This document shows positions 1 to 37,396 of a DNA stretch of 37,396 bases, piece by piece. The notes below the pieces were generated by a model. That model did no database searches and was not told the DNA's origin. It saw only the letters and a program-made list of their open reading frames with translations. Source of the stretch: Candidatus Paralachnospira avium (GTDB taxonomy: Bacteria > Bacillota > Clostridia > Lachnospirales > Lachnospiraceae); assembly GCA_904420245.1 (NCBI GenBank), contig CAJFUL010000019.1, positions 1 through 37,396 on the forward strand, given 5' to 3'. Positions within the stretch are counted from its first letter, which is position 1; each line of letters opens with the position of its first letter. Made by a program: the position numbers and the translations under genes.

Positions 1-405
1 ATGTTCCGTAAGCTGTTAGACGAGGCAGTAGCTGGTGACAACATCGGCGCTCTGCTCCGTGGTGTGCAGAGGAACGAGATCGAGAGAGGCCAGGTTCTGG
101 CTAAACCCGGCACCGTTACCTGCCATAAGAAATTCACCGCTCAGGTATACGTTCTGACCAAGGACGAGGGCGGCCGTCATACACCTTTCTTCAACAACTA
201 CAGGCCTCAGTTCTACTTCAGAACAACGGACGTGACCGGCGTTATCAACCTTCCCGAAGGTACCGAGATGTGCATGCCTGGTGACAACGTTGAGATGACC
301 ATCGAGCTGATCCATCCCATCGCTATGGAGCAGGGTCTTACCTTCGCTATCCGCGAGGGCGGCAGAACTGTAGGATCCGGCCGTGTAGCCAGCATCATCG
401 AGTAA
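1..405 (+). CDS. tuf: Elongation factor Tu, C-terminal part (cut by window edge)
   Basis: This is the C-terminal third of EF-Tu, the GTPase that carries aminoacyl-tRNA to the ribosome. The 134 residues cover the end of domain 2 and all of domain 3: the segment beginning MFRKLLDEA, then [44 protein letters not shown] and the C-terminal [13 protein letters not shown]. The ATG at base 1 is an internal methionine of EF-Tu, not the start; the GTP-binding domain lies outside the window. The gene ends with TAA and is followed about 20 bases later by a terminator. Identity is essentially certain from sequence conservation. Confidence 0.97.
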
Positions 406-423
406 TTCCGTTTTGAGCATTTT

Positions 424-454
424 AAGGGCTTTCCCGTATGGGAGAGCCCTTTTT
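424..454 (+). terminator. Rho-independent terminator after tuf
   Basis: An AGGGCT/AGCCCT stem (425-430 with 445-450), extended inward by CCC/GGG, is followed by TTTT. It sits 19 bases after the tuf stop codon and ends the translation-factor operon. Confidence 0.85.
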
Positions 455-585
455 GCGCTGCGGCGGTCTGTAAGGGAGCCTTTCAGGGCCGTCCCCGGCC
501 CGCCTGTTCCGTCCCGCCGCGGGCAGAAGCGTTTGTTTTGTACAGGGAACGTTTACGGTTGTTTTTTGGATGGAGTGCCAAGGGG

Positions 586-614
586 TTGACAAGTCTCTCA
601 ACGGCTGTTATACT
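586..614 (+). promoter_or_regulatory. Sigma-A type promoter for the NlpC/P60 gene
   Basis: TTGACA (586-591), 17-base spacer, TATACT (609-614). This is close to the housekeeping consensus. It leaves a leader of about 60 bases before the ATG at 682. The rest of the 406-681 gap holds the tuf terminator and nothing else I recognise. Confidence 0.8.
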
Positions 615-681
615 AGAGTGGTGTTGTAATAATTTTGTAATAAATAACGGAAAGATGTAACAGTTCAGTTTGGAGGACCAT

Positions 682-1827
682 ATGAGAAAAGCAAAGACCT
701 TGGTTGCGGCTGGCTGCCTCTGCGCAGCGATGGCCATGAGCACGACTGCTTTTGCCATGCCGGGAGCGACCAGTCTGGTGACAGTAGAATCGAAGACAGA
801 GGAGGCGGCTTCCACCGGTGACGTGCAGAAGTCGGCGGAGGCCCTGGAGGAATCTTCCCAGAGCGCGCTGACGGCGCTGGCTGCCGCGGGGCAGACGGTA
901 AAGGAGTCCGTAAGCTCTCCCTATGATGATATTGCAGTTTCCACCGTCAATGGAGATGACGACTATGTCAATATCCGGGATTCAGCCAGTACAGACGGAG
1001 AGATCGTCGGAAAGATCTACAACCACTGTGCCGCGGATATTCTGGAGACCGTTGAGGCGGAGGACGGCACCTGGTACAAGATCACTTCCGGTTCTGTAGA
1101 GGGATATATCAAGGCAGAATACTTCGTGACCGGCGAAGAGGCAAAGGCGCTGGCCATGGAGATCGGCAAGATGTTCGGATATGTGACCGAGGGAGGCCTG
1201 CGGGTCCGCACAGAGCCCAACACCGAGAGCGAAGTCATCACCAAGCTCTGGAGCGGTGAGACTTATACGGTTTTGGAAGAGACAGGAGACTTTGTAAAGA
1301 TCTCTCTTGGAAATGACGACGAGGGCAATCCGGTGACCGGATATATTTCCGCTCAGTATGTGGATGTCTATGTAAAGTTTGATGAAGCGATCTCTCTGGA
1401 GGAGGAAAAGGCTCAGGAGGAAGAGGCGCAGCGCAGAGCCGATGAGGCGGAAGCGGCGGCCCAGTCCTCCACCAGGGATGCAGTGGTGGCATACGCGAAG
1501 CAGTTTATCGGCAATCCCTATGTCTGGGGCGGGACAAGCCTGACCAGCGGCGCAGACTGCTCCGGATTTACCCAGAGCGTCATGGCCCATTTCGGAGTGG
1601 GGCTTTCCAGAACTTCCAGGGCCCAGGCCGGCGACGGCTATCAGGTATCTTTGAGCGCGGTGGAGCCCGGCGATCTGATCTTCTACGCCAGCGGCGGGAG
1701 CATTTATCATGTGGCCCTCTATATCGGCGGCGGCCAGGTGATCCATGCCATTGATGAGTCCCGCGGCATTGGGATCTCGTCCATGTACTTTACGACTCCG
1801 TACTGTGCGGTAGACGTATTGGGATAA
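682..1827 (+). CDS. Secreted SH3-domain NlpC/P60 peptidoglycan endopeptidase
   Basis: A 381-residue exported cell-wall hydrolase. The N-terminus (MRKAKTLVAAGCLCAAMAMSTTAFA) is a signal peptide with an AFA cleavage site. Two bacterial SH3 domains follow (about 85-150 and 165-235, both with 'VRTEPNTES'-like or 'NIRDSASTDG' starts), then a short Glu/Ala-rich coiled coil (about 240-270) and a C-terminal NlpC/P60 domain (about 270-381). The catalytic Cys is in GADCSGF and the His in IYHVALYIGGG. The family cleaves D-Glu-diaminopimelate bonds in stem peptides; SH3 domains bind the wall. I chose the ATG at 682 rather than an upstream TTG at 670 because TGGAGG lies five bases before it. The gene is monocistronic between its own promoter and terminator. 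Confidence 0.92.
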   Translation: MRKAKTLVAAGCLCAAMAMSTTAFAMPGATSLVTVESKTEEAASTGDVQKSAEALEESSQSALTALAAAGQTVKESVSSPYDDIAVSTVNGDDDYVNIRDSASTDGEIVGKIYNHCAADILETVEAEDGTWYKITSGSVEGYIKAEYFVTGEEAKALAMEIGKMFGYVTEGGLRVRTEPNTESEVITKLWSGETYTVLEETGDFVKISLGNDDEGNPVTGYISAQYVDVYVKFDEAISLEEEKAQEEEAQRRADEAEAAAQSSTRDAVVAYAKQFIGNPYVWGGTSLTSGADCSGFTQSVMAHFGVGLSRTSRAQAGDGYQVSLSAVEPGDLIFYASGGSIYHVALYIGGGQVIHAIDESRGIGISSMYFTTPYCAVDVLG

Positions 1828-1840
1828 AGATAAGAATAAG

Positions 1841-1870
1841 AGGGAACGGTTTTCTGCCGTTCCCTTTTTT
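1841..1870 (+). terminator. Rho-independent terminator after NlpC/P60 gene
   Basis: Stem AGGGAACGG/CCGTTCCCT with a TTTTTT tail. In the opposite direction the hairpin is followed by a U-rich but interrupted tract, so it may also serve the convergent LysR gene. Confidence 0.88.
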
Positions 1871-1906
1871 GCGCCGTGAGACCGGCGCCGCGGCGATGCC
1901 GGATAC

Positions 1907-2788
1907 TCATTCCTCCCGGTTTTTCTCTTCCTGTAGATATTCCATGAACGCTCTGGCGGCTCTTGAGAGATAGGAATTCCGTCCATGGATGAGGGAGATG
2001 GCGGACACCAGACTGCCGTCTCCGATGGAGAGGCAAACCGTCTCCGGATTCCGGAACAGGGGCGCGGAGGAGGCGGGAAGGATCCCCACGCCCAGGCCGG
2101 CGTCGGCCCAGAAGGCGGTGGTATTGGCAGAGTCGTTTTTGCAGAAGGGCAGCAGTTTCAGCCCGGCCCGGCCGAATGCCTCCTCCAGCACAGGTTCCCA
2201 CCGCCTGTAGAGGATCAGCGGACGGCGGGCCAGTTCCTCCAGAGAGATGGTTCCCTCCAGTCCTTCAAAATATTTCCGGTGGCCTGCCGTCAGGATCGGT
2301 TCCTCCTTGATGGGAATACTGGTAAAGCCGCCGGCGGGGAAGGGCGTGCGCACGATGGCCAGTTCGATGAACCCGTCCTGGAGGTTTTCCAGGAGCTGAT
2401 AGGTGTTGGCTTCGGAAATTTCAAAACGGATGCCGGGATGGGCCTCATGGAACTCCCGGAACCAGCGGCAGAACAAGGTGCTGCCTACAGAGGAGACGAC
2501 GCCCAGCCGCAGGGTCCCGTGGGAACCAAGACGGTATTCCTCCAGCTCTTCCTTGATCAGGGAAGACATGTGCAGCAAGGTAACGGCCCGCTCATACATC
2601 ATCCGTCCGGCATCTGTGAGCCGGATGGACCGCGGCCCCCGCTCAAAGAGGAGACAGCCCGCTTCCTCCTCCAGCAGTTTCAGCTGGGTGCTGAGGGGAG
2701 GCTGGGTCATGTGGAGCTTTTTCGCGGCAGCGGAGATGGTGCCTTCATCGACGACCGTGGTGAAATAGGTGAGCTGCTTTAAATCCAT
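1907..2788 (-). CDS. LysR family transcriptional regulator
   Basis: A 293-residue LysR-type regulator. Residues 1-60 form the winged helix-turn-helix (MDLKQLTYF, then GTISAAAKKLHMTQPPLSTQLKLLEEE, with LFERGPRSIRLTDAG as the wing). Residues 90-290 form the periplasmic-binding-protein-like effector domain (LRLGVVSSVGS through GVGILPASSAP). The ligand cannot be read from sequence. AGGAGG lies six bases before the ATG. It is transcribed divergently from the ABC exporter genes, and a perfect LysR-type box lies 26 bases upstream, so autoregulation and control of the exporter are plausible inferences. Confidence 0.93.
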   Translation of the reverse strand: MDLKQLTYFTTVVDEGTISAAAKKLHMTQPPLSTQLKLLEEEAGCLLFERGPRSIRLTDAGRMMYERAVTLLHMSSLIKEELEEYRLGSHGTLRLGVVSSVGSTLFCRWFREFHEAHPGIRFEISEANTYQLLENLQDGFIELAIVRTPFPAGGFTSIPIKEEPILTAGHRKYFEGLEGTISLEELARRPLILYRRWEPVLEEAFGRAGLKLLPFCKNDSANTTAFWADAGLGVGILPASSAPLFRNPETVCLSIGDGSLVSAISLIHGRNSYLSRAARAFMEYLQEEKNREE

Positions 2789-2813
2789 GGAGACCTCCTG
2801 ATATATTTATATA

Positions 2814-2828
2814 ATATGGAAACCATAT
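2814..2828. promoter_or_regulatory. Putative LysR-type binding site
   Basis: The perfect palindrome ATATGG-AAA-CCATAT fits the T-N11-A LysR box (T2815, A2827). It lies in a very AT-rich tract between the LysR gene and the divergent exporter operon. Binding is inferred, not seen. Confidence 0.55.
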
Positions 2829-2945
2829 CTATATAATAATTTTCATATATTAAAAATTATGATAGTATAAAAAACGGATAAAAGCAAGAAATATCGTGTG
2901 ATCGCAGACGGCGTACGGCCGTCCGTATCCGGAGCTTCCTTTGGG

Positions 2946-3059
2946 ATGGTTTCGGAAATGGGAAAAAGAGATCGGAGGACGGCGCGCTTTGCGGAATGGT
3001 TTTGCCGCCGTCGGGACATCATCTTTATGGAAGGGATCACAGGAAAGGTGAGAGGATGA
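2946..3059 (+). CDS. Possible 37-residue leader ORF coupled to the ABC exporter
   Basis: An open frame starting with ATG (MVSEMGKRDRRTARFAEWF...) ends in TGA that overlaps the exporter ATG as ATGA, the arrangement typical of translational coupling. The frame stays open upstream to about 2871, so a GTG at 2898 is an alternative start. There is only a weak GGAG 11 bases before the ATG. The peptide is basic and resembles nothing I know. It could equally be noncoding leader sequence. Confidence 0.2.
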   Translation: MVSEMGKRDRRTARFAEWFCRRRDIIFMEGITGKVRG

Positions 3060-4789
3060 AAAAGCTTCTTGTATATTTAAGCCATTACAAAAAAGAGAGT
3101 ATCCTGGGACCGCTGTTCAAGCTGCTGGAGGCTTCCTTTGAGCTGCTGGTGCCCCTGGTCATGGCGGCCGTCATCGACAAGGGCATCGCGGGAAGGGATA
3201 TGGGATATGTGGTCCGCATGTGTCTGGTCATGGTGGGACTGGGCGTCGTCGGGTTGATCTGTTCGGTGACGGCCCAGTATTTCGCGGCCAAAGCGGCGGT
3301 GGGCTTCGCGACGGGAGTCCGCCACGCCCTTTTCTCCCATATCCAGAGCCTTTCCTACACGGAGATGGATACGCTGGGCACTTCCACCATGATCACCAGG
3401 ATGACCAGTGATGTGAACCAGGTCCAGTCCGGCGTCAATATGACCCTGAGGCTGTTCCTGCGGTCGCCCTTTATCGTATTCGGGGCCATGGGAATGGCCT
3501 TTACCATCAATGGAAAGGCGGCCATGATCTTCGTGGTGACCATCCCCCTCCTCTCGGTGGTGGTATTTGGGATCATGCTGGCCACCATGCCGCTCTATAA
3601 AAAAGTGCAGGCCAATCTGGATAAGGTGCTGGGCAGCACCAGGGAAAACCTGACCGGCGTCCGGGTCCTGCGGGCTTTTAACAAAGAAGAGGAAGAACGG
3701 AAGCGGTTTTCAGAGAGAAATGAGTCCCTCACCAGGATACAGGTCTTCGCGGGCCGCATTTCGGCCCTGATGAATCCCATGACTTATGTGATCATCAACG
3801 GCGCTGTGGTAGCTCTGATCTGGACGGGGGCCATCCAGGTGGACGGAGGCATCATCACCCAGGGAGAAGTGGTGGCTCTGGTCAATTATATGTCCCAGAT
3901 CCTGGTGGAGCTGATCAAGCTGGCGAACCTGATCATCACCATCACCAAGGCTCTGGCCTGCGCCAGCCGCATCTCGGCCGTGCTGGAGACGGAGCCCTCT
4001 ATGACATCCCCTTCGGAGGAGGGCTGGACAGAGGACGGGACGGGCAGCAGGGGAACGGTGGAGTTTTCCCATGTGAGCCTGGCCTACCGCCATGCCGGAG
4101 CCAATTCCCTTACGGATATAGATTTCCGGGCAGAGAGAGGGCAGACCATCGGGATCATCGGCGGCACCGGATCGGGAAAGACTTCCCTGGTGAACCTGAT
4201 CCCCCGTTTTTACGACGCGACGGAAGGGCAGATCCTGGTGGACGGGCGCGATGTGAAAGAGTACCCGCTCCATGTGCTGCGGGACAAGATCGGCGTGGTA
4301 CCGCAGAAGGCGGTGCTCTTTAAAGGGACCATCCGGGACAATCTGCGGTGGGGAAAAGAAAATGCCGGTGAAGAGGAGATGTGGGAAGCTCTGGAACTGT
4401 CCCAGGCAAAAGAATTTGTGGAGAAGAAGGAGAATGGTCTGGATACCATGGTGAACCAGGGCGGCAGAAACTTATCCGGCGGCCAGCGCCAGAGGCTCAC
4501 CATCGCCAGGGCTCTGGTGAAGAAACCGGAGATCCTGATCCTGGACGACAGCGCGTCGGCTCTGGACTTTGCCACCGATGCGAAGCTGCGGGCGGCCATC
4601 AGAGGGATGAAGGAAAAGCTGACGGTGTTTATCGTGTCCCAGCGGGCGTCTTCCATCCAGTATGCCGATCAGATCATCGTGCTGGACGACGGGGAAGTGG
4701 CCGGGATCGGGACCCATGAGGAACTGCTGGCGAACTGTCCCGTATATCAGGAGATCTACTATTCTCAGTTTCCGAAGGAGGATGCGTAA
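3056..4789 (+). CDS. Heterodimeric ABC exporter subunit with degenerate ATP site (TM287/BmrC-like)
   Basis: A 577-residue ABC half-transporter: six transmembrane helices (about 15-300), then a nucleotide-binding domain (about 330-577). Walker A is GGTGSGKTS and the signature LSGGQRQR. Walker B reads ILILDDSASALD: the catalytic Glu is Asp (about residue 498). The H-loop has Gln instead of His (IVSQRASS, about residue 529). Both changes are known for the noncatalytic subunit of heterodimeric exporters such as TM287/288. The ATG at 3056 follows AGGAAAGGTG; an upstream in-frame ATG at 2996 has no ribosome site. The stop codon directly abuts the partner gene. Substrate unknown; multidrug or peptide export is the usual role. 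Confidence 0.93.
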   Translation: MKKLLVYLSHYKKESILGPLFKLLEASFELLVPLVMAAVIDKGIAGRDMGYVVRMCLVMVGLGVVGLICSVTAQYFAAKAAVGFATGVRHALFSHIQSLSYTEMDTLGTSTMITRMTSDVNQVQSGVNMTLRLFLRSPFIVFGAMGMAFTINGKAAMIFVVTIPLLSVVVFGIMLATMPLYKKVQANLDKVLGSTRENLTGVRVLRAFNKEEEERKRFSERNESLTRIQVFAGRISALMNPMTYVIINGAVVALIWTGAIQVDGGIITQGEVVALVNYMSQILVELIKLANLIITITKALACASRISAVLETEPSMTSPSEEGWTEDGTGSRGTVEFSHVSLAYRHAGANSLTDIDFRAERGQTIGIIGGTGSGKTSLVNLIPRFYDATEGQILVDGRDVKEYPLHVLRDKIGVVPQKAVLFKGTIRDNLRWGKENAGEEEMWEALELSQAKEFVEKKENGLDTMVNQGGRNLSGGQRQRLTIARALVKKPEILILDDSASALDFATDAKLRAAIRGMKEKLTVFIVSQRASSIQYADQIIVLDDGEVAGIGTHEELLANCPVYQEIYYSQFPKEDA

Positions 4790-6541
4790 ATGGGAGCCAA
4801 AAGAGATACCTTCAGAAAGATCCTGCATTATATAAAGCGGTACTGGTTTTTCGTGGCCATGTCCCTGATCTTCGCGGCGGTGACAGTGGCTCTGACGCTG
4901 TATTTTCCCATCCTGACGGGACAGGCGGTGGATCAGATCCTGGGCCCCGGCAGAGTGGATTTTCAGCAGATACGGAAGATCCTGGAGACGGCTGTGGCCA
5001 TCATCCTCCTGACGGCAGTTTCCCAGTGGATCATGAATGTGTGCAACAACAGGATCACCTATCATGTGGTCCAGGACATCCGCCGGGACGCCTTCGCCAA
5101 GATCGAGATCCTTCCTCTTAGATATATCGACAGCCATTCTTATGGAGACGTGGTGAGCCGCGTCATCGCGGATGTGGACCAGTTCGCCGACGGCCTCCTG
5201 ATGGGGTTTACCCAGTTTTTTACGGGCGTCATGACCATCGTAGGCACCCTGGGTTTCATGGTGTCCATCAATATCAAGATCACGCTGGTGGTGGTGCTCA
5301 TCACGCCTGTCTCGCTCTTCGTCGCCAGCTTCATCGCGAAAAAGTCCTATTCCATGTTCAAGCTCCAGTCGGAGACCAGGGGGGAACAGACGGGACTCAT
5401 CGAGGAAGCGGTGGGGAATCAGAAGGTGGTGCAGGCTTTCAACCATGAGAAGCAGTGTCAGGAGCAGTTTGACGAGATCAACGGGCGCCTGGAAAAATGT
5501 TCTCTGCGGGCCACTTTTTTCTCCTCTCTGGTGAATCCCAGCACCAGGTTCGTCAACAGTCTGGTCTATACAGGCGTGGGGATCGCGGGAGCCATCTCCG
5601 CCATCCGGGGAGGCATCAGCGTGGGACAGCTTTCCAGCTTCTTGAGCTATGCCAACCAGTATACGAAACCCTTCAATGAGATCTCCGGCGTTGTGACGGA
5701 GCTGCAGAACGCGGTGGCCTGCGCCGCCAGGATCTTTGAACTGATCGGGGAGGAGCCTCAGACGCCGGATAAGGAGGGGGCGGAGGAGCTCCATGATGTG
5801 AAAGGATATGTGGAGCTGCGGGACGTGAGCTTTTCCTATGATCCGAAGCAGAAGCTGATCGAAAATTTCAATCTGTCGGTAAAGCCGGGACAGAGGGTGG
5901 CCATCGTGGGGCCCACCGGCTGCGGCAAGACGACTCTGATCAATCTGCTCATGCGGTTTTACGATGCGGACAGCGGGAAGATCCTGGTGGATGGGACGGA
6001 TGTGATGGAGGCCACCAGAAAAAGCCTGCGGGGCAGCTATGGGATGGTGCTCCAGGATACCTGGCTCAGAAACGGCACCATCCGGGAAAATATCGCCATG
6101 GGAAAGCCGGATGCGACGGAGGAGGAGATCCGGGCCGCGGCCGTGGCCTCCCATGCCCACAGCTTTATCAAGCGGCTTCCCAATGGATATGATACGGTGA
6201 TCTCGGAGGATGGAGACAATCTTTCCCAGGGACAGAGACAGCTTTTGTGCATTACCCGGGTCATGCTGTGCCTGCCGCCCATGCTGATCCTGGATGAAGC
6301 TACTTCCTCCATCGATACCAGGACGGAGATCCGGATCCAGGAGGCCTTTGCCAGGATGATGGAGGGACGCACCAGTTTCATCGTGGCTCACAGGCTTTCC
6401 ACCATCCGGGAGGCGGACATCATCCTGGTGATGCGGGACGGCCAGATCGTCGAGCAGGGCCGTCATAAAGAACTTCTGGCGAAAAACGGGTTCTACGCGG
6501 AGCTCTACAACAGCCAGTTTTCCGGAAGAAAATCCCCTTGA
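4790..6541 (+). CDS. Heterodimeric ABC exporter subunit with canonical ATPase residues (TM288/BmrD-like)
   Basis: A 583-residue partner half-transporter, with transmembrane domain about 1-320 and nucleotide-binding domain about 340-583. Walker A is GPTGCGKTT, Walker B LILDEATSSID with the catalytic Glu, and the H-loop IVAHRLST has its His. The signature motif is LSQGQRQL, with Gln replacing the second position Gly. In the dimer this altered signature faces the degenerate Walker site of the upstream protein, so one ATP site is consensus and one is degenerate. ATG follows the upstream TAA with no gap, and AAGGAGG lies 10 bases before it. The two proteins almost certainly form one exporter. Confidence 0.94.
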   Translation: MGAKRDTFRKILHYIKRYWFFVAMSLIFAAVTVALTLYFPILTGQAVDQILGPGRVDFQQIRKILETAVAIILLTAVSQWIMNVCNNRITYHVVQDIRRDAFAKIEILPLRYIDSHSYGDVVSRVIADVDQFADGLLMGFTQFFTGVMTIVGTLGFMVSINIKITLVVVLITPVSLFVASFIAKKSYSMFKLQSETRGEQTGLIEEAVGNQKVVQAFNHEKQCQEQFDEINGRLEKCSLRATFFSSLVNPSTRFVNSLVYTGVGIAGAISAIRGGISVGQLSSFLSYANQYTKPFNEISGVVTELQNAVACAARIFELIGEEPQTPDKEGAEELHDVKGYVELRDVSFSYDPKQKLIENFNLSVKPGQRVAIVGPTGCGKTTLINLLMRFYDADSGKILVDGTDVMEATRKSLRGSYGMVLQDTWLRNGTIRENIAMGKPDATEEEIRAAAVASHAHSFIKRLPNGYDTVISEDGDNLSQGQRQLLCITRVMLCLPPMLILDEATSSIDTRTEIRIQEAFARMMEGRTSFIVAHRLSTIREADIILVMRDGQIVEQGRHKELLAKNGFYAELYNSQFSGRKSP

Positions 6542-6555
6542 CCGGGGATTTTTTT
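6531..6555 (+). terminator. Rho-independent terminator overlapping the exporter stop codon
   Basis: AATCCCC/GGGGATT stem with a long T run. The left arm is inside the last codons of the gene. Confidence 0.85.
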
Positions 6556-6556
6556 C

Positions 6557-6648
6557 TGTTCTATGGGAAACTTCGTTTCTATAAAGCAAAAACACTTCGT
6601 AAGACTTGTCTGCGGAGGAGAGGAAGTCTGCCGCTTATGCGGCCCGCC
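6557..6648 (+). repeat. Intergenic repeat, copy A
   Basis: First of four related copies (others near 13581, 19311 and 33024). The shared core is a hairpin-forming TCTATRGGAAAC-TTC-GTTTCYATA segment, then GCAAAA-CACTYCG, then CTGCGG-GGAG. Copies A and C also share GAGGAAGTYTGCCGCTTATGCGGC. It starts directly after a terminator T run. No protein-coding sense is apparent. Confidence 0.75.
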
Positions 6649-6651
6649 ACG

Positions 6652-6682
6652 AGAGTTCCGTTTGCGGAACTCTTTGTTTTTG
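6652..6682 (+). terminator. Second terminator-like hairpin downstream of repeat copy A
   Basis: A perfect 9-bp stem AGAGTTCCG/CGGAACTCT with TTTG loop and TTGTTTTTG tail. It follows no gene, only the repeat, so either read-through is caught here or the repeat is itself transcribed. The remaining part of the 6542-6825 gap has a T8 run at 6717-6724 and no promoter I can call with confidence. Confidence 0.6.
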
Positions 6683-6825
6683 TCCCAGCCATGAGAAAAA
6701 GCTCCCGCGGCCGGACATTTTTTTTGCGGGAAATATAGAAAAGTTTTACTTATTCATAAGGAGATGCGGTAGAAGGGGCTGCCTTTCGCGTGATATAAAA
6801 ATGTGATGAAGGAGAATGAAGCGAT

Positions 6826-7992
6826 ATGAGACGGAAATGGACAGAAGCAGGGATCCTGCTGGTGATCCTGGCGGTCATGGCGGCTCTGATGTGGAGCTTT
6901 ACGAGGCAGGATTACCAGTATGAGAGATATGAGACGGGAAGCGTCCACTATGTAAAGGCAAGGACCACCGAGATCCTGGAACAGGAACTGACCGTATCCG
7001 GAAGCGGAGGCGAGTACCTGACCGGATACCAGAAGCTGGTGGTGGAGTTCCTGGAGGGAGACAGAAAAGGAGAGACCCAGGAAATAGAAAACTATGTGAC
7101 GGTCCAGCACCATGTGATCGCGGAGGAGGGACGGACCCTGATCATATGCGCCGATGAGCCGGACAATGCGGAGCCTTACTACAGCGTCTACAACTACAGC
7201 CGCGGAAACGGCATCTGGATCCTGGCGGCAGGCTTCCTGCTGCTGGTGGTCCTGGTGGGAAGGAAGCAGGGATTTTTGAGCTGCGTGGGTCTGCTGTTCA
7301 CCATGTGTATGGTCTTTTGCTACCTGCTCCCTCAGCTGTATAACGGAGCAGGCGGATTCGGGGCCTCCGCCGTGACGGTGATCGCCTCCTGCGCGGCCAC
7401 CTGCTTCTGCATAGGCGGCCTCACCAGGAAGACCCTCTTCAACATCGTCAGCGCCGTCGCAGGCGGGCTGTCGGCAGGCGTGCTCTTCTGGATCTGCGCC
7501 ATGGTCCTGGAGCTGAACGGATGCACCATGGATGAGGCGGAAAGCCTGGTGCTGATCGCCCAGTCCACGGGCCTTAAGCTGGAAAGCGTGCTGTACGCGG
7601 GAGTCATGGTCTCGTCCCTGGGAGCCGTGATGGATATAGCCGTCTCCATGGGAGCGTCTCTCCATGAGATCGTTTCCCTGAACCCGGAGCTGACCTGGAA
7701 GGATCTGTTCCGTTCCGGAATGAACATCGGGCGGGACGCCATCGGTACCATGACCAATACCCTGATCCTGGCCTTCGCCGGAGGAGCTTTAGCCACGCTG
7801 CTGATCCTGATCTCCTACGGCGTCCAGTATAATCAGCTGCTTTCGTCCAATTTCCTGGCGCTGGAGATCGCCCAGGGACTGGCGGGAAGCGCGGCGATCG
7901 TTCTGACTGTGCCCATCAGCGCGTGGATCAACGCGTGGGGCTACAGCCTTTCACATAGACAATCTAAAAATCATGGAGGAGAACAACAATGA
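6826..7992 (+). CDS. YibE/F family multispanning membrane protein
   Basis: A 388-residue membrane protein of the YibE/F type. It has an N-terminal transmembrane helix (about 9-25), an extracytoplasmic domain (about 26-128) rich in beta-type segments, then seven or so hydrophobic helices (about 130-375) ending IAQGLAGSAAIVLTVPISAWINAW, the typical C-terminal pattern of the family. The molecular function of YibE/F proteins is not established. AAGGAG lies 11 bases before the ATG. The stop overlaps the next gene as ATGA and that gene's GGAGGAG site is inside this coding sequence, so the two are co-translated. Pairing with two surface phosphoesterases is notable. Confidence 0.85.
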   Translation: MRRKWTEAGILLVILAVMAALMWSFTRQDYQYERYETGSVHYVKARTTEILEQELTVSGSGGEYLTGYQKLVVEFLEGDRKGETQEIENYVTVQHHVIAEEGRTLIICADEPDNAEPYYSVYNYSRGNGIWILAAGFLLLVVLVGRKQGFLSCVGLLFTMCMVFCYLLPQLYNGAGGFGASAVTVIASCAATCFCIGGLTRKTLFNIVSAVAGGLSAGVLFWICAMVLELNGCTMDEAESLVLIAQSTGLKLESVLYAGVMVSSLGAVMDIAVSMGASLHEIVSLNPELTWKDLFRSGMNIGRDAIGTMTNTLILAFAGGALATLLILISYGVQYNQLLSSNFLALEIAQGLAGSAAIVLTVPISAWINAWGYSLSHRQSKNHGGEQQ

Positions 7993-10169
7993 AAAAATGG
8001 AAGCGATTGTTTGTGGCAGCCCTGGCAGGGATCATGACCCTGACGGCGGGAGCCTCTCTGGCTCCGGCCGGACAGGCGGAAGCAGCCGGGGAAGAGGCCA
8101 TTTTGGATCTGGATACGGTCTGGAAATATCTGGATGACAATACGGACCCGGCAGGAAGCGGAGAGAGGACCAGCTGGACTCTGGAAGGCTTTGACGACAG
8201 CCAGTGGAAGACAAACGAAGGCCATCAGGCCAAATTCGGCGCGAAGAACGGCGAGATCCGGGATCTGGGAGGCGGCTGCACGCCGGAAGTGCTCCTGAAC
8301 CAGTACATAAACGGACAGAGCGGGGACGACGTTCCGGCCTTTTTCTTCCGCACCAGCTTTGAACTGGCTGAGGTGCCGGAGAATGTGGAGATAAAAGGCG
8401 CCCTGAAATATGACGATGCGGCCATCGTCTATATCAACGGGACGAAGGTGGCTTCTTTTGACGAGCCCCAGGGCGGATTTGACAGCAACTTATCCTATGG
8501 CGGTTCCAACGACAGCAGTCCCAAGGATGCGAGCTTTACGGCGGACGCCTCTGTCCTGAAGACCGGGACCAACGTGGTGGCCGTGGAGCTGCACCAGGGC
8601 AGGGCCAGCAGCTCCGATATTTACTTTGAGCTGTCTTCCCTGACCCTTGAGGAAAAGGTGCAGGTGGATCCCGGCGCTCTGACTCAGAAATCCATCTCCC
8701 TGACGGTGGGAGCCGATTCCACCTCCAGGAACATCACCTGGTATGCCAACAGCGACAAGCAGGGTACCGTTCAGTACGCGCCCAAGTCTGGCGAAGCGTT
8801 CCCGGCCCAGTATGAAGAGGCGGCTGCCAAGGTACAGGCTGCCAATGACAGCGGTTTTTACAGCAACCAGGCGACGATGACAGGTCTGGCTCCCAACACC
8901 GAGTATGTGTACCGTCTGGTCAATGAGAGCACCGTATCGGAAGTGTACAGCTTTAAGACAGGAGGCACCGGAGATTTCAGCTTCCTTCTGGCAGGCGATC
9001 CCCAGATCGGCGCCGGCAGCACAGCTTCCGACATCGAAGGGTGGGAGGATACTCTGAACAAGGCGGCGGCAGCATTCCCGGATGCCAGCTTCCTCATCAG
9101 CGCCGGCGACCAGGTAAACACGGCTTCCAATGAGGAGCAGTATACCGGCTATCTGGAGCACGCGGCGCTCACGGGACTGACTACGGCTACGGTGGTGGGA
9201 AACCATGACAGCGGCAGCAATTCCTACAGCCAGCATTTCAACAATCCCAATGTGACGGCTTATGGAACGACCACGGCAGGAAGCGACTACTGGTACGTCT
9301 ATAATAATGTACTGTTCCTGAACCTCAATTCCAACAATATGAGCACTGCGGAACACAAGGCCTTTATGCAGGAGGCCATCGAAGCCAACCAGGATGTGGA
9401 CTGGAAGGTGGTGGTCTTCCATCACTCTCTGTTCAGCGTAGCCAGCCATGCCTATGACGGCGACATCCTCCAGAGGAGAAACGAGTTGGTGCCCGTACTG
9501 GATGAACTGGATATCGACGTGGTGCTGATGGGCCATGACCATGTATATGTAAGAAGCTATATGATGAACGGCTTTACGCCGGAGACAACGGAAACGGTGG
9601 AGAGCAGCGTGACAGATCCGGAGGGTATCCTCTATGTCACCGTCAATTCCGCCAGCGGCAGCAAGTACTACAACATCCAGAATGCGGAATTCGACTACGC
9701 GGCAGTGAAGAGCCAGGAGAGAGTTCCCAATATCTCCAATGTGGAGGTGACGGAGGATTCCTTCAAGATCACCACCTACAGAACCAGCGATATGAGTGTG
9801 GTGGATACCTTTGAGATCCTGCGGACGGCTCAGACCGAGGAACCCACAGAGCCCAGCACGGACCCTACGGAGCCCAGCACAGAGCCCACAGAGCCCAGCA
9901 CGGACCCCACGGAGCCCAGCACGGAGCCTACAGAGCCCAGTACGGAACCCAGCACGGAGGAGACGAAGCCCAGCACAGAGGAGACCAAGGCGCCCGTTTC
10001 CGGTAACGGCGGCAATGGTTCCGGACAGGATGGAAAAGGAAACGGCGGCGTTTTCACCGGCGATCCTCAGAATCTGATCCTCTGGACAGGCCTCCTGGCG
10101 GCGGCGGGCATCGCAGCGGCAGGAACAGCAGTCACATTCCGCAAGAGACATCATGAAGAGACCAAATAG
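7989..10169 (+). CDS. Cell-wall-anchored purple-acid-phosphatase-like metallophosphoesterase
   Basis: A 726-residue secreted enzyme. Signal peptide 1-33 (ends GQAEAA). Residues about 40-225 look like a galactose-binding jelly-roll (WKYLDDNTDPAGSG, GFDDSQW, DDAAIVYINGTKV). A fibronectin-like purple acid phosphatase N-domain follows (about 230-325). The catalytic domain (about 329-550) shows the metal motifs LLAGDPQ, SAGDQVN, VGNHDSG, VVFHHSLF and MGHDHVYVRS. Then come Pro/Thr/Ser/Glu repeats (about 617-667), a TGDP motif, a hydrophobic helix and RKRHHEE, a sorting-signal-like tail for sortase. It should hydrolyse phosphate esters outside the cell; the substrate is unknown. Overlaps the YibE/F gene by four bases. 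Confidence 0.9.
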   Translation: MKKWKRLFVAALAGIMTLTAGASLAPAGQAEAAGEEAILDLDTVWKYLDDNTDPAGSGERTSWTLEGFDDSQWKTNEGHQAKFGAKNGEIRDLGGGCTPEVLLNQYINGQSGDDVPAFFFRTSFELAEVPENVEIKGALKYDDAAIVYINGTKVASFDEPQGGFDSNLSYGGSNDSSPKDASFTADASVLKTGTNVVAVELHQGRASSSDIYFELSSLTLEEKVQVDPGALTQKSISLTVGADSTSRNITWYANSDKQGTVQYAPKSGEAFPAQYEEAAAKVQAANDSGFYSNQATMTGLAPNTEYVYRLVNESTVSEVYSFKTGGTGDFSFLLAGDPQIGAGSTASDIEGWEDTLNKAAAAFPDASFLISAGDQVNTASNEEQYTGYLEHAALTGLTTATVVGNHDSGSNSYSQHFNNPNVTAYGTTTAGSDYWYVYNNVLFLNLNSNNMSTAEHKAFMQEAIEANQDVDWKVVVFHHSLFSVASHAYDGDILQRRNELVPVLDELDIDVVLMGHDHVYVRSYMMNGFTPETTETVESSVTDPEGILYVTVNSASGSKYYNIQNAEFDYAAVKSQERVPNISNVEVTEDSFKITTYRTSDMSVVDTFEILRTAQTEEPTEPSTDPTEPSTEPTEPSTDPTEPSTEPTEPSTEPSTEETKPSTEETKAPVSGNGGNGSGQDGKGNGGVFTGDPQNLILWTGLLAAAGIAAAGTAVTFRKRHHEETK
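9838..9984 (+). repeat. In-frame repeats encoding EPTEPST/DPTEPST wall-spanning linker
   Basis: Degenerate 12- and 24-base units (GAGCCCAGCACGGA..., GAGCCCACAGAGCCC) encode a run of TEPS/TDPTEPS units. They form a flexible, probably wall-spanning linker before the membrane anchor. Such tracts can change length by slippage. Confidence 0.85.
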
Positions 10170-10178
10170 GAGACAGGA

Positions 10179-13100
10179 ATGAAAAAATACTGGAAAAAAG
10201 GAAAGAAAAGCCTTCTGGCTTTGGCTATGATGATCGTGACGGCCTTCACCGCCCTGCCGGTCCCGGCAGGGGCGGCGGAGCTGCCGGACGATACAGTGGG
10301 ACTGTATTTTGAACCTGCGTCCCTCCAGCCGGCATACTGCAACGCGATCTTTGTCAATGGAACCTTTTATAGTTATATCAACAGCGCGGAAGCCCAGACG
10401 GTGGAGATCCCCAAGGCCAATCTGGAGGAAGGAGAAAACACCATCACGTTTATCTGCGGCAGCAGCGCGACCAAGACTTACTACGATGAGACGGTGCCTC
10501 CGCAGACCAGGAACCACAATGATCCCAAGGTGAAGAATCTGAAGATCACCGTGGACGGAGCGGAATTTACGCCTTCCACCGTGACGGGACATTATATCAC
10601 CGATCAGACCATTCCGGCGGCGGAGAGCAGCAGGACGGAAACGGAAAACTATCAGGCGGATCATAACTATACTTTTGGAGACGGACAGCCGGGCGGGACT
10701 CCGCATCCGGCCAGCCTGACGATCCCCTATAAGATCGATTTCCTGTTCACTCTGGAGGGGATCGAAAATCAGGAGCCGGCGGAGCCTTATGCCTGGAACC
10801 TGGAAGAAAACGGGATCTATTCCGGCGCTGTGACCGTGGCGGCCGCGGCGGCCGATGAGGGAGAAGACCTGAAGCTTTTGGTAGACGGCCAGGAGGTCAC
10901 GGCCAAGGGAAATGGGACGGCTTCCTTCCGGTACAGTTCAAACGGGATCCAGGCCAACGATGGAAATAAGTTCCAGAACGGATTTTATGTCAACGGCACT
11001 CTGGCGGACATCCTCAATGAGAATGAGCCGGAGATCACACTGGATCCTTCTCTCCTCAAGTACGGGGAGGAAAATATCATCGCTCTCACCATCGGCAACG
11101 GCGACGGCCCCTATGATGAGAACAAAAACCCGGGAAGCGTCAACTATGACGACTTTTCCGTCAGCAATTTCCAGCTTCTTCTGCCGGACGGCGAGGTGGT
11201 GGAGCCGAAAACCGTCTATACCTACCAGGCTGTAGACCAGGATACGCCGGCGTCGGAGGAGAACATCAAAAAGGAGGAGGCTTACTCCGCGGGCAGGATC
11301 TTCGAGATGGGAGACGGCTTCCCGGCCGGAAGCGACCTCTCTCTGTATTACAAGATCGAGCTGGTGTACCAGGTACCCCAGATCAGCGATCAGATCCGCT
11401 ACTACGCGCTGGATACGGCTCTGTTTGAGGATGGGAGCCACACAGTGGAGCTTTCTTCAGACGGAGAGACCAGGAGGAGTACCACCGTCTTCTTCGATAA
11501 CCATGGACCGGAGCTTTCCGTAAACTTTGAGGAAGGAGCCGGACTGGAAGACGGTTTTGTGATCGAGGCCCAGGCTTCGGATGCGGTGTCCGGGGCGGGA
11601 GAGGTCAAGGCGTCGTTAAACGGCGTGGAAGCAGCGCTTCCCTATACCGTTTCCGTGGATGAGCTGGGAACAGGAAAGCAGTATCTGTCCATCTCCGCCG
11701 CCGACGGACAGGGAAACCAGAGCGGCGCCCAGTATACGTTCACCGTACAGGAGACCCAGACGGATGCCGGAAACACGGGCGGAGAAGAGGAGAACGACAG
11801 CTACCAGTTCCATGTGGAGACCCCGGAGACGGCTCAGGGCCCTCTGACAGTGGACTTCTACGGCGCGCAGATCTTAAAGACACAGGCTTATACAGGTCTT
11901 TCGGCCACCACCGATCTGGAAGCTCTGGATATATCCGGAGCGAAACCGGCGGAACCGGATGAGACAGGCTGGATCGAAGCAGCCGGCAGCGACGGGCTCC
12001 CTTATGAATTCTATGAGGTGCAGACAGACGGGGAGAGCGGTACCGTCCGGCTCTCTCTGGAAGCGGAGACGGTGACAGGCGAGACTTTGGCGTTTCTGAT
12101 CTATGAGCCTGCTTCCGGAAAGTGGGAGATCCTGGATAAGCAGGAGAGCGATGGAGGGGTCATGACCTTTACGGCAGATGTCTCCGCGGAGGATTACGCG
12201 CAGAACGGACTCATCCGGATAGCAGTGGCGCCTTTCCTGGTGGACAACGGGAGCGATACGCTGGCATGGATCAGCGATACCCAGTACTATACCCAGAGAC
12301 AGGAGCTGAAGGATGCCAAGATCTACGAGACCATGACCACCTGGCTGAAGGAGCAGTACGAGCAGGGGAATATTTCCTATGTGGCCCATACGGGAGACAT
12401 CGTGGAGACTTCTTCCAGCGAGGAGCAGTACATCTTTGCCAGCGGGGCTCAGGACGTCCTGGATGCGGCCGCGGTGCCCAATGGAGTGGTATCCGGAAAT
12501 CACGACGTGGGATCGGATATCGAGAATCTCAACTATGACCTGTATCAAAAATATTTCGGGGCTTTCCGGTATGAAGGCCAGGAATGGTACGGCGGTTCCT
12601 ACGGGGACAATACCAGCCATTACGACCTGGTGACGGTGGCGGGCCATGATATGATCATCCTCTATCTGGGAATGGGAAAAGAAGCCGGAGACGAGACGGT
12701 GGCCTGGGCCAATGACGTGCTGGACCAGTACAGCCACAGGACGGCCATCATCGCCACCCATGAGTACCTGAATCCCCAGGCGGATTTCATCACTTACGCC
12801 AGAGGAAAAGAGATCTTTGAAAAGATCATCGTCCCCAATGAGAACGTGGTGATGGTGCTCTGCGGTCATGATCCCGGAGCGGCCAGGAACATCCGTCAGG
12901 TGCCGGGAACAGACCGGCAGGTGGTGGAGATCCTGGCGGATTACCAGCATCAGGAAAACGGCGGAGACGGCTTCTTGAGGCTTCTGACCTTCTCGCAGGG
13001 CCAGATGACCAACAGGAGTTATTCACCGGTCACCGGGGAGACCGTCAGCTTCTCCGAGAGCCAGGATAATTTCACGGTGGAGCTTCCTCTGGTGGAAAAC

Positions 13101-13538
13101 AGGAGAGAAGTATCGGCAGGCGCGCTGTCGGCAGCCGTGATCCGGGAAGAGCCCTTTGCTTCCGTCCAGGCTGATCCGGGACAGGTGGCCCAGGCTTCCC
13201 TGGAAAAGACTCAGATCGATTTCAACGGCTGGTTCGCGGTGGTGACCGACGGAGCGGGACAGTCTGTGCATACCGATGTGGTGCCGTTTGAGGTGACTGT
13301 CGTGAAGCCGGATGAGAAGCCCTCCGGAGGAGAGGGAGAAAAACCCGGCGGCGGGACCCAGGATCCGGACGGAGGAAACGGACAGGAGACGGAGGCTCCC
13401 GGCCAGGGCGCTTCCGGCACGACTCCTTCCGACAGGCCCGTGACGGGAGATCCCGGTCTCTGGAGCCTGTGGGCCGTACTGGCGCTGGCCGGCGCCGGAA
13501 CAGCTCTCATAGTGAGCAGGAAGAAAAAAGAAGCATAA
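10179..13538 (+). CDS. Large cell-wall-anchored multidomain metallophosphoesterase
   Basis: A 1119-residue surface protein. Signal peptide 1-32 (VPAGAAE). Two related beta-rich modules of about 200 residues follow, each ending in a similar segment (YTFGDGQPGG...IPYKIDFLF near 163 and FEMGDGFPAG...LYYKIELVY near 373), then an Ig-like module (about 410-525) and a further beta domain (about 535-690). The phosphoesterase domain (about 694-940) has WISDTQYY, HTGDIVET, SGNHDVGSD and IATHEYLNP, but its last motif is CGHDPGAAR, where the usual second His of GHxH is Pro. The tail has a TGDP sorting-like motif, a helix and RKKKEA. GGAG lies eight bases before ATG. Likely co-transcribed with the previous two genes. 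Confidence 0.88.
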   Translation: MKKYWKKGKKSLLALAMMIVTAFTALPVPAGAAELPDDTVGLYFEPASLQPAYCNAIFVNGTFYSYINSAEAQTVEIPKANLEEGENTITFICGSSATKTYYDETVPPQTRNHNDPKVKNLKITVDGAEFTPSTVTGHYITDQTIPAAESSRTETENYQADHNYTFGDGQPGGTPHPASLTIPYKIDFLFTLEGIENQEPAEPYAWNLEENGIYSGAVTVAAAAADEGEDLKLLVDGQEVTAKGNGTASFRYSSNGIQANDGNKFQNGFYVNGTLADILNENEPEITLDPSLLKYGEENIIALTIGNGDGPYDENKNPGSVNYDDFSVSNFQLLLPDGEVVEPKTVYTYQAVDQDTPASEENIKKEEAYSAGRIFEMGDGFPAGSDLSLYYKIELVYQVPQISDQIRYYALDTALFEDGSHTVELSSDGETRRSTTVFFDNHGPELSVNFEEGAGLEDGFVIEAQASDAVSGAGEVKASLNGVEAALPYTVSVDELGTGKQYLSISAADGQGNQSGAQYTFTVQETQTDAGNTGGEEENDSYQFHVETPETAQGPLTVDFYGAQILKTQAYTGLSATTDLEALDISGAKPAEPDETGWIEAAGSDGLPYEFYEVQTDGESGTVRLSLEAETVTGETLAFLIYEPASGKWEILDKQESDGGVMTFTADVSAEDYAQNGLIRIAVAPFLVDNGSDTLAWISDTQYYTQRQELKDAKIYETMTTWLKEQYEQGNISYVAHTGDIVETSSSEEQYIFASGAQDVLDAAAVPNGVVSGNHDVGSDIENLNYDLYQKYFGAFRYEGQEWYGGSYGDNTSHYDLVTVAGHDMIILYLGMGKEAGDETVAWANDVLDQYSHRTAIIATHEYLNPQADFITYARGKEIFEKIIVPNENVVMVLCGHDPGAARNIRQVPGTDRQVVEILADYQHQENGGDGFLRLLTFSQGQMTNRSYSPVTGETVSFSESQDNFTVELPLVENRREVSAGALSAAVIREEPFASVQADPGQVAQASLEKTQIDFNGWFAVVTDGAGQSVHTDVVPFEVTVVKPDEKPSGGEGEKPGGGTQDPDGGNGQETEAPGQGASGTTPSDRPVTGDPGLWSLWAVLALAGAGTALIVSRKKKEA

Positions 13539-13549
13539 GACAGGAAATA

Positions 13550-13582
13550 GGAGCCGGGATGGGATCCCGGCTCCCCTTTTTT
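13550..13582 (+). terminator. Strong terminator of the YibE/F-phosphoesterase operon
   Basis: An uninterrupted 11-bp stem GGAGCCGGGAT/ATCCCGGCTCC with GGG loop and CCTTTTTT tail, 12 bases after the stop codon. Confidence 0.92.
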
Positions 13583-13644
13583 GCTCTATAGAGAGCTTCG
13601 TTTCCATCGAGCAAAACACTCCGTGGGACCTGTCTGCGGCGGAG
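13581..13644 (+). repeat. Intergenic repeat, copy B
   Basis: CTCTATAGAGAGCTTCGTTTCCATCGAGCAAAACACTCCG-type core followed by GGGACCTGTCTGCGGCGGAG, matching copies A, C and D. It starts in the T run of the preceding terminator and lies between convergent genes. Confidence 0.75.
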
Positions 13645-13667
13645 TATTTTCCGGAGACTGGAGGAGA

Positions 13668-14288
13668 TCATTCTTCCGTACATTCGTCCGCGTACCGGCC
13701 CAGCCTCCTGGCGGTGAGGAACAGATATACCGGCTCCAGCACGGCGAGGATCAGCATGGCGGCGGATAGGGCCAGGATCGCCAGAGAACCTAATGTGGGA
13801 AGGAGAAGGGCTATCAGGTAAACAGCCAGGATGGCAGGAAAGATCCGGATATACCATCTGCCCAGCTGGGACCAGCGGTGGGAAAGGGTGGGATCCGCGT
13901 AAAACAGGATCTCCGAGTGCCCCTGGTATTCCTGATATTCGCTTATGACAGAAAGGATTGCCGCCGGCAGGAAGAGGAACGTTACCCATGAACCTATCCA
14001 GACAGAGAGAAGGTCGCAGGCGCCCAGGAGCAGGGCGGCAGCCAGGCGGCAGCGGCCGGCCGTCTCATAGCAGTCGCTTTCCGGCTCCAGTTTCAGGAGC
14101 AGGAAGCCATAGATCATCGTGGAAACGAAGTCCACCAGCTTTGCGAGCCAGGAAAGGTCCGGGACCTGGACGGCTTCTTCTATGAGGCTGACAGGGTTTA
14201 TCAGAATCATGAGCCAGAACAGGGCCCATAAATAGCGGATGTGCTTCCGGAGTATATCCGGATCATCGGCAGTATAGCGGTTTTCCAT
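13668..14288 (-). CDS. Unknown membrane protein
   Basis: A 206-residue protein I do not recognise. Hydrophobic stretches suggest about five membrane segments (near residues 19-34, 52-66, 82-102, 104-116 and 150-195). The soluble N-terminus (MENRYTADDPDILRKHIRYL) and the acidic C-terminus (RYADECTEE) have no known motif. AAGGGGGGAAG precedes the ATG. It is downstream of hpf on the same strand but a terminator separates them, so it probably has its own promoter or depends on read-through. Confidence 0.72.
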   Translation of the reverse strand: MENRYTADDPDILRKHIRYLWALFWLMILINPVSLIEEAVQVPDLSWLAKLVDFVSTMIYGFLLLKLEPESDCYETAGRCRLAAALLLGACDLLSVWIGSWVTFLFLPAAILSVISEYQEYQGHSEILFYADPTLSHRWSQLGRWYIRIFPAILAVYLIALLLPTLGSLAILALSAAMLILAVLEPVYLFLTARRLGRYADECTEE

Positions 14289-14307
14289 ATTCTTCCCCCC
14301 TTATTCT

Positions 14308-14340
14308 GAAAAAGACGGCATCCATTTCCTGGATGCCGTC
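14308..14340 (-). terminator. Rho-independent terminator of hpf
   Basis: An 11-bp perfect stem GACGGCATCCA/TGGATGCCGTC, read on the minus strand and followed by TTTTT. It lies about 50 bases after the hpf stop codon. Confidence 0.88.
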
Positions 14341-14391
14341 TGCCGGTTGTCGCTATATGATCGTGATATGTGATCGTAAAAGCCGGGAAGA

Positions 14392-14919
14392 TCAGAAATC
14401 CGGCTCGATGAGGCCGTAGCTGCCGTCCTTTCTTTTATATACGACGTTGACCTCGTCGGTCTCGCCGTTGCGGAATACGAAAAAGCTGTGACCCAAAAGC
14501 TCCATCTGGATGCAGGCCTCTTCCGGATCCATGGGTTTTACGGCAAAGCGTTTGGTACGCTTGATGACGATCTCTTCCGGTTCCTCGGATTCCTCTTCCA
14601 TATATGCTTCGGAGAAGGACTGGGCGCTCTGGGCCTGGTCCACCAGTTTTGTCTTGTACTTTTTCAACTGCCGCTCTATGATCTCCTCCACCAGGTCGAT
14701 GGAGACATACATATCGCTGCTGACCTGTTCAGAACGGATAATGGAGCCTTTTACGGGAATCGTCACCTCGATCTTCTGGCGGTCCTTTTCCACGCTCAGA
14801 GTGACGTGGACTTCTGTGGCGGGGCTGAAATACCGCTCCAGCTTGCCGATCTTTTCCATGACGGCCGCCCGCAGTCCATCGGTGATGTCGAGATTCCTGC
14901 CGGTAATGATATACTGCAT
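14392..14919 (-). CDS. hpf: Ribosome hibernation promoting factor, long form
   Basis: A 175-residue long-form HPF. The N-terminal S30AE/YfiA domain (about 1-100: MQYIITGRNLDITDGLRAAV, KIGKLERYF, VHVTLSVEKDRQKIEVTI) binds the 30S decoding region. The C-terminal domain (about 115-175: IVIKRTKRFAVKPMDPEEA, LLGHSFFVFRNGETDEVNVVYKRKDG) drives 100S ribosome dimers in stationary phase. I chose the ATG at 14919, preceded by AAGGAG with eight-base spacing; an in-frame ATG further upstream adds 19 residues that do not match the family. The hpf-secA-prfB neighbourhood is conserved in Firmicutes. Confidence 0.95.
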   Translation of the reverse strand: MQYIITGRNLDITDGLRAAVMEKIGKLERYFSPATEVHVTLSVEKDRQKIEVTIPVKGSIIRSEQVSSDMYVSIDLVEEIIERQLKKYKTKLVDQAQSAQSFSEAYMEEESEEPEEIVIKRTKRFAVKPMDPEEACIQMELLGHSFFVFRNGETDEVNVVYKRKDGSYGLIEPDF

Positions 14920-14999
14920 AACATCAACTCCTTTTTCTGCATATTCTTTGGAAGCGGCTGCTTCCCAAACCCACAAATGCGGCAGTGGATTATATTGAA

Positions 15000-15027
15000 A
15001 TTATACCATAGAATAAAAAAATTACAA
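15000..15027 (-). promoter_or_regulatory. Putative hpf promoter
   Basis: On the minus strand TTGTAA (15022-15027), 16-base spacer, TATAAT (15000-15005), about 80 bases upstream of the hpf start. Confidence 0.6.
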
Positions 15028-15203
15028 GGCAAAAACAGAAAGGAATTATAAATTGTTTGACAACAAAATGAGAAAAATTGTAGGAACACGGAGGCGGAAA
15101 AAGTCAAGGGAAAAACAGAAGAAAAGGTCGAAAAAATGCATTTTCGGATAAGTTCACAAAACAGATGTTTTATTTCCGCATCCACCGGAAGGGGGCCGAA
15201 AAT

Positions 15204-15296
15204 TGTGGATAATGTGGATAACTCCGTGGACAACTATAAATCCGGGGAATTTTGCCGCCGAAGTTTGTGGATAAGACTTGTGGATAATGTGGAAAA
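15204..15296. promoter_or_regulatory. Cluster of six DnaA-box-like sequences
   Basis: Four exact copies of TGTGGATAA (complement of TTATCCACA) occur at 15204, 15213, 15266 and 15279. Near matches are CGTGGACAA at 15225 and TGTGGAAAA at 15288. All are in one orientation, and two pairs abut end to end. The cluster sits between the divergent hpf and secA promoters and is followed by a T8 run. Density is far above chance in a 93-base stretch. DnaA binding is inferred from the box consensus. Confidence 0.75.
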
Positions 15297-15421
15297 CTTT
15301 TTTTCGCAGTTGTCGAAGATCAGAAATCATCTTGTCGAATTGTGCAATCTGTATAAAATGTAAAAAAAATGTCAGCAGAGGCCAAAAAATCCCGGAGAGG
15401 GGAGCGCTACGGGAAAAGTAG

Positions 15422-15450
15422 TTGAAGAAAGCGGCAGTTGGTGATACAAT
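15422..15450 (+). promoter_or_regulatory. Putative secA promoter
   Basis: TTGAAG (15422-15427), 17-base spacer, TACAAT (15445-15450), about 65 bases before the secA ATG. Confidence 0.6.
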
Positions 15451-15521
15451 GATAAAGATTTACAGAATGTAGGATCAAATACGTTTATTCATATGTTTTG
15501 AGGAAGTAGGAGCGTAGAAAT

Positions 15522-18098
15522 ATGGGTTTGATGCAGAAACTGTTCGGAACACACAGTGAGCGCGAAATCAAATTGATCAAGCCGATCGCTGACAAGGTGG
15601 TGGAGCTGCGGCCGGAGATGATGAAGCTCTCCGACGGGGAGCTCCGGGCGAAGACCAAGGAATTCCGCGGCAGGCTGGAAAAGGGAGAGACTCTGGACAG
15701 CCTGATGGCTGAGGCCTACGCGGTGGTCCGGGAAGCAGCCAGGCGCGTGCTGAACATGGAGCACTATCCGGTGCAGATCCTGGGCGGCATCGTCCTCCAT
15801 CAGGGCCGCATCGCGGAGATGAAGACCGGTGAAGGAAAGACTCTGGTGGCGACCCTTCCCGCCTACTTGAACGCGCTGGAGGGCCGGGGCGTCCACATCG
15901 TGACGGTCAACGACTACCTGGCCAAGCGCGATGCCGAGTGGATGGGCCAGATCCATGAATTTCTGGGCCTGACGGTGGGCGTGGTGCTGAACGGCATGAC
16001 CAGCGAGGAGCGCCGGGCCGCCTACAACTGCGACATCACCTATGTCACCAACAATGAGCTGGGCTTTGACTATCTGAGGGACAACATGGTGATCTACAAG
16101 GAGCAGCTGGTCCTCAGGGAGCTCCACTATGCCATCGTGGACGAGGTGGACTCGGTGCTCATCGACGAAGCCAGGACGCCTCTGATCATTTCCGGCCAGA
16201 GCGGGAAATCCACCAAGCTGTATGAGATCTGCGACAGCCTGGCGAAGCGCCTCCAGCGGGGCGAGGCCAGCGGCGAGATGACCAAGATGGCCGCCATCAT
16301 GAAGGAAGAGATCACCGAGACCGGAGACTTCATCGTCAATGAGAAGGAGAAGGTGGTGAGCCTCACGGCCCAGGGCGTAGAGCGGGTGGAGCAGTACTTC
16401 CATATCGAGAACCTGGCGGATCCGGAGAACCTGGAGATCCAGCACAATATGGATCTGGCCCTGCGGGCCAATTACCTGATGTTCCGGGACCAGGACTATG
16501 TGGTGAAGGACGATCAGGTATTGATCGTGGATGAGTTCACGGGACGTATCATGCCGGGCCGCCGCTACTCAGACGGACTCCATCAGGCCATCGAGGCCAA
16601 GGAGCATGTGAAGGTCAAGAGGGAGAGCAAGACCCTGGCCACCATCACCTTCCAGAATTTCTTCAATAAATTTGATAAGAAGGCCGGCATGACCGGTACG
16701 GCGCTGACGGAGGAGAAGGAGTTCCGGGACATTTACGGCATGGATGTCATCGAGATCCCCACCAATAAGCCTGTGATCCGCGTGGATCAGGACGACGCCG
16801 TATATAAGACCAAGAAGGAAAAGCTCCGCGCCGTGGTGGAAGCGGTCATGGAAGCGCACAAAAAAGGACAGCCGGTGTTGGTGGGTACCATCAACATCGA
16901 CTCTTCCGAGGAAATCAGCGAGATGCTGCGCAAGAAGGGGATCCCTCACAACGTGCTGAACGCCAAGTTCCACGAGATGGAGGCGGAGATCGTGGCCCAG
17001 GCCGGCGTCCACGGCGCGGTGACCATCGCCACCAACATGGCGGGCCGTGGTACGGATATCAAGCTGGACGAGGCGGCCAGGAAAGCGGGAGGCCTCAAGA
17101 TCATCGGTACGGAGCGCCATGAGTCCAGGCGTATCGACAACCAGCTGAGGGGCCGTTCCGGCCGTCAGGGAGACCCCGGCGAATCCAGGTTTTACATCAG
17201 CCTGGAGGACGACCTCATGCGGCTCTTTGGTTCCGAGCGGCTCATGTCCATCTTCAATGCCATGGGCGTGGCCGACGGAGAGCAGATCGAGCACAAGATG
17301 CTTTCCGGCGCCATCGAGAAAGCCCAGAAGAAGATCGAGGGCAACAACTTCGGCATCCGGAAGAGGCTGCTGGACTATGACCAGGTGATGAACGAGCAGC
17401 GGGAGGTCATTTACGCGGAGCGGCGCCGTGTCCTGGATGGGGAGAGCATGCGGGACGTGATCTACAAGATGATCACCGATACGGTGGAGAATTCCGTGGA
17501 TGCCACCATTTCCGACGACCAGTCCCCCGATGACTGGGATATGGTGTCCCTCAACGATCTGATCGGACCTGTGATCCCTCTTAAGCCCATCGAGATCCCG
17601 GAGGGAGAATACAAATCTTATAATAAGAGCAAATTAAAGCATATGCTGAAGGAAGAGGCCGTCAAGCTCTATGAGGAGAAGGAGGCCCAGTTCCCGGAGG
17701 CAGAGCAGGTGAGAGAGCTGGAGCGGGTGATCCTCCTCAAGGTCATCGACCGCAAGTGGATGGACCACATCGACGACATGGACCAGCTGCGCCAGGGCAT
17801 CGGCCTTCAGGCCTACGGCCAGAGGGATCCCCTGGTGGAATACAAGATGGCCGGCTACGAGATGTTCGACGCCATGACGGCCAATATCCAAGAAGAGACG
17901 ATAAAGCTCCTGTTCCATGTGAGAGTGGAGCAGAAGGTGGAGAGGGAACAGGTGGCCAAGGTGACCGGCACCAACAAGGACGATACCGTGGCCAACGCCC
18001 CCAAGAAGCGGGAGACCAAGAAAGTTTACCCCAACGATCCCTGCCCCTGCGGCTCAGGCAAGAAGTATAAGCAGTGCTGCGGGCGGCTGGCGAAATAA
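15522..18098 (+). CDS. secA: Preprotein translocase ATPase SecA
   Basis: An 858-residue SecA, the motor that pushes unfolded preproteins through SecYEG. Walker A is MKTGEGKT (about 101-108), Walker B/DEAD region [20 protein letters not shown] (about 205-225). The second motor domain has [13 protein letters not shown] and [12 protein letters not shown], plus the [13 protein letters not shown] helicase motif VI. The C-terminus carries the zinc-binding [13 protein letters not shown] tail that contacts SecB or ribosomes. GTAGGAG precedes the ATG by about 10 bases. It is followed by prfB after 55 bases with no terminator, the classic secA-prfB operon of Firmicutes. Confidence 0.98.
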
Positions 18099-18153
18099 AG
18101 AATATGCTATCCACGGCCTCAGGGCCGGAATACAGAGAAGGAAGGTGAAGCTA

Positions 18154-19270
18154 TTGGTAGAACTGGATGCATTTAAGGGCCAGCTTGCTGCCCTGGAGAA
18201 ACCATTAGTGGAAGTGAGGGATTCACTTTAACCTGGCCGGGAAAAGTGAACGGATCGCGGAACTGGAAAAATATCTGGAGGAGCCGGATTTCTGGAACGA
18301 TACGGCCCGCTCCACCAAGATCATGCAGGAGCTCAAGAATCTGAAGGATACTGTGGAGGAATTCCACGGCCTGGAGGAAAAGAAGGAGGAGATCGAGATC
18401 CTCCTGGAAATGGGCTATGAGGAGAATGACGCCTCCGTGATCCCGGAGATCGAGGCGGCCCTGAAGGAGCTCACGGATAAACTGGAGGAGATGCGTCTGG
18501 CGACGCTTTTGTCGGGAGAGTACGACAATGACAACGCCATCCTGACGCTCCACGCGGGGGCCGGCGGCACCGAGTCCTGCGACTGGGCCGGGATGCTGTA
18601 CCGGATGTACATGCGGTGGGCAGAGCGGAAGGGCTTTACCACGGAAGTGCTGGATTATCTGGACGGGGAGGAAGCCGGCATCAAGTCGGTGACGGTCCAG
18701 ATCAACGGGGCCAATGCCTTCGGGTATCTGAAATCCGAGCGGGGAGTCCACCGCTTGGTGCGGATCTCTCCCTTCAATGCGGCGGGGAAACGGCAGACTT
18801 CCTTCGTATCCTGCGATGTGATGCCGGACATCGAGGAGGACATCGACATCGAGATCAATCCCGACGACCTGCGGATCGATACTTACCGGTCCAGCGGCGC
18901 CGGCGGCCAGCATATCAACAAGACCTCATCGGCCATCCGGATCACCCATCTTCCCACGGGGATCGTGGTCCAGTGCCAGAATGAGAGGTCCCAGCATATG
19001 AATAAGGATAAGGCCATGCAGATGCTGAAGGCAAAGCTTTTGCTGTTAAAGCAGCAGGAGAACGCGGAGAAGATCTCCGACATCCGCGGGGATGTGAAGG
19101 AGATCGGCTGGGGAAACCAGATCCGTTCTTACGTCATGCAGCCTTACACCATGGTCAAGGATCACAGGACCGGCGAGGAGAGCAGCAACGTGAACGCTGT
19201 CCTGGACGGAAATCTGGATAATTTCATAAGCGCGTATCTCAAATCCCTCCAGCTGGGCGGACAGCAGTAG
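18154..19270 (+). CDS. prfB: Peptide chain release factor 2 with programmed +1 frameshift
   Basis: RF2, which releases peptides at UGA and UAA. It is encoded in two frames: TTG at 18154 starts 25 codons (VELDAFKGQL...VRDSL) ending CTT TAA at 18226-18231, and reading continues in the +1 frame from 18230 (NLAGKSERIAELEKYLEEPDFWND). The joined product is 371 residues, placing the SPF recognition tripeptide at 205-207 and the catalytic GGQ at 250-252, the same numbers as in E. coli RF2. GAGGG lies five bases before CTT as the stimulatory Shine-Dalgarno-like element. The in-frame stop is UAA rather than the usual UGA. GGAAGGTGA precedes the TTG start. Confidence 0.95.
18215..18232 (+). promoter_or_regulatory. 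RF2 recoding site (CTT TAA C)
   Basis: GAGGG-ATTCA-CTT-TAA-C corresponds to the RF2 autoregulatory frameshift signal. It has a UAA stop, and a five-base spacing between the SD-like element and the slippery CTT. Confidence 0.85.
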
Positions 19271-19276
19271 GGACGG

Positions 19277-19309
19277 ACTCTCCGGAGCTTTGGCTCCGGG
19301 GAGTTTTTT
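19277..19309 (+). terminator. Rho-independent terminator of secA-prfB
   Basis: A 12-bp stem with one G-T pair (ACTCTCCGGAGC/GCTCCGGGGAGT), TTTG loop and TTTTTT tail. Confidence 0.9.
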
Positions 19310-19310
19310 G

Positions 19311-19399
19311 TTTAAGATAAACTTCGTTCCCTATTAAATAAAACACTCCGCAGGACCTGGCTGCGGCGGAGAGGAAGTTTGCCGCTTATGCGGCCGGCC
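19311..19399 (+). repeat. Intergenic repeat, copy C
   Basis: AAACTTCGTTCCCTATTAAATAAAACACTCCG, then GGACCTGGCTGCGGCGGAGAGGAAGTTTGCCGCTTATGCGGCCGGCC in segments, matching copies A, B and D. It begins one base after the T run of the prfB terminator. The left hairpin is less well preserved than in copy D. Confidence 0.75.
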
Positions 19400-19508
19400 G
19401 GTGAGAGCGGCAGTCCCGGGCGGAGTCCTGAGGGGCGGGAGCTTTTTTCGTCCGGCAGCCTCCCGGCGGGGCTGTAGGACGCGGCCATAGCGCGGCGGGC
19501 CTGCCGGA

Positions 19509-19591
19509 GTATCCCATGCAGACCTGTCGTGTGCAGAGCGGGATACACAGAAGTTTCATAATATAAAACTTGATTTCTTATAATAAAACTT
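19509..19591 (+). promoter_or_regulatory. Hairpin and direct repeats upstream of deoC promoter
   Basis: A stem GTATCCC/GGGATAC (19509-19515 with 19540-19546) is followed by two ATAAAACTT direct repeats (19563-19571 and 19583-19591) exactly 20 bases apart, about two helical turns. The first repeat also forms an inverted repeat with AAGTTT at 19551. This resembles a regulator binding region; no regulator gene is adjacent. The part from 19400 to 19508 is GC-rich with no gene I can support. Confidence 0.4.
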
Positions 19592-19596
19592 TTGGG

Positions 19597-19625
19597 TTGA
19601 CAGTTTTTTTCGTATCCAGTATGAT
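19597..19625 (+). promoter_or_regulatory. Promoter of the deoC-kinase operon
   Basis: TTGACA (19597-19602), 17-base spacer, TATGAT (19620-19625). Start of deoC follows at 19660. Confidence 0.75.
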
Positions 19626-19659
19626 GAAAATACGAAACGATATTGCGGGGGTGATCAGC

Positions 19660-20343
19660 ATGGAACTGAAAAATCTGGTGAAACTTTTTGACCATACGTA
19701 TCTGAAGCCTTATGCTGCGAGGGAAGACATGAAGCGTCTCTGCAGAGAGGCCAGGGAATACGGCTTTGCCATGGTGGCGGTGAATTCTGTCCAGTCCAGG
19801 CTTTGCAAAGAGCTGCTGGAGGGAAGCGGCGTCCATGTGGGGGCGGCCATCAGCTTTCCTCTGGGCCAGACTACCATTGCCGCCAAGGTCTTCGAGACGA
19901 AGGACGCCATCGCCAACGGAGCCGATGAGATCGACTATGTGATCAACATCACGGAGCTGAAGGCCGGGAATCATGGCTATATCCGGGAGGAGATGCGGCA
20001 GATGGTGGAGACCTGCCGGGAGAGGGGCGCCATCATCAAGGTGATCTTTGAAAACTGTTTCCTGACCGAGGAGGAAAAGCGTATCCTCTGCCAGATCGCT
20101 CTGGAGGAGAAGCCGGACTTCATCAAAACTTCCACAGGCTTCGGGACAGGCGGCGCCACGGTGGAGGACGTAAAGCTGATGAAGAGCATCGTGGGGGATG
20201 CGGTGAAGGTGAAGGCGGCCGGAGGGATCCGGGATCTGGAGACCTGTCTGGCCATGGTGGAAGCCGGGGCGGAGCGCATCGGGACCTCCGCTTCCATTCA
20301 GATAACGGAGGAGTTCAAACATGGAATATCTGCTGGCGCATGA
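19660..20343 (+). CDS. deoC: Deoxyribose-phosphate aldolase (DeoC family)
   Basis: A 227-residue class I aldolase of the DeoC family, which splits 2-deoxyribose 5-phosphate to acetaldehyde and glyceraldehyde 3-phosphate. Visible active-site segments are EIDYVINI (Asp), [12 protein letters not shown] (Schiff-base Lys) and VKAAGGIRD (second Lys), on a TIM-barrel pattern. ATG at 19660 is preceded by GGGGGTGAT; an ATG-less 30-residue upstream extension lacks similarity. The 3' end overlaps the sugar kinase by 23 bases, implying a shared pathway. Because it sits with an FGGY kinase rather than nucleoside genes, the physiological substrate may differ from nucleoside-derived deoxyribose phosphate. 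Confidence 0.88.
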
Positions 20344-21850
20344 TCTGGGCACATCGGGAAACAAGGCCACTCTCTTTTCCTCCGAGGGAAAGCTCATCGA
20401 CAGTGTGACGTATCCTTATCCGGTCCATTATTCCAACGGGAACTGGGCGGAGCAGGATCCGGAGGACTGGTGGCGGGCCGTGGCGGAGACCACGAGAGTC
20501 CTGACGGAGAAGGTGGACAGAAGGGAGATCGCCGCCGTCTCCTTCAGCGGTCAGATGATGGGCTGCGTCTGCGTGGACGAGGCGGGAGAGCCGCTGCGGA
20601 AGGCCATCATCTGGGCCGATATGCGGGCGGTGGAGCAGCAGAGGAAGATCGGAGAGCAGATCCCGGAGTGGGATTTCTACAGGATCACGGGACACAGGCT
20701 CTCTCCTTCCTACGGCGGGCAGAAGCTGATGTGGATCCGGGAGCATGAGCCGGAGGTCTATCAAAAGACGTATAAGGCGCTCAATGCCAAGGATTATATC
20801 ATATTGAAGATGACGGGGAATTTTGTGACGGAGTATACGGATGCCTCCTCCACCTGTCTTTTGGATCTGGACCGGCTGCAGTGGTCGGATGTGCTCCTGG
20901 AAGCCATGGGCATTGAGCGGGAGAAGATGCCGCAGCTGCACAGATCCACCGACATTGCCGGATATGTCACGGACCAGGCGGCCGCGGTCCTGGGGCTGCT
21001 TCCCGGCACTCCCGTGGTCTGCGGCGGCGGAGACGGCGTCTGCTCCGCCATAGGCACCGGCTGCATCGACGAGGGAGTGGCCCACAGCAGCATGGGGACT
21101 TCATCCTGGATCTCCATTACCAGCAGGGAAGCCATCTACGATGCGAAACAGAGGACTTTTAACTGGGCCCATATCGTGCCGGGGTATGTGCTTCCCACCG
21201 GCACCATGCAGAGCGGAGGCGGCGCCTACGGCTGGTATGTGGATAAATTCTGCGCCGGGGAACGGGCAGAGGCCGGAAAAAGAGGCGTTTCTGTCTACAC
21301 GGTCCTGGAGGAGGAGCTGGAAAAGAGCTGTCCGGGGAGCCGCGGCCTCTTATTCCTTCCTTATCTTATGGGGGAGCGGAGCCCCAGATGGAATCCGGAT
21401 GCCAGAGCAGGTTTCCTCGGCATCGGGATGGAGCATGAGCAGGGAGATTTTCTGAGGGCCGTCCAGGAGGGAGTGGCCATGAATCTCAATATCATCCTGG
21501 AAGTGTTCCGCAGCTGCGGAAAAGATCTGCGCACCATGACGGTGGTGGGCGGCGGAGCCAAAAGCCGCTGCTGGCAGCAGATCCTGGCGGACGTCTACGG
21601 TCTTCCCCTGGAGATCCCTGTGCTCCTGGATGAGGCGGCTTCCATGGGAGCCGCGGTCACGGCAGGAGTGGGAGCCGGAGTCTTTGAAGACTTCAGGGCC
21701 GTAGACCGGTTTTTGGAGATCAGCCGCACGGTCACGCCCAGGGAAGAGAATACGCGGCTCTATAAGAGGCTCATGCCTGTCTTTGAACAGGCGTACCGGG
21801 GAATGGTCCCTGTGTACGAAGGGCTCAAGGGCTTTCTGGAAGGAAAATGA
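20321..21850 (+). CDS. FGGY family carbohydrate kinase (xylulokinase-like)
   Basis: A 509-residue FGGY kinase with the actin-like two-domain fold. Domain 1 begins [13 protein letters not shown] (phosphate loop), with [11 protein letters not shown] and WADMRAVEQ as xylulokinase-like substrate-site segments. Domain 2 has [21 protein letters not shown] and the ATP-binding [20 protein letters not shown]. The family phosphorylates xylulose, ribulose, glycerol and similar polyols; the exact substrate cannot be read. GGAGGAG lies six bases before the ATG within deoC. Overlap with the aldolase suggests kinase then aldolase in one catabolic route. Confidence 0.9.
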
Positions 21851-21855
21851 GAGTG

Positions 21856-21887
21856 AGGGGTCCCGCGGAGGCGGGATCCCTCCGTTT
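21856..21887 (+). terminator. Probable terminator of the deoC-kinase operon
   Basis: An 11-bp stem AGGGGTCCCGC/GCGGGATCCCT (one G-T pair) with GGAG loop. The tail CCGTTTATG is T-poor, so efficiency is uncertain. Confidence 0.6.
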
Positions 21888-22025
21888 ATGCGGTCTTTGC
21901 TTTGCCAGGACCGTTTCGGAACGGGGGCTGACGGCAATGGGAAGCTAGGCCGCGGGCGGAGCGGCCTGAAACATCCCGCGGAGGCGGATCCTGTCATGAA
22001 ACTGCCTGTTTTTACGGGAAGTAGA

Positions 22026-22054
22026 TTGACAGGGAGAGGGTTATCCTGTATAAC
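22026..22054 (+). promoter_or_regulatory. Distal promoter of the ACT-hom-lysC operon
   Basis: TTGACA, 17-base spacer, TATAAC (22049-22054). The 21888-22025 stretch before it holds nothing I can call. Confidence 0.6.
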
Positions 22055-22077
22055 AGAAAAAGCGGGTAAAAAAATGC

Positions 22078-22106
22078 TTGCATATTTAGAAGAAACATGA
22101 TAATAT
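22078..22106 (+). promoter_or_regulatory. Proximal promoter of the ACT-hom-lysC operon
   Basis: TTGCAT (22078-22083), 17-base spacer, TAATAT (22101-22106). It is tandem with the distal promoter 52 bases upstream. Confidence 0.55.
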
Positions 22107-22164
22107 CTCTGTGGTAAAAACACATGTATCCTATAGACGGACGTTCTAAAGGGGCTGAGGATTT

Positions 22165-22608
22165 ATGGCAGAAGATAAGCAGTATTATGTGGTCCGGAAC
22201 AAGGCTGTGCCGGAGGTGCTCCTGAAAGTGGTGGAGGCCAAACGGCTGCTGGATTCGGAACGGGCTCTGACGGTGCAGGAGGCCACGGAACGGGTCGGCA
22301 TCAGCAGAAGCTCTTTTTATAAGTACAAGGATGATATTTTCCCGTTTCATGACAATGCCAGGGGAAAGACCATTACGTTTGTGCTGCAGATGGACGATGT
22401 GCCGGGACTTTTGTCGGCGGTGCTCAGGACCATCGCGGAATATAATGGAAATATCCTGACGATCCACCAGACCATCCCCATAAACGGCGTGGCGTCTTTG
22501 ACTCTGAGCGTGGATGTGCTCCCCACCACCGGGGACACGTCGGCCATGCTGGCCACCATCGAGGGGCTGGAGGGGATCCATTATTTAAAAATTTTGGCGA
22601 GAGAATGA
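22165..22608 (+). CDS. ACT domain protein (PheB/UPF0735 family)
   Basis: A 147-residue protein. Residues about 1-65 include a helix-turn-helix-like segment (ALTVQEATERVGISRSSFYKYKDDIFPF). Residues about 70-147 are an ACT domain (TFVLQMDDVPGLLSAVLRTIAEYNGNILTIHQ, then VASLTLSVDV), which usually binds an amino acid. The UPF0735/PheB family often precedes homoserine dehydrogenase in Firmicutes. Its stop overlaps the next reading frame. As the adjacent Hom is short at its C-terminus, this protein might supply amino-acid sensing; that is inference. Confidence 0.85.
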   Translation: MAEDKQYYVVRNKAVPEVLLKVVEAKRLLDSERALTVQEATERVGISRSSFYKYKDDIFPFHDNARGKTITFVLQMDDVPGLLSAVLRTIAEYNGNILTIHQTIPINGVASLTLSVDVLPTTGDTSAMLATIEGLEGIHYLKILARE

Positions 22609-22619
22609 GGAAAAGACCG

Positions 22620-23831
22620 ATGAAGATTGCAATCATGGGATATGGCACCATTGGCTCCGGCGTGGCGGCCGTGGTGGAGAAGAACAGGGACAGCATCGCG
22701 AAGAAGGCCGGCGAGCCCATTGAAGTGAAATATGTACTGGATCTGCGGGAATTCCCGGGGGATCCGGTCCAGGAGAAGCTGGTCCATGACGTGGACATCA
22801 TCATGGAGGATCCGGAGGTGGGCATCGTGGTGGAGACCATGGGCGGCGTGGAACCGGCCTGCACCTTTGTGAAGAAGGCTCTCCAGGCAGGAAAGTCCGT
22901 CACCACTTCCAACAAGGCCCTGGTGGCCAAGAAGGGGACGGAGCTTCTGGCCCTGGCCAAGGAAAATCATGTGAGCTTCCTGTTTGAAGCCAGCGTAGGC
23001 GGCGGGATCCCCATCATCCGGCCGCTGAACCAGTGCCTCACGGCCGATGAGATCATGGAGATCACCGGGATCTTAAACGGCACCACCAATTACATCCTGA
23101 CCAAGATGGACCGGGACGGCGCGGATCTGGACGCCGTTCTGAAAAGGGCCCAGGAGAAGGGATACGCGGAGAAGGATCCCACGGCGGACATCGAGGGCTT
23201 CGACGCCTGCCGCAAGATCGCCATCCTCTCTTCTCTGGCCTACGGCAGTCAGGTGGATTTTGAGGACATTTACACAGAGGGGATCACAGGGCTTTCGGCA
23301 CTGGATTTCAAGTATGCCAAGGAGCTGGGGATGGCCATCAAGCTCTTAGCCACCAGCAGGCGGGCCGGGGACAGCTTTTATGCCATGGTGGCTCCCATGA
23401 TGATCGGGGAGGACCATCCTCTCCATGGCGTAAACGGCGTGTTCAACGGCATCCTGGTGGAAGGAAATATGGCGGATAAGCTGATGTTCTACGGACGCGG
23501 AGCGGGAAGCCTGCCCACGGCCAGCGCCGTTGTGGCGGATGTGGTGGAAATGGCGAAGAATCCGGGAGAGACGCTTTTGACCAGCTGGAGCAGCGAGAAG
23601 CTTCCGCTGGCGGATAAGGGCACCTGGGAGAGACAGTTCTTTGTCCGGATGGAAGGAAAACGGGCGGAGCGCAGGATCCTGGTGGAGGAGATCTTCGGCG
23701 AGGTCTCCTATGTGGAGATCCCGGGACTTGACGAATTCGGGTTCGTGACTCCCCGGATGACGGAGGCAGAGTATGAGGCAAAGGCGGCCCAGGCAGGCGG
23801 CGTGATCCATATGATCCGCATGGCCCAGTAG
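22620..23831 (+). CDS. hom: Homoserine dehydrogenase
   Basis: A 403-residue enzyme reducing aspartate semialdehyde to homoserine, the branch to threonine and methionine. The Rossmann nucleotide site is IMGYGTIGSGVA, followed by TSNKALVAKKG, EASVGGGIPIIRPL and ILNGTTNYILTKM, then the catalytic region YAKELGMAIKLLA. It ends about 30 residues shorter than B. subtilis Hom and shows no complete C-terminal ACT domain. I prefer ATG 22620 over ATG 22605, because GAGGAAAAG is placed correctly before the former and MKIAIMGYG matches family N-termini. Confidence 0.94.
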   Translation: MKIAIMGYGTIGSGVAAVVEKNRDSIAKKAGEPIEVKYVLDLREFPGDPVQEKLVHDVDIIMEDPEVGIVVETMGGVEPACTFVKKALQAGKSVTTSNKALVAKKGTELLALAKENHVSFLFEASVGGGIPIIRPLNQCLTADEIMEITGILNGTTNYILTKMDRDGADLDAVLKRAQEKGYAEKDPTADIEGFDACRKIAILSSLAYGSQVDFEDIYTEGITGLSALDFKYAKELGMAIKLLATSRRAGDSFYAMVAPMMIGEDHPLHGVNGVFNGILVEGNMADKLMFYGRGAGSLPTASAVVADVVEMAKNPGETLLTSWSSEKLPLADKGTWERQFFVRMEGKRAERRILVEEIFGEVSYVEIPGLDEFGFVTPRMTEAEYEAKAAQAGGVIHMIRMAQ

Positions 23832-23867
23832 CGCCGTTCACAGACAGGCAGAAAGCAGGAGGATATT

Positions 23868-25079
23868 ATGCTGGTAGTAAAGAAATTCGGCGGGAGCTCC
23901 GTCGCAGATAAAGAGAGGATCTTCAACGTGGCGAAGCGCTGCGTAGAGGATTATCAGAAGGGAAATGACGTGGTGGTGGTCCTTTCTGCCATGGGAAAGA
24001 CCACGGACGGTCTCATCGCCCAGGCCAAGGAGATCAATCCCAACCCTCCCAAGCGGGAGATGGATATGCTGCTGGTGACGGGAGAGCAGATGTCGGTGGC
24101 TTATATGGCCATGGCTCTGGCCTCCATGGGGATCCCGGCCATTTCTCTCAACGCTTTCCAGGTGGCGATGCATACTTCTTCCGCCTATACCAACGCCAGG
24201 CTCAAGAGGATCGATACGGAGCGGATCCGCAATGAGCTGGATTCCAGGAAGATCGTCATCGTCACCGGTTTCCAGGGCGTGAACCGGTACGACGATTTCA
24301 CCACATTGGGACGGGGTGGTTCCGATACGACGGCGGTGGCTCTGGCCGCGGCTCTTCACGCGGATTCCTGCGAGATCTATACGGATGTGGAGGGCGTCTA
24401 CACGGCAGATCCCAGGATCGTGCCCAACGCGCGGAAGATGAGCGAGGTCACTTATGATGAGATGCTGGAATTCGCCTCCCTGGGGGCCAAGGTGCTCCAC
24501 AACAGGTCTGTGGAGATGGCCAAGAAGTACGGGGTGCAGCTGGTGGTCCGTTCCAGCCTGAATTACGCAGAGGGAACAGTTGTAAAGGAGGAAACAAAGA
24601 TGGAAAAAATGATCGTGAGCGGAGTCGCTTCAGATTTGAATACGGCGAGGGTTTCGGTGATCGGCGTCAAGGATGAGCCGGGTATTGCTTTTAAGCTGTT
24701 CCACTATCTGGCAGCCAGGAATATCAATATCGACATCATTCTCCAGTCCGTGGGACGCGACGGCACCAAGGATATTTCCTTTACGGTTCCCAGGACCGAT
24801 CTGAAGGAGACGCTGGATGTCATCGCGGAGCATAAGGACGTGTTTACGGCCAACTCCTTCCAGGCGGATGAGCATGTGGCCAAGGTGTCCATCATCGGCG
24901 CCGGCATGAGCTCCAACCCTGGAGTGGCGGCCAAGATGTTTGAGGCCCTTTACGGCGCCGGCATCAATATCCAGATGATCTCCACATCCGAGATCCGGAT
25001 CACGGTCCTCATCGATGAGAACGACGTGAACAGGGCCATGAGAGCGATCCACGATAAGTTTGACCTGGGCGATGACTGA
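23868..25079 (+). CDS. lysC: Aspartokinase, alpha subunit / full length
   Basis: A 403-residue aspartate kinase, first enzyme of lysine, threonine and methionine synthesis. The kinase domain (about 1-235) starts VVKKFGGSSVAD and has GFQGV and TTLGRGGSDTTAVALAAAL, plus YTDVEGVYTADPRIV. Two ACT domains (about 265-400) follow: VIGVKDEPGIAFKLFHYLA and IIGAGMSSNPGVAAKMFEAL. The size matches B. subtilis aspartokinase II. AGGAGG precedes the ATG. A strong internal ribosome site and ATG predict a separate beta subunit. It overlaps the next gene by eight bases. Confidence 0.95.
   Translation: MLVVKKFGGSSVADKERIFNVAKRCVEDYQKGNDVVVVLSAMGKTTDGLIAQAKEINPNPPKREMDMLLVTGEQMSVAYMAMALASMGIPAISLNAFQVAMHTSSAYTNARLKRIDTERIRNELDSRKIVIVTGFQGVNRYDDFTTLGRGGSDTTAVALAAALHADSCEIYTDVEGVYTADPRIVPNARKMSEVTYDEMLEFASLGAKVLHNRSVEMAKKYGVQLVVRSSLNYAEGTVVKEETKMEKMIVSGVASDLNTARVSVIGVKDEPGIAFKLFHYLAARNINIDIILQSVGRDGTKDISFTVPRTDLKETLDVIAEHKDVFTANSFQADEHVAKVSIIGAGMSSNPGVAAKMFEALYGAGINIQMISTSEIRITVLIDENDVNRAMRAIHDKFDLGDD
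24600..25079 (+). CDS. lysC: Aspartokinase beta subunit from internal start
   Basis: Inside lysC, AAAGGAGG (24584-24591) stands eight bases before an in-frame ATG, a textbook initiation site. The 159-residue product (MEKMIVSGVASDL...) consists of just the two ACT domains. B. subtilis lysC makes its beta subunit the same way, giving an alpha2-beta2 regulatory enzyme. The prediction rests on that precedent and on the ribosome site. Confidence 0.75.
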   Translation: MEKMIVSGVASDLNTARVSVIGVKDEPGIAFKLFHYLAARNINIDIILQSVGRDGTKDISFTVPRTDLKETLDVIAEHKDVFTANSFQADEHVAKVSIIGAGMSSNPGVAAKMFEALYGAGINIQMISTSEIRITVLIDENDVNRAMRAIHDKFDLGDD

Positions 25080-25521
25080 GAAGAAGGAACGCGGTACAGA
25101 GCGGACTCTGTACAGACTGGGGCTGGCGGCTATCCTGGTGATAGCCGCCGCTACGTTTTTTATCCGGCATTTTCATATATCCCTTTCGGGGCCGCTTTTC
25201 GCCTGCCCCATCCGCAGGCTGACGGGGCTGTTCTGTCCTGGCTGCGGCGGCAGCAGGGCTTTTTCTCTCCTGCTGCATGGAAAATTCCTCAGGAGTTTTC
25301 TCTGTCATCCGCTGGTCCCCTATGGGATGGCGGTGTTCGCGGTGTTCATGGCAAGCCATACTCTGGAGATCTTCACAAGAGGGAAAATACAGGGGATGAC
25401 TTATCGCCATATTTATATTAAAATAGCAGTAGTGCTTTTGATCCTGGATACTCTGGCCAAGAACGCGGCATGGCTGATCTTCCATGTGGACTTGACGGCT
25501 CTGGTATCCGGGACATTCTGA
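25072..25521 (+). CDS. DUF2752 membrane protein
   Basis: A 149-residue protein with three probable membrane helices (about 14-34, 76-96 and 115-140). It has the DUF2752 hallmark CPIRRLTGLFCPGCGGSRAF, a conserved Cys-Pro and CPGCGGSR pair. The family's function is unknown. The ATG at 25072 overlaps the lysC stop by eight bases; a TTG at 25060 is an alternative start. The ribosome site is poor, which suggests translational coupling to lysC. Its end is 14 bases before the tex start. Confidence 0.85.
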   Translation: MTEKKERGTERTLYRLGLAAILVIAAATFFIRHFHISLSGPLFACPIRRLTGLFCPGCGGSRAFSLLLHGKFLRSFLCHPLVPYGMAVFAVFMASHTLEIFTRGKIQGMTYRHIYIKIAVVLLILDTLAKNAAWLIFHVDLTALVSGTF

Positions 25522-25535
25522 CAGCGGAGGTTTTT

Positions 25536-27707
25536 ATGGACATTATACAGACCCTTTCTGATGAGCTGGGGATCCGGCGCGGTCAGGCTGATGCGGCCGT
25601 GAAGCTGATCGATGAGGGAAATACGATCCCGTTTATCGCTCGGTACCGGAAGGAGGCGACGGGCGCCCTCAGCGATGAGGTGCTGAGAAATCTGGACGAG
25701 CGGCTCCGGTATCTGCGGAACCTGGAGGAGAGGAAGTCCCAGGTGCTGGCCTCCATCGAGGAGCAGGGAGCGCTGACAAAGGAGCTGGAGGAGCAGATAC
25801 GGGCGGCGTCCGCCCTGGTGGAAGTGGAGGATCTGTACAGGCCCTACAGGCCGAAGCGCAGGACCAGGGCCACGGCGGCCAGGGAAAAAGGACTGGAGCC
25901 GCTGGCGGATCTTCTGATGCTCCAGAGCACCAGGCATCCCGCCCTGGTGGAGGCAGAGGCGTATGTCTCCGCGGAAAAGGGCGTGGAGACGGCGGAAGAG
26001 GCTCTGGCCGGGGCCGGGGATATCCTGGCGGAGAGGATCTCGGATGAGGCGGCATACAGGAGCCGGATCCGGGAACTGACTTTCCGGAAGGGGCTCCTGG
26101 CCTCCCAGGCCAAGGATCCGGAGGAAAAATCCGTCTACGAGATGTACTACGGCTATGAGGAGCCGGTGAAGAAGGCGGCCGGCCACAGGATCCTGGCTCT
26201 GAACCGGGGAGAAAAGGAGAAGCTTCTGACGGTCCGGGTGGAGGCGCCGGAGGAGGAGATCCTGCGGTATCTGGAGAAGCGGGTGTTAGTCAGGGAAGAT
26301 CCCAACACCTCTCCTTTTCTGCGGGAAGTGGTGAGGGACAGCTACGAACGGCTCATAGAGCCCTCCATAGAACGGGAAGTGCGCGCCGGCCTCACGGAGA
26401 CTGCCGAGGAGGGCGCCATCCAGGTCTTCGGAGAGAATTTAAAGCAGCTCCTCATGCAGCCGCCCATCGCCGGACAGGTGGTGCTGGGCTGGGATCCGGC
26501 CTTCCGTACAGGCTGCAAGCTGGCGGTGGTGGATGCCACCGGAAAGGTGTTAGATACGACGGTGATCTATCCTACGGCGCCCCAGAACAAGGTGACAGAG
26601 GCAAAGGCTGTCCTGAAGAAGCTGATCCGCAGATACGGGATCACGCTGATCGCCGTGGGCAACGGCACCGCCTCCAGGGAGTCGGAGCGGATCATCGTGG
26701 AGTTTCTGAAGGAGATACCGGAGAAGGTCCAGTATGTCATCGTCAATGAGGCGGGAGCTTCTGTGTATTCGGCCAGCAAGGCGGGGACAGAAGAGTTCCC
26801 GGATTTCGACGTGGCGCAGCGCAGCGCCGTTTCCATCGCCAGGAGGCTCCAGGACCCTCTGGCGGAGTTGGTGAAGATCGAGCCCAGATCCATCGGAGTG
26901 GGCCAGTACCAGCATGATATGAACCAGAAGAGGCTGGATGAGACGCTGAAAGGCGTGGTGGAGGACTGCGTGAACCGGGTAGGAGTGGATCTGAATACGG
27001 CCTCTGCTTCTCTGTTGGGCTACGTCTCCGGCATCACCAAGACCACCGCGAAAAATATCGTGGCCTACCGGGAGGAGCACGGCGCTTTTGAGGACAGGCG
27101 GCAGCTTTTGAAGGTGAAGGGGCTGGGGCCCAAGGCCTTCCTCCAGTGCGCCGGGTTCCTCAGGATCTCCGGAGGCAGCGAGCCTCTGGACGGCACGGGA
27201 GTCCATCCGGAGTCTTATCCTGCGGTGGACAAGCTCCTTGGACGGCTGGGCTTTCAAAAAGAACAGCTGGCAGGAGGCGGCCTTTCCGGGATCTCCCGCA
27301 GGGTGGCGGATCTTCCGGAGACGGCGCGGGAGCTCGGTATAGGAGAGATCACGCTGAGGGACATCCTGACGGAGTTGGAGAAGCCGGCCAGGGATCCGAG
27401 GGACGAGATGCCGAAACCCATCCTGCGGACGGATGTGCTGGAGCTTGCGGACTTAAAGCCCGGCATGGTCCTCAAGGGGACGGTGCGCAATGTCATCGAT
27501 TTCGGCGCCTTCGTGGATATCGGAGTCCATCAGGACGGGCTGGTGCATATTTCCCAGATGAGCGACAAGTTCATCCGCCATCCGCTGGAGGCGGTCCATG
27601 TGGGGGACATCGTGGATGTGCAGGTCATGAGCGTGGACCTTTCCAGGAAACGGATCCAGCTGACCATGAAGCTGGGAAAAAAGGAGGAAGATCATGGAAA
27701 ACGTTAA
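25536..27707 (+). CDS. tex: Tex family RNA-binding transcription accessory protein
   Basis: A 723-residue Tex protein, close to the usual length. It has the Tex N-domain (about 1-190: IPFIARYRKEATGALSDEVL, EDLYRPYRPKRRTRATAAREKGLEPLADLL in parts), a YqgF/RNase H-like domain (about 320-450: GWDPAFRTGCKLAVVD), helix-hairpin-helix repeats (about 480-560: LNTASASLLGYVSGITKTTA, LLKVKGLGPKAFLQCAG) and a C-terminal S1 domain (about 640-715: GMVLKGTVRNVIDFGAFVDIG). Tex binds nucleic acids and influences transcription. The ATG at 25536 follows GGAGG; a longer upstream frame adds 22 residues with no family match. Confidence 0.96.
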   Translation: MDIIQTLSDELGIRRGQADAAVKLIDEGNTIPFIARYRKEATGALSDEVLRNLDERLRYLRNLEERKSQVLASIEEQGALTKELEEQIRAASALVEVEDLYRPYRPKRRTRATAAREKGLEPLADLLMLQSTRHPALVEAEAYVSAEKGVETAEEALAGAGDILAERISDEAAYRSRIRELTFRKGLLASQAKDPEEKSVYEMYYGYEEPVKKAAGHRILALNRGEKEKLLTVRVEAPEEEILRYLEKRVLVREDPNTSPFLREVVRDSYERLIEPSIEREVRAGLTETAEEGAIQVFGENLKQLLMQPPIAGQVVLGWDPAFRTGCKLAVVDATGKVLDTTVIYPTAPQNKVTEAKAVLKKLIRRYGITLIAVGNGTASRESERIIVEFLKEIPEKVQYVIVNEAGASVYSASKAGTEEFPDFDVAQRSAVSIARRLQDPLAELVKIEPRSIGVGQYQHDMNQKRLDETLKGVVEDCVNRVGVDLNTASASLLGYVSGITKTTAKNIVAYREEHGAFEDRRQLLKVKGLGPKAFLQCAGFLRISGGSEPLDGTGVHPESYPAVDKLLGRLGFQKEQLAGGGLSGISRRVADLPETARELGIGEITLRDILTELEKPARDPRDEMPKPILRTDVLELADLKPGMVLKGTVRNVIDFGAFVDIGVHQDGLVHISQMSDKFIRHPLEAVHVGDIVDVQVMSVDLSRKRIQLTMKLGKKEEDHGKR

Positions 27708-28215
27708 AGTAAAGACGACGACTACCCCGAAGGATATGTTCTGGTTCCAGATGTATCAGATGTACCGGGGATATATGGGCTTTATCCTGGGGCTCCTGCT
27801 GGTGCTGGCCCTGGCCGATCTCATCGGAAATTTCGGATCCATGTCCATGGGGACCAGGGTGCTGTGCATAGTCCTGCTGGTCTGGATCATCTTCCTGAAT
27901 CCGGTGCTGGTATACTTCCGCTCCAAAAAACAGGTGGAGGCCCTGGAGCTGGATAAGGTTCCCATGGAACTGACCATCGGGCAGGAGGGCGTGCTCCTGG
28001 CCCAGGGAGACGCCTCCGGTCTGATCTCCTGGAGCGAGATCACCAGGATCGTGATCCTGAAGCGGATGGTGGTCTTTTATATGGGAAAGAGACAGATCCA
28101 TCTCCTGCCCCTCGGACAGATCCAGGAGCAGGCAGACGCGGTGACGGAGGCCATCAAAACCTACGGCGCCGGGATCAAGCTGGTCAATAAGAGAAAGAAG
28201 CGGAGGAAAAAGTAA
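27694..28215 (+). CDS. YcxB-like membrane protein
   Basis: A 173-residue protein with two adjacent membrane helices (about 27-45 and 55-75) and a cytosolic C-terminal domain (about 90-160) of the YcxB-like type: ELTIGQEGVLLAQGDASGLISWSEITRIVILKRMVVFYMG in segments, resembling PH-like folds. It ends in a very basic tail (NKRKKRRKK). The function is not known. It overlaps tex by 14 bases, with AGGAGG nine bases before the ATG, so it belongs to the same operon. Confidence 0.78.
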   Translation: MENVKVKTTTTPKDMFWFQMYQMYRGYMGFILGLLLVLALADLIGNFGSMSMGTRVLCIVLLVWIIFLNPVLVYFRSKKQVEALELDKVPMELTIGQEGVLLAQGDASGLISWSEITRIVILKRMVVFYMGKRQIHLLPLGQIQEQADAVTEAIKTYGAGIKLVNKRKKRRKK

Positions 28216-28216
28216 G

Positions 28217-28636
28217 GTGGAGAGAGAGACGTTCAGTCCTGAGGAGACCTTCGCTCTGGGAAGAGAACTGGGAGAGGAGGCGCAGCCGGGAGAGATCTTC
28301 TGTCTGGACGGGGATCTGGGAACGGGCAAGACAGTCTTTACCCAGGGCTTTGCCGCCGGGCTGGGGATCGCGGAGCCGGTGAACAGCCCCACCTTTACCA
28401 TCGTCCAGGTCTATGAAGAGGGCCGCCTGCCGCTGTATCATTTCGACGTATACCGCATCGGGGAGCCGGAAGAGATGGACGAGATCGGCTATGAGGAGTA
28501 TTTCTTCGGCCGGGGAGTCTGCCTCATCGAGTGGGCCTCCCTGATCGGAGAGCTGATCCCGGAAGGGGCCAGGCGGGTGCGCATCGAAAAAGATACAGAA
28601 AAAGGATTTGACTACCGGAGGATTACGGTGCAATGA
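28217..28636 (+). CDS. tsaE: tRNA threonylcarbamoyladenosine biosynthesis ATPase TsaE
   Basis: A 139-residue P-loop ATPase. The motifs are LDGDLGTGKTVFTQGF (Walker A), NSPTFTIVQVYEEG and YHFDVYRI, then LIEWASLIGELIP. TsaE works with TsaB and TsaD to put the t6A modification on adenosine 37 of ANN-decoding tRNAs. The start is GTG at 28217, with GGAGG eleven bases upstream. The gene starts one base after the preceding stop codon and its own stop overlaps tsaB as ATGA. Confidence 0.95.
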   Translation: MERETFSPEETFALGRELGEEAQPGEIFCLDGDLGTGKTVFTQGFAAGLGIAEPVNSPTFTIVQVYEEGRLPLYHFDVYRIGEPEEMDEIGYEEYFFGRGVCLIEWASLIGELIPEGARRVRIEKDTEKGFDYRRITVQ

Positions 28637-29358
28637 AGATATTGGGAATCGAGAGTGCTTCCCTGACGGCCTCGGCGGCCATCTGGGAAGATGAGCTGGT
28701 GACGGCGGAATATACGGTCAACCATAAAAAGACCCATTCGCAGACGCTCCTGCCGATGATCGATGAGATCGTGAGGATGACGGAGACGGATCTGGAGAGT
28801 CTGGATGCCATCGCGGTATCCGGCGGGCCCGGTTCTTTTACGGGGCTCCGCATCGGGTCGGCCACGGCCAAGGGGCTGGGACTTGCCTTGGAAAAGCCTC
28901 TGATCCATGTGCCCACCCTGGATGCCATGGCGTATGAGCACTTCGGGACGGACAGGATCATCTGCCCCATGCTGGACGCCAGAAGGGGGCAGGTATACTG
29001 CGGCCTTTATGAATTTCACGATGAGTTCCGCGTATTGAGAGAACAGGCGGCCATGGCGCTTTCGGAGCTTTTGGAAGAGCTCGCGGCGCTGGGAAGGCCG
29101 GTGATCTTCTTAGGCGACGGAGTCCCCGCGGGGAGGGAGATCATCGAGGCCTCCTGCCGGGTCCCCTATGTATACGCGCCCTCCTTTGCCGCAAGGCAGA
29201 GAGCCGGGGCAGTGGCGGCGCTGGGGGCGGTCTATCTCCGGGAGGGACGGACGGAGACGGCGGCAGAGCACAGGCCGGAGTATCTGCGGCCTTCCCAGGC
29301 GGAGCGGCAGATGCGGGAGCGCCGGGAAGCGGCGGGCCTTCCAACGGTGGAACTGTGA
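28633..29358 (+). CDS. tsaB: tRNA threonylcarbamoyladenosine biosynthesis protein TsaB
   Basis: A 241-residue ASKHA-fold protein with the TsaB start ILGIESASLTASAAI, HSQTLLPMID and AVSGGPGSFTGLRIGSATAKGL, then MLDARRGQVYCG. TsaB is the noncatalytic partner that stabilises TsaD in the t6A enzyme. It overlaps tsaE by four bases and rimI by four bases, so tsaE-tsaB-rimI are translated as a coupled block. Confidence 0.95.
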   Translation: MKILGIESASLTASAAIWEDELVTAEYTVNHKKTHSQTLLPMIDEIVRMTETDLESLDAIAVSGGPGSFTGLRIGSATAKGLGLALEKPLIHVPTLDAMAYEHFGTDRIICPMLDARRGQVYCGLYEFHDEFRVLREQAAMALSELLEELAALGRPVIFLGDGVPAGREIIEASCRVPYVYAPSFAARQRAGAVAALGAVYLREGRTETAAEHRPEYLRPSQAERQMRERREAAGLPTVEL

Positions 29359-29831
29359 GGCCGGAGGGAAAGGGGCGCCAGGTGCGGCCCCTGGGCCCGG
29401 AGGATGCACAGAACGTGGCTTCGCTGGAACGGGAGATCTTTTCCGATCCGTGGTCTTTTCCGACTGTGGAACGGGCCATTGAACAGGCATGCGGAGAAAA
29501 TACCTCCTCCCTCTCCTATGGAGCATACGGCGTATGGACGGAGGGCAGGCTGCGGGGATATTTCTTTTCCATGGCCGTGGCCGGAGAAGGAGAGCTTCAC
29601 CGCATCGCGGTTTCCGGAGACGCCAGGCGGGAAGGTCTCGGTTCCGTCCTCATGGACCGGTTCTTCCGATGGCTGGAGGAGTGCGGCTGCGGGACGGCTT
29701 TCCTGGAAGTGCGGGAGGGAAATCTCCCGGCGGCAGCCCTCTACCGGAAGTCCGGCTTTGTCCAGTACGGACGGCGCAGGAACTATTACCGGGAGCCGGA
29801 GGAAGACGCGCTGCTTTTCCGGTACCAGTGA
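29355..29831 (+). CDS. rimI: Ribosomal protein S18 alanine N-acetyltransferase RimI
   Basis: A 158-residue GNAT acetyltransferase. The acetyl-CoA loop is RIAVSGDARREGLGSVLM, followed by FLEVREGNLPAAALYRKSGF, the typical RimI block. RimI acetylates the N-terminus of ribosomal protein S18. Start is GTG overlapping the tsaB stop. The position between tsaB and tsaD is the common arrangement in Firmicutes. Confidence 0.9.
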   Translation: MRPEGKGRQVRPLGPEDAQNVASLEREIFSDPWSFPTVERAIEQACGENTSSLSYGAYGVWTEGRLRGYFFSMAVAGEGELHRIAVSGDARREGLGSVLMDRFFRWLEECGCGTAFLEVREGNLPAAALYRKSGFVQYGRRRNYYREPEEDALLFRYQ

Positions 29832-29835
29832 TTTC

Positions 29836-29860
29836 CGGTTTTTTTATCAGAAAAAAACCG
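29836..29860 (+). other. Perfect hairpin after rimI
   Basis: CGGTTTTTTT/AAAAAAACCG, 10 bp with ATCAG loop, just after the rimI stop. There is no T tract after it, so termination is doubtful. TATAAT at 29862 follows but lacks a good -35. Confidence 0.4.
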
Positions 29861-29904
29861 TTATAATGAGCCTGGTCCATGAGAAAAGGAAAGGCGGCGG
29901 TCAT

Positions 29905-30117
29905 ATGGAACAAAGAAAAGAGAGGATCTGCAACGGCTGCGGCAGGCCGGTGATATTCCCGCAGGAGGAGGGCCTCGCGGTCACGAAGACCTGGGGATAT
30001 TTTTCCAGGAAGGATGGAGAGCGCCACAGCTTCTTCCTCTGTGAAGACTGCTATGACAAGCTGGCGGCGGGGTTTGCCGTGCCGGTGGAGATCCGGGAAG
30101 AAACGGAACTTTTATAA
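29905..30117 (+). CDS. Small zinc-ribbon-like protein
   Basis: A 70-residue protein with two Cys pairs, ICNGCGRP and LCEDCYDKL, spaced about 35 residues, suggesting one zinc-ribbon. It starts MEQRKERICNGC and ends VEIREETELL. GGAAAGGCGGCGG precedes the ATG; an in-frame upstream ATG at 29866 has no ribosome site. I know no function. It lies between rimI and rnz with no clear terminator, so it may be part of the operon. Confidence 0.65.
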   Translation: MEQRKERICNGCGRPVIFPQEEGLAVTKTWGYFSRKDGERHSFFLCEDCYDKLAAGFAVPVEIREETELL

Positions 30118-30135
30118 AAATAGAAAGGATCCATC

Positions 30136-31068
30136 ATGCTTGATGTATGTTTGCTGGGCACAGGAGGGATGATGCCTCTGCCTTACCGGTGGCTTACCTC
30201 CCTGATGACCAGGTGCGGCGGCAGCCATCTCCTCATCGACTGCGGGGAGGGGACTCAGATCGCCCTGAAAAAGAAGGGATGGAGCGCCAAGCCCATCGAC
30301 GTGATCTGTTTTACCCACTATCACGCGGATCATATCAGCGGCCTTCCGGGCCTGCTTTTGACCATGGGAAACGCGGAGCGGAAGGAACCGGTGAAGATGA
30401 TCGGCCCCAGGGGGCTGGAGCGGGTGGTGACGGCCCTGCGCACCATCGCGCCTGAGCTGCCCTTTCCCATTGAATTTATAGAAATATCGGAAAAGGAGCA
30501 GGATTTTTCGGTGGGGCCTTATCAGATCCATGCTTTCCGGGTCAATCACAATATCACCTGCTACGGGTATTCCATTTCCCTTCCCAGGGCCGGAAAATTC
30601 CAGCTGGAAAAGGCGAAGGCGCTGGAGCTCCCGGTGCGCTTCTGGGGACTCCTCCAGAAGGGGGAGACGGTGGAATTTGAGGGACGCACCTATACGCCGG
30701 ATATGGTCATGGGAGAGGCCAGAAAAGGGATCAAGGTGACGTACTGCACCGATACCAGGCCCATGCCCGTGATCGCCAGAGAGGCGGAGGACGCCGATCT
30801 TTTTATCTGCGAAGGGATGTACGGGGACAGAGAGAAGGCGGCCAAGGCCAGGGAAAACAAGCATATGACCATGTATGAGGCCGCCAGGCTGGCCCGGGAT
30901 GCGGATACCAGGGAGATGTGGCTGACCCATTACAGCCCGTCTCTGGCCTGGCCGGAGGATTATATGGAAGAAGTGCGGAAGATCTTTCCCAGGGCCTATG
31001 CGGCCAGAGACGGACAGACCATAGAGCTTCGGTTTGAGGATGAAGAACAGGGAGGAACGGAAGGATGA
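30136..31068 (+). CDS. rnz: Ribonuclease Z
   Basis: A 310-residue metallo-beta-lactamase-fold nuclease. The zinc motif is [16 protein letters not shown], with later metal ligands in TYCTDTRP and [10 protein letters not shown]. The N-terminus [17 protein letters not shown] and CGEGTQIAL fit RNase Z, which removes tRNA 3' trailers. It lacks a long exosite arm like that of E. coli, in keeping with Gram-positive forms. Its stop overlaps tsaD as ATGA. Confidence 0.92.
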
Positions 31069-32090
31069 ATACGGAGGATGTCTATATTCTGGCCATTGAA
31101 AGCTCCTGTGATGAGACGGCGGCGGCAGTGGTGAAAAACGGCAGGGAGGTATTATCCAACGTGATCTCCTCCCAGATCGACCTCCATACGCTCTTCGGAG
31201 GCGTAGTGCCGGAGATCGCATCCAGGAAGCATATCGAGAGGATCAACCAGGTCATCGGGCAGGCGCTGTCGGATGCGCGGATGACGCTGGATGATATGAC
31301 GGCCATCGGCGTCACTTACGGGCCGGGGCTGGTGGGGGCGCTGCTGGTGGGAGTGGCGGAAGCCAAGGCCATAGCGTACGCAAAGAAGCTGCCTTTGGTG
31401 GGCGTTCATCATATCGAGGGCCATGTCAGCGCCAATTTCATCGAGAATCAGGATCTGGAGCCTCCCTTCCTCTGTCTGATCGTGTCGGGGGGACATACCC
31501 ATCTGGTGATCGTGAAGGACTATGGAGAATTTGAGATCCTGGGCAGGACCAGGGACGACGCGGCGGGGGAGGCCTTTGACAAGGTGGCCAGAGCCATCGG
31601 TCTCGGCTATCCCGGCGGTCCCAAGATCGACAAGGCGGCCAGAGAGGGAAATCCCCATGCCATGGAATTTCCCAGGGCGAAGATCGAGGGGTGTCCCTAT
31701 GATTTCAGCTTCAGCGGCTTAAAGTCCGCGGTCCTGAATTATCTGAACCATGAAAAGATGGCGGGCCGGGAGGTGAACAGGAATGATCTGGCGGCTTCCT
31801 TCCAGAACGCGGTGGTGGAGGCTCTGGTGAGCCGCACCATGCTGGCGGCCCGGGAATACGGGATCCGGAAGGTAGCCATCGCGGGCGGCGTAGCCTCCAA
31901 CTCGGCTCTCCGTGCTTCCATGGAGGAGGCCTGCGCAAAGGAGGGGATCCGGTTTTACCGTCCTTCGCCTGTTCTGTGCACCGACAACGCGGCCATGATC
32001 GGAGCCGCCGCCTACTATGAGTACAGAAAGGGAGTCCGAAGCGGCTGGGACTTAAACGCAGTGCCCAATCTCAAGCTGGGGGAGCGGTAG
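31065..32090 (+). CDS. tsaD: tRNA N6-threonylcarbamoyl transferase TsaD
   Basis: A 341-residue t6A transferase. Motifs are [25 protein letters not shown], the iron-binding [29 protein letters not shown] and [11 protein letters not shown]. It transfers threonylcarbamoyl from the TsaC product to tRNA, with TsaB and TsaE encoded about 2 kb upstream in the same direction. TsaC is not in the window. GGAGG lies before the ATG, and the start overlaps rnz by four bases. Confidence 0.97.
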
Positions 32091-32092
32091 AA

Positions 32093-32803
32093 ATGGAAGG
32101 AAAGAGTGTGAAGGCCATTGTCCTGGCAGCAGGCCGGGGAAAGCGGATGGAAGCGGAAAGACCCAAGCAGTATCTGGAGCTTTTGGGCCATGAAGTCCTC
32201 TATTATTCTCTGAAGGCTTTTGAGGAGAGCTGTGTGGATGAAGTGATCCTGGTGACGGGAAAAGAAGAGACCGGCTGGTGCAGGAAGCGGTTCGTGGAGG
32301 AATATGGCTTTTCCAAGCTGAAGCAGGTGATCCCCGGAGGAAGGGAGCGCTATGATTCGGTCTATGAGGGACTTCTGGCCGCGGCGCCCTGCGATTATGT
32401 GCTGATCCATGACGGTGCCCGCCCGCTGGTGACGCGGGAGATCATCCGGACGGTGCTGGACGGAGCCGTTTCCTTTGGAAGCTGCACCACCGGAATGCCG
32501 GTGAAGGACACCATCAAGGTGGCCGGGGCCGGGGATATGGCGGCGGATACGCCGGAGAGAGACTCTCTCTGGGCCATCCATACGCCCCAGGGCTTTTCCT
32601 ATCCGGTCATCCTGGAGGCCCATGAACGCTTTCGTCAGGGGGCGTACAGGATCCCCGTGACGGATGACACCATGATGGCGGAGATCTTTATGCGGAAAAA
32701 GGCGAAGCTGGTCCGGGGAAGCTATAAAAACATCAAGGTGACGACGCCGGAAGATCTGGACGTGGCGGCCCTTTATCTGGAGCAGAGCAAAAAAGGCTTG
32801 TAA
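32093..32803 (+). CDS. ispD: 2-C-methyl-D-erythritol 4-phosphate cytidylyltransferase
   Basis: A 236-residue IspD, the third step of the MEP isoprenoid pathway. Motifs are IVLAAGRGKRMEAERPKQYL (CTP loop), GGRERYDSVYEGL, LIHDGARPLV, TGMPVKDTIKV and VTDDTMMAE. It starts two bases after tsaD. The stop codon coincides with the -35 hexamer of a new promoter for the downstream ABC-F leader. Confidence 0.95.
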   Translation: MEGKSVKAIVLAAGRGKRMEAERPKQYLELLGHEVLYYSLKAFEESCVDEVILVTGKEETGWCRKRFVEEYGFSKLKQVIPGGRERYDSVYEGLLAAAPCDYVLIHDGARPLVTREIIRTVLDGAVSFGSCTTGMPVKDTIKVAGAGDMAADTPERDSLWAIHTPQGFSYPVILEAHERFRQGAYRIPVTDDTMMAEIFMRKKAKLVRGSYKNIKVTTPEDLDVAALYLEQSKKGL

Positions 32804-32826
32804 TGGGAAACGCTCTGTGCTATAAT
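32798..32826 (+). promoter_or_regulatory. Promoter of the ABC-F leader
   Basis: TTGTAA (32798-32803, overlapping the ispD stop), 17-base spacer, TATAAT (32821-32826). It is the only good promoter upstream of the ABC-F gene. Confidence 0.75.
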
Positions 32827-32853
32827 GAGCGAAATGATGAATGGAGGTGCGGA

Positions 32854-32877
32854 ATGAGTTCTATTTCTTGCAGATAA
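32854..32877 (+). CDS. Leader peptide MSSISCR
   Basis: ATG AGT TCT ATT TCT TGC AGA TAA, with GGAGGTG four bases upstream, about 20 bases after the predicted transcription start. Its codons overlap the left arm of a long helix, so ribosome occupancy would open it. Too short for similarity; the case is positional. Confidence 0.45.
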   Translation: MSSISCR

Positions 32878-32987
32878 GAGAGAATCCGGGCAGGTCCCAT
32901 GGGGACAGTCTGCCGTTTGCAAGAGAGAGATCCCTCCGCCCTTATAAGAACGATGCGGCTTTCAGGCCGCAGGGGAACGTGGCGCAG

Positions 32988-33022
32988 AAGGCCGCAGGAA
33001 GTTTCTTTCCTGCGGCCTTTAT
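32988..33022 (+). terminator. Terminator hairpin in ABC-F leader
   Basis: A perfect 13-bp stem AAGGCCGCAGGAA/TTCCTGCGGCCTT with 6-base loop. The tail TATCTG is short of T, so it could be a partial or conditional terminator. Confidence 0.6.
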
Positions 33023-33023
33023 C

Positions 33024-33086
33024 TGTTCTATAGGAAACTTCGTTTCCATAGAGCAAAAACACTCCGTGGGATCGCACTGCGGCGGG
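33024..33086 (+). repeat. Intergenic repeat, copy D
   Basis: The best-preserved copy of the hairpin: TCTAT-A-GGAAAC-TTC-GTTTCC-ATAGA (33027-33052), 11 pairs with one bulged A, then GCAAAAACACTCCGTGGGA and CTGCGGCGGG. It follows the leader terminator and lies between it and the ABC-F start. The 33087-33179 remainder shows no promoter or gene. Confidence 0.75.
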
Positions 33087-33192
33087 ACGAAACAGTCCGC
33101 CTCAGGCTGCGGCTGACAGGCGGATGTATTTTGCCCTTTCCGGGCGCGGGGATCTCGGCAGTTGAGATTTGTGGAAAATGGAGGGAAGCATC

Positions 33193-34704
33193 ATGTCTAT
33201 GATAAAAGTTGAAGATCTGACCTTTTCTTATCCGGGGAGCTTTGACGACGTGTTTGAGGATTGCAGCTTTCAGATCGATACCGACTGGAAGCTGGGGTTC
33301 GTCGGAAGGAATGGGAAGGGAAAGACCACGTTCCTGAGGCTTTTGATGGGAGAATATGAATACAGCGGGAAGATCATAAGCTCCGTGCCTTTTCAGTATT
33401 TTCCGTATCCGGTGGAAGATGCAGGGCAGGATACGCTGGAGGTCCTGGGCGGCATCTGTCCGGCGGCGCAGGAATGGGAATTCTTGCGGGAATTTTCCTA
33501 TCTGGAGCTGCCTCCGGAGCTTCTCTGGAGGCCTTTTGGGACCCTCTCCGGCGGAGAACAGACGAAGGCGCTTTTGGCGGGCCTTTTTCTCAACGAGGGG
33601 AGCTTCCTGCTCATCGACGAGCCCACCAATCATCTGGATACGGAGGGCAGGGAGCTGCTGGCCGGTTATCTGAAGAGAAAAAAGGGATTTATCCTGGTCT
33701 CCCATGACCGCCGCTTCCTGGATGGATGTACCGATCATATCCTTTCGCTGAACAGGGCGACCATCGACGTCCGGAGCGGGAATTTTTCTTCGTGGATGGC
33801 GGATTTTGAGCGGCAGCAGTCCAGTGAACGGGCCAGAAATGAGAAGCTGAAAAAAGACATCCGCAGCCTGGAACAGGCGGCCAGGCGGGCCTCCGGCTGG
33901 TCGGACCGGACAGAGGCGGGGAAGTATGGGAACGGTCCCGTGGACCGGGGATATGTGGGCCATAAGGCGGCCAAGCTGATGAAACGCTCCAAGGCCATAG
34001 AGGCCAGGAGAAATCAGGCGGCGGAGGAAAAGGCCGGGCTTCTGAAGGATGAGGAGACGGCAGAGCGGCTTAAGATCTGTCCTCTTGTCCATCACAAGGA
34101 GGTCCTGCTTTCCGTTTCGGAGGCGGCGGTCTGCTACGGAGGCCGCGCCGTCAGCGAGCCGGTTTCCTTTGAAGTGAGGCAGGGGGAGCGGATCCTCTTA
34201 GACGGCAGGAACGGGAGCGGGAAGAGCAGCCTTCTGAAGCTCCTGGCCGGAGAAGCGCTGGATCACAGGGGGACAGTCGTCAGGGCCTCCGGCCTGACCA
34301 TCTCCTATGTGCCCCAGGATACTTCTTTTCTAAAGGGGAGCCTCACGGACCTGGCCGGGGAATACGGCATCGACGAGACGCTGTTCAGAGCGGTTCTCCG
34401 CAAGCTGGATCTTGAACGGACGCAGTTTGAAAAGCCTATGGAGGAGTATTCCGGCGGCCAGAAGAAGAAGGTGCTGATCGCGAAGAGCTTATGCGAAAAG
34501 GCCCATCTCTATCTGTGGGATGAGCCTTTGAACTTCATTGATATTTATTCCAGGATGCAGATCGAGAGACTCCTTCAGGAGTTTCCCTTCACCATGATCT
34601 TTGTGGAGCATGACCGGGCTTTCCAGGATCTGATCCCGTCAAAGAGGATCCATATAAAGGGCCTCGGACAGCAGAGAGGTCATTCCCTGCCGTCCCAGCA
34701 GTAA
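33193..34704 (+). CDS. Lsa/CplR-like ABC-F ribosomal protection protein
   Basis: A 503-residue soluble ABC-F protein with two ATPase domains and no membrane segment. Domain 1 has GRNGKGKTT, LSGGEQTKALLA and LLIDEPTNHLD; domain 2 has GRNGSGKSS, YSGGQKKKVLIAK and LWDEPLNFIDIYSRMQIE. The inter-domain linker (about 210-300) contains ASGWSDRTEAGKYG and VDRGYVGHKAAKLMKRSKAIE, typical of Lsa-type proteins that dislodge lincosamides, pleuromutilins and streptogramin A from the ribosome. Drug range cannot be read from sequence. ATG 33193 is chosen because GGAGGG lies seven bases before it. The 3' end overlaps the convergent purF-like gene by 25 bases. Confidence 0.9.
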   Translation: MSMIKVEDLTFSYPGSFDDVFEDCSFQIDTDWKLGFVGRNGKGKTTFLRLLMGEYEYSGKIISSVPFQYFPYPVEDAGQDTLEVLGGICPAAQEWEFLREFSYLELPPELLWRPFGTLSGGEQTKALLAGLFLNEGSFLLIDEPTNHLDTEGRELLAGYLKRKKGFILVSHDRRFLDGCTDHILSLNRATIDVRSGNFSSWMADFERQQSSERARNEKLKKDIRSLEQAARRASGWSDRTEAGKYGNGPVDRGYVGHKAAKLMKRSKAIEARRNQAAEEKAGLLKDEETAERLKICPLVHHKEVLLSVSEAAVCYGGRAVSEPVSFEVRQGERILLDGRNGSGKSSLLKLLAGEALDHRGTVVRASGLTISYVPQDTSFLKGSLTDLAGEYGIDETLFRAVLRKLDLERTQFEKPMEEYSGGQKKKVLIAKSLCEKAHLYLWDEPLNFIDIYSRMQIERLLQEFPFTMIFVEHDRAFQDLIPSKRIHIKGLGQQRGHSLPSQQ

Positions 34705-36086
34705 GTGCACAGCTTGTCTTTGGCAATGCCGACGGATTCGATCATATCGTCCAGCCGGTGATAGCGCAGAGAGGTGAAGTCCAGCTTCTGGCCGATGCGG
34801 CGCACCATCTCCTGGTATTCCTCCGTTTCCGGATCGGCATAGGCCTCCAGATGGGCGAACTTGTCGTTGGCTTCCATCTCTTTTATGACCTGGCGGGTGA
34901 TCAGGTCCATCTCCGAGGAGGAACGGGAGAAATTCAGGTACTTGCAGCCGTACAGCAGAGGCGGACAAGCCGGGCGGATATGGACTTCCTTGGCTCCGCT
35001 CTGGTAGAGGAACTGGGTGGTTTCCCGCATCTGAGTGCCGCGGACGATGGAATCGTCAATCAGAAGGAGGCGCCGTCCCTGGATCAGATCGTGGACTGGG
35101 ATCAGCTTCATCCTGGCGATCAGGTTCCGCTGGGTCTGGATCGTGGGCATGAAGGAGCGGGGCCAGGTGGGCGTATATTTGATGAAAGGACGGCTGAAGG
35201 GGATGCCAGATTCATTGGCATACCCTACGGCGTGGGCGGTCCCGGAATCGGGGACTCCCGCCACGGTGTCCGGCTGGGCATCATCGCGTCTGGCCAGCAT
35301 GGCTCCGCAGTTGTAGCGCATCTTTTCCACGCTGATCCCTTCGTAGGAGGAGGAGGGATAGCCGTAGTAGACCCAGAGGAAAGTGCAGATCTTCATATCC
35401 TTTCCGGGCTGCACCAGGGTCTTTACATACTCTGGCGTGACCACGGCGATCTCGCCGGGGCCCAGCTCCCGGTACTCCGTATAGCCCAGATTCAGATAGG
35501 CAAAGCTCTCAAAGGAAACGCAGTAGCCGTTTTCTTTTTTCCCGATGGCCACGGGGGTGCGGCCCATCTTGTCCCTGGCGGCATAGATGCCCTTGGGCGT
35601 CATCAGCAGGATGGTCATGGAGCCGTCGATCAGCTCCTGAGCGTACTGGATGCCTTCTATTAGATTCTCCTTCTGGTTGATGACGGCCGCCACCAGCTCG
35701 GTGGCGTTGATCAGGCCTCCCCGCATCTCAAAGAAATGGGAGTGGGAGGTCTCCAGGAGCTTATTGACAATGGCTTCCGTATTGTTGATCTTTCCCACAG
35801 TGGTGATGGCGTAAGTGCCGTGGTGGGAACGGATCACCAGAGGCTGAGGTTCATAGTCGGAGATGCAGCCGAGTCCCATCTGGCCGTGCATGGAATTGGC
35901 ATCTCGGTCGAATTTGGTCCGGAACGGGGAATTCTCGATGTTGTGGATAGCCCGGTCGAAACCATCCTTTTTGTCATAGGTCACCATACCGGCCCGTCTG
36001 GTCCCCAGATGAGAATGATAGTCGGTTCCGAAAAACAGATCAAATACACAGTCGCTCTTGGAAGCGACGCCAAAAAATCCTCCCAT
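34680..36086 (-). CDS. Glutaminase-dead PurF-like phosphoribosyltransferase
   Basis: A 468-residue PurF homologue. The PRPP loop LLLIDDSIVRGTQM (about 340-353), PDSGTAHAVGYANESGIPF and four cysteines matching the B. subtilis Fe-S ligands (C234, C381, C460, C463; C-terminal CTYC) are present. The N-terminal glutaminase is degenerate: the mature start is GGFFGVAS where PurF has the nucleophile CGVFG; the RYSTAG region reads MGLGCIS; the oxyanion HNGN reads TVGK. GGAGG lies eight bases before ATG 36086, and no alternative start would create an N-terminal Cys. Probably not a classical glutamine amidotransferase; role unknown. Confidence 0.88.
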   Translation of the reverse strand: MGGFFGVASKSDCVFDLFFGTDYHSHLGTRRAGMVTYDKKDGFDRAIHNIENSPFRTKFDRDANSMHGQMGLGCISDYEPQPLVIRSHHGTYAITTVGKINNTEAIVNKLLETSHSHFFEMRGGLINATELVAAVINQKENLIEGIQYAQELIDGSMTILLMTPKGIYAARDKMGRTPVAIGKKENGYCVSFESFAYLNLGYTEYRELGPGEIAVVTPEYVKTLVQPGKDMKICTFLWVYYGYPSSSYEGISVEKMRYNCGAMLARRDDAQPDTVAGVPDSGTAHAVGYANESGIPFSRPFIKYTPTWPRSFMPTIQTQRNLIARMKLIPVHDLIQGRRLLLIDDSIVRGTQMRETTQFLYQSGAKEVHIRPACPPLLYGCKYLNFSRSSSEMDLITRQVIKEMEANDKFAHLEAYADPETEEYQEMVRRIGQKLDFTSLRYHRLDDMIESVGIAKDKLCTYCWDGRE

Positions 36087-36226
36087 AGTCTTTTCCTCCA
36101 AATTGTCTGATGTGAAGTCCCGGCGCGCCATGCGCCGGTGTGCGTGCGCCGGCCTGCAGCCAGGCAGATCCGGACGCGGGCGGAGATGGATCTATACACG
36201 CTCCGCGTTGTTTTACAACTGGTATC

Positions 36227-36256
36227 AGTATACTAAAAAACAGCGCCGGTGTGCAA
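36227..36256 (-). promoter_or_regulatory. Putative promoter of the purF-like gene
   Basis: On the minus strand TTGCAC (36251-36256), 18-base spacer, TATACT (36227-36232). It implies a leader of about 135 bases containing a GC-rich hairpin built from GCCGGCGCA and CGGCGC segments. Confidence 0.5.
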
Positions 36257-36369
36257 GGGGGAAATGACGGCGGATGGGATTTTCAGAACCGGCGGCGGCA
36301 GATGGCAGTGGAATCCGCGGCGAAAATGTGATAAAATCAGAAACAGGTTCGGGACGGGAGGGATGTACG

Positions 36370-37128
36370 GTGAATATCACATGGGATGCGGGAAAATATA
36401 CAGAGGACTTTTCTTTTGTCCATCGATATGGAAACGATGTGGCGGAGCTTTTGGACTGTGGGGCGGGCAGCACGGTGCTGGATCTGGGCTGCGGAAACGG
36501 CGCGCTGACGAAACGGCTTCAGGAGAAAGGGTTCCTGGTCACCGGCATGGATGCGTCCCCGGAATTTTTGGCCATGGCGAAGGAAACGTATCCGGAACTT
36601 TCCTTTATCCAGGCGGATGCTGTTTCTTTTTCTCTGGAAGAGCCGGTGGACGCCGTCTTTTCCAATGCGGTGTTCCATTGGATCGAAAAGGAAAAACAGG
36701 CGGCCATGCTGGAGTGCGTGGGCCGCGCCCTCAGGGAAAAGGGACAGTTCGTATTTGAAATGGGAGGAGCGGGGAACAACGTCCGGATCCATGGCGAACT
36801 GGAAAAGGCGTTTGCGGAATACGGGTATTCTTATAAAATGCCCTTTTATTTTCCGAGTATTGGAGAGTACGCTTCCATGGTGGAAGAGGCGGGACTCCAG
36901 GTGCGGTACGCGGTGCTGTTTGAGCGCCCTACAGAATTGAAGGGCGACGGCGGCATGAGAGATTGGATCGATATGTTTGTCAGGACGCCTTTTGAAGCAG
37001 TTTCGGCGCCGGAACACAGGGAAGCCATCAAGAGCAGGGCCGTGGAGGCGCTGCGGCCTGTATTATATAAGGATGGGAAGTGGTATGCCGACTATGTGAG
37101 GCTGCGGATGAAAGCGTATAAGCGGTGA
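36370..37128 (+). CDS. Class I SAM-dependent methyltransferase
   Basis: A 252-residue methyltransferase. Motif I is VLDLGCGNGALTKRL, motif II GMDASPEFLAMAK, then FIQADAVSF and AVFSNAVFHWIE, the pattern of the trans-aconitate/malonyl-ACP (BioC-like) methyltransferase group. The substrate is unknown. I prefer the GTG at 36370 (VNITWDAGKYTEDFSFV), with GGGAGGG eight bases upstream; the frame is open 32 codons further upstream, but those residues look like noncoding sequence. The gene stands alone between the divergent purF-like gene and the tRNA. Confidence 0.85.
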   Translation: MNITWDAGKYTEDFSFVHRYGNDVAELLDCGAGSTVLDLGCGNGALTKRLQEKGFLVTGMDASPEFLAMAKETYPELSFIQADAVSFSLEEPVDAVFSNAVFHWIEKEKQAAMLECVGRALREKGQFVFEMGGAGNNVRIHGELEKAFAEYGYSYKMPFYFPSIGEYASMVEEAGLQVRYAVLFERPTELKGDGGMRDWIDMFVRTPFEAVSAPEHREAIKSRAVEALRPVLYKDGKWYADYVRLRMKAYKR

Positions 37129-37173
37129 TCTGCCCGGTGGAAAAACTGCCGGAGAAAAAAATTATAATTTTAA

Positions 37174-37202
37174 TTGACATTGAAGAAAAATAGTGGTAAT
37201 AT
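37174..37202 (+). promoter_or_regulatory. Distal promoter upstream of tRNA-Ser
   Basis: TTGACA, 17-base spacer, TAATAT (37197-37202), in an AT-rich tract. Confidence 0.6.
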
Positions 37203-37267
37203 ATTTTTTGCGCGTGTGAAACGGCAAACACGGCGAAAAAGAAAATTGAAATCTTCAAGACTTTCTA

Positions 37268-37296
37268 TTGACAAGCCTTTTCCAGTGTAGTAGAAT
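37268..37296 (+). promoter_or_regulatory. Proximal promoter of tRNA-Ser
   Basis: TTGACA (37268-37273), 17-base spacer, TAGAAT (37291-37296), 16 bases before the mature tRNA 5' end. Confidence 0.75.
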
Positions 37297-37312
37297 ATTC
37301 AAGCACACTTTT

Positions 37313-37396
37313 GGAGAGGTATCGAAGTGGTCATAACGAGGCGGTCTTGAAAACCGTTTGTCCGCAAGGGCGCGTGGGTTCGAATCCCACCCTCTC
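37313..37396 (+). tRNA. tRNA-Ser (anticodon UGA), 3' end cut by window edge
   Basis: The acceptor strand GGAGAGG pairs with CCTCTC at the window end, and the final bases lie outside. The anticodon arm CGGT-CTTGAAA-ACCG has TGA at 37348-37350. A long variable arm (TTTGTCCGCAAGGGCGC) marks a class II tRNA, and the T arm is GTGGG-TTCGAAT-CCCAC. It reads UCN-type serine codons. Confidence 0.95.

What the first reader, a model, noticed from the sequence alone, without database searches (positions are those of the whole stretch)
34680..36086. PurF paralogue that keeps PRPP loop and Fe-S cysteines but has lost the glutaminase active site
The N-terminal nucleophile Cys is Gly (MGGFFGVAS), the Arg-containing RYSTAG motif and the HNGN oxyanion motif are replaced, while the PRPP loop DDSIVRGT and cysteines C234, C381, C460 and C463 remain. 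Classical PurF needs Cys1 after propeptide or Met removal. Loss of the whole glutaminase site with retention of the transferase and cluster suggests an ammonia-dependent enzyme, a regulator of PurF, or a phosphoribosyltransferase with another nucleophile.
Basis: partly seen in the sequence, partly recalled or inferred. Interest (0 to 1): 0.75.

Follow-up and report, generated by a model that had tools for sequence, protein, structure and literature searches.

The report
PurF-like enzyme lacking its glutaminase
Many gut and anaerobic bacteria carry a relative of the first enzyme of purine synthesis that has lost the parts needed to use glutamine, and some of them appear to have no other version of that enzyme, which suggests that they start making purines from free ammonia instead.

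Summary
The 468-residue protein at 34680-36086 (-) is a full-length PurF homologue without a glutaminase site: Cys1 is Gly (Ser in 10 of 100 aligned relatives), Arg26 is Leu, the glutamine loop is deleted, Asn101 and Asp127 are replaced. PRPP-loop, PPi-loop and Fe-S residues are invariant or nearly so. It is a separate clade, found in 115 of 393 sampled genomes of the class and 28 of 398 of the phylum. The window's genome also has a canonical purF. Of 156 other genomes carrying the paralogue, 39 show no PurF over the family cut-off, yet 35 of those 39 keep purD. Of 80 control genomes without the paralogue, 13 show no PurF, and none of the 13 has a full purD. In 11 of 34 PurF-less loci the paralogue stands directly before purM; in single-contig G268 it lies in a contiguous purE-to-purL cluster with no other PurF found. 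Best reading: a phosphoribosylamine synthase using free ammonia, sole or beside PurF. Catalysis is inferred, not measured. Archaeal PurF' is a published precedent, also lacking Cys1 and suggested, untested, to be ammonia-dependent. The replacement evidence is what is new here.

The parts
34680..36086 (-). CDS of the glutaminase-less PurF paralogue (468 aa plus stop)
   Evidence: NCBIfam TIGR01134 196 bits, below its cut-off of 350; AF2 model pLDDT 89.9, pTM 0.88, best PDB match B. subtilis PurF 1ao0, TM 0.83/0.85
36095..36099 (-). Shine-Dalgarno-like GGAGG, 8 nt before the ATG
   Evidence: read from sequence
36081..36083 (-). Codon of Gly2, at the place of the Ntn nucleophile Cys1
   Evidence: Gly 90, Ser 10 of 100
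36000..36023 (-). DYHSHLGT (residues 22-29), family signature at the place of canonical ...QHRGQ; R26 replaced by Leu27
   Evidence: D22, S25, H26, L27 100 of 100 (H26 is also His in canonical PurF)
35856..35870 (-). GCISD (residues 73-77), where the glutamine loop R73-G78 of E. coli PurF is deleted
   Evidence: I75 and D77 100 of 100, C74 86 of 100
35781..35798 (-). VGKINN (residues 97-102), in place of the HNGN oxyanion motif
35385..35387 (-). Cys234, Fe-S ligand position
   Evidence: 100 of 100
35241..35252 (-). PDSG (residues 279-282), PPi loop, retained
35151..35180 (-). KYTPTWPRSF (residues 303-312), rewritten PRTase flexible loop with inserted Trp308; K326 and R332 equivalents retained
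35034..35057 (-). DDSIVRGT (residues 344-351), PRPP loop, retained
34944..34946 (-). Cys381, Fe-S ligand position
   Evidence: 100 of 100
34698..34709 (-). C460-T-Y-C463, Fe-S ligand positions
   Evidence: both Cys 100 of 100

Best explanation
The protein is a phosphoribosylamine (PRA) synthase of the PurF fold whose glutaminase half has been dismantled. It makes PRA from PRPP and free ammonia. In some genomes it is the only first-step enzyme of de novo purine synthesis. In others, including the window's, it accompanies canonical glutamine-dependent PurF as a second isozyme. Shown here: loss of the glutaminase site; retention of PRPP, PPi and Fe-S residues; separate clade; linkage to purine genes in many genomes; retention of purD in genomes where it is the only PurF homologue found. 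Inferred: catalysis, ammonia as the nitrogen source, and the isozyme role where both exist.
For: (1) Substitution: 39 of 156 paralogue-bearing genomes have no PurF over the TIGR01134 cut-off (28 of 80, 11 of 76). Of these, 35 of 39 have purD and 35 of 39 have purM. Control: of 80 class genomes without the paralogue, 13 have no PurF match at E<=1e-35, and none of the 13 has a purD over cut-off (one has a partial purD); all 65 purD-bearing control genomes have PurF, 63 whole and 2 in fragments. Fisher 35/39 against 0/13, p about 4e-9, not corrected for kinship. (2) Position: in 11 of 34 PurF-less loci examined the gene stands directly before purM, in 9 of the 11 with purE called upstream (34th locus). 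Single-contig G268 reads purE-purC-paralogue-purM-purN/O fusion-purB-purH-purD-purL with no other PurF found (purH of G268 by its likeness to the same gene in G442, which NCBIfam names). (3) Most PRTase residues listed are invariant in 100 of 100 rows. (4) E. coli PurF with Cys1 changed is reported to lose glutamine use but still use ammonia (PMC3261824, section 6, read). (5) The model matches PurF over its full length.
Against: No activity data. Most of the 39 PurF-less genomes are draft assemblies, so some purF genes may lie in gaps (for example G229, whose near-identical relative G151 has purF; G004, G006, G009 and G016 are below 90% complete). The printed hit lists end at about 108 and 115 bits, so short purF fragments below that are not excluded. 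The control used a stricter threshold (1e-35) than (1e-20). PRA may arise by other routes in purF mutants (PMC3485032, start of abstract in the search listing; rest recalled). The flexible loop that closes over PRPP is rewritten and Tyr329 is lost, so the reaction may differ. In most genomes canonical PurF is also present (117 of 156), where an ammonia isozyme is not obviously needed. 4 of 39 PurF-less genomes lack purD. In 23 of 34 PurF-less loci the gene is not directly before purM.
Confidence: 0.67

Rival explanations
1. PRA synthase, but the nitrogen comes through a partner glutaminase or a new site built in the old glutaminase pocket (invariant D22, S25, H26, H48, R56, D77, nearly invariant H24; H26 is also His in canonical PurF) rather than from free ammonia.
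For: The N-terminal domain is kept and carries its own invariant residues. Over the whole protein 23 invariant positions never match canonical PurF; one of them, M1, is an artefact of my writing M for GTG/TTG starts.
Against: No cysteine of the N-terminal domain is invariant: PurF-less G106 has none of C13, C74, C189. No glutaminase gene was recognised as a constant neighbour, but most neighbouring genes were not annotated, so a partner is not excluded; carB is adjacent only in some families.
Confidence: 0.13
2. Inactive pseudoenzyme that regulates or assembles with canonical PurF, like HisZ with HisG (recalled analogy).
For: In 127 loci with a gene call, a gene of the PurF/paralogue cluster lies two upstream in 27 and purB directly upstream in 43; canonical purF is next to it in G404 and G224 and in G140 (coordinates).
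Against: 39 of 156 holders show no canonical PurF; 35 of these keep purD. PRPP and PPi loop residues are invariant or nearly so, not relaxed.
Confidence: 0.1
3. Phosphoribosyltransferase with another acceptor, outside or beside IMP synthesis.
For: Rewritten flexible loop with invariant Trp308, and new invariants R299, E254, Q352.
Against: Gene order puts it in the purF slot in several families. Under this reading the PurF-less, purD-bearing genomes would have no known PRA source.
Confidence: 0.09
4. PurF absence is an assembly artefact and the paralogue is a minor accessory protein.
For: Most genomes are draft assemblies; several PurF-less ones have close relatives with purF (for example G229 and G151; G191, G335, G275 and G225).
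Against: 0 of 65 purD-bearing control genomes lack PurF entirely, 2 of 65 have it in fragments. Single-contig G268, two-contig G442, and 4 of 4 sampled genomes of genus g108 lack it. At least 11 changes of the label are forced by starred branches of the tree.
Confidence: 0.05

Closest known systems
Canonical PurF (glutamine PRPP amidotransferase, B. subtilis type, EC 2.4.2.14)
   Same: Whole fold (TM 0.83/0.85 to 1ao0), PRPP loop, PPi loop, four Fe-S cysteine positions, purine-operon position in many genomes
   Different: No nucleophile, Arg26, glutamine loop, Asn101 or Asp127; no leader that exposes a Cys; rewritten flexible loop; 29% identity to the PurF of the same genome
PurF' of Crenarchaeota (PMC3261824, 2011; passages, section 6 read)
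   Same: PurF homologue without the N-terminal Cys, near purine genes, beside a normal PurF; the authors name an ammonia-dependent enzyme as one possibility, to be tested
   Different: There each Crenarchaeon studied has both genes, many PurF' with Ala or Val; here Gly or Ser, the glutamine loop deleted, and many genomes with no canonical PurF found.
Ammonia-dependent versus glutamine-dependent NAD synthetase (PMC3376133, start of abstract in the listing)
   Same: One family with ammonia-using and glutamine-using forms (title and abstract start)
   Different: Unrelated fold; the ammonia-only forms lack the glutaminase domain altogether (recalled), whereas here the domain remains as a shell without its known catalytic residues

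Membership tests
Canonical glutamine-dependent PurF (TIGR01134) | Score over the curated NCBIfam cut-off (350 bits) | tested here: not met
   196.2 bits
Canonical glutamine-dependent PurF (TIGR01134) | N-terminal Cys nucleophile after Met or propeptide removal | tested here: not met
   Gly/Ser in 100 of 100 rows; no alternative start in the window
Canonical glutamine-dependent PurF (TIGR01134) | Glutamine loop Arg73, oxyanion Asn101, Asp127 (roles recalled) | tested here: not met
   loop deleted in 100 of 100; N101 and D127 replaced
PurF fold and PRTase half | PRPP loop, PPi loop, Lys326, Arg332, Lys349 equivalents | tested here: met
PurF fold and PRTase half | Full-length structural match to PurF | tested here: met
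B. subtilis-type PurF | Four Fe-S cysteine positions | tested here: met
   100 of 100; the cluster itself is not testable here
Ammonia-dependent PRA synthase | Only PurF homologue found in genomes that keep the downstream pathway | tested here: met
   35 of 39 with purD against 0 of 13 in control
Ammonia-dependent PRA synthase | PRA formation from PRPP plus NH3 | not testable with these tools
   needs enzymology
Archaeal PurF' | Falls with crenarchaeal PurF' in a tree | not tested

The most novel reading that the evidence does not exclude
A large part of one bacterial phylum has a second, ammonia-driven entry into purine synthesis: a PurF whose glutaminase domain has been dismantled and whose old pocket carries a new conserved Asp/His/Arg set, and which has displaced glutamine-dependent PurF repeatedly.
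Probability: 0.5. Interest if true: 0.75.

Novelty: new variant of a known kind. Interest (0 to 1): 0.66.

Why it matters
The first committed step of purine synthesis is usually described as glutamine-dependent. A glutaminase-less PurF as the only enzyme of that step would show that ammonia can feed purine synthesis directly in ammonia-rich anaerobic habitats. It would also change how purine prototrophy is predicted for such bacteria (the window's paralogue scores below the curated PurF cut-off) and give a bacterial test of the ammonia-dependence idea published for archaeal PurF'.

Tried and rejected
Alternative start giving CGxFG: none. Pseudogene or decay: rejected, since the paralogue hits listed have no stops inside and nearly all span the full length, with 67% mean column identity over 74 sequences. 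Regulator of PurF only: disfavoured by PurF-less genomes. A cysteine elsewhere in the N-domain as nucleophile: rejected as a general rule, since G106 has none of C13, C74 and C189. RNA switch in front of the gene: none over Rfam gathering scores in the window, only one tRNA. Finer structural alignment (pdb_via): library absent. Literature: the listings of searches showed no paper on this bacterial family; the archaeal precedent is PMC3261824 (passages, section 6). The library holds open-licence papers only.

Limits: greedy longest-ORF gene calling hid some genes behind antisense ORFs (for example purH and purD in L283, recovered), and most neighbouring genes were not annotated. Five of the 39 PurF-less genomes (G004, G006, G009, G016, G020) were not looked at for gene order around the paralogue, and several of the 34 loci looked at are cut by contig ends. 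The tree is a quick search, drawn with a midpoint root, and the tool warned of long branches (E. coli PurF, one other canonical row, para_L208x) and of a possible false join of E. coli PurF with the paralogues. Kinship of genomes was not corrected in the Fisher test. Phyla other than the window's were not sampled.

Full report
OBSERVATION. The upstream start used by the ORF list (36131) leads into the same MGGFFG, so no start yields an N-terminal CGxFG. The genome also holds a canonical purF with a leader before CGVFG (C13:3738-5087, 520 bits), 29% identical to the paralogue. The paralogue scores 196 bits against TIGR01134, below its cut-off of 350.

WHAT WAS LOST AND KEPT. I aligned 100 paralogue sequences, 34 of them from genomes in which no canonical PurF was found, with 41 canonical PurFs and E. 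coli PurF (E. coli DNA). In the glutaminase half, Cys1 is Gly (90) or Ser (10), Arg26 is Leu in all, Arg73-Tyr74-Thr76-Gly78 is deleted in all, Asn101 is Val/Ile/Thr/Ala/Leu, and Asp127 is variable. The roles of Arg26, Arg73, Asn101 and Asp127 in glutamine use are recalled. The glutamine loop, PRPP loop, PPi loop and flexible loop are described in PMC7056826 (passages). In the transferase half, Lys326, Arg332, Arg342, Lys349, Tyr258, Asp367, Ser368 and Val370 to Thr373 are kept in all rows, Asp366 in 99 and Ile369 in 98. All four Fe-S cysteine positions are kept in 100 of 100. The flexible loop is rewritten to KYTPTWPRSF, with Trp308 inserted in all rows and Tyr329 lost. The family has its own invariant residues that never match the canonical rows, among them Asp22, Ser25, Leu27, His48, Arg56, Asp77, Arg176, Trp238, Glu254, Arg299, Tyr304, Trp308 and Gln352. 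No cysteine of the N-terminal domain is invariant; PurF-less G106 has none of C13, C74 and C189.

STRUCTURE AND TREE. An AlphaFold2 model built from 74 family members has mean pLDDT 89.9 and pTM 0.88. Its best solved matches are PurF structures over the full length: 1ao0 TM 0.83/0.85, 6lbp 0.84/0.85, E. coli entries about 0.8. In a quick maximum-likelihood tree of 119 rows (100 paralogues, 19 canonical after thinning), all 100 paralogues lie on one side of a branch with SH-aLRT support 100, well separated from canonical PurF. The tool warned of long branches there, E. coli PurF above all.

DISTRIBUTION. Paralogue hits are sharply separated from other hits: in the class sample all whole paralogues score above 670 bits, the pieces of two split ones 328 to 567, and the best other hit 247. 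The paralogue is in 28 of 61 close relatives, including all 11 of the genus counting the window's own (54 of the 61 match something at E<=1e-3, the remaining 26 of those by hits of about 130 to 200 bits, the range of canonical PurF). It is in 115 of 393 genomes of the class (recounted; the window's own genome included, two in fragments) and 28 of 398 of the phylum sample, 19 of these outside the class. In one search, 326 stretches encode a relative and the best 80 were kept; their record titles are mostly Lachnospiraceae.

GENE NEIGHBOURS. In 127 loci with a gene call (of 134 tried), purB is the gene directly upstream in 43, and a gene of the PurF/paralogue cluster lies two upstream in 27 (names). 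In other families the gene lies in purE-purC-[paralogue]-purM-purN-purO-purH-purD operons, in G404 and G224 with canonical purF directly after it. Families of chosen neighbours were checked with NCBIfam and Pfam; many other neighbours were not annotated. In many genomes, the window's among them, no purine gene was recognised beside it.

REPLACEMENT OF PURF. I searched 156 genomes that hold the paralogue for TIGR01134: 52 of 80 and 65 of 76 have a PurF over the cut-off, so 39 do not. Left out of the 156 were the window's genome (which has purF) and two genomes with fragmentary paralogues (G366, G069). Of the 39, 35 have purD and 35 have purM. The 35 with purD fall into 26 genera and 18 families by the group codes. 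Control: 80 class genomes without the paralogue. PurF is over cut-off in 65, in fragments in 2, without a match at E<=1e-35 in 13; purD is over cut-off in 65. All 65 purD-bearing genomes have PurF, whole (63) or in fragments (2), and none of the 13 PurF-less genomes has a full purD (G096 has a partial one). Fisher's exact test of 35/39 against 0/13 gives p about 4e-9, ignoring kinship. PurF-less genomes include single-contig G268, two-contig G442, and all four sampled genomes of genus g108. The printed lists end near 108 and 115 bits, so short purF fragments are not excluded.

In 11 of 34 PurF-less loci (G074, G174, G306, G367, G106, G129, G352, G323, G261, G442, G268) the paralogue stands directly before purM, and in 9 of these 11 (not G352 and G442) purE was called upstream. 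In the other 23 it is not directly before purM; examples are beside purC (G372, G296), near carB (G191, G335, G435), or after purC-purB (G440). In G268 the stretch reads purE, purC, paralogue, purM, a purN-purO fusion, purB, purH, purD, purL (purD). In others (for example G158, G144, G336, G075, G105, G170, G233, G216, G191) the purine operon is contiguous without a purF and the paralogue lies elsewhere, so there is no assembly gap at that place. On the tree the PurF-less label needs 21 changes, at least 11 of them forced by starred branches. Some of these may be assembly gaps, for example G229 beside G151.

MECHANISM. The most economical reading is a PRA synthase fed by free ammonia: the transferase site stays, the glutaminase goes. 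Changing Cys1 of E. coli PurF abolishes glutamine use while ammonia still serves (PMC3261824, citing its reference 22; section 6 read). Where canonical PurF is also present, the paralogue may be the isozyme for ammonia-rich conditions; that is inference. Against the reading: no activity data, a changed flexible loop, and draft assemblies.

PRECEDENT. PMC3261824 (2011) described PurF' in Crenarchaeota, lacking Cys1 and near PurF, and named an ammonia-dependent enzyme as one possibility to be tested. Each Crenarchaeon studied there has both genes. The new points here are a bacterial clade with the glutamine loop deleted and the repeated absence of canonical PurF from genomes that keep the pathway. 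Whether the two are related was not tested. The listings of searches showed no paper on the bacterial family.

VERDICT. A real, conserved, widely spread variant of PurF, most likely an ammonia-dependent PRA synthase (confidence 0.67). Not a member of glutamine-dependent PurF by the tested criteria, but it probably works at the same pathway step.

Noticed in passing
window 33169-34704 (+): ABC-F protein, convergent with the paralogue and overlapping its 3' end by 25 bases; over the cut-off for the ribosomal protection-like ABC-F family (456 against 380) but below that for Lsa (687 against 750).
   Followed up: partly
window 7989-10169, 10179-13538 and 25470-27707 (+): Three long ORFs (726, 1119 and 745 aa) with no NCBIfam match at E<=1e-40.
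   Followed up: no
L198, L209-L212, L231, L233; L199 with one small ORF between: In some families carB (carbamoyl-phosphate synthase large subunit, another ammonia-using enzyme) lies upstream of the paralogue on the same strand.
   Followed up: partly
L283:6715-8145 and L284:10230-11672: purN-purO fusion (formyl transferase plus IMP cyclohydrolase-like domain) in G268 by Pfam; an ORF of about the same size stands at the same place in G442.
   Followed up: partly
L193:5585-6307 and relatives: PurO-type IMP cyclohydrolase-like protein (PF07826) together with a separate AICAR formyltransferase (PRK07106) in these bacterial operons.
   Followed up: partly
G087:C3:1435572, G139:C1:1266791, L247: purD in open frames of about 1640 aa and a purH-like frame of 1654 aa, possibly fused purine genes.
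   Followed up: no
G637:C67 and G637:C49: Two paralogue copies in one genome.
   Followed up: no
window 37313-37396 (+): tRNA gene cut by the window end.
   Followed up: no
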